Positions 1 through 64,000 of a DNA stretch of 64,000 bases are shown here, one piece after another. The notes under the pieces were generated by a model. It worked only from the letters and a program-made list of their open reading frames with translations, ran no database searches and was not told where the DNA came from. The stretch spans positions 3,925,659 to 3,989,658 of the forward strand of contig NZ_CP038033.1 of the NCBI RefSeq assembly GCF_004421105.1, given 5' to 3'. The position numbers and the translations under genes are program-made. The number at the start of each line of letters is the position of its first letter. Positions within the stretch are counted from its first letter, which is position 1. The stretch is from Nitrosococcus wardiae (GTDB lineage: Bacteria; Pseudomonadota; Gammaproteobacteria; Nitrosococcales; Nitrosococcaceae).

Positions 1-238
1 CGGTTTTTTGAATTTCTTTAATTAAACTAGGTAACGAATGGATGGCTACAAATTGAGAGTTCTCGTGAAGTAACCATGATTTCAATACAAGCTCTAACGC
101 CATATGTGCTAAATAGCCGGCAGAATCAAAAAGAAATGGGTGGGAGCTAAATAGTAGTGAAGCAGACCACAAATGATGATGACCAGATTGCAACAGGTCT
201 TCTGGGTTGTAATTGCTTAAATTATATTTCTTTGCCAT
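1..238 (-). CDS. HEPN-like domain protein (partial, runs off left edge)
   Basis: The reading frame starts at an ATG ending at 238 and stays open to the window edge, giving 79 residues. The pattern is a short N-terminus, then LLQSGHHHLWSASLL, an aromatic stretch, and GYLAHMALELVLKSWLL. This two-helix layout with an Ala-His-x-Ala-x-Glu-x-x-x-Lys-like helix resembles HEPN domains, which are often ribonucleases or partners of nucleotidyltransferases in toxin-antitoxin and defence loci. No RxxxxH catalytic motif is seen in the visible part; it could lie in the missing C-terminus. The gene overlaps the 3' end of the upstream HNH gene by 17 bases, so the two are probably co-translated. The HEPN assignment is inferred from pattern only. 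Confidence 0.5.
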   Translation of the reverse strand, partial: MAKKYNLSNYNPEDLLQSGHHHLWSASLLFSSHPFLFDSAGYLAHMALELVLKSWLLHENSQFVAIHSLPSLIKEIQKT

Positions 239-875
239 GACATTTGCCTTTGGCAATATGACCTCTGAGCTCAGCCGAGAACGTCGGCTGGATCGACGTA
301 TTAGAGCGCCTGTAATGGGCCTTTGCGACAGTACGGTTGATTTTCTGAGCCAGAACTTGTGCTTCCTTCATAAGCTCTATGATCGCTTGCCAGTTTTTCC
401 AATGTTCAGCCCAAACATCCGACCCAACGATTTGCACGAAGTCCAATTGGGTTGGTGAGCCCCAGAGTTCATAGGCCCGCAACTTCTCGATCCTTTCCTC
501 AAGATCGGCAACCCCACGCGTTTTCGGCGAAAGCCTAGCTGAGCTTCGCATCCAAGATTCCCATTCTTTATTCCCCTTGGATTGGTTGCATTTGCCGCAG
601 GCGGGCACCAAATTGTGGATTTCTGAAATGTAACCAGTGGGCTTTTTGCCTTTAACAAGTGGGCGTAAGTGATCCCATTCCGTTGCTGTGTCTCCGCAGA
701 ACGCACATCCATAGGTGTCGTGTGCCATTCCAAGGACATCAAGGGCTTCCTTCACTTCCGCGGCTGTAGGCTGGACAACCGGGATAATGGCATTAACGAA
801 TGAATTGGTAATGCTTGATGACCGACCGGTGATTTTCATCGGCGTCGGCATTCTAAATAGTGTCAGATAGTCCAT
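222..875 (-). CDS. HNH endonuclease family protein
   Basis: This 217-residue protein has a clear HNH zinc-finger nuclease core at about residues 57-105. A CAFCGD knuckle is followed by TEWDHLRPL (the metal/catalytic His), then EIHNLVPACGKCNQSKGN, which supplies the central Asn, the second CxxC and the terminal part of the fold. HNH proteins nick or cut DNA and occur in homing elements, restriction systems and phage defence. The C-terminal half (about residues 110-217) is not recognisable. The gene overlaps the following HEPN-like gene, which suggests a two-gene unit rather than a lone homing nuclease. The nuclease fold is well supported; the biological role is not known. Confidence 0.8.
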   Translation of the reverse strand: MDYLTLFRMPTPMKITGRSSSITNSFVNAIIPVVQPTAAEVKEALDVLGMAHDTYGCAFCGDTATEWDHLRPLVKGKKPTGYISEIHNLVPACGKCNQSKGNKEWESWMRSSARLSPKTRGVADLEERIEKLRAYELWGSPTQLDFVQIVGSDVWAEHWKNWQAIIELMKEAQVLAQKINRTVAKAHYRRSNTSIQPTFSAELRGHIAKGKCHGKEI

Positions 876-900
876 GCGTCTCTAGCTCTAACGCTTCACA

Positions 901-1347
901 TCACCGGACGCAAAAAGCAGAGCGAAGAACGAGCAGCGCTTTTTCAACAGCTTTAGAAGCATAAGGCGTATTTGGTGACGATGTTTCCTTTGTGGTTTTT
1001 TTAGGACTGCACCGATGCCCGGCTTGGGGGCATTCTTGCCGTACTGAGCCGGTAGATTGACAACGATGCTCACCTTGCGCTCCAGCACGCCGAATTTGCC
1101 CGAACAGTTGTAAAAGGTGCAGGGCCGCCCGGCGATGGCGATAATGCTGAATGTATTTAGCGCTGAATTTATAAACGTGAGCGTTTCCAAAGGCTTGTTT
1201 CATCATCCGCTTGAATTCAGGAGTTGAGAGGACGCTTAAGTAGAAAGTTGTGCGGTGGACACGACATTTCTCAAGGTAATCAAAAACTGCATATAGCCTT
1301 CTTTCGTCACGTTCCCAGGTAACTTTAATGACGCGAGCGCTTGCCAT
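901..1347 (-). CDS. hypothetical protein, possibly frameshifted
   Basis: This frame of 148 residues has a plausible N-terminal half (about residues 1-75, Lys/Arg-rich with several aromatic residues). The C-terminal half is compositionally different and Ser/Thr/Pro-rich. A second overlapping frame on the same strand (888-1190) carries a stretch beginning near KVSIVVNLPAQYGKNAPKPG that reads more like real protein. This suggests one frameshift near 1100. It lies just upstream of the HNH gene on the same strand, 25 bases away, and could be part of that operon. No family recognised. Confidence 0.3.
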   Translation of the reverse strand: MASARVIKVTWERDERRLYAVFDYLEKCRVHRTTFYLSVLSTPEFKRMMKQAFGNAHVYKFSAKYIQHYRHRRAALHLLQLFGQIRRAGAQGEHRCQSTGSVRQECPQAGHRCSPKKTTKETSSPNTPYASKAVEKALLVLRSAFCVR

Positions 1348-1477
1348 TCTTCCGGGGTGATTTTCAGCGCTTCGATGACGGGCTGCAGGATGGGAAGGGC
1401 CAAAACGCGGTCGGTGAGGTCGAAACCAGCCCTATCTGTACCCTATTCGGCAGGAGACGCTACGAAAGCCACTAAAA

Positions 1478-1559
1478 TTCGCCCCCGTTCGCCCGATGTT
1501 CGCCCTGCGGAAAGCCCCGCGCCCCCTAAGGGTTTTCGCCTAATTCGCCCCTTTCGCCC
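1478..1559. repeat. phased TTCGCCC short repeats
   Basis: The heptamer TTCGCCC, or TTCGCCT once, occurs at 1478, 1488, 1499, 1535, 1544 and 1553. A further copy lies at 1889. Spacing within the two clusters is 9-11 bases, close to one helical turn. No gene is apparent on either strand here. The arrangement could be protein-binding iterons or a leftover short-repeat expansion. Confidence 0.45.
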
Positions 1560-1583
1560 CTCTGCTAAGATATGTGTTGTACG

Positions 1584-1787
1584 ATGGCCGAAAAGTTTCT
1601 TGTTTATGGCCCCCATGGATCGTGGCCATCCAGCCCGGCGATACCCTGTCCCGGATTGCAGAGCGCGCTTATGGCGATCACACTCCAAGGCGAATCATTT
1701 TATGAGGCCAACCGGGACATAATTAATGATCCTGACCGGCTAAGAGCAGGAATGGAACTGGCTATTCCCCTGGATCCGGAAAAATAG
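1584..1787 (+). pseudogene. LysM domain fragment broken by frameshift
   Basis: Two adjacent reading frames together make one LysM peptidoglycan-binding motif. From 1619 one frame gives IVAIQPGDTLSRIAERAYGD, the typical front half of LysM. The frame starting earlier gives FYEANRDIINDPDRLRAGM then ELAIPLDPEK and a stop at 1787, the typical back half. The frame switch falls in or near the T-rich stretch around 1690-1700. A short N-terminus from an ATG at 1584 is in the same frame as the back half, so at least two indels are needed for one continuous protein. Similar small LysM proteins occur in phage tails and cell-wall enzymes. It is most likely a decayed gene. Confidence 0.55.
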
Positions 1788-2266
1788 AGGACAGCTTCTT
1801 TAAGAAGTGTACAGAATTGTCTTAGAGAGGGATCTTTCGGATATCTGTAATGCCCCCTCCCCACGCACGTGAACGTCCCCGTTTCGTATTCGCCCCTATT
1901 CCCAGGTGCCGCCTATGCGAATGCGGCTGGACCCAGGGTATTCCTGTATAGGATCCCAATGAGTAAAAGAATAAAATAAAAAGTCCACCTGCATTTTCTT
2001 AGCCCGCATCCCCAGGGCTAACGCCTAAAAATGCAAAATAGTGATCTGAAGCTTACCCCTCTGTGTGAAGAGGCCTCACCGTGATTGACTAGCTGATTGC
2101 GTGCGCTGTAAGCGCATCTCTTGCTTGCCATCAATCAAACACTTATTTGCACCAGTCATTAAGCCACCTAAACGGGGCTTCAGATCGGTGAGTTTTTGAC
2201 CTAGTTTCCATGTTTATGAAATAGGGTTTGAGTAATTGTGACGAAACATAAAGAAGAGGTAATCCT
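1788..2266. other. intergenic stretch with no gene recognised
   Basis: I see no convincing coding frame on either strand. The stretch holds one more TTCGCCC heptamer at 1889 and A/T-rich DNA before the cupredoxin-like gene. A likely ribosome binding site (AGAGG) sits at about 2253-2257, a few bases before the ATG at 2267. Confidence 0.4.
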
Positions 2267-2686
2267 ATGAATTTTATAAATAATATCCTGCAGCCTAGAC
2301 GCCGATTCCTGGATAGGTCTGTCTTGTTTTTGCTAGGAATGCTCCTGCTTTCCCAGCCAATTTTAGCGAAAGAGTGGGAGTTTGATCTTCCCATCACTGA
2401 AGTAAGCAAGTCTTCTTCCGAGCGGCAGTTTCAGAGCTCGTTTATCCAGGTTAGTAAAGGCGATAAAGTCATTGTTCATATAAAAAACAACAGCCCTTTT
2501 AACTATGCCATCCGGTGGCATGGTATCCATCAAACGGATAATGGGCCCAATGAGGCCCTATCAGGAACGGCAAAAAGGCTCTTGTCTGTACATAAAAATA
2601 TCAAAGCAGGCAAGGGTTTTACTTACCGCTGGAAAGCGAAAAAAGCAGGTACGTTTTGGTACCACTATCATTTCAATACCAGTTAA
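2267..2686 (+). CDS. exported single-domain multicopper-oxidase-like cupredoxin (truncated)
   Basis: This 139-residue protein begins with a basic N-terminus and a hydrophobic segment at about residues 17-34 ending in ILA-KE, consistent with export to the periplasm. The rest resembles the first cupredoxin domain of laccase-type multicopper oxidases. FIQVSKGDKVIVHIKNN is followed by IRWHGIHQTDNG and finally GTFWYHYHFNTS with the stop directly after. In intact enzymes the first motif is usually HWHG; here the first His is Arg, so a type 2 copper ligand appears missing, while the WHG and WYHYH histidines remain. Domains 2 and 3 with the type 1 site are absent. It may be a remnant or a small stand-alone copper-binding protein. 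It is flanked by non-coding DNA and lies close to an IS1 element. Confidence 0.6.
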   Translation: MNFINNILQPRRRFLDRSVLFLLGMLLLSQPILAKEWEFDLPITEVSKSSSERQFQSSFIQVSKGDKVIVHIKNNSPFNYAIRWHGIHQTDNGPNEALSGTAKRLLSVHKNIKAGKGFTYRWKAKKAGTFWYHYHFNTS

Positions 2687-3249
2687 TAGGTAGGGATGGG
2701 CACGAGGTGCAGAATGCTTTTTGTCCTATCCGATTAAACAAAAAAAGAAGTGGGGGACGGTTAATGTCCCTTTCTTCTGCATTGATTCTTTGCTTTAGGT
2801 ATTTGTCCGTAAGGATTTGAACGAAATTGGAAAGAAACCCATACTTTTTTGAAAGAGTGGTGATGGTTGCCACTGACAGTGAGAATTAAGATTGAAATAG
2901 CTAGACTATTCCGGACATACGAACTCAATCAAGTAAAATAGTTGCACCTCTACAAGTGAGGAATCCTCTTAGAGGAGCAGTATCGGTGCCTGCCTCTTCT
3001 ATCGGGTGGCAGTAATTCACCTCGGGTGGGCACAACCAGAAGCGGGAATCTTCCTATTCCCCCTGGGTACCATGCCTAGGTAGATCTCCCGGGGGAGGCG
3101 ATCCCTCCTCGGTACCTCTCTCTGTGGATTCAGTCCGCATGGAGAGTCTCTCTCCTGGTTGGCGGCCCCTGGGCTTGTGAAACTCCACAGCCAGTACCCG
3201 GTCCCGGCCATAGGTTTGCTCTATGGCTCGTCTGGCTTGTGCGAGGTCA
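2687..3249. other. intergenic stretch with possible coding remnant on minus strand
   Basis: No intact gene is seen. On the minus strand, at about 3249-3052, a frame without an ATG reads AYNDLAQARRAIEQTYGRD followed by RVLAVEFHKPRG, which looks protein-like. It may be the decayed continuation of the neighbouring 3250-3564 gene or of another island gene. The rest (2687-3000) holds nothing I recognise. Confidence 0.3.
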
Positions 3250-3564
3250 TTATAAGCCAGCCACCGTCACGCATCCCCCTTCACCCTCGTCCAACAGGTA
3301 GTCGTAGGCCTGCATCCGAGCCTGTTGTTCTACCTCATAGAGGGGGAGTCCCCCCTCGAATTCCATAATGGCGGCCCGCTCAGCTTTTGCCTCGGCAATG
3401 GCCGCTTGAACACCTGATTCATCCTCAGCAGTAACCTCTCGGGGCCTGTGAGGAGGGCTTCTGGGGTTATTTTGAAGGTTTTTCCCTCTTCGCCGCTTTC
3501 GCCACTCTACCAAGAAGAGAGGGTAGGCGGGTGCAGGCTGGATATAGACTGGAGATGCCGCCAA
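3250..3564 (-). CDS. hypothetical protein of mobile-element type
   Basis: This is a 104-residue frame. Its C-terminal half (AIAEAKAERAAIMEFEGG, then LPLYEVEQQARMQAYDYLL) matches a pattern I associate with small proteins encoded beside primases in plasmids and integrative elements, where an ERAAIxEFDGGxxxxxAE helix is common. The N-terminal third is Pro/Arg-rich and may be linker or out-of-frame. It ends 23 bases from the IS1 left end, so insertion of that element probably cut off upstream sequence. The function is unknown. Confidence 0.4.
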   Translation of the reverse strand: MAASPVYIQPAPAYPLFLVEWRKRRRGKNLQNNPRSPPHRPREVTAEDESGVQAAIAEAKAERAAIMEFEGGLPLYEVEQQARMQAYDYLLDEGEGGCVTVAGL

Positions 3565-3586
3565 AGTCGGAGGAGTTGGAATTTTT

Positions 3587-4396
3587 GGTAGTCCAGAAAT
3601 GTGAGTGAGCCATCATAATGCCGCTTCAACCTGAATAACGGCATTATAGTAATGAACAAAATACCAAATGGCACCGATATGATTTTCCAGTTTTTTGGAG
3701 AAGGAAAGTGCCTTTCTTACCAGGCGAGAAACGCGTTGTCTCAAGGTGCAATTAAACCGTTCAATGTGACTGGTTTTTCCCGTTTCTTTACCTACTGGGA
3801 AATGACGCTTTGCAGGAAAAATGGCTTCATAAGCTTCCCAAAAATCCGTATAACTGACCGCACACTGCCGATAAACGGCAGGTAAAGAATTCCATAAACC
3901 TTCCGCACTCTCACGACTCCGATCCCCTATGTAGAGGCCGACGATTGCCTTACTGTCAGTCTCTATCGCTAGCCAAACCCAGTGTTTGTTACCCTTTTTT
4001 CCGACAAACGACCAAAGCTCATCACATTCGATGGTTAAGCGACCTTTTGGACTTTTTTTACAGCCACCTCTCGGGGCACGTGTGGGTATTTATCATTTAC
4101 ATAATCCTGCAACCAACGCTCTGAAACACCCGTTACACGAGCAATACCCGCCAGTGAAATCCGCTCTAGCAACAATTTATCAATCAATTCTTTCGTCTCT
4201 TGAGGTATGGGGCCCTTCTTCGGGTGCTCAACAAATTGCCTACCACAAGACCGGCACATGAATTTCGGTGTACCTACCGCATTACTTCCATTCTTCACAG
4301 TATGAGCAGAACCGCACGCCTGACATTTCATGATAAATCACCTTTGCCAAAAAGAGTATCACCATACCCTATTCTCACTCATTCTGCAGCACTACC
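3587..4396. mobile_element. IS1-family insertion sequence
   Basis: The element is about 810 bp. The left end reads GGTAGTCCAGAAATGTGAGT. The reverse complement of the right end reads GGTAGTGCTGCAGAATGAGT, giving imperfect terminal inverted repeats with a GGTAGT tip like the GGTGATG tip of IS1. The minus strand carries insA and insB' joined by a slippery run. No target duplication of 8-9 bases is visible at the flanks, so the flanks may have been rearranged after insertion. Confidence 0.75.
3613..4331 (-). CDS. IS1 transposase InsAB', needs -1 frameshift
   Basis: InsA (98 residues, 4331 down to 4035) has a CxxC-x15-CxxC zinc ribbon (KCQACGS and MCRSCGRQF) and a helix-turn-helix (LAGIARVTGVSERWLQ). 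InsB' lies in the -1 frame and ends with a TGA at 3613-3615. Reading through a run of seven A's near the end of insA (VKK then SPKGRLTIECDELWSFVGKK) joins them into one protein containing the catalytic DE-LWSFVGKKGNKHWVW start, the GDRSRES region and HIERFN...R, as in IS1 transposases. Frameshift control of this kind is well established for IS1. Both frames are intact, so the element may be active. Confidence 0.8.
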
Positions 4397-4531
4397 GCCT
4401 ATTGTATTGCAGGGCATTGAGGTTCACACTTTACCGCTCAGGAGGAAATTCCCTGCTCTTTAACATTTTGATCCTTAAAGGAAAATAGAAAACGCATACC
4501 TGGTCGCCTTTGTTTTACAGCCATCCTCACC

Positions 4532-4662
4532 TAGTGGCCTATAAGACCTGAGGGAAATCGGACCAAAGCCACCGGTGGCGACAGGAGGTCACCGCTGAGT
4601 GTCCAGAGGAAGTATTCGCAGCGCACCTTGGCTGGTCCATCCACGCAGGCTGCAGGCCACTA
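4532..4662 (+). ncRNA. candidate structured leader RNA upstream of Rh ammonium channel
   Basis: A perfect 9-bp stem closes the region: TAGTGGCCT (4532-4540) pairs with AGGCCACTA (4654-4662). Inside it, GGACC (4560-4564) pairs with GGTCC (4634-4638), then GCCA (4568-4571) with TGGC (4629-4632). The apical arm pairs AGGT with ACCT (4586-4589/4625-4628) and CGCTG with CAGCG (4593-4597/4619-4623). GCCACCGGTGGC (4568-4579) is also a local palindrome, which offers a competing fold. It ends 82 bases before the ATG of the ammonium channel gene. It matches no riboswitch class I can recall. The RNA nature and the link to ammonium are inference. The remainder of 4397-4744 holds only the ribosome binding site AAAAGGAG at 4729-4736. 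Confidence 0.45.
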
Positions 4663-4744
4663 ACCGAGAAATGGCTATAAATACCGACAGGCATCTCAAC
4701 CTGGGCGGTTGGGCTAGGTAAATAACTCAAAAGGAGAAAAACCA

Positions 4745-5968
4745 ATGAAAAAACGTTTTTGCTTTGCACTGCTTGGGGTAATCGCTTTTTCTCTGTTTTT
4801 TTCTAGCGCGCGGGCAAGCGAGGCTGCATTTGCTCCAGGACTCCGGGAACTCCAGGAAGTCGCCCAGTATAATTTTGCGATCCACATCTTGGCGATGTTA
4901 CTGGTAGGCTTCGGTTTTCTTATGGTGTTCGTCCGAAGATACGGCTTCGGCGCCACCACCGGCACCTACTTGGTGGTGGCGGTCAGCCTACCCCTCTACA
5001 TCCTGTTTCGTGCTTATGGCATCTTTGGCCATCCACTCGATGCCCATTCGATTGAAGTTTTGCTGTTTGCTGAATTTTCAGGAGCGGCGGGACTAATTGC
5101 CATGGGTGCCGTACTCGGCCGTCTGCGAGTCTTTCAATACGCTTTATTGGCGCTGCTTCTCGTTCCCGTGTATCTGTTAAATGAATGGCTGGTACTCGAT
5201 GGCGCTTTGGGGATCACCCGAGGGTTCGTGGATACCGCCGGTTCAATCATCATTCACGCCTTTGGCGCTTATTTTGGCTTGGGGGTCTCCATTGCCCTGA
5301 CTACAGCTCATCAGCGCAGCCAACCGATCAACTCGGATGCCACCTCAGATCGTTTTACCATGCTCGGCTCTATGGTGCTGTGGCTTTTCTGGCCTAGTTT
5401 CGCCACCGCGATTGTCCCTTTAGAACAAATGCCGCAGACGGTGATCAACACCATTCTTTCCTTATGCGGGGCCACTCTCAGTACTTACTTTTTAAGCACG
5501 TTGTTCCACAAGGGTAAAACGTCGATGGTCGATATGGCAAACGCCGCCCTCGCGGGTGGTGTGGCCATCGGCTCGACATGCAATATCGTGGCACCGGCAG
5601 GGGCTTTCGGAATTGGTCTGCTGGCTGGGGCGATTAGTGTTATCGGCTATGTATTCATTCAACCGATGTTGGAATCGCGCTTTGAAACCGTCGATACCTG
5701 CGGCGTCCATAATTTACACGGAATGCCAGGACTAGCGGGCGGGTTGATTGCCATCATGGTCGTACCCAATATAGCCATGGCTCAACTTATGGGCATTGCC
5801 GCCACTGTCGCTCTGGGTCTTGGAGGCGGCCTCATTGCCGGGGCGTTGATCAGGCTTACGGGAACAACCCGCTTAGCATACGAGGACGCAGAGGAATTTA
5901 CTCACGTCGAGGCCCTAGCCCTGGAGAGCAAACTTGCCGCGTCCCGGGAAAAGGAGGCACAAACCTAG
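4745..5968 (+). CDS. Rh-type ammonium/ammonia channel
   Basis: This 407-residue membrane protein has a cleavable signal peptide (cut near ARA-SEA, residue 24) and about 11 further hydrophobic helices. Rh rather than AmtB membership is shown by DTAGSIIIHAFGAYFGLG, with Asp163 and pore His171, and by DTCGVHNLHGMPG, with His325. These positions agree with the twin-His pair of the Nitrosomonas Rh50 protein (about 170 and 324). The channel would move NH3/NH4+, and possibly CO2, across the inner membrane. A good ribosome binding site (AAAAGGAG) sits 9 bases before the ATG. It stands alone between an IS1 element and a purB fragment, with no glnK partner, and has a structured leader upstream. Confidence 0.92.
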   Translation: MKKRFCFALLGVIAFSLFFSSARASEAAFAPGLRELQEVAQYNFAIHILAMLLVGFGFLMVFVRRYGFGATTGTYLVVAVSLPLYILFRAYGIFGHPLDAHSIEVLLFAEFSGAAGLIAMGAVLGRLRVFQYALLALLLVPVYLLNEWLVLDGALGITRGFVDTAGSIIIHAFGAYFGLGVSIALTTAHQRSQPINSDATSDRFTMLGSMVLWLFWPSFATAIVPLEQMPQTVINTILSLCGATLSTYFLSTLFHKGKTSMVDMANAALAGGVAIGSTCNIVAPAGAFGIGLLAGAISVIGYVFIQPMLESRFETVDTCGVHNLHGMPGLAGGLIAIMVVPNIAMAQLMGIAATVALGLGGGLIAGALIRLTGTTRLAYEDAEEFTHVEALALESKLAASREKEAQT

Positions 5969-6003
5969 CGTACTTTATCTCTTTTCCCCAGAAACTTGCG
6001 TAA

Positions 6004-6279
<276 letters not shown>

Positions 6280-7094
6280 TAAACCATATTCACTATGAGC
6301 GGCACCGACCGGAAGAAACCGTTTTGTACAAGTTGGTGCAAGAAAACGTGGAAACCTTCTTTGCTCAAGTTGAGACAGAGACCGGGTCGGGGCTGCCCGA
6401 TTTTGTCAAAGAGGAATTTGATGCATTTCTTGAGTGTGGCATTTTAGCGTATGGCTTCCTGCGCCTGCGCTGTACCGACTGCACCCATAAGAAGCTGGTG
6501 GCTTTTTCTTGCAAACGGCGCGGATTCCGTCCTTCGTGTGGTGGACGGCGCATGGCGCAAACGGCGGCTCACCTGGTCGATCACGTCATCCCCAATGTAC
6601 CCGTGCGCCAATGGGTGCTTTCACTGCCAATTCCACTGCGCTATCTATTCGCCGCCCATCCGCATCTGATCTCACCCGTATTGCAGGTCATTTCGCGCGC
6701 CATCTCTACTTTTCTGATCAAACAGGCCGGATTAAAACGGCGTGATGCACAAACTGGTGCGATTACGCTTATTCAGCGCTTTGGTTCGGCCGCCAATCTC
6801 AATATCCATCTGCATTGCCTGGTACTCGATGGCGTCTATCGCATGCAAAACGGCGTACCGAAATTCTGCCCTGTACACACACCGACGACTGAACAACTGC
6901 AGGGGTTGCTCAGCCAGATCATCCAACGCATCATGAAAGCATTAACTCGACATGGCGCGCTTATTGAGGAGGAGGGCATGACCTACCTTGCCGACATGGA
7001 ATCGGATGTTGCTTTAGCTCCGCTGCAATCGGCGGCCTGTACCTATCGGATTGCGCTCGGTCCCCGGGCAGGACAGAAGGTGTTGATGTTAAGA

Positions 7095-8455
7095 CACGAC
7101 TTGGAAGGTTAACCTCAAAATGCGGGGATAGGTATAGAGTTAAGCAGGCATTAGTCGCTCCAGAATCTGCTCCTGAGATTGCCCTTGTGTAAAGAGTCCC
7201 TGCGCACGAAGTGCAACATTTGGCCGAGGGCCTGGCGGGTGAGGGTATAGCGCTTCTGACCGAGGGTGTGCTGTTGGTTTTCAACAAAGGCGAATCGTTC
7301 AGATTTTCTGCCTCCTGCCGGGGTGCGCTGAAGCAGCGACTGCGCTACGCAACTCAAGCGGAAGTGGCGTTTGACCGCTTCCTCCTTGCGCACCTGAGCC
7401 GCTTCCAGTCCCACAGCTTGTTTGCAGAACTCATGAAAGATTTCCACCGGCCAGCGGTAGCTCCACACCCGAATGACCCGTCCCCCTTCCCAGTGCAGGG
7501 CGTCAGTGAGTAAAAAACGGGGTTGATCCTGGAGGTCACCTTGCAGGGACGAAAGCTTTCGGGATGGTGCTGGCGCAACTCGGCGGCGATCTCATCGACC
7601 CGGCGCCACTGCCCCTGCCATTGAATGAGCCGCGAGCTTTCTAGCTCAGACACCCAATGCTTCCCCTGCTGTTCAATGAATTGGGTTAATGGGAATGATA
7701 ACACCCCGTTATCAAACGCGTAGTGGGCTTGCGGAAAATGCCCTTCGCCTTCGAGTTGGTGCACAATCTCTACGGCCATTTCCGTGCGCTTGCGGTAGGA
7801 CAAGCGGTTTTTCTGATAATGGAGCAAGTCGATAAATCGCTGCCGTGCCTGCTCTAAATCGGGGTAGTCCTCTTGAGCCGTCATGTTCAAATAACCTAAC
7901 TCTTCTGCCTGATAGGGGGGAAACTGCACCTCGACCGCCACACCATCGACCCGCTGGGCATTGGCCACCACTGCGGTGACCAGCGTCTGGTGGCGGCTCA
8001 TCCGCCCTTCCACATAGTCATACGCACGCTTGGTAGCATAAATCTTTGGTCCCCGCTCATGATGGACATAGGTCCAATCCAGGCTCATCACTTCCAAGCC
8101 CCGTCCCCGATGGGCTCCCGACACCACCGCTCGATGCCGGGGCATTAACCCTTCACTGTCCCAGCCCGCCTCAAATACCCCCGCGTGCATCGCCCGCCGA
8201 CTCACCCCTTGAGATTCCAGCCATACCTGCTGAGTGTAAATCCCTTGCAGCGTTTTGTTTGCACTGAGCAACACACCGGTCACATACCGGCTCACATGTT
8301 CAAAACCCGCCTCCCGGCAAAACAGATCCCGGTAAGGCCTAGACCCTCTTTAATGAAGCAGGGAACACTTACTAAGGGTAGCCACATCTCTGAGCATTTC
8401 CTTGAGCTATTTTCCCCCGATCATGCCTTTCATGACGTTAACTTTCCAAGTCGTG
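7095..8455. mobile_element. IS4-superfamily (IS701-like) element nested in IS91 gene
   Basis: The terminal inverted repeats are CACGACTTGGAAGGTTAAC on the left and, as reverse complement, CACGACTTGGAAAGTTAAC on the right, with one mismatch. A 6-bp direct repeat TTAAGA flanks it at 7089-7094 and 8456-8461. Removing the element plus one repeat restores the IS91 transposase frame exactly. This is a clean, recognisable transposition event. Confidence 0.85.
7151..8295 (-). pseudogene. DDE transposase with internal deletion and frameshift
   Basis: The N-terminal and middle parts (SLDWTYVHHERGPK, YDYVEGRMSRHQT, AFDNGVLSFPLTQFIEQQG) belong to an IS701/IS4-like DDE transposase. At about 7540, after ESFRPCKVTSR, the frame jumps. 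The in-frame C-terminal part lies in another frame, which ends at 7151 and starts PRFLLTDALHWEGGRVI then WSYRWPVEIFHEFCKQ (catalytic Glu helix). The stretch normally between these parts seems to be missing. The N-terminus also lacks a clean start: a TAA interrupts the frame near 8353. The element therefore cannot move by itself. Exact family assignment needs a search. Confidence 0.7.
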
Positions 8456-8656
8456 TTAAGAACTGCGCCTGCACAAAGTGCGCTGCCGCAGTCTGTTGCT
8501 GCATGCTGTGTCAACGCACACGGTTTCAGCCTGCATGCCGGGGTACGTTGCACCATGAACCAGCGGAGTAAACTGGAACGCCTGCGCCGCTATACCACCC
8601 GGCCCGCGATTGCTGATGAAAGGCTGGCACGCAATAAAGAAGGGCAGGTGGTGTTA

Positions 8657-9817
8657 TACCAATTCTAAATTTTGTAGTTCCAAGGAGGGTGGTGACAAGG
8701 TATTGTGGTAGGACAAAGGGAGGAGGAACTGGAGACCTAGAACGATGCCTGCTTTGATAGAGTTGCCTGAGAGATTATATGCGCACGATTTTGCTGAATT
8801 GGCTCGAGGGGAGTTGGACGGTCGGGTCCGGGTACGATGGTTGGCCTTGGCGCATCTTCAGGAGGGGCGAAGCCCTCGGGAAGTGGGGATGATGCTCAAG
8901 GTCCATGAGAAGACGGTGCTAAAATGGCTCAGGCGTTTTAGGGCCGGGGGTGTAGAAGGAATGGCCGAGCAGCCGGGTGGTGGAGCAAAACGGCGGTTGA
9001 AAGCCGAGCAGGAGCCCCAATTGAAGGCGCTTCTTGCCCAAGCGCAGGCGAAGCGCTCAGGCGGACGGCTGAGGGGAGAGGAGATCCGGGCCTTACTTGC
9101 TGAACACTTTGGAGTGGAGTACTCGCTTAGCGGGGTGTATGTGGTACTGCATCGGGCCGGGTTGTCCTGGATCAGCGCCCGCTCCAAGCACCCCCAGCGA
9201 AATCCCCAGGCACAAGAGAGGTTTAAAAAAACTTCGCTGAGCAGGTAGCCGCGGTGCTGCCCGAGGGTGTGGAACGGACCCAGGTCGATATTGGGTTTCA
9301 GGATGAGATGCGGGTAGGCCAGCAAGGCACGCTCACCCGCCTTTGGGCGCCCCGTGGCACCCGCCCGCGGGTGGTCCGTCAACAGCAGTCCGCTTACACC
9401 TATGTCTTTGGCGCGATGTGCCCGGCCCGTGATGAAGCCGTGGGGCTCGTGTTGCCGGTGGCAAACACCGAGGCGATGGCCCTCCCCTTGCAGGCGATTT
9501 CGGAGCGGGTAGCTGAAGGTCGTCATGCGGTCGTTGTGGTCGATGGGGCGGGCTGGCATGGTGAGCGGGCGGCCGAGGGGAGGAACAACCTTTCGCTGCT
9601 AAAACTTCCGCCCGCTTCGCCGGAACTCAACCCCGTGGAGTTGCTGTGGCAACCACTTCGCCAGCGTGACCTCGCTAACCGGTGCTTTAAGGATAATGAG
9701 GACCTTGTGCAGGCCTGTTGCGAGGCATGGAATGCGTTCACGGCTCTCCCCGGTACGCTCCAACGATTGGGCACGCGCTCGTGGGCGACTTTGGAGCCCT
9801 AATTATTAGGAATGGTA
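8657..9817. mobile_element. IS630-family element (copy C)
   Basis: The left end reads TACCAATTCTAAATTTTG. The reverse complement of the right end reads TACCATTCCTAATAATT, giving inverted repeats at 8657 and 9817 that begin at a TA, the IS630 target. The left flank is the IS91 transposase and the right flank is an FRG-domain gene, and both genes are cut at the element. The insertion was therefore followed by deletion or recombination. Confidence 0.75.
8745..9802 (+). CDS. IS630-family transposase, needs -1 frameshift
   Basis: The first frame (8745-9248) carries the N-terminal helix-turn-helix (LAHLQEGRSPREVGMMLKVH, KTVLKWLRRFRAGG). The catalytic half lies in the -1 frame and ends at 9802. They join at TTTAAAAAAAC (A7 at 9225-9231), reading FKKNFAEQVAAVLPEG. 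The catalytic residues are visible as VDIGFQDEMRVGQQG, VVVVDGAGWH and LPPASPELNPVELLW, a full DDE set. Both frames are otherwise intact, so this copy may be active. Frameshifting at A7 is common in this family. Confidence 0.82.
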
Positions 9818-10286
9818 TTAGATAATTTGGGTCTACGACATATAGATGCCCAGGTTCGCTCGATACCGAGAAAGAAGCCGCCCTGTGGATCAGCTGAGCA
9901 GGGTTCTCCTCGAAATCCTCGCACAATTGTACGGACCGATTTTCTTGATACGCATTTGCCGCAAACCAGCAAGCAACATGTGGTGATTTGGTGAGGTCGA
10001 TAAAGAACGATCTCCATCCATAGTGCTGGAGAACTGCTTGGGACATTCCCATTGACAGGGAATGGTAGTCCAGCCCGGTAAACGCTCGGATCAGTGCCTT
10101 AGAGTAGTGTGTCCACTTGAACATTAGGGGCGGCATGCATCCATGCCGGTCGAACGAACTCGGAATGTTCAATTGACCATATGCGTTAAGGTAATGCCTA
10201 GTTTGGCCGCGAAAAAGGTGTGTTCCATCGAAACGAGTTACCGCTCGCTGTAGTTCCACCAATGACTTAATCTGGATCTCCTGCAT
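9818..10286 (-). pseudogene. FRG-domain protein, C-terminus lost at IS630
   Basis: The frame starts at 10286 and gives about 156 native residues before it enters the IS630 end at 9817. The FRG signature is clear: HLFRGQTRHYLNAYG near residues 23-37, then AVLQHYGWRSFFIDLTKSP and HVACWFAANAY. This FRGxxR plus QHYGxxxxxxDxTxxxxVAxxFA pattern defines the domain, which is found in many accessory-region proteins of unknown activity. Intact members are usually 250 residues or more. The missing C-terminus and junction with IS630 mark it as a fragment. Confidence 0.78.
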
Positions 10287-10471
10287 CAGACTGCCGTGTG
10301 CCTAATATCTAAGTATTTAACTTTTTTTCATGGTATCCCAAAGTTTGGTCGCAGTTATGACGCAAGTAGCCATTCAACATGGGTAATCAGCACCTCATCC
10401 CCATCCCATCTAAGCTTTGTTCCGCCACCAACCACCGAAAGCACCAGGTTGCCTCTGTCTTGTCCTTCGGC

Positions 10472-11240
10472 TTAATCCTTATAATCTTTAGCTAAACACC
10501 AGCGTCCGGCAGTACTCCTCGCGTGCCTGGATGACGCTCCAGGGGCTCCCGCGTGCTTGCGGGCAACCTTCCTAAACCGCCACAAAGCATGCCAGGACTC
10601 GAACTCCCACATCATGTCCTCAAGGGTATAGGGCTCCGGTAGCCGCTTAACAATACCCAGTACCTTGATACCGCGGGCCTATCCTCGCCCCAGATAAACT
10701 CATGACAGGCCTCTTCTGAGGCTTCCCTATCATTGCCGAATAGACATTGCTCGGGCTCGGGGGGCTTGTCCTTGAATACTGCCTCCAAAGATCCAAATCA
10801 GTCGATGAGTTCTTTGTAAATAGCGGTTCTCTCGACGGCATCCTGGCATAGGCTATCCAAGTCAAAGGCTCCAGAGGTGCTGAAAGCTGCCATAAACTTG
10901 TTGCCCGTTCCCTTCATAGCTATATCCCCGGTGCTAGCACAGTCTGCCATCCAAAGAGCAAGGTCCAGATGAGGGCTCCCTGTGGGGTGCTTATTCTTGG
11001 GTCTGGGGGCACGTATGGCCAATGCCTGGCCTTACCTTTCGCCTCTGGCGGGGAGAATAGGGCCCAATGTTCTGGATTATCCATGTTCCGCTTAGCCCGC
11101 CGTAAGGTGGTCTCGCTAACCCCTCGCTGCTTCCCTAGCTGGCGATGGCTCAAGCCCGGTAGCCGCTTTATTATGCTGGCGGCCAGTTGGGTTAAATCGT
11201 ATTGTTGTAGCCTTATCGTTTTGTTGCCGTGATGGTGCAG
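10472..11240 (-). pseudogene. multiply frameshifted helix-turn-helix protein of plasmid/ICE type
   Basis: Four successive minus-strand frames can be chained into one protein of roughly 250 residues. The first (11240 to about 11010) holds a helix-turn-helix, LAASIIKRLPGLSHRQLGKQ then RGVSETTLRRAKRN. The second continues with HLDLALWMADCASTGDIAMK. The third gives LEAVFKDKPPEPEQCLFGND. The fourth gives GIVKRLPEPYTLEDMMWEFE and ends at a TAA at 10472. Each switch needs a one-base indel. There is no ATG start. The helix-turn-helix suggests a DNA-binding or replication-control role in the parent element. No family name is assigned. Confidence 0.55.
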
Positions 11241-11496
11241 TTTTTAAGGGTAAGAAAATCGCTCTAGAGCACTCAAGGTCTCCAGGGGTTTACATCCCGC
11301 CTCTCCCCGACCCAGCCGATAGTGATTACGGTCCTTTCTTCATGGCAACAAAAATGACCTCTTTCCAACTCACCCCATTGCGCCCTATCGAGCAGCTTCT
11401 GCGGACGACCCGCGATCGAGGAAAAACATTAACAAGCCAAAAAAACATCAATAAATTTCATAATGGATTACCACACCGCTGATTCCTTACCGAGGG

Positions 11497-12231
11497 TCAT
11501 GTGGTTTCCGGCCGTGGCAGATACCGCTCGCAATGGCGCCGGTCGGTATCCCACAAGCCCGCGATGCCCTCCGGTTCCCCTTGGACGCAATGCCCCATGT
11601 GCGGGTGGTCGATCCGTTGAAAATGGGCACAGTCCCCACAGCAAACCGGCTGAGGGCGCGGTATCGGTCGATGGGCAATCCGATTCCAACACCAGGGGCA
11701 GCCCTGCACCTCGCCAGAGAACCACAGCCAGATGGGCCCGCAATTCTGACAGATGGCAGGCTCGGTATAGGAGGGCGGTCGTTTTCCCTCATCCATCATC
11801 CGCCGTTGCACCAGCGCTTGGGAAAAGGTCACCAACGTGTCCTGGGGGAGGCTGCCGTTAAGCCAATCCTCAAGGTCCTCCGGAGTGAAGGCCTTCCGTA
11901 CTTCCCTGGGGGTGAGGGGCAATCCATGGCAAGCCTCGGCCAAGGCCTCCAGCAGTTGGGACTCTGCTTCCTCGGAATCTCTATTCCTAGACGCAGAATT
12001 CGCATAATCCGCAGAAGGGTCCGGTTCAGGGGGTTTTTGCGAATTATGCGAGAAGGGGTCAGGCCTTTCATTTCATCAAATGAAGAGATAAAGGGGTCAA
12101 GGTCAGTGGACCATAGGGGACAGACCATGGTTTCGGTTTATCAATGGTCGTTGGAACGGGTCGGGCTTCGGTATTGCGGTTTTCTGAAAGCAGAACCGGG
12201 TCAGGCTTCGGTGCGGTTTCGGATCAACACG
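11497..12231 (-). pseudogene. zinc-ribbon protein of mobile-element origin, broken N-terminus
   Basis: The C-terminal part (11497-11943) has six or more Cys in CxxC pairs: ICQNCGPIWLWFSG, GCPWCWNR and VCCGDCAHFQ, then GHCVQG and HCERYLP. This looks like a small zinc-binding protein seen beside primases in plasmids and integrative elements. In the same frame upstream there is a Pro/Glu-rich linker (PPEPDPSADYANS) but no ATG before a TGA at about 12078. The apparent N-terminal part lies in a third frame (12231 to 12068, with KPDPVLLSENRN). The gene therefore carries at least one frameshift. Start codon and function are unknown. Confidence 0.5.
12060..12080. repeat. 21-bp direct repeat, left copy, flanking vapBC
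   Basis: The sequence runs CAGGCCTTTCATTTCATCAA plus one more A. It is identical to 13048-13068. On the minus strand it encodes FDEMKGL in one frame of the broken zinc-ribbon gene. Confidence 0.7.
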
Positions 12232-12282
12232 TAAGTTTCATCGCTAATAACATCAACAAATTATGGCAACTACCAACAGAAC

Positions 12283-12711
12283 CTAAGAGGTTTTTGCGTT
12301 GGGTTTCACCCAGGTTTCTACCCGTAAATGCTCGATACGACCGAATTCGCGTATGTTGTTAGTGACCAACTCAAGGTTCAGCGCCAGTGCATGGCCGGCA
12401 ATTTGCATATCCCAGGAGCCGATGGGTTGACCGCGGCGTTTGAGCGCCAAGCGCAGCCGTGCCGTTTGTATCGCCGCTTCAGTAGACCAGGGCAAAGCCG
12501 GCACTCGCTGGGTAAGTTGCTGTAATGCTTGAAGGTTTTTCTCAGTATGACGGCTTTGGAGAGCGCCAAAATAGAGTTCGTGGTAAGTAACGACCGAGAT
12601 GCCGACGCTGCCTGGCGCGAGATGCGCAAACCGATCACGCACCTCGGCAGGCTGTCGATTGATGATGTAAATGCAGATATCTGTGTCCAACAAATAGCGC
12701 AACTCAGTCAA
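12283..12711 (-). CDS. vapC: VapC-type PIN-domain toxin
   Basis: This 142-residue PIN-domain ribonuclease starts with the acidic motif YLLDTDICIYIIN (Asp8/Asp10 region) and continues with SVVTYHELYFGA, which holds the second acidic residue. A third acidic cluster, PIGSWDMQIAGHALALN, follows. These residues bind Mg2+ in VapC toxins, which cut tRNA or rRNA. The N-terminus overlaps the upstream vapB gene by 8 bases, the usual coupling of antitoxin before toxin. Length and motifs are complete, so it is probably functional. It sits inside a decayed gene between two 21-bp repeats. Confidence 0.88.
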   Translation of the reverse strand: MTELRYLLDTDICIYIINRQPAEVRDRFAHLAPGSVGISVVTYHELYFGALQSRHTEKNLQALQQLTQRVPALPWSTEAAIQTARLRLALKRRGQPIGSWDMQIAGHALALNLELVTNNIREFGRIEHLRVETWVKPNAKTS

Positions 12712-12937
12712 AGACAGTCTCCCGCTCTTGTAACGGTGGTTGTTCCCGGCCCTCGCTCATGAAATCGTCCGAGAAACTGCACAAGGCTTCCCACGCGCCG
12801 AGTAAATTCTTTTCGACGGGACGGATAATTAATTCATTGCCATGGCGAACGATTTCGACTTCGCCTTCTGGTAAAGCGAACTCCGCCGGCAAACGAACCG
12901 CCAGGGAATTGCCGTTTTTAAAAACCCGAGTCAGCAT
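12704..12937 (-). CDS. vapB: VapB-type antitoxin
   Basis: This 77-residue AbrB/MazE-fold antitoxin begins MLTRVFKNGNSLAVRLP, with the typical swapped-hairpin DNA-binding pattern. EGEVEIVRHGNELIIRP follows, then a C-terminal tail that would bind VapC. I chose the ATG at 12937 because AGAGG lies a few bases upstream; an earlier in-frame start at 12964 would add nine residues. The gene precedes vapC, and the VapBC complex normally represses its own promoter. Confidence 0.85.
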   Translation of the reverse strand: MLTRVFKNGNSLAVRLPAEFALPEGEVEIVRHGNELIIRPVEKNLLGAWEALCSFSDDFMSEGREQPPLQERETVFD

Positions 12938-13047
12938 GATAGACCTCTGCATTAATGTACACACTTAAAATACACCTTAGCATAATCCGACTATCGACAC
13001 AGGATTATTTTTCAACTTCGGGAAAGGGGGTCACGTCAGGAAGAGGC

Positions 13048-13068
13048 CAGGCCTTTCATTTCATCAAA
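13048..13068. repeat. 21-bp direct repeat, right copy, flanking vapBC
   Basis: This copy is identical to 12060-12080 and in the same orientation. Together they bracket the VapBC module with about 970 bases between them. Confidence 0.7.
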
Positions 13069-13236
13069 AATATACTATGCTGCTTTACATGTCGAGAAAG
13101 CCACGCATTCACTCTCAGGAATAGCGCGAAAATAAAAATAGTCAGACTATCCATCATTTCCTACATTTCCCACATAGGATATTTATAATCAGCAATTTAC
13201 ATCATGCAGTATTAGCGACTAAACCGACATCCCCTC

Positions 13237-13821
13237 CTACATCTGACTAAAATTGAGCCAGTCATAGACCGGCTCTTCGGGCTTCCTTAACCTTATTCCC
13301 TGGATGCCTATACCTTCCTCTCTACGAAGGCTTATTACATCAACCCTCAAGCAATTTTTGAGCATATCCTCGACTTTTGCTCTAAATCGCCGTATGGATA
13401 AAGGCTCCCTTCCATTCTGGCGACACCATTGAAGGTAGTTCGGGTAGAGGTAGCTCCCTTCCATACGGTAGTGAACACCGCCCATGTCTTTAACCTCTTG
13501 CTTTATCCCCACTCGAGTCCATTCGCCTCGGCTCGGAATACAGTTTTCCATCACCCAATCCGCGACCGGGTTACTGTCGCGCATGGCCTCAATATTCGCG
13601 CCTATCACGCTTGAGGGTGGGTGGGCGATGGCGTGCTCCATTTCCTCTATCGGCATATCCAACAACCAGCCAATGAGCCCCGGAATCTCAACGTGGAGTT
13701 GCGCTTCACCTCCGCGCTTTTCCCATTCCTCTTTTTCTTCCTCAGTGAGGGTATGGGCGACCACCCGCTCAAAGGGCACCGTGACCCGCCGACGCTCTAG
13801 CCCGCTATTGCTATGCGCGTT
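13237..13821 (-). pseudogene. C-terminal part of D5-like primase/helicase
   Basis: The frame is open from the IS630 end at about 13821. It begins NAHSNSGLERRRVTVPFERV, which matches the SF3/D5 helicase segment around the conserved S-GL-RR-x-x-x-x-PF motif. It continues with IPGLIGWLLDMPIEEMEHAI and the winged-helix tail typical of these proteins (YPNYLQWCRQNGREPLSIRRF). Phage and plasmid primases of this type are 600-900 residues; about 195 are left. The N-terminal primase and the Walker motifs are missing, so it is non-functional. It faces hsdR across the IS630 copy. Confidence 0.7.
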
Positions 13822-13823
13822 TA

Positions 13824-14899
13824 AGTTGACACGACAAGGGGGAGAGGTTAGCTTTTTATCTATTGAATACCCAGTGAGCTAGGAGGAAGTGAAAATGCCC
13901 GCCCCTTACTCGAATGATTTACGTCAAAAACTGATCACCTGCTATGAGCAGGGAGAACTGAGCCAGGAGGCGGTGGCGAAACGGTTTTTGGTTTCGGTGA
14001 GGACCTTCAAGCGGTGGTGGAAGCGCTACCAGGAACGTGAGCGCATTGCTCCGGAGCCGATGGGGGGCTGGGTGGAGCCGAAGGTCGATGAAGCCGGGGG
14101 GGCTCAAATCCGAGCGTGGCTCAAGGCGCGGCCGGAGTTAACGCTGGTGCAGCTGTGTGAACGCTATGAGCGCCACTTTGGGGTATCGATGAGCCGAAGT
14201 GCTATGGACCGCGCGTTGAAGCGGCTGAACCTCACGCGAAAAAAAAGACGTTCTATGAGCCCACGCGCGAGAGCGAGCCGGTCCAACGACAGCGGGCCGC
14301 CCATCAAGAACGCCTCTGCGCGTATGCCCCCGAAGAGCTGATTTTTCTCGATGAAATGGGGGCGGTGTTAAACCTGACTTTAGAATACGGTTGGGCTCCC
14401 AAAGGTCAGCGGGCCTATGGGGAAAAACCCACTTCTCGGGGGCAACGCATTAGCACCCTCGGGGCGCTTTCCTCCCCGGGGCTGGTCACGGCCATGTGCT
14501 TTGAGGGCACTTTAAACGGGGCCGTCTTTCTCTATTTCTTAGAGCATTTCTTGTGCCCCCAACTCAAACCAGGCCAGTGTGTGATTTTGGATAATGCCGC
14601 CGCCCATCACGTCGAGGGGGTCGCTGAACTCATTGAGCAAACCGGTGCTGAACTCCTTTATTTACCTCCCTACTCCCCTGATCTTAACCCCATTGAAATG
14701 GCCTGGTCCCAGGTGAAACACCGGCTCCGAAAAGCCCAAGCGCGAACCAAAAAAGCCTTATATGAGGCCCTCGCTCAGGCCCTCCACACCCTTACGCCAG
14801 AGCAGGCCAAAGCCTATTTGGGGCATGTGGGCATCCGGGACTAACCTCATACGCAAAGGCGCGATGGGCTTCTTTATTCTCCAGACTAAAGTGTCGACC
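13824..14899. mobile_element. IS630-family element (copy A)
   Basis: The ends are AGTTGACACGACA on the left and, as reverse complement, GGTCGACACTTTA on the right. They are bordered by TA at 13822-13823 and 14900-14901. The element is about 1,076 bp. It separates a primase gene and an hsdR gene that point away from each other, and both lack their 5' ends. Confidence 0.75.
13895..14844 (+). CDS. IS630-family transposase, needs -1 frameshift
   Basis: AGGAGG at 13881-13886 precedes the ATG at 13895. The N-terminal frame has the helix-turn-helix (LSQEAVAKRFLVSVRTFKRW) and ends beyond RLNLTRKK. The catalytic frame is -1 and is reached at a run of eight A's (14239-14246), reading RKKKTFYEPTRESE. 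It contains LIFLDEMGAVL, CVILDNAAAHH and LPPYSPDLNPIEMAWSQVKH, the three DDE catalytic regions, and ends at 14844. The two halves are otherwise complete, so the copy may be active. Confidence 0.82.
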
Positions 14900-14901
14900 T
14901 A

Positions 14902-16764
14902 AACGGGAAATGCTGTAATCGGAAAATCCCGCCGGAATTCTTCGATTTTATTATCATCGACGAGTGCCACCGCTCCATCTACAACCTATGGCGGCAGGTC
15001 ATCGAGTATTTCGACGCCTATCTGATTGGCCTCACTGCCACCCCGGATCACCGCACCTATGGCTTCTTCCATAAGAACGTGGTGAGTGAATATGGCCATG
15101 AACAGGCCGTGGCCGATGGGGTCAATGTGGGCAATGAGATCTATGTGATTGAGACCCAGCGGACCCGGCAGGGAGGCACCCTCAAGGCCCATCAGCAGGT
15201 GGAGAAACGCGAGCGCCTTACCCGCAAGCGGCGCTGGGAGATCCAGGACGAAGACAAGGCTTATTCGGCCCAACAGCTGGACCGGGACATCGTCAACCCG
15301 GACCAAATCCGCACGGTGATTCGCACTTTCAAGGAAAAGCTGCCCGAAATCTTCCCCGGCCGCAAAGAGGTGCCCAAGACCCTCATTTTTGCTAAGACCG
15401 ACAGCCACGCCGATGACATCATCCAGATCGTTCGGGAGGAGTTCGGCGAGGGCAACCCGTTCTGCAAGAAGGTGACCTACAATGCCCGCGAAAACCCCAA
15501 GTCCGTGCTCAATGAATTCCGTAACGACTACTCTCCTCGAATTGCGGTCACGGTGGATATGATCGCCACCGGCACCGATGTCCGGCCTCTGGAATGCTTG
15601 CTGTTCATGCGCGATGTGAAAAGCCGCAACTACTTCGAGCAGATGAAAGGACGCGGCACCCGTACCCTGGACGCCGATGGCCTCAGGAAAGTGACCCCTT
15701 CGGCCCCCAGCGCCAAGACCCACTATGTCATCGTGGATGCCATCGGGGTCACGAAATCACTGAAAACCGCCAGCCAGCCCCTTATTACTCAACCTTCGGT
15801 GCCCCTCAAAGAGTTGGCCATGGGGGTGATGATGGGGGCCCGCGATGAGGATACGGTGTCCTCCCTGGCCGGCCGGCTAGCTCGTCTCGACAAACAGCTC
15901 GATGACAAGGATAAGGCCCGCATCCGGGAAGCTGCCGGTGGCAGGACCCTCACCGACATCGTCAGCGCTCTCGTTCAGGCCATCGACCCGGACCGGATCG
16001 AGGAAAAGGCCCGGGACATGACCGGTGCCGGTGAGCCGGGAGACAGCGAGCGTGAACAGGCCCGGGACCAATTGGTGGGACAAGCCGCCCAGGTCTTCAC
16101 CGGCCCGTTGATTGAGCTCATTGAGGGGATCCGCCGGGACAAGGAGCAGACCATCGACCATGACAATCTGGATACCCTGCTTCGGGCCGAATGGGCCGGC
16201 GACAGCGCCGAGAATGCCAAGACGTTGGTTCAGGAGTTTGGGCAGTACCTCCATGAACACCGTGACGACATTGAGGCCCTGGCGATTTATTTCAGCCAGC
16301 CCGCTCGCCGTGCCGAGGTGACCTACGCCATGATTCAAGCTCTAGCAGAGCGGCTGAAGCAAGATCGCCCCAAGCTTGCCCCGCTACGGATCTGGCAAGC
16401 CTACGCCCACCTGGATGACTACAAGGGCGATAACCCCCTTAGCGAACTCACTGCCCTGGTGGCCCTCATTCGCCGGGTCTGTGAACTGGACCCCACTCTC
16501 TCCACCTACGCCGCCACCGTACGTCGCAATTTCCAGCACTGGATCATGCACCACCATAGCGGCGCGGGGGAGAAATTTAACGAGGCGCAGATGGCCTGGC
16601 TACGGATGATCCGGGACCATGTGATCAGTTCTTTTCATTTCGAACGGGACGATCTAGAGAGGGCGCCCTTTGATGGCCAGGGTGGCATGGGGCGGATGTA
16701 TCAGTTATTTGGGGAGAGAATGGATGAGGTGATTGAGGAGTTGAATCGGGAGTTGGTGGCGTGA
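14902..16764 (+). pseudogene. hsdR: type I restriction subunit HsdR, 5' end deleted
   Basis: The frame is open from the IS630 end. It starts with PPEFFDFIIIDECHRSIYNL (DEAD-type motif II), then YLIGLTATPDHRTYGF (motif III). ATGTDVRPLECLLFMRDVKS and EQMKGRGTR (motifs V and VI) follow, and then the long C-terminal helical region. HsdR is the motor and nuclease of type I systems, usually 800-1,100 residues. Here about 620 remain, and the N-terminal nuclease domain and Walker A motif are gone. Cleavage and translocation should be lost. The stop overlaps the hsdS start (TGATG at 16762-16766 gives TGA and ATG sharing a base), so translation was coupled. Confidence 0.88.
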
Positions 16765-18145
16765 TGGGTAGCAACGACAGTGGCATCCCTGATAACTGGG
16801 TAAATTCAACACTTGGTGATGTTTGTAGCCAACCCCAATATGGCTATACAACAAAGGCTTCGAACAAAGGAAATCTACATCTTCTACGAACAACCGACAT
16901 TACGTCAAGAAAGATAACTTGGGAAACTGTGCCTTTTTGTTCTGACAATCCTGACGATCCAGAGAAATATCTTCTGGAAGACGGAGACATAGTTATCTCT
17001 CGGGCTGGATCAGTCGGTGTTAGCTACCTAATACAAAAGCCCGAGAGATCAGTCTTTGCATCATACCTAATCAGATTTAAGCCATTTATTGATCGAAAGT
17101 TCTTTAAGTATTTTCTTGACGGGCCACTCTATTGGAATGCTATCTCGGAAAATAGACTTGGCATAGCCGTTCCAAACGTAAATGCCAGCAAACTGAAAAG
17201 AATTTCTCTGCCAGTTCCCCCACTCAACGAACAACGCCGCATCGTCGCCAAGCTCGAAGAACTCTTCTCCGAACTGGACAAGGGCATCGAAAGCCTCAAA
17301 ACCGCCCGCGAGCAACTGAAAGTCTATCGCCAGGCCGTGCTCAAGCACGCCTTTGAGGGCAAGCTCACCGCGAAATGGCGTGAAGAGAACAAGGATAAGC
17401 TAGAGTCGCCCGAGCAACTCCTTGCCCGTATCCAGCAGGAGCGGGAAGCCCGCTACCAGCAGCAGCTGGAGGAATGGAAGGCTGCTGTTAAGGCGTGGGA
17501 GGATGGAGGGAAAAAGGGGAAGAAGTTGGGGAAGCCACGTGCCCTAAAGCAATGGGCCAAATTGCCTGATGAGGTTCAGTCCGTTTTACCTAGTATTCCT
17601 ACATGCTGGGTGTGGGAGAAACTTGGATGGATGACATGCGGCGTTGAGTACGGGACGGCTGCAAAATCATCAGAGTCCGGTTCAGTACCGGTGATCCGAA
17701 TGGGGAATATCCAGAATGGAATGATTGACTGGCAAGATCTGGTCTTTACTTCAGATGAAGCTGAGATCGAAAAATATTCACTTAAGTCAGGTGATGTTTT
17801 GTTTAACCGAACCAACAGCCCAGAGCTTGTAGGTAAGACAGCAATCTATCGTGATGAACGCTCTGCTTTATTTGCTGGATATCTTATTCGAGTGAACCAT
17901 ATTGCTTCGATCGTAGACAGCCAGTATCTAAATTTTTTCCTCAATTCTTACGTGGCGAAGCAGTATGGGAATACAGTCAAGACTGATGGCGTGAATCAGT
18001 CGAACATCAATGGAGAAAAGCTTCAAAGCTATCCGTTTCCTTATTGCTCACTGACCGAGCAGGTCGAGGTTGTGCGAGTCCTTGAAGAAAAGCTCTCTAT
18101 GACAGATCGCTTGATGCAGGATATCGACGCAGAATTGGATAAGTA

Positions 18146-19208
18146 CCACTGCATAAATTATGGGGTATAATTTTAGTCATTGCGATGGTGATTGGGCGAG
18201 GAGAGAGCATTGAGGGCTATCGCGTTATCTGAAGTAGAAACGAGGACGCTGGAAGAGGTTGTGAAAAACCATCACCATGCCCGGCAGCGGATGCGCGCCC
18301 ACGGGCTATTGTTAAGCCATCGGGGTTTTAAAATCGATGAGATTGCGCAGGCCTATGCGGTGGACCGGGAGACGGTGGTGCGCTGGTTTAACCGTTGGGA
18401 GCAGTGGGGAATTGTCGGTTTACAAGACCAAGTGCGTAGCGGACGACCGGAGAAGTTGACCCCCCCAAGAGCAAGGATGGGTGCAACAACTATTTAAAGT
18501 CCATGCCCGTGCACCGAAACGGATTGCCGGAGAGATTTTTAAACAGACGGGAAAGCAAGTCAGTGTGGACACTATCCGACGGCTGGGGAAAAAAAACACG
18601 GCTGCGGTGGAAACGCATTCGCCGGTCTTTAAAGGACAAAAGAGACCCGCACGCTTTTGAGCAGGGGAAGCAAGTGATTGAAGTCCTGAGGACCCAGTGC
18701 GCCCAAGGAGACATTGACCTGTATTTTTTCGATGCCAGCGGTTTTTCTCTCACCCCGTGTGTGCCTTATGCTTGGCAGCCGCTCGGCGAATGGATCGAAG
18801 TGCCTATGGCCAAAAGTCGACGGGTCAACGTCCTGGGATTTCTCCATCCCCAAGGGCTTCTGCACCCCTTTGTCTTTGAAGGCAGCGTGGATACCGAGGT
18901 GGTCATTGCCGCTTTCGATGCCCTTTGCCAAACCCTCACCCGACCCACTTGGGTGGTGCTGGATAATGCCCCTCAGCACACCAGCCAGGCTTTCAAAGCC
19001 CGTCTCCCCGAGTGGGAAAAAGCCGGGCTTTTCCTCTACTACCTGCCTCCCTATTGCCCTGAACTCAACCTGATCGAAATCCTATGGCGCTTTATCAAAT
19101 ATCGCTGGCTTCCTTTTTCCGTTTATCAGTCCTATGCCACTCTTAAAGAAGCTCTTGAAAATAGACTCGCCAACTTCGGAAAAGAATACCACATAACTTT
19201 TGCTTAGG
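18146..19208. mobile_element. IS630-family element (copy B) inside hsdS
   Basis: The left end reads CCACTGCATAAATTATGGGG. The reverse complement of the right end reads CCTAAGCAAAAGTTATGTGG, giving imperfect 20-bp inverted repeats. TA borders both sides (18144-18145 and 19209-19210). This element is different in sequence from copies A and C. Confidence 0.82.
18192..19207 (+). pseudogene. IS630-family transposase with two frameshifts
   Basis: The N-terminal frame has the helix-turn-helix (GFKIDEIAQAYAVDRETVVR, RWEQWGIVGLQDQ). At the C7 run (18460-18466) the sense switches to a second frame (EQGWVQQLFKVHARAPKRIA and TGKQVSVDTIRRL). At the A8 run (18589-18596) it switches to a third (TRLRWKRIRRSLKDKRDPHA). 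Both are +1 steps. The catalytic part contains DLYFFDASGFSL, WVVLDNAPQHTS and LPPYCPELNLIEILWRFIK. Two +1 shifts are unlike normal programmed frameshifting in the family, so this copy is probably dead. Confidence 0.72.
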
Positions 19209-19483
19209 TACTTAGGTCAAAAACTCTTCGCCAATCCATCCTCCAAAAAGCCTTCTCTGGCCAGCTCGTTCCCCAGAACCCCAAAGATGAACCCGCCTCC
19301 AGGCTGCTGGAACGTATTCGCACCGAGAAGGAAAAAATGCCAAGCCCAACTCGGCGTGCCCGCAAGCCGACGGCAAGTCGACGCCTCAGGAGGGAAACTG
19401 GGATCGGGGAGAGTACCTCAGACGAGGCAATCATGATCAAAACTGGTATAAAAGAAAGGGTGATGAAGTAATGAGGGACCGCC

Positions 19484-19774
19484 ATGTTATTGGATGAGCT
19501 GCGTGCTAAAAAAGAGGTCATCGCCACGTTGGGGGATCAGTATGGCGCCCGCCACATTCGGGTTTTTGGCTCCGTCGCCAGGGGCGAGGAGCAGCCCGAT
19601 AGCGATGTGGACTTTCTGGTGGAGTTTCCCCGGGGCTATGACCTATTCGCGCAACGCCTGCCCTTGACGGAGCGACTGGAAGCGTTGCTCCAGCGGCGAG
19701 TGGAAGTGATCCCGGAGCATGAACTCAACAGGCATCTTCGTGACCAGATATTGAAGGAGGCCGTGGAGCTATGA
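19484..19774 (+). CDS. mntA: MntA-like minimal nucleotidyltransferase antitoxin
   Basis: This 96-residue protein has the nucleotidyltransferase signature RVFGSVARGEEQPDSDVDFL (GSxxRGxxxxxSDxDLxV), which holds the two Mg-binding Asp residues. Proteins of this type AMPylate the HEPN toxin HepT at a Tyr and so silence it. The gene starts 12 bases after the hsdS stop, and its last four bases overlap the start of hepT. It therefore lies inside the hsd operon. It looks intact. Confidence 0.85.
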   Translation: MLLDELRAKKEVIATLGDQYGARHIRVFGSVARGEEQPDSDVDFLVEFPRGYDLFAQRLPLTERLEALLQRRVEVIPEHELNRHLRDQILKEAVEL

Positions 19775-20118
19775 CCAAGTCATGGCAACCTTATGCCAAG
19801 CCTATCCTCGATGCCATTGCCAAAATCCGCCGCATCGAGGCACGCGGTGAACTCACCCAAGATGAGATACTTTACGATGCGGCCTTACGCAACCTGCAAA
19901 CCTTGTCCGAGGCCACCCAGCTGTTGCCGGAAGAGAAGAAAGCAAGTTGCCCCGAGATCCCTTGGCGGGAGATCAGCGGTTTTCGCAACATCCTGGTACA
20001 CCACTACCTGGGTGAGATCGACCCGCTTACCGTGAAGACAGTCATTACCCAGCACTTACCACCACTCGAAGCCTGCGTCCGAACCCTGCTCATCAACGCG
20101 GGTGAAACGGATCGATGA
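19771..20118 (+). CDS. hepT: HepT-like HEPN ribonuclease toxin
   Basis: This 115-residue all-helical protein has the HEPN active-site motif ISGFRNILVHHYLG, i.e. R-N-I-L-V-H (Rx4H) followed by the HYLG tyrosine that MntA modifies in known pairs. It would cut RNA, or tRNA 3' ends, when unmodified. It overlaps mntA by 4 bases (ATGA), and its own stop overlaps the hsdM start by 4 bases. This suggests the toxin pair was selected together with the restriction system. It appears intact. Confidence 0.85.
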   Translation: MTKSWQPYAKPILDAIAKIRRIEARGELTQDEILYDAALRNLQTLSEATQLLPEEKKASCPEIPWREISGFRNILVHHYLGEIDPLTVKTVITQHLPPLEACVRTLLINAGETDR

Positions 20119-21614
20119 ATACCGCCCCCATCATCTCCAAGGTCTGGAGCTTTTGCACCACCCTGCGCGACGACGGCGTGGGTTATGGGGATTATCTGGA
20201 ACAGCTTACTTACCTCATCTTCCTCAAGATGGCGGACGAATACAGCAAGCCGCCCTATCGTCGCCAGGTGGGTATTCCGTCGGAATATAGCTGGCAGAGC
20301 CTCAAAGCCAAGCGGGGAGCGGAGCTGGAAGGTCACTATATCGAGTTGCTGCGGGCGCTAGGCACCCGACCAGGGATGCTCGGTCAAATCTTCACCAAGG
20401 CCCAGAACAAGATCCAAGACCCGGCCAAGCTCTATCGTCTCATCGACATGGTGGACAGCACCCAATGGGTGATGATGGGCGCCGATATCAAGGGCGATAT
20501 CTATGAAGGCTTGCTAGAGAAAAACGCCGAGGACACCAAATCCGGCGCGGGCCAATATTTCACCCCCCGCGCCTTGATTAAGGCGATGGTGGAGTGCGTG
20601 CGTCCCGAGCCGGGCAAGACTATCGCCGATCCGGCTTGCGGCACGGGCGGGTTTTTCCTCGCCGCCTACGATTTCCTGACCGATCCGAAACACTATTCAC
20701 TCGACAAGACCCAGAAGACCTTTCTCAAGCATGAGACCTTCCATGGCAACGAGATCGTCGCCAATACCCGCCGCCTCTGCTTGATGAACATGTTCCTCCA
20801 CAACATCGGGGAAATCGACGGTGAGAGCACCGTCTCCCCTAACGATGCCCTGGTGGCCCCGAGTCACCGAACTTACGATTATGTGCTCGCCAATCCCCCC
20901 TTCGGCAAAAAGAGCGCCATGAGCTTTACCAACGAGGAGGGGGCACAGGAAAGCGACGATCTGACCTACAATCGTCAGGATTTCTGGGCCACTACTTCCA
21001 ATAAGCAGCTCAATTTCGTCCAGCACATCCGCACCCTGCTCAAGACTACCGGCAAGGCGGCCGTGGTGGTGCCGGACAACGTGCTGTTCGAGGGGGGAGC
21101 CGGCGAGACCATCCGCCGCAAGCTGCTAAAGAACACCGATTTTCACACCATTCTTCGGCTGCCCACGGGCATCTTTTATCGCCCTGGTGTGAAGGCGAAT
21201 GTCATCTTCTTCGATAACCGTGAAGCCTCGCCGAATCCCTGGACTAAGGCCGTGTGGGTCTACGATTACCGGACCAATATCTACCATACCCTGAAAAAGA
21301 AGCCCATGCGGTACGAGGACCTGGCTGAATTCATTGCCTGCTACCATCCAACGAACCGGCATAAACGCAAGGAGACCTGGCATCCGGAGAAAAATCCGGA
21401 AGGACGCTGGCGCAAATTCAGCTATGAGGCACTGGTCGCCCGAGACAAGACGAGCCTGGATGTGTTCTGGCTCAAGGATAAAAGCCTTACCGATCTCGAC
21501 AACCTCCCCGAGCCCGAGGAATTGGCGGAGGAGATTATCGAGAACCTGGAAGCGGGCCTGAACAGCTTCCGGGAAGTGCTCGCCGGGCTGACGGCAGGGG
21601 GGAGTCAGGGATAG
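20115..21614 (+). CDS. hsdM: type I DNA methyltransferase subunit HsdM
   Basis: This 499-residue N6-adenine methyltransferase has an N-terminal HsdM helical domain (residues about 10-130). The SAM-binding motif I is IADPACGTGGFFLAAYDF near residue 170, and the catalytic motif IV is ANPPFGKKS near residue 258. Length is normal and no frameshift is seen. It methylates DNA as an M2S complex with HsdS, so with hsdS disrupted it should have no target in this strain unless another HsdS exists. It is the last gene of the plus-strand hsd/mntA/hepT operon, next to the convergent integrase. Confidence 0.93.
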   Translation: MNTAPIISKVWSFCTTLRDDGVGYGDYLEQLTYLIFLKMADEYSKPPYRRQVGIPSEYSWQSLKAKRGAELEGHYIELLRALGTRPGMLGQIFTKAQNKIQDPAKLYRLIDMVDSTQWVMMGADIKGDIYEGLLEKNAEDTKSGAGQYFTPRALIKAMVECVRPEPGKTIADPACGTGGFFLAAYDFLTDPKHYSLDKTQKTFLKHETFHGNEIVANTRRLCLMNMFLHNIGEIDGESTVSPNDALVAPSHRTYDYVLANPPFGKKSAMSFTNEEGAQESDDLTYNRQDFWATTSNKQLNFVQHIRTLLKTTGKAAVVVPDNVLFEGGAGETIRRKLLKNTDFHTILRLPTGIFYRPGVKANVIFFDNREASPNPWTKAVWVYDYRTNIYHTLKKKPMRYEDLAEFIACYHPTNRHKRKETWHPEKNPEGRWRKFSYEALVARDKTSLDVFWLKDKSLTDLDNLPEPEELAEEIIENLEAGLNSFREVLAGLTAGGSQG

Positions 21615-21674
21615 ATGAACACGGATCTATTCTTTTACCGCCTCTCCACAAGCCGTATTGGTGACTAGACCATA

Positions 21675-22886
21675 TCAGGCGCTTTGGTGAATCGGGACCA
21701 CTTCCGCCCCCGCCTTGAGCTTGTCAAGGTAATCCGCCCATGCCTGCATCATCTTCCGCCGCTCCGGCAGGTGTGCCGTCCGGTTGTAGGCGCGGCCATT
21801 GGGGTCCCGTACGGCATGGGCAAGCTGATGTTCGATGAAGTCGGGCCGAAAGCCCAAGACTTCATCAAGAATGGTTCGCGCCATGGCCCGGAAACCGTGG
21901 CCCGTCATCTCTTCCTTGGCAATCCCCATGCGCCGCATCGCGGCCAGAATGGCATTGTCACTCATGGGTCGGGCCGTGCTCCGTGCGCTGGGGAAGACGT
22001 AGCGCCCGCGTCCGGTCAGAGGATGCAGCTCCTGTAGGAGGGCCACTGCCTGGTGGGAAAGGGGCACGATATGGGGCATATTCGTCTTGGTCACGAGATA
22101 GCGCCACTCGGCGGCCTCCAGGTCGATGTCAGCCCATTCGGCCTTGCGCAGTTCACCGGGGCGAACGAAGACCAGCGGCGCGAGGCGCAGGGCACAACGC
22201 ACGGTGAGGGTGCCTTCATAGCCGTCGATGGCCCGGAGTATCTCGGCAATCTCTTTCGGTTCGGTGGCGGCGGCGAAATGTTGGCTCTTGACCGGGGGTA
22301 AGGCACCCCGCAGATCGCCAGAAGGATCCCGTTCAGCGCGTCCCGTGGCCACCGCGTAGCGGAATACCTGGCCACAACTACTCAGTGCCCGGTGGGCGGT
22401 TTCCAGGGCCCCCCGCTGTTCAATTCGGCGGATGACCTCGAGGAGTTCAGGGGCGGCAATATCGGCCACGGGCCGGCCACCGATCCAGGGGAAGATATCG
22501 CGTTCCAGTCGGCGGATGATCCGGTCGCCATGACTTGCCGACCAGTGGGGAGCATGTTTGGCCAACCATTCCCGCGCCACCACCTCAAAGCTGTTTGCCG
22601 CCCGGTCTTCCCTCGCGGCCTTCTTCGCCTTACGGTGCTCGCTGGGGTCGATCTCATTAGCCAGCAGCTTACGTGCCTCGTCGCGCCGTTCGCGGGCCTC
22701 CTTTAAAGACACCTCGGGATACACGCCCAGGGACAGCCGTTTCTCCTTGCCCCCAAAACGGTATTTCAATCGCCACCACTTGCCCCCACTGGGGGCCACT
22801 TCCAGATAGAGCCCCCCGCCGTCAAATAGCTTTTTGGGCTTGTCGCTAGGCTTAGCATTACGAATGGCGGTATCCGTCAACGGCAT
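21675..22886 (-). CDS. P4-type tyrosine integrase of the island
   Basis: This 403-residue site-specific recombinase has an N-terminal DUF4102-type arm-binding domain (LTDTAIRNAKPSDKPKKLFD, GGLYLEVAPSGGKWWRLKY). A core-binding domain (about 100-190) and the catalytic domain follow. The catalytic set is complete: Arg in VRPGELRKAEW, His-x-x-Arg in TGHGFRAMART, His in EHQLAHAV, and the nucleophile Tyr in GRAYNRTAH. It lies 160 bases from the 3' end of ssrA, the usual target of this class, so it most likely inserted the island to its left. Five GGGGCAA-type repeats sit just before its start. The enzyme looks functional. Confidence 0.92.
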   Translation of the reverse strand: MPLTDTAIRNAKPSDKPKKLFDGGGLYLEVAPSGGKWWRLKYRFGGKEKRLSLGVYPEVSLKEARERRDEARKLLANEIDPSEHRKAKKAAREDRAANSFEVVAREWLAKHAPHWSASHGDRIIRRLERDIFPWIGGRPVADIAAPELLEVIRRIEQRGALETAHRALSSCGQVFRYAVATGRAERDPSGDLRGALPPVKSQHFAAATEPKEIAEILRAIDGYEGTLTVRCALRLAPLVFVRPGELRKAEWADIDLEAAEWRYLVTKTNMPHIVPLSHQAVALLQELHPLTGRGRYVFPSARSTARPMSDNAILAAMRRMGIAKEEMTGHGFRAMARTILDEVLGFRPDFIEHQLAHAVRDPNGRAYNRTAHLPERRKMMQAWADYLDKLKAGAEVVPIHQSA

Positions 22887-22945
22887 GGGGGCAACTCCTT
22901 AGTGGGGCAACTCACTTGCCCCGAATGTTGCCCCCACTTGCCCCC
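22887..22945. repeat. cluster of five GGGGCAA repeats at integrase promoter
   Basis: GGGGGCAACT (22887), GGGGCAACT (22904), and the inverted forms ACTTGCCCC (22914), GTTGCCCCC (22927) and ACTTGCCCCC (22937) crowd into 60 bases before the integrase start. They could be integrase arm sites or excisionase sites, or they may control int transcription. Confidence 0.5.
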
Positions 22946-22988
22946 GGATGTCAATGGACAGTCCTGGATCACTACGGCCTTTATAAAC

Positions 22989-23015
22989 GAAAAAATCCCG
23001 TATTTACACGGGATT
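22989..23015 (-). terminator. Rho-independent terminator of ssrA
   Basis: On the minus strand AATCCCGT (in plus-strand terms 22994-23001) pairs with ACGGGATT (23008-23015) as a perfect 8-bp stem with a 6-base loop. A run of T's follows on that strand. It lies 34 bases beyond the tmRNA 3' end. Confidence 0.8.
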
Positions 23016-23048
23016 ATGGACTGTCTTGGATGGTGCTGGATGGTGAAT

Positions 23049-23409
23049 TGGTGGAGGCGGCGGGAATTGAACCCGCGTCCGCAAGCACTCCGCCTTTGGT
23101 TCTACATGCTTAGCCCGGTCATTAATTTAACCGCCTGCTACCCGACGGGCAGGGAAGACAAACGGCGATCCCAGTGAGGTTTTAACGGGTCCGCCCTGGG
23201 AGAGCTTCACCGCGATCTTGTGAGAGTCGACGCCTGAAATCTGAACGCACAAGCACGGCTTCAGTCAGACGGCACCCTACTGGGTTTTAAGCAGCGAGTG
23301 CGTAGTTGTCGTCGTTGGCAACTATAATTTTGCAGCGTGATTAGCGAGGTCACTGCACCTCGGCATGCTCCTCAGGTTTTGCTACCCGCGTCGAAGCCAA
23401 GTCGCCCCC
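23049..23409 (-). ncRNA. ssrA: transfer-messenger RNA (tmRNA)
   Basis: On the minus strand the molecule starts GGGGGCGACTTGGCTTCGAC and ends in a T-arm (GCGGGTTCAATTCCCGC) with acceptor CGCCTCC-A-CCA encoded. The 5' GGGGGCG pairs with 3' CGCCTCC. The tag frame at 23287-23319 reads ANDDNYALAA followed by TAA, the usual gammaproteobacterial degradation tag. tmRNA rescues stalled ribosomes with SmpB, whose gene lies just upstream on the same strand. The 3' end is a frequent integration site, which agrees with the integrase next door. Confidence 0.97.
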
Positions 23410-23533
23410 TTAGGAATTCTTTTTAGAACCCACTTTCTGCTATCTTGCGTCAGAAACCGGTCCTTCCGAAATTTACTTAATGAGACAGTGTAACCAAAAC
23501 AGAAGTTCCCCGCCAAGGGGCTTAGAATTTATC

Positions 23534-24016
23534 TTAGCGAATCTTTAGCAGCCGCTCTTTTTGTCGAGACCACTCTTTCTCCCTTTCAACCGCACGCTTG
23601 TCGTATTTATGCTTACCCTTGGCCAAAGCAATCTCCAATTTCACCCGCCCCCGCTTCCAATATAAAGCCAGAGGCACCAAAGCGTAGCCCTTGCGTTCCA
23701 CCGCCCCAATGAGTTTACGCAGTTCTTCGCTATGGAGGAGCAACTTTCGGGTTCTAAGGGGATCAGGGCGGATATGGGTCGAGACCGTGTTTAAAGGGGT
23801 GATGTGAGCGCCGAACAGCCACGCCTCCCCCCCTTTGAGAAGGCAGTAACTCTCGCTCAACTGCACCCGCCCCGCCCGTAGGCTTTTGACCTCCCAACCT
23901 TCCAGGACAAGACCCGCCTCGTAACGCTCCTCAATGAAATAGTCATGGCGGGCCTTGCGGTTTAGGGCAATAGTATTGCTTGGAGTACCCGACTGTTTCT
24001 TTTTGCTTTTAGCCAT
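23534..24016 (-). CDS. smpB: SsrA-binding protein SmpB
   Basis: This 160-residue oligonucleotide-binding-fold protein binds the tRNA-like part of tmRNA and carries it into stalled ribosomes. Conserved parts are [40 protein letters not shown] and [13 protein letters not shown], plus the basic tail [18 protein letters not shown] chose the ATG at 24016 ([10 protein letters not shown]) because SmpB proteins start there; the frame could extend to 24133 without homology. It is transcribed toward ssrA, which begins 124 bases downstream. Confidence 0.95.
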
Positions 24017-24126
24017 GTTATCAGTATAACAGGTTAACCATGAGAACCCTTGCCCCTGTGACCTTGAGCCTGAAGAAAAATTCGCCCACAATCTGGCCTC
24101 CGATGAATTCTCCGAAAGGATAAAGG

Positions 24127-25515
24127 ATGACAAGCCAGCGTACCTCTATTCACGGCCAGTGGTCTTCCCGCTGGATTTTTCTACTTGCCGCGACCGGTTC
24201 TGCCGTGGGCCTGGGCAATATCTGGAAATTTCCCTATGTGGCCGGTGAAAATGGCGGCGGGGCCTTTGTGCTCATTTATATTATCTGTATTGTTCTGATG
24301 GGCGTTCCCATCATGATGGGCGAGATTATGTTGGGCCGCCGAGGTCGCCAAAGCCCCATTAATACCATGCGTACTATCGCCATAGAGGAAAATAAAAGTC
24401 CAAGCTGGCAATATTTGGGTTGGCTCGGCGTCATTGCCGGGTTTTTAATCATGTCCTACTACAGTGTTATCGCTGGTTGGACCCTGGCTTACATCTTTCG
24501 CACCGGCGCTGGGATGTTTGCGCAGGCCACAGCAGAAAATGTTGAGGGCCTATTCAATCAACTGGTGAGCGATCCAGAGCGGCTGTTGGCTTGGCATACC
24601 CTCTTTATGGTCATGACCACCGTAGTGGTTTCCCGAGGCGTTAAAAGCGGTCTTGAACAAGCGGTCCGCTTCTTAATGCCGGCGCTTTTCATCCTGCTTT
24701 TGGTGCTCGTGGGTTATGCTATCAACACCGGAGAGCATTTTTACCAAGGGCTTCAGTTCATGTTCGAACCTAATTTCGATCAGCTCACTGCCAAGGGAGT
24801 ATTGGCTGCCATGGGGCAGGCCTTTTTTAGCTTGAGCCTGGGCATGGGGGCTATCATGGTGTACGGTTCATATCTCAACCGTCAGACTTCAATCGCCTGG
24901 GCCGCCCTTTCCATCTCTTTTGCCGATACCTTAGTCGCCATGCTGGCAGGATTGGCGATTTTTCCCCTGGTCTTCGCCAATGGTCTCGCCCCGGATCAAA
25001 GCGTGGGGTTAGTGTTCAAAACCTTACCCTTGGCCTTTGGGCACATGCCGGGCGGCTCTTTCTTTGGGGCTCTTTTCTTTCTCTTGCTCGCCTTTGCTGC
25101 CTGGACTTCCGCGATTTCATTGGTTGAACCCGCGGTCGCCTACCTGGTGGAAAATCTCGGCATGAGCCGGGTCAAAGCCTCCGCGTGGATAGGCACTATG
25201 ATTTGGTTGCTTGGCATGGGCAGCCTTCTTTCCTTCAATCATTGGTCGGACGCCACCCTCTTCGGCATGACCTTTTTTGGCTTGGTCGATTACCTGACTT
25301 CTAATATCATGTTGCCCTTGGGCGGCCTATTTATTGCCATATTTGCCGGCTGGGTCCTATGGCGCAGTTCCAGTGTTGAGGAATTTGATATGGGTGATGG
25401 ATTATGGTATCGACTATGGCTTACTCTGGTTCGTTTTGTTGCCCCCTTCGCGGTAATTATTATATTTCTTCATGCTATTGGTGCTCTTAACTGGCTAAAC
25501 CGTATGTTCTCATGA
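24127..25515 (+). CDS. neurotransmitter:sodium symporter (NSS/SNF) family transporter
   Basis: This 462-residue inner-membrane protein has about 11-12 transmembrane helices. The family signature is at the N-terminus: [20 protein letters not shown], where the unwound first helix binds Na+ and an amino acid in Leu[18 protein letters not shown] (helix 8) is also typical. It would import an amino acid or related compound with sodium, but the substrate cannot be read from the sequence. Sodium coupling would suit a marine or halophilic host. Its stop overlaps the start of ratA by 4 bases. Confidence 0.9.
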
Positions 25516-25952
25516 CTACATTAAATCGCAGCGCTTTAGTCCCTTATACCCCGGCTGAGATGTTCTCTCTGGTAGATGACATCGAATCCTACCCGAAGTT
25601 TCTTCCCTGGTGTCGCAGCACCCAAGTCCACAGCCGGGATCAGGATGAGGTCTACGCCACTATCGAACTGGCCCGGGGTGCTATCCATAAATCCTTTACC
25701 ACACATAATCGGTTGCAAAAAAACAAAATCATTGAAATGCGCCTGGTGAAGGGACCTTTCCATCACCTTGAAGGCTTTTGGCGTTTTGATTCCATTGGTG
25801 AATCAGAAGGCTGCCGGATTTCACTCGCCATGGAGTTTGAATTTTCGAGTCGGCTTATTAGCATGGCCCTAGGTCCCATATTTAGTGAAATCACGGCGAC
25901 ACTGGTGGATGCTTTTTGTGAGCAGGCTAAAGAGTGTTATGGCCGACGCTAA
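25512..25952 (+). CDS. ratA: RatA/Coq10-like START-domain protein
   Basis: This 146-residue protein has the polyketide-cyclase/START fold: YTPAEMFSLVDDIESYPKFL then PWCRSTQVHSRD, and FRFDSIGESEGC-like strands before the final amphipathic helix (GPIFSEITATLVDAFCEQAK). In E. coli RatA is reported to bind 50S subunits and block association; the eukaryotic relative Coq10 binds ubiquinone. Which role applies is not decidable here. The neighbour rnfH overlaps it by 14 bases, the same order as in E. coli. Confidence 0.88.
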   Translation: MTTLNRSALVPYTPAEMFSLVDDIESYPKFLPWCRSTQVHSRDQDEVYATIELARGAIHKSFTTHNRLQKNKIIEMRLVKGPFHHLEGFWRFDSIGESEGCRISLAMEFEFSSRLISMALGPIFSEITATLVDAFCEQAKECYGRR

Positions 25953-26259
25953 AATGATCACCGTTGAGGTGGCCTATGCCCGCCCTGACAAGCAGGTCAT
26001 CCTTAAGGTCTCAGTGCCTGAAAACGCCACTTTGGAAACCGCCATGCGGGCCTCGGGTATTTTGGAACAGTTCCCCGAGATTGATCTCAACCAAAACAAA
26101 GTGGGTATCTTTGGCAAGCTGGCCAAGCGGGATGGCCCGCTCCGCTCCGGTGATCGGGTAGAAATCTACCGCCCCTTATTAGCCGATCCTAAACAAGCCC
26201 GCCGGGAGCGGGCCACCCAAACGCGGCAAACGAAGTCGGCGGATACCCCCTCCCTCTAG
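25939..26259 (+). CDS. rnfH: RnfH-family ubiquitin-fold protein
   Basis: This 106-residue beta-grasp protein has MITVEVAYARPDKQVILKVS near the start, then ASGILEQFPEIDLNQNKVGI and the family-typical LRSGDRVEIYRPLLADPKQA. The ATG at 25939 was chosen since it precedes the conserved start and overlaps ratA; longer upstream extension has no homology. The function is not established. Pairing with ratA is conserved across gammaproteobacteria, where it was once described as antitoxin-like. It converges with bamE, whose stop codon overlaps its 3' end by 4 bases. Confidence 0.9.
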   Translation: MADAKMITVEVAYARPDKQVILKVSVPENATLETAMRASGILEQFPEIDLNQNKVGIFGKLAKRDGPLRSGDRVEIYRPLLADPKQARRERATQTRQTKSADTPSL

Positions 26260-26825
26260 GGAAAATTACGGGAGGGAACCGGGGCCTCGATACTGTCATC
26301 CCCTTTGGAAGAGGGCAAGGCGGTATCTTCACCTTTTTCTAGCAAGTCCGATTCTGGTGGTGTCTCCTCGGAAGAAACATTGCCGAAACCGAGCGCATTC
26401 ATCAAACCGCTTAGCAGGCCCCCTTCCTCCTGGCGTGTCGGCACCAGGATCGTGGTCGTGCGATATTCCTCTTCGCGCTGCGATTCCTGCTGCGAGCTGA
26501 CCTTAACATTGCCGCTCACATGGGAAAGCTCATCGTCCTCGAACCACACCGTAATGGTACGCTGCTCCCGGCGTCCATTGCCCGGTTTAAAGCTATAAAT
26601 ATAGTGCCACTGGTCAGGGCGGAAGGTATCCACCAGCAGCGGATTACCCAAGACAAAACGCACTTGCTGTTTACTCATCCCTGGATTTAGTTTCCCCAAC
26701 ATCTCTTGGGTAATGACATTGCCTTGCTGGATATCGATTCGATAAACTCCAGGCACGCGCTCAATACTGCACGCAACCAGCGCAACACTTGCACATCCAA
26801 TGATAAAAATGAGAAGCTTAGGCAT
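26256..26825 (-). CDS. bamE: outer membrane assembly lipoprotein BamE
   Basis: The signal peptide ends in a lipobox (VALVAC, Cys19), so the mature protein is a lipoprotein. The conserved SmpA/OmlA domain follows: GNVITQEMLGKLNPGMSKQQ, VRFVLGNPLLVDTFRPDQW and HYIYSFKPGNG. BamE helps the BamABCDE complex fold outer membrane proteins. At 189 residues it is longer than the E. coli protein (113), with an acidic, low-complexity C-terminal tail from about residue 115. It is divergent from fur across 103-121 bases, as in many gammaproteobacteria. Confidence 0.93.
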   Translation of the reverse strand: MPKLLIFIIGCASVALVACSIERVPGVYRIDIQQGNVITQEMLGKLNPGMSKQQVRFVLGNPLLVDTFRPDQWHYIYSFKPGNGRREQRTITVWFEDDELSHVSGNVKVSSQQESQREEEYRTTTILVPTRQEEGGLLSGLMNALGFGNVSSEETPPESDLLEKGEDTALPSSKGDDSIEAPVPSRNFP

Positions 26826-26946
26826 TATTGATATTTATCGTATAATTTAAAGTGAGATTCGCAAGCGGCTATCCTCGTTCAAGTACCGGAGGGTGATGAT
26901 ACCTGATAGTCGCGCTAAATAACATTCTTTGACGAGGGTAAATACC

Positions 26947-27408
26947 TTGGAAAGCCAAGACCTACGCAAAGCTGGCCTTAAGGTAACCCTGCCGCGCCTT
27001 AAGGTACTGGAGATCCTGGAAAACAGTTCTCAACGTCATATGAGCGCGGAGGATGTCTATAAGGCCCTACTCGAGCAGGGAGAGGAAATCGGACTTGCCA
27101 CTGTTTACCGCGTACTCACCCAGTTCGAAGCCGCTGGCCTTGTCTCTCGCCATCACTTTGAGGGCGGTCAAAGCGGCACCGGCCATTCCGTATTCGAAAT
27201 GGATAGTGGCGAGCACCATGACCACCTATTATGCGTCCGCTGTGGCAAAATTGAAGAATTTGTAGATGAAGTCATTGAAAAACGTCAAGAAGAACTAGCC
27301 CGTAAAGCCGGCTTCGATATGACGGATCACTGCCTCTATATTTATGGTATCTGCGCTGATTGCCAGCAGGCAGAGCTTGGTAAAGGGAGCAAAATCAAGC
27401 AAGGTTGA
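26947..27408 (+). CDS. fur: ferric uptake regulator Fur
   Basis: This Fe2+-dependent repressor has the winged-helix N-terminal part LRKAGLKVTLPRLKVLEILE and DVYKALLEQGEEIGLATVYR, and the metal sites EHHDHLLCVRCGKIEEF (His-x-His and CxxC) plus ICADCQQ. I prefer the TTG at 26947, which follows a GAGG ribosome site and gives 153 residues aligned with the E. coli start; another TTG at 26929 would add six residues. No ATG is available nearby, which is unusual for fur. It likely represses iron-uptake genes and perhaps itself. Confidence 0.93.
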   Translation: MESQDLRKAGLKVTLPRLKVLEILENSSQRHMSAEDVYKALLEQGEEIGLATVYRVLTQFEAAGLVSRHHFEGGQSGTGHSVFEMDSGEHHDHLLCVRCGKIEEFVDEVIEKRQEELARKAGFDMTDHCLYIYGICADCQQAELGKGSKIKQG

Positions 27409-27444
27409 AATCCCTATAGATCCCGCTAAATTATTGCCAAAGTA

Positions 27445-28056
27445 TTGACTCCTTTCCCTCACCCTTTTCTCAGTCGCACCGCCTTTCTCACCCTTGCCTT
27501 CGTGTTCGAGGGCGGGCTAGCATTAGTCGGCCTAATCTTGGGATGGTTTGTGGGGATTAAGCCATTCGCTTATCTTACCTTCAACTGGTCTGCGCTTGGC
27601 TGGACTGTAGTAGGAACATTGCCCTTGATGCTACTCTTTTGGGTCTCTTACCGCTTTCCTATTGGACCGTTAGGGCCTATCAAGCGGCTTTTAATTGAGA
27701 CCTTAGGCCCTTATCTGGATAACTGCCGCTACTACGATCTGCTATTAATCGCTCTGCTCGCGGGCGTGTGTGAGGAATTATTTTTTCGTGGGGTTTTGCA
27801 ATCCTGGATAGAATCCATTGGAGGAACCTTTCTTGGTTTAATAGGCAGTAACCTAATATTTGCTTTAGCCCATTTCATTACCCGAACCTACGCTCTGCTA
27901 GCAGGTTTGATGGGTGTCTATCTTGGCCTACTTCTTGATGCCGGTGAGCAACGAAACTTACTTACTCCCATGATGGTACACACCCTTTATGACCTTTTCG
28001 CTTTCCTAGTGGTGGTCCGAACATTCCGATTAGAACAAGCACACCGGCATCCCTAA
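27445..28056 (+). CDS. CPBP family intramembrane metalloprotease
   Basis: This 203-residue membrane protein has about six hydrophobic helices. The CPBP (Abi/CAAX) motifs are present: CEELFFRGVLQSW (EExxxR), SNLIFALAHFITR (FxxxH) and MVHTLYDLFAF (the final H-x3-D/N-like motif). Such proteases cleave within the membrane and are linked to prenyl processing or bacteriocin immunity, but the substrate here is unknown. The start is a TTG at 27445. It lies 36 bases after fur and may be co-transcribed. Confidence 0.82.
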   Translation: MTPFPHPFLSRTAFLTLAFVFEGGLALVGLILGWFVGIKPFAYLTFNWSALGWTVVGTLPLMLLFWVSYRFPIGPLGPIKRLLIETLGPYLDNCRYYDLLLIALLAGVCEELFFRGVLQSWIESIGGTFLGLIGSNLIFALAHFITRTYALLAGLMGVYLGLLLDAGEQRNLLTPMMVHTLYDLFAFLVVVRTFRLEQAHRHP

Positions 28057-28814
28057 TCCTGCCCTTGCAGGATCGGAGCCAAACCTTCAAGAATAAGCTG
28101 AGCGGCAATCCCTGCGAGTAACAAAGCGAAAATACGCGTGAAAGCGATTAGCAAAGGCTGCCCTATGTACCTTTCAAGCCAAGGACCTGCGCTAAGCAGG
28201 CCCAAAACAAAGAAAAGGCTCAATAGCAACATTCCTGAAAGCTGCAAGGATTCATCCCTATCCTGTGCCATGAGGCCAAAAAGAAGGACTGTCGTCAAGG
28301 TGCCAGGACCCGCCAGCAGGGGAACAGCCATCGGCACTACGATGCGCGGAAGCTGGCGCCGTGCCTCGAGTTCAGGGGATCGTCTCACCCTCTCTTTTTT
28401 TTCGGCATGGATCTTGTTTCCTCTCAAGGAAGAAGCCATCCAAAAAAACATACGCTGAAAGAAAGTGGGTGTCTTAGATGAAGAAGAAGATAGCTCGGGT
28501 TCCTCTGCCTGCTTAGTATGAAGCTCCTCCGTCACTTTTCCGTGAAAGAGAGAGATCGCTGTCATGAATAGGAGGATACCTCCACCTAGTTGAAAAGCTG
28601 GAAGTTGAATCCCGAAAAAACTCAAAATGGACTTTCCTGCCCATAGAAAAAAGAGCAGTAATCCACCGGCAATCATACAGTTCCAGAAAGCTAACCGCAA
28701 ACGAACCGACCCAGGCAACGCCCTAGTCAATTCAGACCAGACCGCAATTTTGCCAATAGGGTTGAGCACACCTATTAAAGCAGCAAAGAAATTTCCTAGC
28801 AATTCCCAGTTCAT
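28053..28814 (-). CDS. MarC family membrane protein
   Basis: This 253-residue inner membrane protein has about six helices. FFAALIGVLNPIGKIAVW opens the family domain, and PMAVPLLAGPGTLTTVLLFG is the second conserved half. Between the third and fourth helices there is a long hydrophilic loop (about residues 95-165, with EEPELSSSSSKTPT), longer than in E. coli MarC/YhcE-like proteins. The function of the family is unclear; older links to multiple antibiotic resistance were withdrawn. It is convergent with the CPBP protease gene, whose 3' end it overlaps by 4 bases. Confidence 0.85.
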   Translation of the reverse strand: MNWELLGNFFAALIGVLNPIGKIAVWSELTRALPGSVRLRLAFWNCMIAGGLLLFFLWAGKSILSFFGIQLPAFQLGGGILLFMTAISLFHGKVTEELHTKQAEEPELSSSSSKTPTFFQRMFFWMASSLRGNKIHAEKKERVRRSPELEARRQLPRIVVPMAVPLLAGPGTLTTVLLFGLMAQDRDESLQLSGMLLLSLFFVLGLLSAGPWLERYIGQPLLIAFTRIFALLLAGIAAQLILEGLAPILQGQD

Positions 28815-29019
28815 GCGCTCATCTCCATACGAAAGTCTTCTTTACTACCTACTGGGAAACCCATATCTGCAGGCCCCCTCAGCACAAAGGCACTCACTAC
28901 AAGAAGGCCGCCAATATATTAGGTCTGTCCCCAAAAAGAAATTCTTCCCCGCTATCGAGAGGCCGTACCGAAGCAAAAATAGAATTAGGCTTATTCGGAG
29001 ATATAGTTCATTACCCTCC

Positions 29020-30726
29020 TTAAGACAAGCGATGCGGAGAATTGCCCTTACTTTTTCGCCGAGCCATTTCTAACATTTCCCGGGCATGGGCGCGAGACCT
29101 CTCGGTGATCTTTTTCCCTCCCAACATCCGAGCAATCTCCTCCACTCGCTTTTCCTTGTCAAGGAGGGTGAGTTCAACAGCGGATACTTTCTCATGGTGA
29201 GACTTACTGACTTGGATCTGAGCATGGGCCTGGGCAGCGACTTGGGGTAAATGAGTAACGCAAAGCACTTGCCGATACTCACCCAATTCTCGCAGCCGCG
29301 CCCCTACAGTTTCTGCCACCGCCCCTCCAATACCCACATCCACCTCATCAAACACCAGAGTCGAGACCCCTCCATATTGGAAAGTCAGAACCTGAATAGC
29401 CAACCCGATACGGGATAGTTCTCCCCCCGACGCGACTTTACTTAAAGGGCCTGGAGGTTGACCAGGATTGGCGCTGACCTGAAATTGGACCTGCTCCGCA
29501 CCATGGGCAGAAAACTCCCCCTCTTTTAAGGGAGAAAGGACCACCTTAAAGCATCCTCCTGGCATGGCCAAAGACTGCATTGCCTCGGTCACCCCTTGCT
29601 CCAGCTTTGTGGCCGCCTTGCGGCGGGCCTCGCTGAGGTTAGCGGCTAAAGTGCGGCATTCTTTGGAAGCGGTGGCAAACTCTTCCTGTCGCTTGCCAAG
29701 GCGCACATCCAGGGTCTCCAAATCTCTCAATTCCGAAGCCAAGCGTTCTGCCAAGGCGGGGAGTTCCTCGGGTTCCATTCGATGCTTGCGGGCCAATTCA
29801 TAGAAGCCAGATAGACGGTCCTCGACCCACTTCAGCTGCTCTGGGTCTATCTCCACCGCCTCCAAGTAATGGCGCAACCCGCTGGCAGCCTCTTCTACTT
29901 GAATAGCAGCGCTCTCCACTAATTCTAGCGGGGCGTTTAAATTAGGATCGATGACACGCAGCTGGGCCAATTGGCGAGCTACCTGACCGAGCAGGACATA
30001 GATTGCCCCCTGCTCATTCTGGTAAAGCAAATCCAATGCTGACTCAACCCCTTGAACCAGCTCCGTCCCATGGGCCAATTGCTGTTGTTCCTGCTCTAGT
30101 TGTTCTAATTCCCCGGGCTCGGGCCGAAAGACCTCAAGCTCTTCAACTTGGTAGCGGAGCAATTCCAAGCGGGCAGTCTGTTCACTGGCCGCCTGGGTGA
30201 GGGTCTCCAACTCTTGACTAAGTTGCTGCCAACGCTGGTAAGCGTTGTCCCATTCTTTGAGAAGCAGGTTGTGCGCGCCGTAGGCATCCAGGAGTGCCCG
30301 CTGGCCCCCAGAATGGAGCAAGGATTGATGGGCGTGTTGACCATAAATCTCAACCAGGTACCTACCCACTTCTCGCAAAACTTGGATAGGCACGGGACGG
30401 CCGTTAATGTACGCTCGGGATCGTCCCTCACGGTTTAAGATACGCCGCAATACACATTCCTCTCCTTGCTCTAAATCCCGGGCCCGCAACCAGGCAAAAA
30501 GAGGTTCGTGAGCCCTAATCTCAAAAACGGCTCCGACTTCGGCTCGCTCCTGACCATGGCGTATTAACGTCACATCGCCTCGGTCCCCTAGCACCAGCCC
30601 CAGTGCATCCACCAGGATAGATTTGCCTGCACCGGTTTCCCCGGTTAAGGCCGTCATCCCGGATTCTAGTGGCAGCACCAACTCCGTGATAATGGCAAGA
30701 TCCCGGACAAACAGCTCCCTAATCAC
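29020..30726 (-). CDS. recN: DNA repair protein RecN
   Basis: This 568-residue SMC-like ATPase works in double-strand break repair. The Walker A motif is ALTGETGAGKSILVDALGL near residue 30. A long coiled coil runs from about 150 to 370. The ABC signature KVASGGELSRIGLAIQ lies near 430 and Walker B STLVFDEVDVGIGG near 450. Length is normal (E. coli 553). Its start overlaps the end of nadK by 4 bases, so the two are translated together, as often seen in gammaproteobacteria. Confidence 0.96.
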   Translation of the reverse strand: MIRELFVRDLAIITELVLPLESGMTALTGETGAGKSILVDALGLVLGDRGDVTLIRHGQERAEVGAVFEIRAHEPLFAWLRARDLEQGEECVLRRILNREGRSRAYINGRPVPIQVLREVGRYLVEIYGQHAHQSLLHSGGQRALLDAYGAHNLLLKEWDNAYQRWQQLSQELETLTQAASEQTARLELLRYQVEELEVFRPEPGELEQLEQEQQQLAHGTELVQGVESALDLLYQNEQGAIYVLLGQVARQLAQLRVIDPNLNAPLELVESAAIQVEEAASGLRHYLEAVEIDPEQLKWVEDRLSGFYELARKHRMEPEELPALAERLASELRDLETLDVRLGKRQEEFATASKECRTLAANLSEARRKAATKLEQGVTEAMQSLAMPGGCFKVVLSPLKEGEFSAHGAEQVQFQVSANPGQPPGPLSKVASGGELSRIGLAIQVLTFQYGGVSTLVFDEVDVGIGGAVAETVGARLRELGEYRQVLCVTHLPQVAAQAHAQIQVSKSHHEKVSAVELTLLDKEKRVEEIARMLGGKKITERSRAHAREMLEMARRKSKGNSPHRLS

Positions 30727-31604
30727 TCAAGCTTTCGCCCCCAATGCAGCTTGGCACGCAAAATAGAATAGTGGTCATGGGCCGCAGGATGAATCAGCCG
30801 AACCCTGCCGGGCCGCTTATATATCTTTACCTTATCCCCCATTTCCAACGCTATGCCTGGTTGACCATCGCAACTAGCCTGGCCCGGTGTGGTATTGTGC
30901 TCACTAACCACGATTTCAACCACACTATCGGCATCAATCACGAGGGGTCGATTACTCAGGGCATGTGAGCAAATGGAAACCAGCACCATAGCGTTGAGGT
31001 TGACATCCAGTATAGGCCCCCCCGCAGAGAGGGCATAGGCGGTAGAACCGGTCGGCGTGGCGACTACCAGACCATCAGAGCGCTGGCTATTGAGAAAGCG
31101 GCCGTTGATATAAGTCTCAAACTCAATCAAGCGGACCACTTCTCGAATGTGCATGGTGACATCATTTAGGGCCGTACCGATAAGATAAGATTTTCCCTCA
31201 CGCTCTAGTTCCGCCTGGATCAAAAACCGTTCTTCTTCGCGGAATTTCCCTTCCAAGACCTGGGCCAGATCCGTATCCAGGGTTTCCGGCAGCACATCAG
31301 CAAGAAATCCAAGCCGGCCTAACTTGATACCCAGCAAGGGAATCCCCGAATCCGCCAGATTCCGCGCGGCATGGAGTAAAGTACCGTCACCCCCTACCAC
31401 AATGGCCAAATCACAGTGCTGGCCTAACTCATGGCGTGGCACGGCTTGCCAATGCTGACTGGGAAAGAGAGCGGCCGTATCTTGATCAATAACAAGCTCC
31501 AGCCCCTTCGCTACTAGGAAATCAGCAACCTGCTGCAAGGATTCAGCAATCCGAGGGTCCTTTTGCTTGCCAATGAGCCCTATCGTTTTAAAAGGCTTTG
31601 CCAT
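30723..31604 (-). CDS. nadK: NAD kinase
   Basis: This 293-residue enzyme phosphorylates NAD to NADP with ATP or polyphosphate. It carries the GGDGTLLHAARNLAD motif (Asp is the catalytic base), the GIKLGRLGFLADVLP region and TPTGSTAYALSAGGPI with IVISEH-like C-terminal strands, all typical of NadK. It starts 5 bases after the recJ stop (31610) on the same strand and overlaps recN, forming a recJ-nadK-recN operon. Confidence 0.96.
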   Translation of the reverse strand: MAKPFKTIGLIGKQKDPRIAESLQQVADFLVAKGLELVIDQDTAALFPSQHWQAVPRHELGQHCDLAIVVGGDGTLLHAARNLADSGIPLLGIKLGRLGFLADVLPETLDTDLAQVLEGKFREEERFLIQAELEREGKSYLIGTALNDVTMHIREVVRLIEFETYINGRFLNSQRSDGLVVATPTGSTAYALSAGGPILDVNLNAMVLVSICSHALSNRPLVIDADSVVEIVVSEHNTTPGQASCDGQPGIALEMGDKVKIYKRPGRVRLIHPAAHDHYSILRAKLHWGRKLE

Positions 31605-31609
31605 TACTC

Positions 31610-33346
31610 TTACCGTTCAACCGGCTCTAGATATTCCACCACCAATTGCACGGTGCGCAAATCCCGATATATATTGACATCCAGCCGGTAAGCAAGCTTT
31701 ATTTTCATGCCAACCTCAAGCCAATCCGGGGGAAGACAACGAAAAGCAATCCCCTCCAATCGCTGGCGGCTATCGAGAGTCGTCAAGGCCAACTTAAGGT
31801 GCACCTCACCGACAAGACGAAATCCTTCTACCCAAAATACGCCATCGAACAACGGTTCCGGGAATCCTTGGCCCCAGGGCCCCCCGTCCCGCAGGGTTTC
31901 TGCCAGTCCCAGGTCCCAACGATCTAATTCCCCATCGCTGAGAATAATATCTTCCAAGGTTTCCTCATCAAGTTGGGCCTCCAACACTTCCAAAAAAGCA
32001 GCCCGAAAGGGGTCCAAATGGATCCGTTGCAAACTTAAACCGGCGGCCATGGCATGACCACCAAATTTGGTTAGCAGATTCGGGTACCGGGTTGCCACCC
32101 TATCTAAGGCATCACGAATGTGGAGGCCGGGGATAGAGCGGGCTGAACCCTTCAATTCCTCGTTATCGTGGGGGGCAAAGGCAATCACTGGACGGTAGAC
32201 TTGCTCCCGGATTCGGGAAGCAAGCAAACCAATCACCCCCTGATGCCACGATTCATCAAATAAGCAATAGCCCAGCGGCCCCTTCTCCTCTCCTGGAAAA
32301 ACTAGATTTTCCAAGTGAATCGCCGCTTGATTCTGCATGGCTGCTTCGATCTCTCGCCGCTCTCGATTGAGTGCATCAAGTTCGTTGGCCTGCTGTTGAG
32401 CCACCTCCGGGGAATCAGTCAGCAGACAAGCAATCCCCAGACTCATGTCCTCTAAACGTCCAGCGGCATTTAACCGAGGCCCCACCCCAAAGCCCAGATC
32501 GCTGGTGGTAAAATTTTCAAGGGAACGCCGTGCGCAGGCGGCAAGCGCCTGAATGCCGACACAACAACGGCGCCGCCGAATCCGGGCCAGTCCCTGGGCA
32601 ATAAGGGTTCGGTTGACCTGATCTAAAGGTACCACATCAGCCACCGTCCCCAGAGTCACCAAATCCAGCAAAGGCGCAAGGCTGGGTTCCCTCTTACCTG
32701 ATCGGGCAAACCATCCCTGTTCTCTTAAGTGAGCCCGTAAAGCCAGCATTACGTAAAAGATGACCCCTACCCCTGCTAAACAAGAACTAGGGAAAGGATC
32801 ATCGGGCAAATTAGGATTGACAATGGCATCCGCAGCCGGCAGGGTCACCCCTGGCAAGTGGTGATCCGTAATCAACACGCGGATATTAGCCTCTCGCGCC
32901 GTTTGCACACCATCAATGCTGGAGATTCCATTATCCACAGTAATGATTAGATCTGGCCGACCCCGGGCTATAGCCTCCGCCACGATGGCGGGAGTCAGCC
33001 CGTAGCCATGGATAAACCGGTTCGGTACCAGATAATCCACTTCCCTTGCCCCCATCAGGCGGAGCGCCCGCACCGCCAGGGCGCAACTGGTGGCGCCATC
33101 GGCATCAAAATCGGCAACCACCAATATCCGCCAGCCCTGCGCCAAGGCCTCCGCCAACAAAGTCACTGCAGTTTTGATATTACTTAGCAACCAAGGAGAA
33201 GGCAGCTGTTCTAGGGCATAGTCAAGCTCATCCGGAGCCTTAACCCCCCGCGCTCGATACACTCGGCGCAATACCGGATGGATCGTCTCTGGCAATTCAG
33301 GGTTATCAAGGGGGCGTCGCTTGAGAAGCTTGCCCACCATTAACAA
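31610..33346 (-). CDS. recJ: single-stranded-DNA exonuclease RecJ
   Basis: This 578-residue 5'-3' exonuclease acts in recombination and mismatch repair. The DHH-family metal motifs are clear: ILVVADFDADGATSCALAV (motif I), IITVDNGISS, and VLITDHHLPGVTLP (the DHH). GFGVGPRLNAAGRLEDMSL is in the middle, and GGHAMAAGLSLQ is the DHHA1 glycine motif. The length equals E. coli RecJ (577). It heads the recJ-nadK-recN cluster. Confidence 0.96.
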   Translation of the reverse strand: MLMVGKLLKRRPLDNPELPETIHPVLRRVYRARGVKAPDELDYALEQLPSPWLLSNIKTAVTLLAEALAQGWRILVVADFDADGATSCALAVRALRLMGAREVDYLVPNRFIHGYGLTPAIVAEAIARGRPDLIITVDNGISSIDGVQTAREANIRVLITDHHLPGVTLPAADAIVNPNLPDDPFPSSCLAGVGVIFYVMLALRAHLREQGWFARSGKREPSLAPLLDLVTLGTVADVVPLDQVNRTLIAQGLARIRRRRCCVGIQALAACARRSLENFTTSDLGFGVGPRLNAAGRLEDMSLGIACLLTDSPEVAQQQANELDALNRERREIEAAMQNQAAIHLENLVFPGEEKGPLGYCLFDESWHQGVIGLLASRIREQVYRPVIAFAPHDNEELKGSARSIPGLHIRDALDRVATRYPNLLTKFGGHAMAAGLSLQRIHLDPFRAAFLEVLEAQLDEETLEDIILSDGELDRWDLGLAETLRDGGPWGQGFPEPLFDGVFWVEGFRLVGEVHLKLALTTLDSRQRLEGIAFRCLPPDWLEVGMKIKLAYRLDVNIYRDLRTVQLVVEYLEPVER

Positions 33347-33391
33347 CAGCTCGATTTTCTAATTATTTTTATGGTATTTATCATCACAGGC

Positions 33392-34438
33392 TCAAGCTCC
33401 AGGACTTTTTATGAGGGGGCGCGGACGCCGCCACAAGTACCAACTCTGCAATCCGGTTAAACGATAGCCATGCCCATTTAGCGGATAGAAGGTTAAGCTG
33501 GCTAACCTTCTATCCCGCAGTGCAGCATGTAACACCCTAAACCAGTTTTCTTCCAACGCCAACAAAATCTCACGGTAATGCAAAGGATCCGTCCCTTGCA
33601 ACAGGGAATCCAATCCCATTAAATAGTTACCCGGCGCCGAGTTCTGTGCTAGCCAAGTGCTAGCCCCTGCCGGTATAGGTTTGCCCGGAATTTTGCAATA
33701 GGCAGCCAAGGCTTGAAGCAGCGGCTCCTTGCCCCAACTCACCTGTTGCCATAAGGACGCAGCTGGACAGGAGGGGGCTTCCCCGGCCCCCCAGAACCAT
33801 AAACTATTGACCGGCGATAGGCCTCGTTCTTCTCGCTCACGGTTGAGGGGACAATCATGGAGAAGCATCTGGATTTCATTGAGCAAGGCTCGCCAACGGG
33901 AAGCCTCAGGACCCACGGGAAGCCCAGGCTCAATATGTCTCCCCTCGATCGCAGCCAAGGCAGTAAAAGTGACCTTTTCTGGCTGAGGCAATCGGAGATA
34001 CCAGCGATCCGGCTGCAGTGCCTCAAGCTGCCAACCATACTCCGTAAATAAGGGGGCCACAGTCCTGGCCAGAGACTGGGACTCAGCTTGATTGAGCTCC
34101 AGAGAGCGGGGTCCAAATAACACCAAGCGATCCCGATCAGGCTGCAAACACACGGGATCAGCCCGTAACCACCAGCCCGGTTCAAGGGGAAGCCCTCCCT
34201 TATCCCAGGAATACATCAGCGGAGCTAAGGGGAGATCCATCGGTCCTGATTGGGGGAGACCAAACAAATGGAATAGTAAAATCTCATATAGGGATGGAGC
34301 CACCACCTCGGAGCTCGCCTGTGCCACTATACGTTCCAGAAACGGCAGCCGAAACCCCACTGTGGCCTCTGCTTCCAGTGCTGGAATAAGGCCCGGAACG
34401 ACCAGAGTCAGATGTAAAGGTGAAGTTCGAAGCAACAA
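33392..34438 (-). CDS. conserved protein, RpfE/phosphoglycerate-mutase-like family
   Basis: This 348-residue protein has LTLVVPGLIPALEAE at its N-terminus, and the middle part LNEIQMLLHDCPLNREREER with GLSPVNSLWFWGAGEAPS. This last pattern is what I associate with a conserved gammaproteobacterial protein family called RpfE-like regulatory proteins, distantly related to cofactor-independent phosphoglycerate mutases. The metal ligands of true mutases are not visible. The activity is unknown. It sits between hda and recJ on the same strand, 18 bases from hda and 45 from recJ. Confidence 0.6.
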   Translation of the reverse strand: MLLRTSPLHLTLVVPGLIPALEAEATVGFRLPFLERIVAQASSEVVAPSLYEILLFHLFGLPQSGPMDLPLAPLMYSWDKGGLPLEPGWWLRADPVCLQPDRDRLVLFGPRSLELNQAESQSLARTVAPLFTEYGWQLEALQPDRWYLRLPQPEKVTFTALAAIEGRHIEPGLPVGPEASRWRALLNEIQMLLHDCPLNREREERGLSPVNSLWFWGAGEAPSCPAASLWQQVSWGKEPLLQALAAYCKIPGKPIPAGASTWLAQNSAPGNYLMGLDSLLQGTDPLHYREILLALEENWFRVLHAALRDRRLASLTFYPLNGHGYRLTGLQSWYLWRRPRPLIKSPGA

Positions 34439-34456
34439 AGTGGGGACCTGCGGTAA

Positions 34457-35164
34457 TTAACGAAGTTGTATGCCTAACACTTGCCGTACAAAAGGGATGG
34501 TCAGCCGCCGCTGAGCCGCCATGGAGGCACGCTCCAATTGTGCCAGCAAATCGCTTAGGGAATGCATATCCCGGTCACTATGGCGCAATAAGAAGGCCGC
34601 CACCTCATCCGGCAACTCCATGCCTCTTTTGGCAGCCTGAAGTTTTAAGGCAGCATGCTTTTGGTGATCATCCAATGGCTGGAGTTGATACACAAGCCCC
34701 CACCCTAGACGGGAGCGGAGATCAGGTAGAAGCAAACAAAGCCCACTGGGTTTTTTGGCAGAAGCCAATAGGAGTTGGCTGGGGCCCTCCCGCGAGAGGT
34801 TATAAAGATGAAGCAAGGATTCTTCCCAGTAGCGACAGCCGGCAATCCGATCAATATCATCGATGGCAACGAGGGCAGCCGCCTCCAGCCCGCGTAGAAT
34901 TTCAGGGGCCAGGGTATCTGCCCGCTTTAAGGGCACATAGGCTACCCGCTCGCCTCTTTGTGCTGCTGCCTGGCAAGCCGCCAGAAGTAAGTGGGTTTTC
35001 CCCACTCCAGCAGGTCCCCAAAGGTAGAGGAAACGCTCCCCCTCCCCTCGCCCACAACGTTCTACCGCTGCAACCGGCTCGCGATTGGTATCAGCGAGGT
35101 AATAATTTTCAAAACTAGGAGCGCCGTACTCGCCAATGGGCAGAGGAAGTTGCTGAGTAACCAA
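34457..35164 (-). CDS. hda: DnaA-homologous regulator Hda
   Basis: This 235-residue AAA+ protein is related to DnaA domain III. It has YLWGPAGVGKTHLLLAAC (Walker A), ALVAIDDIDRIAG (Walker B), and the sensor and lid segments with RSRLGWGLVYQLQPLDD. The N-terminus QQLPLPIGEYGAPSFENYYL holds the short QLxL(P) clamp-binding motif that lets Hda bind the sliding clamp. With the clamp it stimulates ATP hydrolysis on DnaA and so limits initiation. There is no DNA-binding domain IV, as expected. Confidence 0.93.
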   Translation of the reverse strand: MVTQQLPLPIGEYGAPSFENYYLADTNREPVAAVERCGRGEGERFLYLWGPAGVGKTHLLLAACQAAAQRGERVAYVPLKRADTLAPEILRGLEAAALVAIDDIDRIAGCRYWEESLLHLYNLSREGPSQLLLASAKKPSGLCLLLPDLRSRLGWGLVYQLQPLDDHQKHAALKLQAAKRGMELPDEVAAFLLRHSDRDMHSLSDLLAQLERASMAAQRRLTIPFVRQVLGIQLR

Positions 35165-35176
35165 AAGCGAAATCCT

Positions 35177-35782
35177 TCACCCGTGATTGGTGGTTTCTGG
35201 TCGTTGCCGACGGGATTCAGGATGTGCCTTTCGGGTTCTGCTCGCCCGCCAAGCTTGTCCCCCCCAATGCCAAATATATTGTATACCGCTTAAAAGGGTG
35301 GTGAGCGCCACCAAATAGATAAGCCAACCCGTCAATTGCGGAATATCCAATTCTGGCAACTGACTAATCATAATGGCGACGACCAATAAGATTTGGCATA
35401 AAGTATTAAGCTTACTGAGTGGAACTGGCTCCATCTCAAAAGGACCAACCAAAAAGTGGTAAGCAAAACCACCCAGCACAATGGCCAGATCCCTGCCGAG
35501 AGCTAACAGCACCAACCAATAGGGAAGATGTCCTAACCAAGCCAGCACAATAAAGCTTGAGATGAGTAACAGCTTATCAGCCAACGGATCAAGGATAGAG
35601 CCCAGGCGACTCTGCCAGCGGTAATGCTTAGCAAGAAATCCATCTAAACCGTCGGAGGCACCTGCCACCAGGATAATCCACAAAGCAAAAAAATAGTCTT
35701 CTTGGAGCAACACATAGATGAGCGGTGCCACCAACAAGATGCGTATTACCGTAAGAAGGTTGGGAATATTTCTCACCTGCAT
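35177..35782 (-). CDS. CDP-alcohol phosphatidyltransferase family protein
   Basis: This 201-residue membrane protein has about five or six helices. The catalytic motif reads SDGLDGFLAKHYRWQSRLGS then ILDPLADK, fitting DGx2(A)Rx8Gx3Dx3D with Lys in place of the usual Arg. The enzyme would move a phosphatidyl group from CDP-diacylglycerol to an alcohol such as glycerol phosphate. It may be PgsA or a second paralogue, and the substrate is unclear. Its place between DUF2066 and hda is conserved in gammaproteobacteria. The C-terminus is basic (residues about 180-201). Confidence 0.85.
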   Translation of the reverse strand: MQVRNIPNLLTVIRILLVAPLIYVLLQEDYFFALWIILVAGASDGLDGFLAKHYRWQSRLGSILDPLADKLLLISSFIVLAWLGHLPYWLVLLALGRDLAIVLGGFAYHFLVGPFEMEPVPLSKLNTLCQILLVVAIMISQLPELDIPQLTGWLIYLVALTTLLSGIQYIWHWGGQAWRASRTRKAHPESRRQRPETTNHG

Positions 35783-35797
35783 TGTGTTGCTATAACA

Positions 35798-36856
35798 TCA
35801 CGGCAATAGTCGATAATTGAGTTCCGTATTCGTCCCACCCGGTTCGGTAGCCTCACCTTCTGTTGCCTGTGCCAAGATCCTCCCAAACTGGATAGAGGTG
35901 GCCAAAGCCTCGGCTCCCCCTTGCAGCTTGAGTCTAAACTTGGCTTCCGTCCGGGATAGTTGTACCGGTTGTATGGCAATCACTTGGCTAAGGCCACTGA
36001 GATAAGAAGAGAGGCGGGCATAATCCATAAACGAGGTCACCTCGGTCACCCTGACCTGTACTGAGGATTGGGAATTATTTCCGGTAACAGGTGCTACCCG
36101 AGCAGCGATCACATCGACTGCTTCATCAATACCGGCGCGTAATGCCGGCTCAAGCTCGCCCTCAATGTGCCAGCTTCGCCCTGGCTCAGCGCCGCCGTAA
36201 AGAGTCCAACGAGCCTGCCAATCATCAACCCCTTGGCGCAGCAAACGCCCCACTAGCTGTACCGAGGTGGGATAACGGTTTGAAGCCGCCAATATGGGTT
36301 CAGGAAAGTTACCCCAAACATCGGTAAAAGACAGCTGCGATTGATCTTCTAAGTCCCAAAGCGGAAAAAGCACAGCTATCCCCCGGCTTTCTGCCTGAGC
36401 TTTTAGGGTTTCGACAATAGGCGAGGCGATACTTGCATCCAATAAATAACGCTGGCTGCCATCTTCAATCGCCACCCATAATAGCAGGGTAGGGCGCGCT
36501 CGACCCCACATGGGCAACCCTCTTTGCCGCAATAATTGCCTCACACCCCGGGGATCAAAACGAACCCAAAAGGTAGTTGCCTCCTTTTCCTCTTCCGGAG
36601 TGTTGTAACGAAATTGTTGTACCAGATTGGAGGCTTCCTCAAGTAGGGAGGCAAGGGGGGCTTCGGCCAAGGCGTGGCGATTCCCCGTCACCTTTAACAA
36701 GACCTTCTGGAAAGCTTCTTTCACCGCCTCTGCTTGTTCTTCCGGAGATTGGCTACTGACCACCACCTGGGCTTCATAAAGCTCCACTGCACCGATGGCT
36801 TGAACCGGCAACGGCATTATCCCCAATATCACTATTGCTAAGACAATTTGCTTCAT
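35798..36856 (-). CDS. exported DUF2066 domain protein
   Basis: This 352-residue protein has an N-terminal signal peptide (hydrophobic residues 4-18, cut near VQA-IG). The DUF2066 region is visible as ELYEAQVVVSSQSPEEQAEA, EAFQKVLLKVTGNRHAL and ATTFWVRFDPRGVRQLLRQR. The C-terminal half has repeated strands and a VQVRVTEVTSFMDYARLSSY segment. Probably periplasmic; its function is unknown. It is divergent from purM by 154 bases and heads the DUF2066-phosphatidyltransferase-hda operon, a grouping seen beside purMN in Pseudomonas and relatives. Confidence 0.88.
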   Translation of the reverse strand: MKQIVLAIVILGIMPLPVQAIGAVELYEAQVVVSSQSPEEQAEAVKEAFQKVLLKVTGNRHALAEAPLASLLEEASNLVQQFRYNTPEEEKEATTFWVRFDPRGVRQLLRQRGLPMWGRARPTLLLWVAIEDGSQRYLLDASIASPIVETLKAQAESRGIAVLFPLWDLEDQSQLSFTDVWGNFPEPILAASNRYPTSVQLVGRLLRQGVDDWQARWTLYGGAEPGRSWHIEGELEPALRAGIDEAVDVIAARVAPVTGNNSQSSVQVRVTEVTSFMDYARLSSYLSGLSQVIAIQPVQLSRTEAKFRLKLQGGAEALATSIQFGRILAQATEGEATEPGGTNTELNYRLLP

Positions 36857-37010
36857 AATTCTAGTCTATCATGCATAGGGTCCCAACAGCGCTAACCTAA
36901 AGAAAGAACCAGAACACTTCTCAATTTGTTACCCTAATACTTAGGTTAAATTAAACAGAAACTATCTTCTTCCGTCTAGCACAACATGCGGGGTAAAGAC
37001 AAATCACCCT

Positions 37011-38087
37011 ATGAGCAAACAAAAACAGTCTCCTTCTCCCGACTTCTCTTTAAGCTACCGCGCTGCCGGTGTTGATATCGAGGCGGGCAATCGCCTCGTA
37101 CAGCGGATTAAACCTGCTGCAGCTCGGACAGCCCGCCCCGGCGTATTAAGCGGCTTAGGGGGTTTTGGTAGCTTGTTCGAGCTCCCGGTTAACCGCTACC
37201 GACATCCCATATTGGTAGCGGGCACCGATGGTGTAGGCACAAAACTCAAACTGGCCATTCAATTGAATCGTCACCAGAGCATCGGAATTGATCTCGTGGC
37301 TATGTGCGTCAATGATATCGTCGTTCAAGGGGCCGAGCCGCTCTTTTTTCTAGACTACTATGCCACGGGCCAACTAGAGGTTGATGTCGCCGCCGAAATT
37401 ATTGAGGGCATTGCCCATGGCTGTGAATTGGCTGGGGCAGCTTTAGTCGGTGGAGAAACAGCGGAAATGCCGGGGATTTACCAAGCCGGTGACTATGATC
37501 TAGCTGGCTTTGGTGTCGGCGTGGTGGAAAAGGAGCGCCTTATTGATGGGAGTCGGGTACAAGCTGGCGACAGCCTTATCGGAATCGCCTCTTCTGGACC
37601 TCACGCCAACGGCTATTCCTTGATCCGTAAGGTTCTTGAACATAGTTCCTATTCGCTGGACAGCCCCTTCGGGGAGCAGACACTGGGCGACGCCCTGCTA
37701 ACGCCCACCCGCATCTATGTCAAACCGCTATTACAACTGCTGGAAACGATTGAGGTCCATGCTCTCGCCCACATCACCGGAGGGGGGCTGCCAGAGAACT
37801 TGCCGCGGGTGCTACCTCCAGGGCTAAGTGCTGAGATTGAGACTTCCCGCTGGCCACGCCCACCCATTTTTAACTGGCTGCAACAGCAGGGACATCTCCC
37901 TGAGAAAGAACTCTACCTTACTTTTAATTGTGGAATTGGCATGGTGGTCTGTGTAGACCAAACAGATGCCGAACAGACTCTGGAACTTTTAAGCAATCTT
38001 GGCGAGACCGCCTGGCTGATAGGTCAAGTGGTGCCGAAGGGAAACGAAAGACCAGGGGTCATCCTTAACTCAGGAAGCCAATCGTGA
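37011..38087 (+). CDS. purM: phosphoribosylformylglycinamidine cyclo-ligase
   Basis: This 358-residue enzyme makes AIR from FGAM with ATP in purine synthesis. The PurM-superfamily motifs are [37 protein letters not shown] (DD metal/ATP site), [14 protein letters not shown] and [16 protein letters not shown]. Its last four bases overlap the purN start (ATGA-type). Length is normal. No PurR-like operator was recognised upstream. Confidence 0.97.
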
Positions 38088-38716
38088 CTAATAGCCAACG
38101 CTTACCCCTGGTTATCCTCATCTCTGGCCGAGGGAGTAATCTTCAAGCCATTCTCGATCAATCTCGCACTGGGCAATTACCGGTGGAGATTCGGGCGGTA
38201 ATCAGTAATCGTCCCCAAGCACAGGGGCTTGAACGGGCCCGCCTCGCGGGGATCGAAACCCGAGTCCTTGACCATCGCCTGTACCCTAACCGAGAAGCTT
38301 TTGACCTGGCTTTGATGGAAGTGATTGACCGTTACGCTCCTGAACTCGTGGTACTTGCGGGTTTTATGCGTATCTTGACCGCTGGATTTGTCCACCATTA
38401 CCAAGGGCGTCTGATGAACATTCACCCTTCCCTGTTGCCACATTTCCCGGGCCTAGATACTCACCGACGAGCACTTCAGGCAGGACTGAGGGAGCACGGC
38501 GCCAGCGTGCACTTTGTCACCAATAAAGTCGATGGGGGACCCATTATCCTGCAAGCCCGGGTGCCGGTCTACCCTGATGATACCCCCGACACTCTAGCGG
38601 CGCGGGTATTACAGGAGGAACACCGTATTTATCCTGAAGCGATCCGGGCCTTCGCCGAGGGCAGAATACGCCTTGAAGGGGAACAGGTTCTCTGGCTTAA
38701 GCCTTTGGAAGCGTAA
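38084..38716 (+). CDS. purN: phosphoribosylglycinamide formyltransferase
   Basis: This 210-residue enzyme transfers a formyl group from 10-formyl-THF to [15 protein letters not shown] binds the phosphate. [20 protein letters not shown] contains the catalytic Asn and His, and [18 protein letters not shown] holds the catalytic Asp. The gene is coupled to purM. Its 3' end overlaps the 3' end of the convergent dcd gene by 20 bases. Confidence 0.97.
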
Positions 38717-39263
38717 CGCCGGTTTGGCCCTGGTATTTGCCACTACGATCCCGGTACGAAGTCTCGCAAGGCTCATCAGATCCCAAAAATATTACCTGAG
38801 CGACGCCTTCGTTGGCATAGATTTTAGCCGGCAGAGGTGTCGTGTTTGAAAACTCCAATGTCACATACCCCTCCCACTCGGGTTCCAAGGGGGTAACATT
38901 GACAATGATCCCACAGCGGGCATAAGTGGATTTTCCCAAACAAATGGTGAGCACGCTACGGGGAATCCGGAAATATTCCACGGTTCGCGCTAAAGCAAAG
39001 GAATTGGGAGGAATGATACAAACATCGGATCGCACATCTACAAAGCTGTTGGCATCAAAATTCTTAGGGTCAACAATGGCGGAATTAATGTTGGTGAAAA
39101 TCTTAAATTCATTAGAACACCGGATATCATAACCATAGCTTGAGGTGCCATAAGAGATAATGCGTACGTTATTGGATTCCCGGATTTGACGTGGCTCGAA
39201 AGGCTCTATCATACCGTGCTCTCGCGCCATGTGACGAATCCATTTATCGGATTTAATGCTCAT
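38697..39263 (-). CDS. dcd: dCTP deaminase
   Basis: This 188-residue homotrimeric enzyme turns dCTP into dUTP for thymidylate synthesis. The start [20 protein letters not shown] at 39263 matches the family. The frame extends 20 codons further upstream without homology. Motifs are [39 protein letters not shown] and [15 protein letters not shown] (catalytic Glu region). Length agrees with the monofunctional gammaproteobacterial type. Confidence 0.95.
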
Positions 39264-39363
39264 TTGACGAATGGAGAATGGATTTGCCAGGGAGGTGAGG
39301 AAGTTCGGGCGACACCAGAGCACAGCTCAAAAAAATTAATAAGAACAAGTTGAGCGGTGAGCG

Positions 39364-39393
39364 GGCCCGCCATTCCCTGACGGGCCTTTTTCT
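39364..39393 (+). terminator. Rho-independent terminator on plus strand
   Basis: GGCCCG (39364-39369) pairs with CGGGCC (39381-39386), followed directly by TTTTTC. It reads as a terminator on the plus strand, but both flanking genes (dcd and yajC) are on the minus strand. It could end a small plus-strand RNA. Confidence 0.65.
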
Positions 39394-39402
39394 TGTCATT
39401 TG

Positions 39403-39738
39403 TTATAAGCTTTTTCCCGTTCCTTTGGGCAATACCCGAGATACCGCGCCCTTTTCAACTTTAACTTCTATTCCTTCCGTCAATTCTAAGAGTAGAAAAT
39501 TATCGCCCACTTGGAGAACTCGTCCCCATAATCCTCCATTGGTTACAATTTCATCACCCTTGCTTACGGAAGCGAGCATACGGAGGCGCTCTTTATGGCG
39601 CTTTAATCGGGGGCGTATCGCAAGTAAATAATAAACGAGAAAAATGGTGCTGAATATGAGCAAAGGTACCCAGAATGATCCAGTGGCCTCTGGCGACGGG
39701 CCATTTTGAGCCCAAGCCTCTGCAATAAAAAAATTCAT
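39403..39738 (-). CDS. yajC: YajC-type translocase accessory protein
   Basis: This 111-residue protein has one transmembrane helix at residues about 22-44 (FWVPLLIFSTIFLVYYLLAI) and a cytoplasmic domain with RPRLKRHKERLRMLASVSKG, DEIVTNGGLWGRVLQVGDNF and EGIEVKVEKGAVSRVLPKGT. This is the YajC pattern. YajC joins SecDF in the holotranslocon. Here it stands alone rather than in the usual tgt-yajC-secD-secF order, so it may be a second copy or a relocated one. Confidence 0.88.
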   Translation of the reverse strand: MNFFIAEAWAQNGPSPEATGSFWVPLLIFSTIFLVYYLLAIRPRLKRHKERLRMLASVSKGDEIVTNGGLWGRVLQVGDNFLLLELTEGIEVKVEKGAVSRVLPKGTGKSL

Positions 39739-39749
39739 TTTTGTTGCCC

Positions 39750-40142
39750 TTATTTCCTCTTGAAGAAATGGTATCCGTAAGGCCCCTTCAGGATCATTCT
39801 ACCATTGCTTTTTTCGACGACTTTATACGTAGTCGTGCCTAAATCATCCTTGACCTTAATCACGGATTCTTCAACAATTTTGTAAGTTTTGTTGAAGGTG
39901 GTCTTTTGCTTAAGAAACTTGTTGTAGCCAGAAATCTCCACTGCCCCATCGGAATGAAAATCCCACATGGCAAATTCTTTATTGCTATTGCTCCCATCTT
40001 GCCTCTGCGCCGTCTTCTCCATTTCCCAGGTCCCTACAATATCTGAGGGCTCTTTAACAACAGCCTGAGCATAAACCGTGGCACCTACGAAAATGTAGCT
40101 AAGAAAAAGAAAAGTAAGACCAAGAATACTTCTGGAACTCAT
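39750..40142 (-). CDS. exported small protein of unknown function
   Basis: I chose the ATG at 40142 because GGGAG lies 6-7 bases before it. The product has 130 residues with a signal peptide (SILGLTFLFLSYIFVGATVY then AQA). The mature part has beta-strand-rich sequence with SDIVGTWEMEK, MWDFHSDGAVEISG and GRMILKGPYGYHFFKRK. This resembles lipocalin-like or META-like small barrels, but I do not assign it. It precedes yajC by 11 bases on the same strand and may be co-transcribed. The longer frame to 40301 has no signal peptide at its start. Confidence 0.55.
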   Translation of the reverse strand: MSSRSILGLTFLFLSYIFVGATVYAQAVVKEPSDIVGTWEMEKTAQRQDGSNSNKEFAMWDFHSDGAVEISGYNKFLKQKTTFNKTYKIVEESVIKVKDDLGTTTYKVVEKSNGRMILKGPYGYHFFKRK

Positions 40143-40506
40143 AACGTTCTCCCTCAAATCACTCGTCATTTTATGTTTAGAGAAACGACATCCTTTCGTC
40201 TCAACGAATAAACCCAATACCATATAATGCCCTACACTAGAATTAGGCAGAGAAAGGATCTCCCCTAGCAAGGGGGAAAAAGCGGCCACATCTATTGCCA
40301 CAACCAGGCCACGATTTTATAAAGAGGCAAAGTAATACCAACTCTTCGTCTTTAAATACTTCGGCAAAAGCTTTGGGGTATGGGATCCCCTCTGCTCTCG
40401 CCCTATCCTGCTAGAGTACTCGACAACTATGCGCCTAGGCATAGGGATGACGGACAAAACTAGACTATCCTAACCTGGGAATAGAAAAAAGGCGAATCAA
40501 TTAGGG

Positions 40507-41145
40507 TCATAGAAATCGGGTCAGGGTGCCCGGATAGTCCTGCTCCATTCTTCTTAGGTCGCAAGGACGGTCCACATCCCATCGGGGGGCTAATTCCTTC
40601 CCTCGCCAATTAAGCATCTGCAAACGGGCTCGGGTCTGTTCCAACACGTGATGGCTGCCCCAGGATATTCCGGAGAACAACCGGCGGCTACAGCGGCGTA
40701 CGCCAATGAGGACATACCCCCCATCCTCAGCAGGGCCTAAAACCACATCCGCACCTGCTGCCAGAGCAGCAAGTGCGCCATACAAATCCTCGGCCGTTAA
40801 TCCAGGACAATCTGTGCCAATAAGCACTGCAAACTTCGCCTGCCGTAAAGCGATCGCCAAAGCTCCCTGCATCCGCCTCCCAAGATCCGCACCCTGCTGA
40901 GCTTGTAAGGGTACCCCAAATTTACGGCGGCAGTGGGCAAAAAAAGGATGGCGGGTATCCGGATTGCACCACAACTCAACAGGGCAAAGCTTAGCTTCAG
41001 TCGCCCGTGTCAGGGTGTATTCACCAAATTGGCGTTGCAACGCCGCCGCATGATAGGCTCCCAGGGCTGGAATCAGGCGTGTCTTAGCCCGGCCTGGAAC
41101 AGGGGCTTTGGCGAAAACCAATAATCGAGCGTCAGGGAATTCCAT
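40507..41145 (-). CDS. GT-A glycosyltransferase, TIGR04282/DUF2064 type
   Basis: This 212-residue protein starts LLVFAKAPVPGRAKTRLIPA, the nucleotide-sugar or nucleotidyltransferase-like P-loop region typical of DUF2064. VLIGTDCPGLTAEDLYGALA and VVLGPAEDGGYVLIGVRR follow, with conserved Asp and GGY residues. The family was named from an association with arsenosugar biosynthesis, but most members are of unknown substrate. It is downstream of a second glycosyltransferase by 50 bases on the same strand, the usual partner. No arsenic genes are seen nearby. Confidence 0.8.
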   Translation of the reverse strand: MEFPDARLLVFAKAPVPGRAKTRLIPALGAYHAAALQRQFGEYTLTRATEAKLCPVELWCNPDTRHPFFAHCRRKFGVPLQAQQGADLGRRMQGALAIALRQAKFAVLIGTDCPGLTAEDLYGALAALAAGADVVLGPAEDGGYVLIGVRRCSRRLFSGISWGSHHVLEQTRARLQMLNWRGKELAPRWDVDRPCDLRRMEQDYPGTLTRFL

Positions 41146-41195
41146 TAACTTAATGAACGCCTAGTTTCAGAAACAACGCCCTAACCTAATACCCG

Positions 41196-41894
41196 CTAGC
41201 CATATTCCTTATATTCACTCCGGTAGTAGATCTGCACTAAACGTTCAGGGCTCACACCCAAAAAATAGGCCAGCCGTAAAGACCACATCAACAATATCGT
41301 GCGGAGAACGCCTCGCGCTTCCCAATAACGGCTAGAAGCCATCACAGTAGAACTCAAACACAAGGGCCAACTCAAACGCTTTAAGCGCCGGCTCAACACA
41401 ACATCTTCCATCAATGGTATCTCAGGAAATCCTTCAACCGCCTCAAAAGCTTCCCTCTCAACAAACAGGGCCTGATCCCCGGTGGCAATTCCAGTTAATC
41501 GAGAACGCCAATTCATGCTCCATTCAATGACCCGGAACCAAGTTGATCGACCTGAGAGACGCACATTAAAACGCCCCCACTTATAGTGACTCCTTGAAAG
41601 TCCAGCTATGATTGCGTTCTCAGCATCTCCCGGCAAGCGAGTATCGGCGTGGAGAAAAAGCAATATCTCACCTCCGGCTACCCTAGCTCCAACATTCATT
41701 TGTATACCACGGCCCCGTTGGGCGACTAAGAAACAATCGGCTAGAGGTTGGGCTAGAAAGGCAGTCTGATCGGAGCTCCCACCATCAACGACAATAATCT
41801 CATGTCCCTTTACCCGCAGTGGCTGTAATCGTTGGAGGGCCTCACAAATCCCAACCGCTTCGTTGAGGGTAGGAATAATAATGGATATTCGCAT
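41196..41894 (-). CDS. family 2 glycosyltransferase, TIGR04283 type
   Basis: This 232-residue GT2 enzyme starts ISIIIPTLNEAVGICEALQR, with HEIIVVDGGSSDQTAFLAQP then EILLFLHADTRLPGDAENAI (the HAD in place of DxD). LTGIATGDQALFVEREAFEA and EIPLMEDVVLSRRLKRL are typical acceptor-side motifs of this family. It is soluble, with no strong membrane helix. The partner TIGR04282-type gene lies directly downstream. The pair probably acts on a common glycosylation step, whose substrate is unknown. Confidence 0.85.
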   Translation of the reverse strand: MRISIIIPTLNEAVGICEALQRLQPLRVKGHEIIVVDGGSSDQTAFLAQPLADCFLVAQRGRGIQMNVGARVAGGEILLFLHADTRLPGDAENAIIAGLSRSHYKWGRFNVRLSGRSTWFRVIEWSMNWRSRLTGIATGDQALFVEREAFEAVEGFPEIPLMEDVVLSRRLKRLSWPLCLSSTVMASSRYWEARGVLRTILLMWSLRLAYFLGVSPERLVQIYYRSEYKEYG

Positions 41895-42027
41895 TGTTTA
41901 GCCACTATATTAAAAATACTGTGCAAAATGAGAGTTTATTAACAAGCTTCTCTATAGACGCACCAAATCGTCATTTATTTCGAATCCTGAGCTTTTTCTT
42001 TAATCAGATAGAGACACCCACATCCCT

Positions 42028-42216
42028 ATGACCGAGCTGGTAACCGTCATTTGTCCTTACTGTGGAACACAGTTTGAAACCCTGGCAGACTGCTCAGCCG
42101 GGAACCAAACTTACTATGAGGATTGTACACTGTGCTGCCACCCCATTCTCTTCCATCTTCGAGTTGACGAGAATGGGAGATTATTGCGCCTAGAAGCCCT
42201 ACGGGAAGATGAATAA
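42028..42216 (+). CDS. CPXCG-motif cysteine-rich protein
   Basis: This 62-residue zinc-ribbon-like protein has CPYCGTQFETLADCSAGNQT followed by YYEDCTLCCHPILF. The CPxCG, YEDCxxCC and HPI pattern defines a widespread small proteobacterial family of unknown function. It probably binds one zinc. It stands alone, 133 bases after the divergent glycosyltransferase start. Confidence 0.85.
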   Translation: MTELVTVICPYCGTQFETLADCSAGNQTYYEDCTLCCHPILFHLRVDENGRLLRLEALREDE

Positions 42217-42413
42217 AGCATAGAAAATGCCTATCTGGCATGATCCTCTTGCAAAAAGAGCCTACCACAAACCATTATTCCTCAGGACACTGTTATCTTT
42301 ATAATATAATTGAATAATAAATTAATTTTTTTGTTTTTTGGACTATAAGAAAGTTTAGGGACAATGGGCCGGCAAACGACCAAAATAATTCCTTCTATCA
42401 GGCAGCAAAAATA

Positions 42414-44183
42414 ATGAGCTTTGAGGCATGGCTGACCCTAGGTGTTATCGTCCTCATCCTGGGATTATTAATGTTCACCCGCAAACCCCCCGATGTTATC
42501 GTGGTCGGCGGAGTAACCTTATTGCTACTTGCTGACGTACTCACCCCTACAGAGGCCTTAGCGGGTTTATCTAACCCGGCAATGGCGACAGTCGGCGTGC
42601 TATTTATCGTCGCTGCAGGCCTGCGCGAAACCGGCGGCATTGACTGGCTGGCCCATCATCTGCTGGGCAATGACCGCTCGCTAGTCTGGCTCCAAGCCCG
42701 GATTATGGTCCCCACTGTCACCGTGAGCGCTTTTATGAATAACACCCCCGTGGTGGCCATGCTTATCCCTGTAATCACTGATTTTGCTCGCCGGCACAGT
42801 CTGTCCACCTCAAAGCTCATGATTCCCCTAAGCTACGCGGCCATTTTAGGAGGAACTTGCACCCTCATCGGCACCAGTACCAATCTTGTCGTTAATGGTC
42901 TGCTAATCACGCAAGCTAAATATACCGACCTAGGCTTGTTTGAAATCGCCTGGGTGGGAGTGCCTATCGCAGTATTGGGGATTATTTATATACTCCTATT
43001 CGGACGTTGGTTACTTCCGGATCGGAAACCCGTTTTCAGCAGCTGGGACGATCCTCGGGAATATACGATGGAGATGCTGGTTCAATCCAGTAGCCCCCTG
43101 CTAGGGCGCACCATTGAAGATGCAGGCTTACGCAATCTGCCAGGCATGTATCTGGTTGAAATCAACCGCCAGGATCAAGTTATCCCCGCAGTGCGGCCCA
43201 ATGAGAGGCTCCAGGCCAACGATCGGCTGATCTTTGTGGGGGTAATCGATACTGTCAAGGACCTGCAGAAGATTCGCGGGCTAATGCCTGCCACTAACCA
43301 GGTGTTTAAGCTCGATTCACCCCGCTCCGAGCGCTGCCTGATTGAAGCAGTCGTCTCTAATACCTGCCCGCTGGTGGGGACCACAATCCGCGGAGGCCAA
43401 TTCCGCAGTGTCTATAATGCAGTCGTCATTGCAGTGGCACGTAATGGGGAAAGAGTCGGCGGGAAGATTGGCGATATTATCCTCCAGCCTGGAGATACCC
43501 TTCTTTTAGAAACTCGTCCTTCCTTTTTAGAACAACAGCGCAACTCACGGGATTTTTTTCTGGTCAGCGAAGTGGCCGACTCCAATCCTCCTCGCCATGA
43601 CCGGGCTTGGATAGCCCTTACCATCTTAGTGGCCATGGTGAGTACTGTGACTTTACAATGGCTCAGCTTGTTAGAAGCCGCCCTCGTTGCTGCCGGGCTC
43701 ATGATTATGACTCGATGCATTCACACCGCAGCTGCACGCCGCAGCGTGGACTGGCAGATACTTATCGTCATCGCGGCCTCTTTGGCTCTTGGCCAGGCGC
43801 TGCAACATACCGGTGCTGCTATAAATATCGCCCACATGGTACTGAGCTTCGTAGGCGATGACCCCTGGATAGCCCTGGCTGTCGTGCACTTGCTCACTGT
43901 ACTGATGACCGAAGTCATCACCAATAATGCCGCCGCCGTCCTCATGTTCCCTATCGCCTTGGCGACCGCCGATAACCTTGGGGTTAACTTCATACCCTTT
44001 GCCATTTCCATCATGGTCGCCGCATCGGCCAGCTTCGCCACTCCAATAGGCTACCAAACGAACTTAATGGTGTATGGTCCTGGCGGCTATCATTTTATGG
44101 ACTATCTCCGAATCGGACTTCCACTTAACCTCTTGGTATGGGGAATGACTGTTTTTATTGCCCCCAGAATATGGCCATTTTAA
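42414..44183 (+). CDS. SLC13/DASS-type permease with RCK-C domains
   Basis: This 589-residue membrane protein has an N-terminal half with FMNNTPVVAMLIPVITDFAR and AAILGGTCTLIGTSTNLVVN, and a C-terminal half with TEVITNNAAAVLMFPIALA and ASFATPIGYQTNLMVYGPGG. These SNT- and NNT-like repeats are the Na+/carboxylate or sulfate binding motifs of DASS proteins. Between residues about 210 and 370 lie two TrkA-C/RCK-C domains (LLGRTIEDAGLRNLPGMYLV and LVGTTIRGGQFRSVYNAVVI). This arrangement is typical of putative sulfate or anion transporters such as SdcS/Slt types. The substrate is not determined. Confidence 0.88.
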   Translation: MSFEAWLTLGVIVLILGLLMFTRKPPDVIVVGGVTLLLLADVLTPTEALAGLSNPAMATVGVLFIVAAGLRETGGIDWLAHHLLGNDRSLVWLQARIMVPTVTVSAFMNNTPVVAMLIPVITDFARRHSLSTSKLMIPLSYAAILGGTCTLIGTSTNLVVNGLLITQAKYTDLGLFEIAWVGVPIAVLGIIYILLFGRWLLPDRKPVFSSWDDPREYTMEMLVQSSSPLLGRTIEDAGLRNLPGMYLVEINRQDQVIPAVRPNERLQANDRLIFVGVIDTVKDLQKIRGLMPATNQVFKLDSPRSERCLIEAVVSNTCPLVGTTIRGGQFRSVYNAVVIAVARNGERVGGKIGDIILQPGDTLLLETRPSFLEQQRNSRDFFLVSEVADSNPPRHDRAWIALTILVAMVSTVTLQWLSLLEAALVAAGLMIMTRCIHTAAARRSVDWQILIVIAASLALGQALQHTGAAINIAHMVLSFVGDDPWIALAVVHLLTVLMTEVITNNAAAVLMFPIALATADNLGVNFIPFAISIMVAASASFATPIGYQTNLMVYGPGGYHFMDYLRIGLPLNLLVWGMTVFIAPRIWPF

Positions 44184-44240
44184 ATATCTATTGAAGATAC
44201 TGGGTATTAATTTCTTGGAAAATCCGGTAATATATTTGGA

Positions 44241-44921
44241 CTAGCGAGTACCATAGACCACAATAGTCTTGCCTTTAACCCAAATCAAGCCCTGTTGCTG
44301 TAGCTCTTTAAGCACCCTTCCTGCCATCTCCCGAGAACAACCCACAATCCGACTTATCTCCTGCCGGGTAATACGGATTTGCATACCATCGGGGTGAGTC
44401 ATGGCATCAGGCTGCTGGCACAGATCGAGCAATGTCCGCGCAATCCTGCCGGCGACATCCATAAAGGCGAGATGGCCCACTTTGCGGTTAGTCTCTAGTA
44501 GGCGTCGAGTGAGCTGACGCCCAAGAGCGAGGAGGATCCGATGATAATGCTCAGCAAGCGGACCTTGAACTAAAAGCCGCAATCGTTCATAGGTGATTTC
44601 CGCTAATTGGCAGGGGGTTCGAGCCCGTACTAACACGCTCCGATTTTGGAGTTCGGTAAATACCCCCATCTCACCGATGAAATCCCCCTTGTTAAGGTAC
44701 GCTAAGATGAGTTGATTCCCCTCCTCATCTTCCATATAGACGGTTGCTGAACCTTTGCGGATGTAATAAAGGGTATCTGCCGGGTCTCCAGGATGCACAA
44801 TAGGTGCCTTGGCAGGAAAATTCTTAATATGGCAGTACTCAAGAAAATGCTCAATGGAAGGTTCCCCCTCTGAGCGCAAATTCCGTAGCATTGTCGTCCT
44901 TCCTAACAGAGGTTCAGTCAT
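44241..44921 (-). CDS. crp: cAMP receptor protein (Crp/Vfr)
   Basis: This 226-residue regulator has a cyclic-nucleotide-binding domain ([51 protein letters not shown]; the GE and RS residues contact cAMP) and a winged helix-turn-helix ([20 protein letters not shown]). It is close to E. coli CRP and Pseudomonas Vfr. A variant N-terminus of about 15 residues precedes the core. The gene is divergent from an OsmC family gene, the same arrangement as crp-yhfA in E. coli, and speD is nearby as in Pseudomonas. Confidence 0.93.
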
Positions 44922-45006
44922 AGTGTGGAGCCCTCATCCTAAGTCAATTCATATAGTAATATTGGCAGCGATAAGAGCATCTTTAATGACACGGGAGTTA
45001 TCGCCG

Positions 45007-45426
45007 ATGAAGGCACGTATTAAATGGATTGAGGGAAGCAGTTTCGCCGGCCAATCAGGAAGCGGCCACACCGTAGTGATGGAGGGTCCTCCAGAGAGTG
45101 GCGGGCGCAATTTGGGCATTCGTCCTATGGAAATGCTCCTGTTGGGAATGGGCGGCTGCACTGCCTTCGATGTCGTCCAAATCCTACAGAAAAGCCGACA
45201 ACCGATTACCGATTGCGAAGTAGAGATTTCGGCCGAGCGAGCAGAAACCATACCTAAAATATTTACCCATATTCATGTCCACTTTAAAGTCTCCGGCCAC
45301 GGACTTAAAGCGCACCATGTTAAACGAGCTATTGAGCTTTCTAGCGAAAAGTACTGCTCGGCCTCTATCATGTTAGGACAAACTGCTGCTATTAGTCACA
45401 GCTATGAGATCATTGACCTCGGCTAA
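45007..45426 (+). CDS. OsmC-family protein, YhfA-like
   Basis: This 139-residue protein uses the ATG at 45007 (MKARIKWIEGSSFAGQSGSG). MEMLLLGMGGCTAFDVVQIL holds the first conserved Cys, and the second Cys is in LSSEKYCSASIMLGQTA. These are the peroxidatic and resolving cysteines of OsmC/Ohr proteins. The gene neighbours crp, as yhfA does in E. coli. Its role in peroxide defence is not proved for this subfamily. Confidence 0.88.
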   Translation: MKARIKWIEGSSFAGQSGSGHTVVMEGPPESGGRNLGIRPMEMLLLGMGGCTAFDVVQILQKSRQPITDCEVEISAERAETIPKIFTHIHVHFKVSGHGLKAHHVKRAIELSSEKYCSASIMLGQTAAISHSYEIIDLG

Positions 45427-45541
45427 TTTAGGAGAGGAAGCCTAGTCCGCGCCCAATTAGAGACAACGGACTTGTATTAGAACTTATGGTAATGGTAGAA
45501 CTAAAATTTAGATTTGGGATCAATTGAGAGGGCAGTAATCA

Positions 45542-45940
45542 TTGGATAAGCCTCCAGCAACGGCCGGCCTGCGCCATGTCGCCTTATTCGTGAGTGATCT
45601 TGAGGCCTGTGAGAATTTCTATGTAGCCCTTCTGGGGATGCGAGTCGAATGGCGTCCAGATGCAGATAATGTGTATCTTACCTCAGGTCATGACAACCTG
45701 GCACTCCATCGAACGCCTCCGGATCAATCCCCGATAGGGCCACAGAGATTGGATCATATTGGCTTTATCATTCCTACCCCTGAGGCAGTAGATACCTGGT
45801 ATGAGTATCTCAAGGCTCACCATGTGCCTATAAAGGCAACGCCACGCACCCACCGTGATGGCACCCGTAGCTTCTACTGCACTGATCCTGCAGGCACAAC
45901 GCTACAACTCATTTACCACTCTTCTCTTGCCGAAAAATAG
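45542..45940 (+). CDS. VOC superfamily (glyoxalase/dioxygenase-like) protein
   Basis: This 132-residue protein has one VOC module. GLRHVALFVSDLEACENFYV carries the first metal His, and LDHIGFIIPTPEAVDTWYEY a second. YCTDPAGTTLQLIYHS ends with a Gln at the usual Glu position, which may change or weaken metal binding. The start is a TTG at 45542. The reaction is unknown. It lies between the OsmC gene and speD on the same strand, with a 115-base gap before it. Confidence 0.8.
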   Translation: MDKPPATAGLRHVALFVSDLEACENFYVALLGMRVEWRPDADNVYLTSGHDNLALHRTPPDQSPIGPQRLDHIGFIIPTPEAVDTWYEYLKAHHVPIKATPRTHRDGTRSFYCTDPAGTTLQLIYHSSLAEK

Positions 45941-46021
45941 TGAGATAATGCGCCGCCCATGAGGGCGGGCAATATCTCCTAGGGTTGTCATTAGTCAGCG
46001 AGGAGGAAAGAGACACAAACA

Positions 46022-46834
46022 ATGACACCTCTCTTTAATAAGATCAAGCTACATGGCTTCAATAATTTAACCAAAACGTTGAGCTTTAACATCTATGACA
46101 TTTGCTATGCGCAAACACCTCAGCAGCGTCGGGAATATATTGAGTATATCGACGAAGAGTACAACGCTGAACGATTGACCCATATCCTGACCGAGGTGGC
46201 TGAAATTATCGGTGCCAATATCCTCAACGTTGCCCGGCAAGATTATGAGCCCCAGGGGGCCAGCGTCACCATGTTGATTGCTGAGGATGATACTAAGGAG
46301 AGGGAACAATTCACCAGCACAGAAGAGCCAGGTCCTCTGCCAGAAAGCCTTGTCTGCCACTTAGACAAGAGTCATCTTACCGTCCACACTTATCCGGAAA
46401 GCCACCCGGAAAATGGGATTAGTACATTTCGTGCTGATATTGATGTTTCTACCTGTGGTCGGGTCTCACCCTTGCGAGCACTCAACTATCTCATCCATAG
46501 CTTAGAATCAGATATCGTGACGATGGATTATCGAGTCCGGGGTTTTACCCGCAGTGTAGATGGAGGTAAGCATTTTATTGATCATGCTATAAACTCCATT
46601 CAAAACTTCATCGCTGAAGATACCAAGGAACGGTACCACATGATCGATGTCAATATCTATCAGGAAAACATCTTTCACACCAAGATGATGCTTAAGAATT
46701 TTGATCTTGATGATTACCTATTTGGAGGAAATGCCTCTGATCTCGCACCTAGGGAGCAGCAAAAAATTGCCAACCGAGTTAAAACCGAGATGCTAGAGAT
46801 TTTCTATGGCAAGAATATGCCTCATATTGAATAA
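46022..46834 (+). CDS. speD: S-adenosylmethionine decarboxylase, E. coli type
   Basis: This 270-residue proenzyme splits itself to form a pyruvoyl cofactor and supplies aminopropyl groups for spermidine. The cleavage site is in [20 protein letters not shown], where the Ser after Lys becomes pyruvate. [18 protein letters not shown] and [20 protein letters not shown] match the class 1b enzymes. GGAGG precedes the ATG by 10 bases. No speE is seen in the window. Genes crp, speD and coq7 also cluster in Pseudomonas. Confidence 0.95.
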
Positions 46835-46901
46835 CTTTGGAAATGATTTTAAAAGTTAAAGTGAAAAAAAACAGGAAATTACTGTCCCTTAACACAAGGG
46901 C

Positions 46902-48305
46902 CTAGATGATTCGATCCGTCTCTTCCATGACCCCCTCAATAATCCCGGCAAGGTGGTCTACCAAGACCGGATCGAAGCTGCCGTCATCAGTGTTTCGAAG
47001 TGGGGTAAATAGCTTTTCTAATTTTTTCCGCTGATGCTCTGGGATAGAGCGGGCGCTCGCAGTTTCAGTGGCATTATCAAGGCTGAGAATATCCCGTTGG
47101 GCGTGAGTCCGACGTGTTACGGCAGCATGATGATAGAGTGCTCGCCCCAGCACAACATAGGGGAAATTGATATTGCGTGCTGGGCCAACTCGCAATTCTG
47201 TTCCACCCAATGGCAACCCTAGCATTTTGACGTCCGAGATACGATTATAAGAGAACCAGGCTGAAGCTCCCACCACCATAGAGCCAACGGCAGCCCCCAG
47301 CAAAAAAGAAGTTCCTCCTACGGCTAAATCCACCCCCGATCCGACGAGTGCCCCGCTTGCGGCCCCGGTTGCAAGCAGTTGACGCCGTTTTAGTCCCCAA
47401 ATATTCCAACTGTCTAGAGAAAAGAGATCCTCATCGAGTATTTCAATTTCTTTTTCTTGACTTTTCAATTCATGGTAATCATAAATATCTTCAATAGCGC
47501 GGCGGCCTTTTTGCTCAAAGCTACGTAACTTTGCTTTATATTTTTTAGCCAACGGCAATTCATAGGCGCGGGGATCCTCCTCAGAAGAGACCCGCTTGGT
47601 CACGCTAAGCGTAATCATATCCGCTAACATCTCAGCAATGCGCAAAGCACTGCGTTGACGCCGAGCACAACGATCTTCTTCTAGAATTTTCACTGCTCGG
47701 CTCAGTGGCGACTGCCATTCCTCTCGCAGTTGACCAAAGGCCTTGAGTAATTCAAGACGCTTGTGAAACTCTGCCGTAACGGCGTTAAATACCCGGACAA
47801 TCCTAAAATATTGGCTTAATGCCGCGCGCCATTCTTCAATATAATTGTCGTGGCCAATCATATTAATAAGCGCAATGCTAGGTTGCCCTGTCCACCGCAG
47901 GATTTCCATCTCAGCTTCATACTCCTCACCATAGGGGCGGGAACCATCAATGACATACAAAATACCGGCCCCCCTCATCAGGGGATCAAGCAGTTCACAT
48001 TCATCCACAAACTTACCTGTATTGCGATGAGTCTTCACAAATTGGCGGACGACGGCGGCCCGTTCTGCTGCCGTTGCCGCTCGCGCTTTCATCCATGCCA
48101 GTACCTGCCGCGCCCGCTGAAACCCGGGCGTATCTATTAAGATATATTGAACCTCGCCATCCACCTTCATGGGGAAGTGACGACATTTGGCGGTAGTACC
48201 CGGTATCGATGAAATTTGGACCGATTCATCTTGGGCAAGCGTGGCTACAATACTTGATTTGCCCTTGTTAGGATGACCCACTACGGCAAAGACGGGAGCC
48301 GACAT
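46902..48305 (-). CDS. GTPase with DUF3482 domain
   Basis: This 467-residue protein has an N-terminal TRAFAC-type G domain: VVGHPNKGKSSIVATLAQDE (P-loop), SSIPGTTAKCRHF (switch I Thr), ILIDTPGFQRARQ (DxPG) and ALINMIGHDN as a weak NKxD equivalent. The C-terminal DUF3482 region has basic helices and a glycine-rich hydrophobic segment at about residues 315-355 that may insert in membrane. It follows the DUF2868 membrane gene by 2 bases, a conserved pair. The joint function is unknown. Confidence 0.87.
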   Translation of the reverse strand: MSAPVFAVVGHPNKGKSSIVATLAQDESVQISSIPGTTAKCRHFPMKVDGEVQYILIDTPGFQRARQVLAWMKARAATAAERAAVVRQFVKTHRNTGKFVDECELLDPLMRGAGILYVIDGSRPYGEEYEAEMEILRWTGQPSIALINMIGHDNYIEEWRAALSQYFRIVRVFNAVTAEFHKRLELLKAFGQLREEWQSPLSRAVKILEEDRCARRQRSALRIAEMLADMITLSVTKRVSSEEDPRAYELPLAKKYKAKLRSFEQKGRRAIEDIYDYHELKSQEKEIEILDEDLFSLDSWNIWGLKRRQLLATGAASGALVGSGVDLAVGGTSFLLGAAVGSMVVGASAWFSYNRISDVKMLGLPLGGTELRVGPARNINFPYVVLGRALYHHAAVTRRTHAQRDILSLDNATETASARSIPEHQRKKLEKLFTPLRNTDDGSFDPVLVDHLAGIIEGVMEETDRII

Positions 48306-48307
48306 TA

Positions 48308-49849
48308 TTAGCTTGCCTCGAAATTTAATGGCCGGAAATCAAGCTGTGGGTCCCCCAGGCCTTGCAGTTTTTTCCGCCAAATCTCTAAGTCATTGGGCTC
48401 GGCAGCAACAAGATCGCGCTCATAGTTGAGCGCCAGTGGGATTACTGTAATCAGCCGTTGCGGTCCCAAAGCAGTCCGAAGCGCTTCTAAAAAATCCAAG
48501 AAATCCAAAAGAGGAGGTTCCCATGACTTGACAGTAATGATAATAGCGACTTCACCTCCCACCGTACGCAATTCCTCAATGATACGCTGGTCCTGCTCGA
48601 TGGGATTTTTACCCCCCGCATGGAGTACATGACTGATGTTTACCGCCATAGCCAACCGCAACGCATCTTCCAGGCGGCGTTCATCCATATTAATCCTGGC
48701 CCAGTTAACCAGATATCCTTTAGCTCCGGCAAAACTCTCACTATGAAAAGGTTGTATTGCCTCTAGAACGGGTACTACCCTTGCTTCAGGCTCTACCGCC
48801 GCTGTTTCAACCACCGCATGATTCATGCGATCAAGAACCTGGGTAGCCCCTGGTGCATGGATTAAAGCGCTATTTAGCGCAGCATTAAAACGCCAATGGG
48901 CGAAAGCTAATGTGAAAAGCCTTGGCAATAGCCCATAAAAGATGATGCACATGAACAGAAATTCCCACCACTGCCCAAGTGCCACCAAATCCTTAGTTAC
49001 CAACTTCACTCCGTTGGGCAACATTCCCCCATTTAATCGATAAAACCGGGTCACTTCAATGAGTTCGACAGAAGGAACCGCCCCCCCTAACCAATCACGC
49101 CAGGGCCAAGCCAGTTGCTGCATAAGCCACTGGAACCTTTCAGTTTGGAACTCCAGGGTAGTACTCCACCCAAAAGCCAGATCAGAAATGGTGACTAGAT
49201 AAAGGCAACTCATTAATGCGCCCAAATTAAAAGCCACGGCGAACACCTGGGAAAGCTGTAATATCAACCATTTTCTCAGTTGACCGTAGGTGATGTGGCG
49301 CGCCTTTTGGTGGCCTAAGGCAGCCTCAAGGGCTAAGCGATAGTCTGGTGATAAAAAGCGTACAATGACAGGGGCTAATCGCCCTGGGCTCAACACACCA
49401 AAGAGATCCTGCAGCAACCGTGCTCCAGGGATAAATCGGAGTAAATTCCGGGGCAGCGCAATTATAGCGGACATCAACAAAAGCAAGAGTTGAAGCCCCA
49501 CAAATACTGCTAATACGCTGACCACATTGACCGGTTGCGTACCATCATAGGCGAACACCCCTAAAACAGTTACCCAGCCGGCAATCACCCCCAAAAAAAA
49601 CAATGTCAGCGTAATTAAACGAAGGATTCTGGCGGCATTATCGCCAGGAAGCTCCCTTTTACCCTCCGTGACTCGCCATAACCAGTGACGAAGCTGACTC
49701 CGGGGTTTATTTTCAAGGTGCCTCAGTTCCCGCCCAATATGACGGTCACGGTGGCGCAACTCTCCAGGATCCATGGCTGCATCCAAATCCATTTGCATGC
49801 TGAGGTCTACTAAGTCGGCGAGAATCGAACGATGTGATGCATGCTCCAT
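48308..49849 (-). CDS. DUF2868 membrane protein
   Basis: This 513-residue protein has four or more transmembrane segments (about residues 85-110, 120-150, 210-235 and 300-325) and a soluble C-terminal domain with LNYERDLVAAEPNDLEIWRK. The start LVDLSMQMDLDAAMDPGELR and HIGRELRHLENKPRSQLRHW fit DUF2868. It is coupled to the GTPase gene downstream. The pair resembles a membrane anchor and its regulatory GTPase, but that is inference. Confidence 0.82.
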   Translation of the reverse strand: MEHASHRSILADLVDLSMQMDLDAAMDPGELRHRDRHIGRELRHLENKPRSQLRHWLWRVTEGKRELPGDNAARILRLITLTLFFLGVIAGWVTVLGVFAYDGTQPVNVVSVLAVFVGLQLLLLLMSAIIALPRNLLRFIPGARLLQDLFGVLSPGRLAPVIVRFLSPDYRLALEAALGHQKARHITYGQLRKWLILQLSQVFAVAFNLGALMSCLYLVTISDLAFGWSTTLEFQTERFQWLMQQLAWPWRDWLGGAVPSVELIEVTRFYRLNGGMLPNGVKLVTKDLVALGQWWEFLFMCIIFYGLLPRLFTLAFAHWRFNAALNSALIHAPGATQVLDRMNHAVVETAAVEPEARVVPVLEAIQPFHSESFAGAKGYLVNWARINMDERRLEDALRLAMAVNISHVLHAGGKNPIEQDQRIIEELRTVGGEVAIIITVKSWEPPLLDFLDFLEALRTALGPQRLITVIPLALNYERDLVAAEPNDLEIWRKKLQGLGDPQLDFRPLNFEAS

Positions 49850-50214
49850 AAAGCCACTGTTTCTAATTCAAAAGGTGACGAGGCCCTTCAAGACAGGACA
49901 TGATATTTAAACACCGGCTACCCGCCTCTAACGAATTACTAGGGCATGATGGTTTGTGGTATTTACACCCATCATAACGACAGGCTAACTAACTAAAATA
50001 TTGAGCCAATAGGGGGAGTGTGAAACTACATTTGAACTGTTAGTCTAATTTCGGGTATAACCTAGCTAGTGTAGCATATTTCAGGGCCCTGGCAGCCCCT
50101 GGCGGCTTTCCCCTTCATAAATCTCTCGGCTAGTGGTGGTAAAATGGTAAAATCTTCAATCATGCTATTATATTCTGTCAATTTGAGTACACAGGGGGAA
50201 AGGAAAGCCTAATC
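49850..50214. other. intergenic region holding the ccm promoter
   Basis: This region holds no gene. A plausible sigma-70 promoter for the ccm operon is TTGAAC (50032-50037), an 18-base spacer and TATAAC (50056-50061). GGGGGAAAGG just before the ATG at 50215 is the ribosome binding region. The divergent DUF2868 gene starts at 49849. Confidence 0.4.
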
Positions 50215-50865
50215 ATGGGCGAAAACAACGGTAAACAGACGGTACCGGATCCAGGGCAACCACAGCTCCAAGTGGAAGAGCTGACTTGCCGTCGTGGTGA
50301 GCGATTACTGTTTGAAAATATGAGCTTTACCGTTAAGGCGGGAGACGTCCTTGAGGTCTCCGGTCACAACGGCTCAGGCAAGACCAGCTTACTACGGCTA
50401 CTGTGTGGCTTATTGATACCCGAGAAAGGCACGCTCCTGTGGCGTGGACAACCTATTAATAAGATAAAGCCGCTGTATCACAGCGAACTTGCCTATGTCG
50501 GCCATACCGATGCCATCAAGGGAGATTTGACTGCCCGCGAGAATCTCATAATAGCGGGGGCACTCAATGGGGGAGGCATAGACCCAGAACAGGCCCTAGA
50601 ACGGGTAGATTTATCCAGAATCCGGGAACTCCCTGGCCGTTTCCTGTCGGCAGGACAACGCCGTCGTTTGGCGCTCGCGCGACTCTTAGTAAATCGGGCA
50701 CGGCTATGGCTTCTGGACGAACCCTTTACAGCTTTGGATAAGGTGGCCATCCGGACCATCGCTACCTTACTGGAGGAGCATGCTGCGGCAGGAGGAATGG
50801 CGGTTTTTACCAGCCATCACGCCATCAATATCGCCCACGCTCGAACCTTAGAAATTTCTGCCTAG
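50215..50865 (+). CDS. ccmA: heme exporter ATP-binding protein CcmA
   Basis: This 216-residue ABC ATPase has VSGHNGSGKTSLLRLLCGLL (Walker A), RFLSAGQRRRLALARLLVN (signature) and RLWLLDEPFTALDKVAI (Walker B). With CcmB, CcmC and CcmD it forms the complex that loads heme onto CcmE in the periplasm and releases holo-CcmE. It is the first gene of a nine-gene cytochrome c maturation operon, which a c-type cytochrome-rich energy metabolism would need. Confidence 0.96.
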   Translation: MGENNGKQTVPDPGQPQLQVEELTCRRGERLLFENMSFTVKAGDVLEVSGHNGSGKTSLLRLLCGLLIPEKGTLLWRGQPINKIKPLYHSELAYVGHTDAIKGDLTARENLIIAGALNGGGIDPEQALERVDLSRIRELPGRFLSAGQRRRLALARLLVNRARLWLLDEPFTALDKVAIRTIATLLEEHAAAGGMAVFTSHHAINIAHARTLEISA

Positions 50866-50873
50866 ACTTCCCT

Positions 50874-51578
50874 ATGACTAGTTTAGCCTTACCGATGAAC
50901 GGCTCTACCCTCTCCCAAGCTTGCTGGTGGCTCGCCAAGCGGGATCTTCTCTTGGTACTCAGACATCGCAGCGATGCGGCCAATCCACTCCTTTTTTTTA
51001 TGATGGTAGCCAGTATTTTTCCACTTGGCATCGGACCAGAAACTGAGATTTTACGGCAAATTGCACCGGGTATCATCTGGATTGCAGCTTTACTTGCCAC
51101 TTTGCTTTCTCTAGAAGCAATGTTCCGCTCGGATTTTGATGACGGCAGCCTAGAACAGCTGATTCTAAGTCCTCATCCCTTGCCCCTATTGGTGCTTGCA
51201 AAAACTTTTGCTCATTGGCTAGCTACAGGCCTGCCACTGCTCCTGCTAGCGCCCCTTTTAGGGTTAATATTTGGCATTTCGGGTTGGCCTCTGGCTGTCT
51301 TATTAATTACTCTCTTGGTAGGCACACCGGCTCTGAGTTTGGTGGGGGCAGTGGGTGTTGCCCTGACTGTAGGATTAAGACGGGGTGGGCTATTGCTTGC
51401 CTTGTTACTGCTCCCATTATATGTCCCCATATTAATCTTCAGTGCTGGTGCTGTAGAAACTGCAGCCCAAGGCTTACCTGCCGATGGGCAGCTTTATCTT
51501 CTTAGCGCCCTATTAATACTGGCCGCAACCCTGGCGCCCATAGCCACCTCGGCCGCTTTATGTATCCGAATGAGTTGA
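50874..51578 (+). CDS. ccmB: heme exporter membrane protein CcmB
   Basis: This 234-residue inner membrane protein has six hydrophobic helices. Conserved parts are RDLLLVLRHRSDAANPLLFF, APGIIWIAALLATLLSLEAM, SDFDDGSLEQLILSPHPLP and KTFAHWLATGLPLLLLAPLL. It is the transmembrane partner of the CcmA ATPase. It lies 8 bases after ccmA. Confidence 0.96.
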   Translation: MTSLALPMNGSTLSQACWWLAKRDLLLVLRHRSDAANPLLFFMMVASIFPLGIGPETEILRQIAPGIIWIAALLATLLSLEAMFRSDFDDGSLEQLILSPHPLPLLVLAKTFAHWLATGLPLLLLAPLLGLIFGISGWPLAVLLITLLVGTPALSLVGAVGVALTVGLRRGGLLLALLLLPLYVPILIFSAGAVETAAQGLPADGQLYLLSALLILAATLAPIATSAALCIRMS

Positions 51579-51587
51579 GCAAAACCG

Positions 51588-52340
51588 ATGCACTACCTAC
51601 CCTTCCATCATCGATACCAGCATTTGGCATCACCCAAGCACTTTTACATTTGGTCTAGCCGCCTGATTCCATGGCTGGCAAGCATAACTGCGCTCTTGAT
51701 AATTGTCGGCCTCTACTGGGGACTGGTGATAGCCCCCGTGGATTACCAGCAGGGTGATAGCTACCGAATTATATTCATCCACGTCCCGAGCGCCTGGATG
51801 TCTCTGTTCATTTACATGGTTATGGCCTCAGCAGGCGCCATCGCCTTAATCTGGCGGGTCAAGGTTGCGGAAGCCATTGGTAGTGCCAGCGCTCCATTGG
51901 GCGCTTCCTTTACTTTGTTGGCGCTGATTACAGGATCACTGTGGGGCAAGCCCATGTGGGGAACCTGGTGGGTATGGGATGCGCGCCTGACCTCGGAGTT
52001 AGTCCTGTTATTCCTCTATTTAGGTTACATGGCCCTGCAGTCAGCCATCGAGGATCCCCGGCAAGCCGCCCGGGCGACTGCTATCCTCGCCTTGGTCGGG
52101 GTAGTGGATTTGCCCATTATCCATTACTCGGTAGAATGGTGGAATACCCTGCATCAAGGGCCGACGGTCACTAAATTCGACGCTCCTTCCATTCACTGGA
52201 GTATGCTGGTCCCCTTGCTCATCATGGCGACCGCATTCATGACTTACTATGGAGCTCTACTCCTGCATCGGACTCGTTCGGAGCTCCTTGAGCGGGAACG
52301 CAATAACAACTGGGTCAAACAAGTACTCGGTTCTTCATAG
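51588..52340 (+). CDS. ccmC: heme exporter protein CcmC
   Basis: This 250-residue membrane protein carries the tryptophan-rich WWD motif, KPMWGTWWVWDARLTSELVL, that binds heme on the periplasmic side. Flanking His residues are in IIFIHVPSAWMSLFIYM and IIHYSVEWWNTLHQGP, which supply axial ligands. It hands heme to CcmE. Six helices and normal length. Confidence 0.96.
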   Translation: MHYLPFHHRYQHLASPKHFYIWSSRLIPWLASITALLIIVGLYWGLVIAPVDYQQGDSYRIIFIHVPSAWMSLFIYMVMASAGAIALIWRVKVAEAIGSASAPLGASFTLLALITGSLWGKPMWGTWWVWDARLTSELVLLFLYLGYMALQSAIEDPRQAARATAILALVGVVDLPIIHYSVEWWNTLHQGPTVTKFDAPSIHWSMLVPLLIMATAFMTYYGALLLHRTRSELLERERNNNWVKQVLGSS

Positions 52341-52567
52341 CTTCTTTATTTCCTCGACTGGTTTAAGTTTTGCGAATAACGATGAACTACCATACCCTTT
52401 CTAGGGTCCATTTCACGGGCAGACTTTCTCAATGATATCGCTGGACAGGTTTAAATGCCCTAGCAGCTAGGGCATTGTTATAGCCGGAGAAACCACTAAC
52501 CGGCCTTTGATTACGATAGTACCTAAAATATATTTTCAATCACTACCTCGAAATTTGCTCCTGAGTT

Positions 52568-52726
52568 ATGAATATATTGCAGGAATTTTTCCATATGGGC
52601 GGATATGCCCTTTACGTGTGGACGGCCTACGGGATTGCTGCCATCGTATTGGTGGGCAACATTGTCCAAGCCCAAATCCGGCAACGCCGAATAACCCGTC
52701 AGATACAGCAGGAGGATAAGTCATGA
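52568..52726 (+). CDS. ccmD: heme exporter small protein CcmD
   Basis: This 52-residue protein has one transmembrane helix (about residues 18-36) in MGGYALYVWTAYGIAAIVLV followed by a charged QIRQRRITRQIQQ tail. MGGYAxYVWxAY is typical of CcmD, which stabilises the CcmABC-CcmE complex. The stop overlaps the ccmE start (ATGA at 52723-52726). The preceding 227 bases (52341-52567) hold no other gene; at 52456-52475 CCCTAGCAGCTAGGG is a palindromic hairpin. Confidence 0.93.
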   Translation: MNILQEFFHMGGYALYVWTAYGIAAIVLVGNIVQAQIRQRRITRQIQQEDKS

Positions 52727-53166
52727 CTGTGCGCCAAAGACGGTTTGCGATGGTAATGCTGGTGGTTGTAGGAGTATCCATTGCCACCGGCCTGGGACTA
52801 AAAGCCTTTCAAAAGAATATTCTCTTCTTTTACAACCCAACCCAAATCATGGCTGGAGAAGTCCCCTCTGACACTAACATCCGAGTCGGAGGGGTGGTGG
52901 TTGATGGTAGCGTGAAACGAGAAAGCGGTAGCCTAGATGTGCAGTTTGCGCTTACCGATATGGCGGAGACGATGACCGTGGTTTATAGCGGCATCCTCCC
53001 TGATCTGTTCCGCGAAGGACAGGGAATCGTTGCCATGGGCAAACTCGGACCCAATAATGTATTCGAAGCCAGTGAAGTTTTGGCTAAACACGATGAAGAA
53101 TACATGCCGCCTGAAGTTGCCGACGCGCTAGCCAAAACCAAAACCAGCACCGAGGACAAGCTATGA
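52723..53166 (+). CDS. ccmE: heme chaperone CcmE
   Basis: This 147-residue protein is anchored by an N-terminal helix (residues 8-28) with a periplasmic OB-fold. The heme-binding His is in EVLAKHDEEYMPPEV, and it bonds covalently to a heme vinyl. NIRVGGVVVDGSVKRESGS and VVYSGILPDLFREGQG are family motifs. It is coupled to ccmD and ccmF by 4-base overlaps. Confidence 0.96.
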   Translation: MTVRQRRFAMVMLVVVGVSIATGLGLKAFQKNILFFYNPTQIMAGEVPSDTNIRVGGVVVDGSVKRESGSLDVQFALTDMAETMTVVYSGILPDLFREGQGIVAMGKLGPNNVFEASEVLAKHDEEYMPPEVADALAKTKTSTEDKL

Positions 53167-55148
53167 TTCCAGAACTTGGCCATCTTGCACTGATTCTTGC
53201 ACTCACCCTAGCCCTCGCCCAATCAATATTGCCGCTCATTGGAGCACAGCGTGGAGTCATTGGCTGGATGAACGTGGCGCGGACTGCGGCCTACGGGCAG
53301 TGTGTCTTTTTAGCTGTGGCTTTCATCTGCCTTGCCATCAGCTTTATCAATAATGATTTCTCCGTAGCCTACGTAGTCAATAATTCCAATTCCGCGTTAC
53401 CGGTAGCTTATCGCTTCGCCGCCATCTGGGGTTCCCACGAAGGCTCGTTGCTGCTATGGAGTTTCATTCTAGGCTTATGGATGGTTGCAGTCGCTTTGTT
53501 TAGCCGCAGTATCCCCCTGGCTTATATCGCACGCGTATTGGCAGTAATGGGCATGATTAATGTCGGCTTTTTGCTGTTCATGATTCTGACCTCCAATCCG
53601 TTTTTACGCCACTTTCCCGCCCCCCTAGACGGACAAGATCTCAATCCGTTGCTGCAAGACCCGGGTCTGGTCATGCATCCTCCCATGCTCTATATGGGTT
53701 ACGTCGGCTTTTCCGTAGCCTTTAGCTTTGCCATCGCAGCGCTTATTGGCAAGCGCCTAGATGCAGCCTGGGCTCGGTGGTCTAGACCATGGACCGTGGT
53801 CGCCTGGTTATTTTTATCCATCGGCATTACCTTAGGGAGCTGGTGGGCCTACTACGAGCTCGGCTGGGGCGGCTGGTGGTTTTGGGATCCGGTGGAAAAT
53901 GCCTCCTTTATGCCGTGGCTAGTCGGCACCGCTCTCATTCACTCCCTGGCGGTGACTGAAAAACGCGATGCCTTCAAACGCTGGACAGTATTACTCGCTA
54001 TCTTTGCCTTTTCCCTCAGTCTGCTAGGAACTTTCCTGGTCCGTTCTGGGGTACTCACTTCCGTACACGCCTTTGCAACCGATCCTACCCGCGGCGTTTT
54101 TATCCTCATCTTGTTGGGAATCGCCGTCGGCGGATCCCTGCTGCTCTATGCCATGCGGGCACCGTTGGTAAAAGACACCGGCCGTTTTCATCTCCTTTCC
54201 CGGGAAGGCTTTCTTTTGGCCAACAATGTAGTGCTCATAGTAGCGGCCGGCAGTGTATTGTTGGGTACCCTCTATCCCCTGGTTCTCGAGGGTTTAGGGC
54301 TAGGTAAAATCTCAGTGGGCCCGCCCTATTTTGACACCGTGTTTGTGCCTTTGATGGTTATCTTGGCCTTTCTGTTAGGAGCAGGTCCCATAGCACGCTG
54401 GAAGCAACAAAGCCTGGGTGAACTCATCAAAAGACTAGGTTTTATTTTTGCCATTAGCCTAACCATCGGGATCTTGGTGCCTTATGCTGTTGATAAAGGA
54501 GAATTCTTTAGCGTAGCTGCCGGACTTACGGTTGCTATATGGATCGCCTTAAGCACCCTCCTCGGGCTCTGGAATCGACTTAGAAACCGGGGTGGAATTG
54601 CGGGGGTAGGTTCCTTATCACGAAGCTTTATGGGAATGTCGCTAGCCCATTTGGGCTTTGCCGTCTCCATCGTAGGGGTCACCTTAACAACGATGTATGG
54701 ACAGGATCGGGATGTGGGTGTTGCCATCGGCGAGGCAGCAGAATTAGGCGCCTATGAGTTCCGGTTAGATGACATTCGTGAGGTAAATGGCCCCAACTAC
54801 CGGGCCCTCGAAGGAACCGTATCCGTTCTCAAGGGTGGAGAATTGATTACTACGCTCCAAACCCAGAAACGTATCTACCGGGTCCAAACCTCCCCCATGA
54901 CAGAAGCCGGTATTGATGCAGGCCTGTTCCGAGACTTGTTTGTCGCCTTAGGAGACTCACTGGGAGACAATACTTGGAGTCTGCGCATTCAATTTAAACC
55001 TTTTGTTCGCTGGATCTGGCTGGGAGGATTGTTAATGGCCCTAGGTGGTACCATTGCAGTCAGCGATCGGCGTTATCGGGTGAGCATGCAGAAAATGCGT
55101 TTTAAGCAGCTCAAAACTTCTCAACCTGAGGCTACAGCTGAAGTCTAA
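53163..55148 (+). CDS. ccmF: cytochrome c heme ligase subunit CcmF
   Basis: This 661-residue membrane protein has about 13-15 helices. The WWD heme motif is GWGGWWFWDPVENASFMPW. AAIWGSHEGSLLLWSFIL, DPGLVMHPPMLYMGYVG and GTFLVRSGVLTSVHAFA contain the conserved His residues for heme axial ligation. With CcmH and CcmI it ligates heme to apocytochrome c CxxCH sites. Complete length. Confidence 0.97.
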   Translation: MIPELGHLALILALTLALAQSILPLIGAQRGVIGWMNVARTAAYGQCVFLAVAFICLAISFINNDFSVAYVVNNSNSALPVAYRFAAIWGSHEGSLLLWSFILGLWMVAVALFSRSIPLAYIARVLAVMGMINVGFLLFMILTSNPFLRHFPAPLDGQDLNPLLQDPGLVMHPPMLYMGYVGFSVAFSFAIAALIGKRLDAAWARWSRPWTVVAWLFLSIGITLGSWWAYYELGWGGWWFWDPVENASFMPWLVGTALIHSLAVTEKRDAFKRWTVLLAIFAFSLSLLGTFLVRSGVLTSVHAFATDPTRGVFILILLGIAVGGSLLLYAMRAPLVKDTGRFHLLSREGFLLANNVVLIVAAGSVLLGTLYPLVLEGLGLGKISVGPPYFDTVFVPLMVILAFLLGAGPIARWKQQSLGELIKRLGFIFAISLTIGILVPYAVDKGEFFSVAAGLTVAIWIALSTLLGLWNRLRNRGGIAGVGSLSRSFMGMSLAHLGFAVSIVGVTLTTMYGQDRDVGVAIGEAAELGAYEFRLDDIREVNGPNYRALEGTVSVLKGGELITTLQTQKRIYRVQTSPMTEAGIDAGLFRDLFVALGDSLGDNTWSLRIQFKPFVRWIWLGGLLMALGGTIAVSDRRYRVSMQKMRFKQLKTSQPEATAEV

Positions 55149-55681
55149 TGTTGCGCTATACCATTCCCTTAATCATTTTTATAGGCTTAGTGCTATTTTT
55201 TGCCGATGGACTGCAACGGGATCCTCGACAGGTCCCGTCGCCGTTCATTGACAAACCGGCTCCAGAACTCGGGGTACCTCGGCTAAAAACGCCTGACCAA
55301 GAAATCTACCGCAGTGATCTGCTTGGCAAGCCGGCCCTAGTCAATGTGTGGGCCAGTTGGTGCGTCGCCTGCCGCGCAGAGCATGAGGTTCTGCTCCGGC
55401 TAGCAAGAGAAACCCAACTACCCATCATTGGGCTCAATTACAAAGACAAACGGGAGGCAGCACTCCAGTGGCTAGCTAACCTAGGCGATCCTTATACGAC
55501 CATTGCTGTGGATGCCGACGGCCGAGTGGGTATCGAGTGGGGCGTTTACGGGGTTCCCGAGTCCTTTCTCCTCGATCCCCAAGGTGTTATCCGTTATAAG
55601 CAAATCGGACCCTTAACCTGGAAGGTCGTTGAAGAGGAGCTACTCCCTTTAATTCAGTCATTCGAGACCCAAGGAGGTTGA
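55148..55681 (+). CDS. ccmG: thiol:disulfide oxidoreductase CcmG/DsbE
   Basis: This 177-residue membrane-anchored thioredoxin-fold protein has an active site VNVWASWCVACRAEHEVLL (CxxC). GVYGVPESFLLDPQGVIRYK contains the cis-Pro loop and the GVPE motif typical of CcmG. It reduces apocytochrome c cysteines before heme ligation. The start codon shares the last base of ccmF. Confidence 0.95.
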   Translation: MLRYTIPLIIFIGLVLFFADGLQRDPRQVPSPFIDKPAPELGVPRLKTPDQEIYRSDLLGKPALVNVWASWCVACRAEHEVLLRLARETQLPIIGLNYKDKREAALQWLANLGDPYTTIAVDADGRVGIEWGVYGVPESFLLDPQGVIRYKQIGPLTWKVVEEELLPLIQSFETQGG

Positions 55682-55682
55682 A

Positions 55683-56141
55683 ATGATACGGATGTTGCTT
55701 CTGGTCATTGCTTTAATGGGAACCCAGGCCTTTGCCGCCGATCCCGCTATCTTTGAGTTTGACGACCCAACCCAAGCAGCCAGATTTCAACAACTGGCTG
55801 AAGAATTGCGCTGCTTGGTCTGTCAAAACCAGTCTCTGGCCGACTCCCATGCTGACCTCGCCGGCGATTTGCGGCGTGAGATTCATCAAAAGATGCAACA
55901 GGGCGCCACCAATGAGGAAATCGTTGATTTTTTGGTGCAGCGTTACGGAGATTTCGTGCTTTACCGCCCCCCTGTGCGGCCCACCACTTATCTACTTTGG
56001 TTTGGGCCGGCATTACTCTTAGTACTAGGATTCGGCGTGTTCATTGTCTCGATGCGAAGACGTAACCAAAGTTTGACTCCTACCCTTTCTGAAGCTGAAC
56101 ACCGCCGTATGGCCAAATTACTGGAGGAAGAGGACTTATGA
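55683..56141 (+). CDS. ccmH: cytochrome c maturation protein CcmH
   Basis: This 152-residue protein has a signal peptide (to FAA, residue 19), the LRCLVCQNQSLADSHADLA motif with redox CxxC, the VDFLVQRYGDFVLYRPPV helix, and a C-terminal membrane helix (about 103-123). This is the CcmH/CcdX type that keeps apocytochrome thiols reduced and works with CcmF. It is the short form, with the TPR part encoded separately as CcmI. Confidence 0.95.
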   Translation: MIRMLLLVIALMGTQAFAADPAIFEFDDPTQAARFQQLAEELRCLVCQNQSLADSHADLAGDLRREIHQKMQQGATNEEIVDFLVQRYGDFVLYRPPVRPTTYLLWFGPALLLVLGFGVFIVSMRRRNQSLTPTLSEAEHRRMAKLLEEEDL

Positions 56142-57403
56142 CCTCCTTGTCGACATTTTGGATAGCTGCAGGGGTAATGGTACTCTTTGCGCTTAGCTTT
56201 TTGCTCCTTCCCTTATTGCGTCGCCGTGATCAGCAAACACTCGACGAAACTACCGCAGAAATTGCAGTCTACCGCGAACGGTTGCGGGAACTGCGCGCCG
56301 AACTGCGCAGCGGTACCCTAACTGAAGAGCAATTCTCCCAAGCCCGACGCGAGCTAGAAGAGGCCATGGCTGCCGATCTTGCCACGGGCTCCTCTGTTGA
56401 ACTCAAAACAAAACGGCACTGGGTCACAGCTCTTATTTTAGTGGTATTCACCCCCTCACTGGCTTTTGTAACTTACCAGCAACTTGGGGCAAGTGATGAA
56501 GTTGCGCAGTTCCTGGCCATGGAAAAGGAATCTCAGCAAGAAATGGACAGCATGCGTCATGCCATGGAAGGGCTCAAGGCACGCCTTGCAGAGAATCCTG
56601 AGGATATCCGAGGTTGGCAATTACTAGGCCGAACCTATCTTGCCACTAATGAGTTTGCGAAAGCAGCAGAAGCATTAGGTCGTGCCTATGCTCTGGATGA
56701 TCAAAATCCCGATGTCATCCTGGATTATGCGGAGTCGCTTGCTACAAGCCAAGGTCGGCGCCTACAAGGAGCCCCTTTGAAGTTGGTACATCGCGCCCTT
56801 GAGATTGCCCCTCAACATCCCAAAGCTTTATGGCTAGCCGCGGTAAATGCGCTTCAAACCAATCAAAATGAGGAGGCTAAAACCTATCTGGAACGGCTTG
56901 CTTCTCAACTCCCGCCAGGCAGTGAGGAAGAACGCATGGTGCGTACTCACCTAGCGCAATTGTCACCAGAAATGGCAGCCAGAGGGAATGGAGCCACAGA
57001 AACTCGTGCTCCAGCAACAGCGAGTGCCAACACCGATAAAGGCAGTACCCAAGCCCCTCGCATTGAGGTAAAAGTAGCGCTTGATCCAACCCTGAAGGAT
57101 GAGGTTTCAGAAACTTCTACGGTATTCGTTTTCGCCCGTGCCGCCCAAGGTCCGCCTATGCCCTTAGCGGCTGCCCGCCACCAAGTAAAAGATTTGCCTC
57201 TCACAGTAGTACTTGATGACTCCCAGGCAATGATGCCTAGCATGAAGATGTCCAACTTTAGCGAGTTTAAAGTCGGGGCTCGAATTTCTTGGTCAGGTAA
57301 TCCCATACCCCAGAGTGGCGATTTCCAAGGATTTGCCGAAGGTACTATTCCGGCAGCCCCTTCCGGTCCCGTATCGGTAACAATCAACCAGCGCGTTCCC
57401 TAA
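56138..57403 (+). CDS. ccmI: cytochrome c maturation protein CcmI (CycH)
   Basis: This 421-residue protein has two membrane helices (about 7-27 and 95-113) and a cytoplasmic loop between them (LDETTAEIAVYRERLRELRA). The periplasmic part has TPR repeats (GWQLLGRTYLATNEFAKAAE and ALGRAYALDDQNPDVILDYA, about 165-275) and a C-terminal beta domain from about 300 (ASLDPTLKDEV-like, VFVFARAAQGPPMPLAAAR). It presents apocytochrome c to CcmFH. It is the last gene of the operon, followed by a strong terminator. Confidence 0.93.
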   Translation: MTSLSTFWIAAGVMVLFALSFLLLPLLRRRDQQTLDETTAEIAVYRERLRELRAELRSGTLTEEQFSQARRELEEAMAADLATGSSVELKTKRHWVTALILVVFTPSLAFVTYQQLGASDEVAQFLAMEKESQQEMDSMRHAMEGLKARLAENPEDIRGWQLLGRTYLATNEFAKAAEALGRAYALDDQNPDVILDYAESLATSQGRRLQGAPLKLVHRALEIAPQHPKALWLAAVNALQTNQNEEAKTYLERLASQLPPGSEEERMVRTHLAQLSPEMAARGNGATETRAPATASANTDKGSTQAPRIEVKVALDPTLKDEVSETSTVFVFARAAQGPPMPLAAARHQVKDLPLTVVLDDSQAMMPSMKMSNFSEFKVGARISWSGNPIPQSGDFQGFAEGTIPAAPSGPVSVTINQRVP

Positions 57404-57446
57404 ATGAATATCGAACCGCTTCCACGACAAAATCCATTTTATAACA

Positions 57447-57482
57447 TAAGGGCGAATCGCTTGCGATTCGCCCTTATTTTTT
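57447..57482 (+). terminator. Rho-independent terminator after ccm operon
   Basis: TAAGGGCGAATCGC (57447-57460) pairs perfectly with GCGATTCGCCCTTA (57463-57476) around a TT loop, followed by TTTTTT. The 14-bp stem sits between convergent genes and could also stop minus-strand transcripts. Confidence 0.9.
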
Positions 57483-57495
57483 GACAGTTATTCAC

Positions 57496-58389
57496 CTATT
57501 TTGGGGCAGGAACTGTCAACTCCATCCCTACCAGCAATTGGTTGGGATTTTCCAGACGATCCTGATTAGCCTCATAAATCAAGCGCCACTTATTTACATC
57601 ACCGTAAACACGCTTAGCAATAAGAGACAGAGAATCGCCAGACTGAACAGTCACCGTTTTGGGAAATCCTTCCTGAGCTGTGGGCGTGGGCGGAGCTTTT
57701 CTCGATGGTGGAGTTATCGCAGCAAGCTCTTCCTCCTGCGCTTCTTGAATATCCTTAAAGGATTCCTTCGCCTCTCGAGCTTCCTCTAATAACTGCTCAG
57801 CCTCACTGAGTTCTTCAGTCAGTTGCTCCGCTTTCTCTTCAACCGCTTTTTCTGCTTCCTTTTCCAATACGGCTAATTCCTCAGCAGAGAGTTGAGCTTC
57901 ATCCTCGGGGGAGATCGGCGCTTCTTCAGGCACAGCTCCCATCGCCGCCTCACCCTCAGCAGCTGGGGTTTGTGGCTCCGCCATTTCCGGGCTGGGAGCC
58001 TCTTCTTCAGTGGATTCTTCGGTACCCCCGAGTTCCTCCAAAATCGAAGCAAATTCGTCTTCTTCCTCGCTAGGGGCCGCAGCGGCAACTTCTTCTTCCA
58101 CACTAGGCTGAGGAGGCTCCGCCTCCGGAACTGGCTCGGTAGGACTGGGCGCAGCAACTTCCGGGCTAACGGTTTCGATTTCCTCACTAACTACAGCTTC
58201 TTCTCCGCCAGTACGACTGAGATACATCCACACTGCACCTCCCGCCAGCACTACAATTAATAAAAGTACAATAATAATGGACCAAATCTGTCCTCGATTT
58301 TTGGACTGCCCATAATCGGGTCGTCCAGAACCAGACCGCCTATAGGCGGACCGGACGTAGTTAGAATCGCTACGTTTAATACCGGCCAT
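57496..58389 (-). CDS. membrane-anchored LysM domain protein with acidic linker
   Basis: This 297-residue protein has a basic cytoplasmic N-terminus (about 1-33), one membrane helix (residues about 35-53: SIIIVLLLIVVLAGGAVWMY) and a long Glu/Pro/Ala-rich periplasmic linker (about 60-235) that includes a helix of EEKAEQLTEELSEAEQLLEE type. A C-terminal LysM domain follows (QSGDSLSLIAKRVYGDVNKW, RLENPNQLLVGMELTVP). LysM would bind peptidoglycan. The layout resembles FimV/TspA-like or general cell-envelope tether proteins. It is convergent with ccmI. Confidence 0.82.
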   Translation of the reverse strand: MAGIKRSDSNYVRSAYRRSGSGRPDYGQSKNRGQIWSIIIVLLLIVVLAGGAVWMYLSRTGGEEAVVSEEIETVSPEVAAPSPTEPVPEAEPPQPSVEEEVAAAAPSEEEDEFASILEELGGTEESTEEEAPSPEMAEPQTPAAEGEAAMGAVPEEAPISPEDEAQLSAEELAVLEKEAEKAVEEKAEQLTEELSEAEQLLEEAREAKESFKDIQEAQEEELAAITPPSRKAPPTPTAQEGFPKTVTVQSGDSLSLIAKRVYGDVNKWRLIYEANQDRLENPNQLLVGMELTVPAPK

Positions 58390-58465
58390 GGCTTGCTCCT
58401 ATATAAATATTAATAACTTGAACATCCGTTAGTGACTAAACTTTCTCCTGCATTTGTGAGAAAGG

Positions 58466-59113
58466 CTATATCCAATAAGCAGTTCGAGTCATCACTTTCG
58501 ACACGACTCCCATCAAGGCCCTGATGGGAGTCGGTAGCTCTACACCACCGGATTCCAAGGCTACTGTCGCGTGCCGAGCCTCATCCTTTCTCATTTGCCC
58601 CAAGATAACTCGGCTTGGGGCATCCTGATCAGGAAGACGCTCTAAATGCCGTTCGAGGTGCTTGACTACTTGGCGTTCCGTCTCAGCAACAAAGCCCAGG
58701 CTCCATTTGTCCCCCGCTACGCCCGCCAGGGTGCCAATAGCAAAGGAACCGGTATACCAGAAAGGGTTTAAATAGCTGGTATGAGTACCTAACTCTTTTA
58801 CTCGCTGCTTGCACCAAGCAAGGTGATCATTCTCTTCGCGGGCTGCCCCCTCCATCGCCTTACGAACCTCCGCAAGGTGTGCAGTCAACGCTTGTCCTTG
58901 GTATAAAGCCTGGGCGGCTATCTCACCTGCATGATTGACCCGCATCAAACATCCCGAAAGCCTCTGGTCTTCCTCGCTCATTGGCCCCTCCTCCACAATA
59001 CCAGCGGCAGGATTAGCCCGCTCGGTCACTTGGGGCTCCCCGAAAACCGTGCGTAAAGCACTATCAAAATTGGTGATGGCGTAGTCAAGCCGCGACAACC
59101 TTCTCCCTTCCAT
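58466..59113 (-). CDS. coq7: 2-polyprenyl-3-methyl-6-methoxy-1,4-benzoquinol hydroxylase
   Basis: This 215-residue diiron enzyme does the last hydroxylation in ubiquinone synthesis. The iron ligands are seen in RVNHAGEIAAQALYQGQAL (ExxH-like), EENDHLAWCKQRVKEL (ENDH), ETERQVVKHLERHL and RKDEARHATVALESGG. It belongs to the soluble-membrane-attached Coq7 group used instead of UbiF in many proteobacteria. Nearby speD and crp give the same cluster as in Pseudomonas. Confidence 0.94.
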   Translation of the reverse strand: MEGRRLSRLDYAITNFDSALRTVFGEPQVTERANPAAGIVEEGPMSEEDQRLSGCLMRVNHAGEIAAQALYQGQALTAHLAEVRKAMEGAAREENDHLAWCKQRVKELGTHTSYLNPFWYTGSFAIGTLAGVAGDKWSLGFVAETERQVVKHLERHLERLPDQDAPSRVILGQMRKDEARHATVALESGGVELPTPIRALMGVVSKVMTRTAYWI

Positions 59114-59245
59114 TTCCTACTCCGCACTCTGCTACTATTGGTGAATAATTAATCGAAGGATAATCTTCTCCTATTTCTTATGTAACAAAAAGAGCTTACC
59201 TTTCCCCCTATGCAGAAACAAAAAAAGATTAAGTATATATTATTA

Positions 59246-60538
59246 TTAAAAATCAAGCTGCCGGACTAACAATTGTACCGGGTGCAAGACTTCGATAGGA
59301 AAGCCCGCCTCTCTTATTCCGGCTGCCAAATGCAGAGAACAGCCGATGTTGGATGTCACCAAAATATCAGGCTGAATTTTTTGTAAAGTGTCTATTTTCT
59401 CGGCACGCAGAGATTGGGCAAATATTGGCTGGGTAAGCATATAATTTCCAGCCGCGCCGCAACATTGCTCGTTGTCGGGGAGTGGTAAGATATCCGCCTT
59501 CGGGATTCGGCGCAGTAAAGCATATACCGCCTTGTGCTGTTGCAAAACATAGCGTAAGCTGCAGGGTTCCTGCACGACAACCCGTTTGTCTAAAGGCTTC
59601 AAAGTCCCTTCCGCCGGCCAAGCCGTGTGCAGTAAGAATTGATTAACCTCTCGAATCTTACTGGTAAAGGTGCGGATAGCAGCGACTTCAACTCCCTCCT
59701 CTTGCGCCCACTGGGGGTAATCTATCAGGTTTGCAGTGCAGCCACTTGCGGTGCAAATCACCGCTTCCACTTTCGCGAAGGCTTTAACATTTTGAAATGC
59801 TAGCGCCAAGGCCTGCTTTGGCTGACCTTCGTGTCTCGCTAAAGCACCACAGCAAACTTGTTTTTTTGGAATATGAACCCCGTAACCCAACCAATTGAGT
59901 AATTGCACTGTCGCCATCAACAAAGGCTGTTCAACTATATTGGCCACGCAACCGGTAAATAAAGCAACCTCACCTCGCTCTTCGCCCTGGGCAGGATAAA
60001 AGGACTGCCAGCTTCGCTGAGGAGGTAATTTAGGCACAAGAGACTCCAACGAAGCCCATCCTAAAGCTCTCAACAGCCCACTGCGTCGGGCTAACCCAAC
60101 GACCCCAGTGAGTTGGGCCAGTCTCACTAATCTTCCAAGGCCCTGGAGTATCGCTGGACGAGGCATTATCCATTGGTAGAGGAAATGTTTTTTTAAACGC
60201 TGCCAACGGGATCGCTCCCCCCAAACCTGGGCACGGGCAGTGTCAATTAAGCGGCCATAGGGAACAAGAGAGGGGCAGACCGCCTCGCAGGCGCGGCAAG
60301 TTAGACACCGATCCAAATGACCGAGTAAGCGTGGGGTGGGGGTAAGCTGATCTTTTGCCAATGCCCCCATTAGGGCAATCCTACCCCGGGGAGACTCGCT
60401 TTCATCGCCTGTCAGACGGTAAGTAGGACAATGGGGCAGACACAACCCACACATCACACAACGATCTGACCCTTGTTCCAGAAATGCTATTTTTGGGGTT
60501 TTAGGGGGTAAACAGGAGTCCTGCTTGAAATAGGGCAT
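59246..60538 (-). CDS. glcF: glycolate oxidase iron-sulfur subunit
   Basis: This 430-residue protein has two 4Fe-4S clusters (DRCVMCGLCLPHCPTYRLTG and DRCLTCRACEAVCPSLVPYG) and two CCG domains (QVCCGALARHEGQPKQALAL and NEQCCGAAGNYMLTQPIFAQ). It would pass electrons from the glycolate dehydrogenase flavoproteins GlcD/GlcE to the quinone pool, as in phosphoglycolate salvage of autotrophs. The usual glcD and glcE are not next to it: upstream lies non-coding DNA with hairpins. They may be elsewhere. Confidence 0.9.
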   Translation of the reverse strand: MPYFKQDSCLPPKTPKIAFLEQGSDRCVMCGLCLPHCPTYRLTGDESESPRGRIALMGALAKDQLTPTPRLLGHLDRCLTCRACEAVCPSLVPYGRLIDTARAQVWGERSRWQRLKKHFLYQWIMPRPAILQGLGRLVRLAQLTGVVGLARRSGLLRALGWASLESLVPKLPPQRSWQSFYPAQGEERGEVALFTGCVANIVEQPLLMATVQLLNWLGYGVHIPKKQVCCGALARHEGQPKQALALAFQNVKAFAKVEAVICTASGCTANLIDYPQWAQEEGVEVAAIRTFTSKIREVNQFLLHTAWPAEGTLKPLDKRVVVQEPCSLRYVLQQHKAVYALLRRIPKADILPLPDNEQCCGAAGNYMLTQPIFAQSLRAEKIDTLQKIQPDILVTSNIGCSLHLAAGIREAGFPIEVLHPVQLLVRQLDF

Positions 60539-61181
60539 AATGATTATAAATGGTTTAAAAAAGATAGGTAATCGCGGAAATAATCATCTTAGAAACGGTA
60601 GCTAGACGTGCTCAAGTGCACGGCTAGCGGGCAAGATGGCAAGGCGCAAGGAGGTCCTGAAGCCGCCTCCCAGAAGGAGGAGCAATACCGCCAATCGTGC
60701 CATCAGGTGCGTAGTAATGCTACTTAATGGTGAAGCAGGTCAGCGGCCAGAAAATCGGGATTCATAGCGCCTATCAGTGCTTCTAAGTACTTATGAATAA
60801 GGTGTTTTAGGAGCGAGCTGGTGGTGTTCCGCAACCCCGTTTTTCCTCCCTAAAAAAAGGGTTTGATGCGCGCCCCCCTGAGGGACATCCTCCGGATGTC
60901 CCGATTCGCTCCCGGCGAACCGGTGCGGGGACTTCCCTGTCCCCTGGCTCCACGCCACCGGCTCGCTCCAGGAATACTTCAAAACTTTTACTGAGATACT
61001 CAGCGGTCAACTGCCGTTTTTAAGATTATACCAGACTCACGATCTACCCTTGGCGGGGCAAATATCGCCTTGTCCAGTTTTGTCAGTTCATCGCTTATCT
61101 TGCCTATCAAGAGATCGGCGGGTGGGATGCGGTGATTGCCGCAGCGCCATAGGACCTTCAGTTCAACTGGAAATTTCCCAT
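60539..61181. other. non-coding stretch with several hairpins
   Basis: No gene is supported. Three strong inverted repeats stand out. GCTAGACGTGC pairs with GCACGGCTAGC near 60602-60628. GGGACATCC/GGATGTCCC lies at 60883-60903 with a 3-base loop. A GC-rich hairpin around 60645-60682 pairs GCCTCC with GGAGG. A short frame at about 61045-61150 reads YRLVQFCQFIAYLAYQEIGG and may be a gene remnant. The stretch may mark an old insertion or rearrangement that parted glcF from glcDE. Confidence 0.4.
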
Positions 61182-62024
61182 TTACCTCGTTCGGCGTACT
61201 TCTTCTGCGGATCTTGGGCGGGTCGAAGTAGCCCCATAGGGGCCACCCCTACGAGTCACACGATGTGTCGCGTAGACACTTATTGCGGCGAGGATGGCAA
61301 TGATGCTGCCAACAAAGATATCGTTCCACATAGCGGCTATCGCATTGACTCCGGTATAGTCCAGCACGAACGGCGCGATGATCAGCCATAATCCAAAAAC
61401 GATGTTCGTCCAGCCTACCGATTCATACTGTAAGGGGGCACTTGTTCGAACGACGGCCAGAATAAACACGGCGGTGCCCAGGATAATATCGTTCCACAAA
61501 GCATCGGTGAGATGATGGTAGCCCCAGGCAAACGGCGCAATAATCAGCCAAACACCGGCAATAATATTGATGCCACTAGACCAGTGGACCTCCTTTCGGG
61601 CTTCCTCTGCGTAGCTTTTGTCAGCCATGGTCTTATGTCCCCGAGCCTTAGCCCGGCTGACGTCGGACCGCGCCATGGGCGCAGGGAGAGCGGTCAGATC
61701 CGGACCTTTGCCCTGGAAGAAGGCGTGGACCTTGCGCTCGTCCTCATCACCTAGATCCTCCTTGGGATCGCAGATGGGCGAGGCCTCCACCGTGGCCTTA
61801 TCGTAGGCTAGGCGAACCGAGTTGTCCCGCGAACTCAGCTTGGCGCCCTGGGCGGGAATGACGTGATTGGTGTTGCCGTGCGTCAGGATGCCCAAAAAGT
61901 ACGGGTGCTTGTTGTCGTCCACCCAGACGTTGGCAATCCTAGCGAATTCTTCGCCGCTACGATCGTAGACGGGGGCATTAAAGAGTTGATGGGTGTCCAC
62001 GTTCGTGGCGGTATGCTGTGCCAT
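61182..62024 (-). CDS. PRC-barrel-like plus SPW-repeat membrane protein
   Basis: I chose the ATG at 62024 (MAQHTATNVDTHQLF) since a near-perfect AAGGAGGT sits 5 bases before it. The 280-residue product has an N-terminal PRC-barrel/DUF2171-like domain (APVYDRSGEEFARIANVWVD and VEASPICDPKEDL). The second half has four transmembrane helices in two SPW repeats (HWSSGINIIAGVWLIIAPFA and GWTNIVFGLWLIIAPFVLDY; here WSS/WTN replace SPW). The end is Arg-rich. Both domains occur in stress-related proteins. The function is unknown and the fusion is unusual. Confidence 0.75.
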   Translation of the reverse strand: MAQHTATNVDTHQLFNAPVYDRSGEEFARIANVWVDDNKHPYFLGILTHGNTNHVIPAQGAKLSSRDNSVRLAYDKATVEASPICDPKEDLGDEDERKVHAFFQGKGPDLTALPAPMARSDVSRAKARGHKTMADKSYAEEARKEVHWSSGINIIAGVWLIIAPFAWGYHHLTDALWNDIILGTAVFILAVVRTSAPLQYESVGWTNIVFGLWLIIAPFVLDYTGVNAIAAMWNDIFVGSIIAILAAISVYATHRVTRRGGPYGATSTRPRSAEEVRRTR

Positions 62025-62063
62025 AGCGTACCTCCTTTCAGCCATTGGCTGAGATGGAGCCAT

Positions 62064-62404
62064 TTAACCGATTGCGTTACCCTCTTCTACTGTAAAAACA
62101 GGAAAGGGATTTCTAATTATAGACGCACCATAGAGAAGATGATGACCGTCTTCCGAAATGGCGCATTCACTTACGATTTCTCCTCCCCATCTTCCTTTTC
62201 TTCAGAGGCGGGAGATTCTCTTCCGGTAGTTCACTCCACTCCTTGAGTCGCTGCTAGACTGTCTGGAGGGAGGTCCGCTGATCGTTCTGCTTCCGAAACA
62301 CGCTCTTTTAATTTGCCCCCGCGGGGCGCCCGTGGTGGGGTGGTATGGGGTTCCGCCCCCGTGCCTGCTGGCGCAGGACCGCCACCGGCAATAAATGCAT
62401 TCGT
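62064..62404. other. intergenic stretch, no gene recognised
   Basis: It lies between the SPW protein start and an IS256 remnant. I see no convincing coding frame on either strand. Confidence 0.35.
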
Positions 62405-62576
62405 TTTCACCCATCCACATTCCTAACCGCTCTTTCTCCCCCTCTAGATTGACCGCGGGGGCCAGGTACACTGCCTCGGTTTTCACCATGCCCTCCTGGC
62501 GCGATTTCACAAACAGCGGGATGGGATAGACGGCCGACAGGGGACGGTTTTGCCAGACCCGCACCTCCTCCAACAT
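62405..62576 (-). pseudogene. IS256-family transposase remnant
   Basis: The frame reads LEEVRVWQNRPLSAVYPI, then PLFVKSRQEGMVKTEAVYLA and VNLEGEKERLGMWMGENE. This is the core of an IS256-type transposase, in which VYPI is normally followed by xxLDAL with the first catalytic Asp. That piece is missing here, so about four residues have been deleted. Sequence beyond GENE is unrelated. Only about 57 of about 400 residues remain, with no ends. It is a dead fragment. Confidence 0.65.
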
Positions 62577-62633
62577 CGCATTGGTCTGATAATTGTTATA
62601 ACGAATGAGAAAATTAGCCTAAGCTTAAAGTCA

Positions 62634-64000
62634 ATGGAAGAGATGACACAAAATACACAAGAGCACACCTCCTCGGCCTATACCTACCCCCTCTTGATCG
62701 GCGATTTACTGACTGCCGGCGTGGCGCAGGTGCCGACCCAAGAGATCGTCTACGGAAATGATTATCGCCTGACCTATCAACAATTGCAGGAGCGAGTTCA
62801 CCGTCTCGCCTCCGGTCTGACTCATTTAGGGGTCAAGCCCGGCAGCCGGGTGGCCGTCATGGATTGGGACAGCCATCGCTACCTGGAGTGCTTTTTCGCC
62901 ATTCCCATGCTGGGAGCGGTGCTCCACATGGTCAATGTGCGTCTATCTCCCGAACAGATCCTCTACACCCTTAATCACGCCGAAGCCGAGATCCTCCTGG
63001 TCAACCGGGAATTCCTGCCCCTCCTGGAGGCTATCCGCGAGCGGCTCGAAACCGTCAAGACTTTCGTTTTGTTAGAGGATAACGATCAGCCTCTCCATAC
63101 GCCGCTGGCATTGACCACAGAATATGAAGCGCTCCTCAAAACAGGAGATCCTCACCATGTGTTTTCAGACTTCTCCGAGGAGACCTGGGCCACCCTGTTC
63201 TACACCAGTGGCACCACTGGCTTACCCAAGGGCGTGTCCTTTACTCATCGGCAATTGGTGCTGCATACCTTCGCTGCCCGGAGCGCCCTTGCAGGCATAG
63301 GCCAGGGGCTATTCAATGGGGATGATGTCTACATGCCCATGACGCCCATGTTTCATGTCCACGCCTGGGGCTGCCCCTATTTGGCCACGCTGCTGGGAAC
63401 CAAGCAAGTCTATCCCGGGCGCTATCAACCCGAGACCCTGTTAGGATTGATCCAGCAAGAAGGGGTGACGTTTTCCCATTGTGTGCCCACCTTGCTGCGG
63501 ATGCTCCTCTCCCATCCCAAACGGAAGACGGTGGTTCTGTCCCGCTGTAAGATCGTTATTGGCGGTGCCGCTCTTCCCCGATCTCTGGCCAGCCAAGCCC
63601 TGGATGTGGGGATCGACATTTTTGCCGGTTATGGCCTCTCGGAGACCTGTCCCATTTTAACCTTATCCCAGCTTAAACCTGAGATGCGAACAGGGGATAG
63701 AGAACGGCAGCTAGCCGTCCGTTGTCAGGCGGGCCATCCTTTTCCCCTGGTCAAATTACGGATTGTGGACGAGCATATGAAGGACCAGCCCCACGATGGC
63801 CAGTCCCAAGGAGAAGTGGTGGTGCGTGCGCCCTGGTTGACCCCCGGCTACCTGAAAGACCCGGAGGGCTCCGAAGCGTTGTGGCGTGGAGGCTGGTTGC
63901 ATACCGGCGATATAGGCACTCTGGATGCCGAAGGCCACTTGAACATTACCGACCGCCTCAAGGATGTCATCAAGAGCGGTGGTGAGTGGATTTCTTCCTT
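62634..64000 (+). CDS. AMP-forming acyl-CoA ligase (partial, runs off right edge)
   Basis: The frame is open from an ATG at 62634 (a second ATG at 62643 is also possible) to the window end, about 455 residues without a stop. [20 protein letters not shown] is the phosphate-binding loop near residue 190. [38 protein letters not shown] and [20 protein letters not shown] then [12 protein letters not shown] are the other adenylating-enzyme motifs. It activates a carboxylic acid, probably a medium- or long-chain fatty acid, to the acyl-CoA. Substrate and downstream neighbours are not visible. Full-length enzymes are about 540-560 residues. Confidence 0.9.

Follow-up and report, generated by a model that had tools for sequence, protein, structure and literature searches.

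Upstream of an Rh-type ammonium channel gene of Nitrosococcus wardiae lies a region of extensive self-complementarity, which raises the question of whether it is a regulatory RNA of this gene or DNA that entered its leader by other means. The window, i.e. the whole stretch of 64,000 nucleotides that was analysed, sits within a single 4.02-Mb contig. An earlier note, made from the letters of the window, had described a closing stem with nested helices before the gene and had considered an ammonium- or glutamine-responsive RNA as well as an origin connected with a neighbouring IS1 end. After comparison with the Rh leaders of other species, we regard it as moderately probable that the palindrome is a decayed MITE-like insertion and not an ammonium-sensing RNA.

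The palindrome and the probable Rh leader

The perfect 9-bp closing stem (TAGTGGCCT/AGGCCACTA), the nested helices and the local palindrome are located where the earlier note had placed them (Table 1), and the fold stops 82 bases short of the ATG, as it had stated. The 131 nt enclosed by this stem (4532-4662) are predicted to fold at -56.5 kcal/mol, compared with -43.4 ± 3.7 kcal/mol for shuffled sequences (z -3.57), and none of 200 shuffles was as good. The structure is therefore present, but the extent of about 130 nt given for it was too narrow: pairing reaches 4498-4720, with a predicted energy of -91.7 kcal/mol (z -3.88), which again was matched by none of 200 shuffles. For both extents, the pairing exceeds what is expected by chance. 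For all 314 nt of the leader together, the fold stands out less (z -2.41 in 60 shuffles).

Aligned as DNA, the region is a long inverted repeat with imperfect, gapped arms of about 77 nt each (approximately 4506-4581 and 4616-4692), in which 55 of 69 aligned columns are Watson-Crick pairs. Its inverted-repeat score of 46 contrasts with 19.8 ± 3.7 (maximum 38) in 500 shuffles. When the window was tiled into 2552 frames of 223 nt, the two frames over the palindrome had the highest scores (47 and 46), followed by a frame with 39. Terminal inverted repeats around a short core, as expected of a MITE, are thus present far above the level of shuffles. As limits of a palindromic insert, 4518-4677 can be suggested, for which the fold z is -4.07 on the plus strand and -5.16 on the minus strand. 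A TA dinucleotide stands on either side of this segment; as a possible target-site duplication, these 2 bp are weak evidence, and the boundary is uncertain.

Table 1. Coordinates of the features discussed; positions refer to the window unless a locus handle precedes them.
Feature	Position	Strand	Remarks
IS1-like element	3587-4396		Imperfect terminal repeats 3587-3609 and 4374-4396 (alignment)
Promoter-like element TATTG-N17-GTTCACACT	4400-4430	+	Conserved before Rh genes of ammonia oxidizers
Rh mRNA leader, inferred	4431-4744	+	314 nt, the distance from the conserved element to the ATG
Hairpin / imperfect inverted repeat, full extent	4498-4720		Fold z and inverted-repeat alignment
Palindromic insert, suggested limits	4518-4677		Arms TTTACAGCCAT/ATGGCTATAAA; TA flanks 4516-4517 and 4678-4679
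Closing stem (9 bp), 5' arm	4532-4540	+	
Closing stem (9 bp), 3' arm	4654-4662	+	
Local palindrome GCCACCGGTGGC	4568-4579		
Candidate upstream ORF, 40 codons	4599-4721	+	GTG start preceded by AGGAGGT; ends 23 nt before the Rh start codon
11-mer CCGACAGGCAT	4684-4694	+	Also present in the Rh leader of Nitrosomonas halophila (L020), about as far from the ATG
AGGAG, Shine-Dalgarno-like	4732-4736	+	Outside the hairpin
Rh/Amt-type ammonium channel gene, 407 aa	4745-5968	+	PF00909, E 3.1e-49
tmRNA gene	23049-23409	-	RF00023, E 1.3e-95; sole Rfam match of the window at gathering score
Conserved multibranch folded domain, N. europaea type	L020:4786-4973; L024:3197-3366; L044:2181-2323		z -2.40; -3.74; -1.77; picked after viewing the alignment of three sequences, two of them close

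The promoter-like element holds its position upstream of Rh in Nitrosospira, Nitrosomonas and the window organism. Its 31-nt pattern was found before Rh at 79 of 86 loci and at 17 of 20 further loci, among which some organisms occur twice because two collections were used. A sigma-70 consensus scan did not flag the element, and it is solely its conservation and position that point to a putative promoter function. A similar TTGACA...TACACT arrangement was seen by eye at Nitrospira Rh loci. With this conserved element upstream, the palindrome probably lies within the Rh mRNA leader and would hence be transcribed, as far as can be judged from sequence.

Behind the same element, 76 other distinct Rh leaders have lengths of 43-362 nt. 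These counts exclude the loci without the pattern (L013, L030, L060, L080, L155, L175 and L183 of the 86; L218, L220 and L221 of the 20), identical leaders (L014 = L012) and the Nitrospira loci, and a few of the lengths, above all that of L173, take in some coding sequence, at most about 30 nt, because the protein match began late.

Relatives of the gene and of the palindrome

The downstream gene had been taken for an Rh/Amt channel, in agreement with its PF00909 match. The best 80 of its 229 relatives belong mostly to Nitrosospira, Nitrosomonas and Nitrospira, with 67-77% identity over the best segment. No Rh match at E 0.001 was obtained in three genomes of the same genus, and the matches in more distant relatives were weak (E 1.8e-4 to 9.8e-14, 20-51 bits). 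In a tree of 40 Rh proteins, which took in 39 of the fetched loci, the gene groups with 14 rows of the Nitrosospira clade at a support of 100/98. Its exact place is unsure because its branch is long (0.56, flagged as long by the tree program). Judging by these protein sequences, the gene was probably acquired from a Nitrosospira-related ammonia oxidizer.

The leaders of this sister clade are short, all 18 distinct ones measuring 43-48 nt compared with 314 nt in the window, and leave no room for the hairpin. The search for homologous leaders in related genomes that the earlier note had proposed found none, either by DNA or by covariance model. No DNA match to the hairpin at E 0.001 was found in 58 relatives; when matches up to E 1 were admitted, 40 of 59 genomes, counting the own one, gave some match, the best outside the own genome having an E-value of 0.003 over 28 bases. 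Further DNA searches gave no hairpin match in 125 genomes of the N. europaea family at E 0.01 (at most six scored candidates shown per genome, without a positive control) or in 368 other genomes of the same class at E 0.001 (at most two shown per genome). A single-sequence covariance model recovered the window copy alone, both in 39 genomes (38 relatives and the own genome) and in 80 chosen sources, the 79 others being without a match. By BLAST and covariance model, there is no second copy in the own genome, and plasmids gave no match for 4400-4745. The end motif of the palindrome, searched with up to three mismatches in 59 genomes, gave 22 matches, fewer than a reversed control pattern. Among the relatives sampled, these searches thus give no indication that an RNA has been conserved along with Rh.

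Like the riboswitches and leader RNAs of Rfam 15, the palindrome is a structured stretch of what is probably a 5' leader; unlike them, it has no match at gathering score, so that no Rfam family covers it, in line with the earlier note, which had named no such match. A permissive search returned chance-level matches only (SAM_V, E 1.5; freshwater-2, E 3.7; sR44, E 0.52). These results bear on the possibility that the hairpin is a lineage-specific cis-acting leader RNA, maintained to control translation or stability of the Rh mRNA, possibly according to nitrogen status. Its place between the conserved promoter-like element and the gene and its significant fold are in favour of such a role. A riboswitch is, however, expected to have a structure conserved across homologous leaders, and none was found in the 38 related genomes or the 79 other sources; the hairpin is also absent from the Nitrosospira-type leaders. 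Nor is an expression platform apparent, since no terminator-like site was found at 4350-4950 and the Shine-Dalgarno-like site lies outside the hairpin. The minus strand, moreover, folds better than the plus strand. We consider a cis-acting leader RNA unlikely.

What fills long Rh leaders in other species

Another 19 leaders reach 120 nt or more, and six of these contain an inverted repeat with z of at least 2.9 (40 shuffles each): L072 (3.1), L038 (4.7), L048 (2.9), L152 (3.6), L212 (10.8) and L224 (5.3). L214 reaches 2.7 and the remaining 12 stay below 1, which shows that leaders can be long without a palindromic insert. Genome copies were counted for the leader palindromes of L038, L048 and L152. 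The L038 leader has at least 40 matches in its own genome and at least 40 in the L048 genome, mostly to leader positions 24-168, and that of L152 occurs at 31 places in its own genome, itself included.

Two repeats can be described from these leaders. One, of about 145 bp, is present in the Rh leaders of L038 (L038:4788-4932) and L048, with at least 40 matches in each of the two genomes. The other (L231-L250 and L152) is palindromic and about 149 bp long, with TAAGGAARCGCTGATTAATT-like ends; it has 31 BLAST matches in the Nitrosomonas-type genome G094, one of them in the Rh leader there.

All 20 copies of the L152 repeat that were retrieved have both inverted ends (up to four errors per end), and they fold with z between -2.3 and -8.0 (mean -5.1, 60 shuffles each), as strongly as the palindrome in the window. 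Since such copies fold equally well, a strong fold does not imply an RNA function. Together with the short leaders of the sister clade and the lack of a homologue, this leaves the ammonium- or glutamine-responsive RNA proposed earlier unsupported.

Entry of palindromic DNA into an Rh leader is apparent in L224, which when aligned with L222 shows two inserts as clean gaps, and hence a clean empty site; one end of the second insert matches the L152 repeat over 20 nt (90%). The gap in the alignment of L212 with L076 is less clean. The plus-strand fold has been lost in the leader copies of L152 and L048 (z 0.43 and -0.09), which are thus decayed, and is kept by the inserts in L038, L212 and L224 (z -2.90, -7.75 and -4.83). 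Roughly, there is no need to assume an insertion preference for the Rh leader, because about 3-5 insertion events in 76 leaders stand beside tens of repeat copies per genome. A more far-reaching proposal would be that palindromic mobile repeats have been recruited time and again into the transcribed leaders of ammonia-oxidizer Rh genes, and that their hairpins, including that of the window, now act as post-transcriptional control elements of the ammonium channel; we regard this as very improbable.

The MITE-like repeats of L038, L048 and L152 share with the window palindrome an inverted repeat of about 145-160 bp between the promoter-like element and the Rh gene. They differ in having about 30-40 or more matches per genome, whereas the window palindrome occurs once, and the consensus of the L152 repeat, which accounts for most of the L152 leader, gives no match to it (z -1.0 to 0.2 against the window leader in the same orientation). 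Homology between the window leader and the L152 leader was also considered and rejected: the local alignment is not significant, 181-217 of 1000 shuffles being as good. A global alignment of the two beat 1000 of 1000 block shuffles, the only one among 15 leaders to do so. We ascribe the likeness to chance or shared composition, and the global score stays unexplained. A comparison of 4440-4500 with short Nitrosomonas leaders was not significant either (best z 2.65 in 58 comparisons).

A different type of long leader occurs in N. halophila, N. europaea and one relative (L020, L024 and L044). These leaders resemble that of the window in their 311-357 nt before Rh and in the same promoter-like element, and the 11-mer CCGACAGGCAT is common to the window and L020. 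They differ in that a multibranch domain takes the place of a long palindrome and in that their covariance model does not match the window, which scores at most 0.3 bits compared with 148-192 for its members. Homology of the full leaders was likewise rejected, with 89 (L020), 37 (L024) and 227 (L044) of 300 shuffles as good.

The domain comprises 188, 170 and 143 nt, respectively, and ends 26-27 nt before the ATG. Its conserved blocks are GCTTNGTCGGACC (weaker in L044), AGAATCAGGTYTTCGC, AACTGATCAA and TCCGRCAGGCA, the first of which pairs with the last, and the domain is closed by the pairing of a GCTTNGTCGG-like sequence with CCGRCAGGC. Of 74 predicted pairs, 10 have both partners altered in one or more of the sequences, and many others are broken in one. 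The full leaders fold no better than shuffles (z -0.86, -0.54 and -0.83), and no other of 76 chosen sources matched the domain model below E 1. As a lead rather than a finding, the domain is more promising as a genuine Rh leader RNA than the window hairpin is. It also lends some support to a cis-acting role of that hairpin, since Rh leaders may carry structured RNA, although the window itself does not match this model.

Origin of the palindrome

An insertion is thus the better reading, as the earlier note had partly anticipated, but the IS1-like element does not look like its source. The end of this element (around 4396) lies 3 nt before the promoter-like element, whereas the palindrome is downstream of the latter and about 100 bp from that end. 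The element has a partial copy with 70% identity elsewhere in the own genome, and its 97-aa ORF has no Pfam match. Directly 3' of the Rh gene (6049-7112) is what we take to be a short ORF resembling the PurB N-terminus that overlaps the start of a transposase-like ORF.

According to the favoured reading, palindromic DNA of about 160-220 bp would have inserted into the 5' leader of the Rh gene and then decayed, and it may have arrived with the gene from a Nitrosospira-related donor. Once transcribed, it would fold passively as an mRNA hairpin and at most affect the stability or spacing of the mRNA, without sensing ammonium. What we infer here is an insertion origin of the palindrome, its arrival together with the gene and its passive role. 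The insertion is supported by the multi-copy palindromic repeats that occupy the same leader in other species. The chief contrary result is its single copy in the own genome, as several to many copies are expected of a MITE and none were found in relatives. The single copy would be explained if the palindrome arose in the donor of the gene, and further members of its family could reside in a donor genome outside the sample. Without the palindrome, the leader would still have about 150 nt that lack a counterpart in the Nitrosospira type; therefore, there is no clean empty site, unlike in L224.

The single copy and the imperfect, gapped arms could also go back to an inverted duplication formed at this very site, for example by template switching, which would since have decayed without ever being mobile. 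Against this, the same leader has received multi-copy palindromic repeats elsewhere, and we judge such a duplication to be quite unlikely.

Another reading would assign the function to the minus strand, as a small RNA or an antisense RNA to the Rh leader, or would take the palindrome for a protein-binding region. The minus strand of 4498-4720 folds better than the plus strand (z -4.84 vs -3.88), and it has a promoter-like match at 4895-4866, the sole one in 4350-4950, where shuffles average 0.4. The arm mismatches lean the same way, with eight A-C on the plus strand (G-U on the minus strand) compared with one G-U on the plus strand, a bias that varies with the alignment scoring (1:8 in one, 0:5 in another). 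A similar bias is, however, found in other inserts, where the split leans either way (L212 0:4, L224 4:1, L038 2:3, L048 3:7, L152 repeat 3:0), and it was therefore rejected as proof of a minus-strand RNA. The minus-strand reading also lacks a terminator-like site, a homologue and an Rfam match at gathering score, with chance-level matches at permissive settings, and we give it hardly any weight. The mismatch bias and the better minus-strand fold do not suggest selection for a plus-strand RNA either.

No published account of a structured Rh leader in ammonia oxidizers or of these Nitrosomonas repeats was found, which is no proof of absence in print; the text of PMC4830845 contains neither 'Rhesus', 'ammonium transport' and 'Rh-type' nor 'amtB'. 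For the Rh genes of ammonia oxidizers, the analysis yields a conserved promoter-like element. It also shows that a very stable predicted leader fold can come from a palindromic insertion. Leaders with inserts can now be separated from the few, of the N. europaea type, that may hold a genuine conserved RNA.
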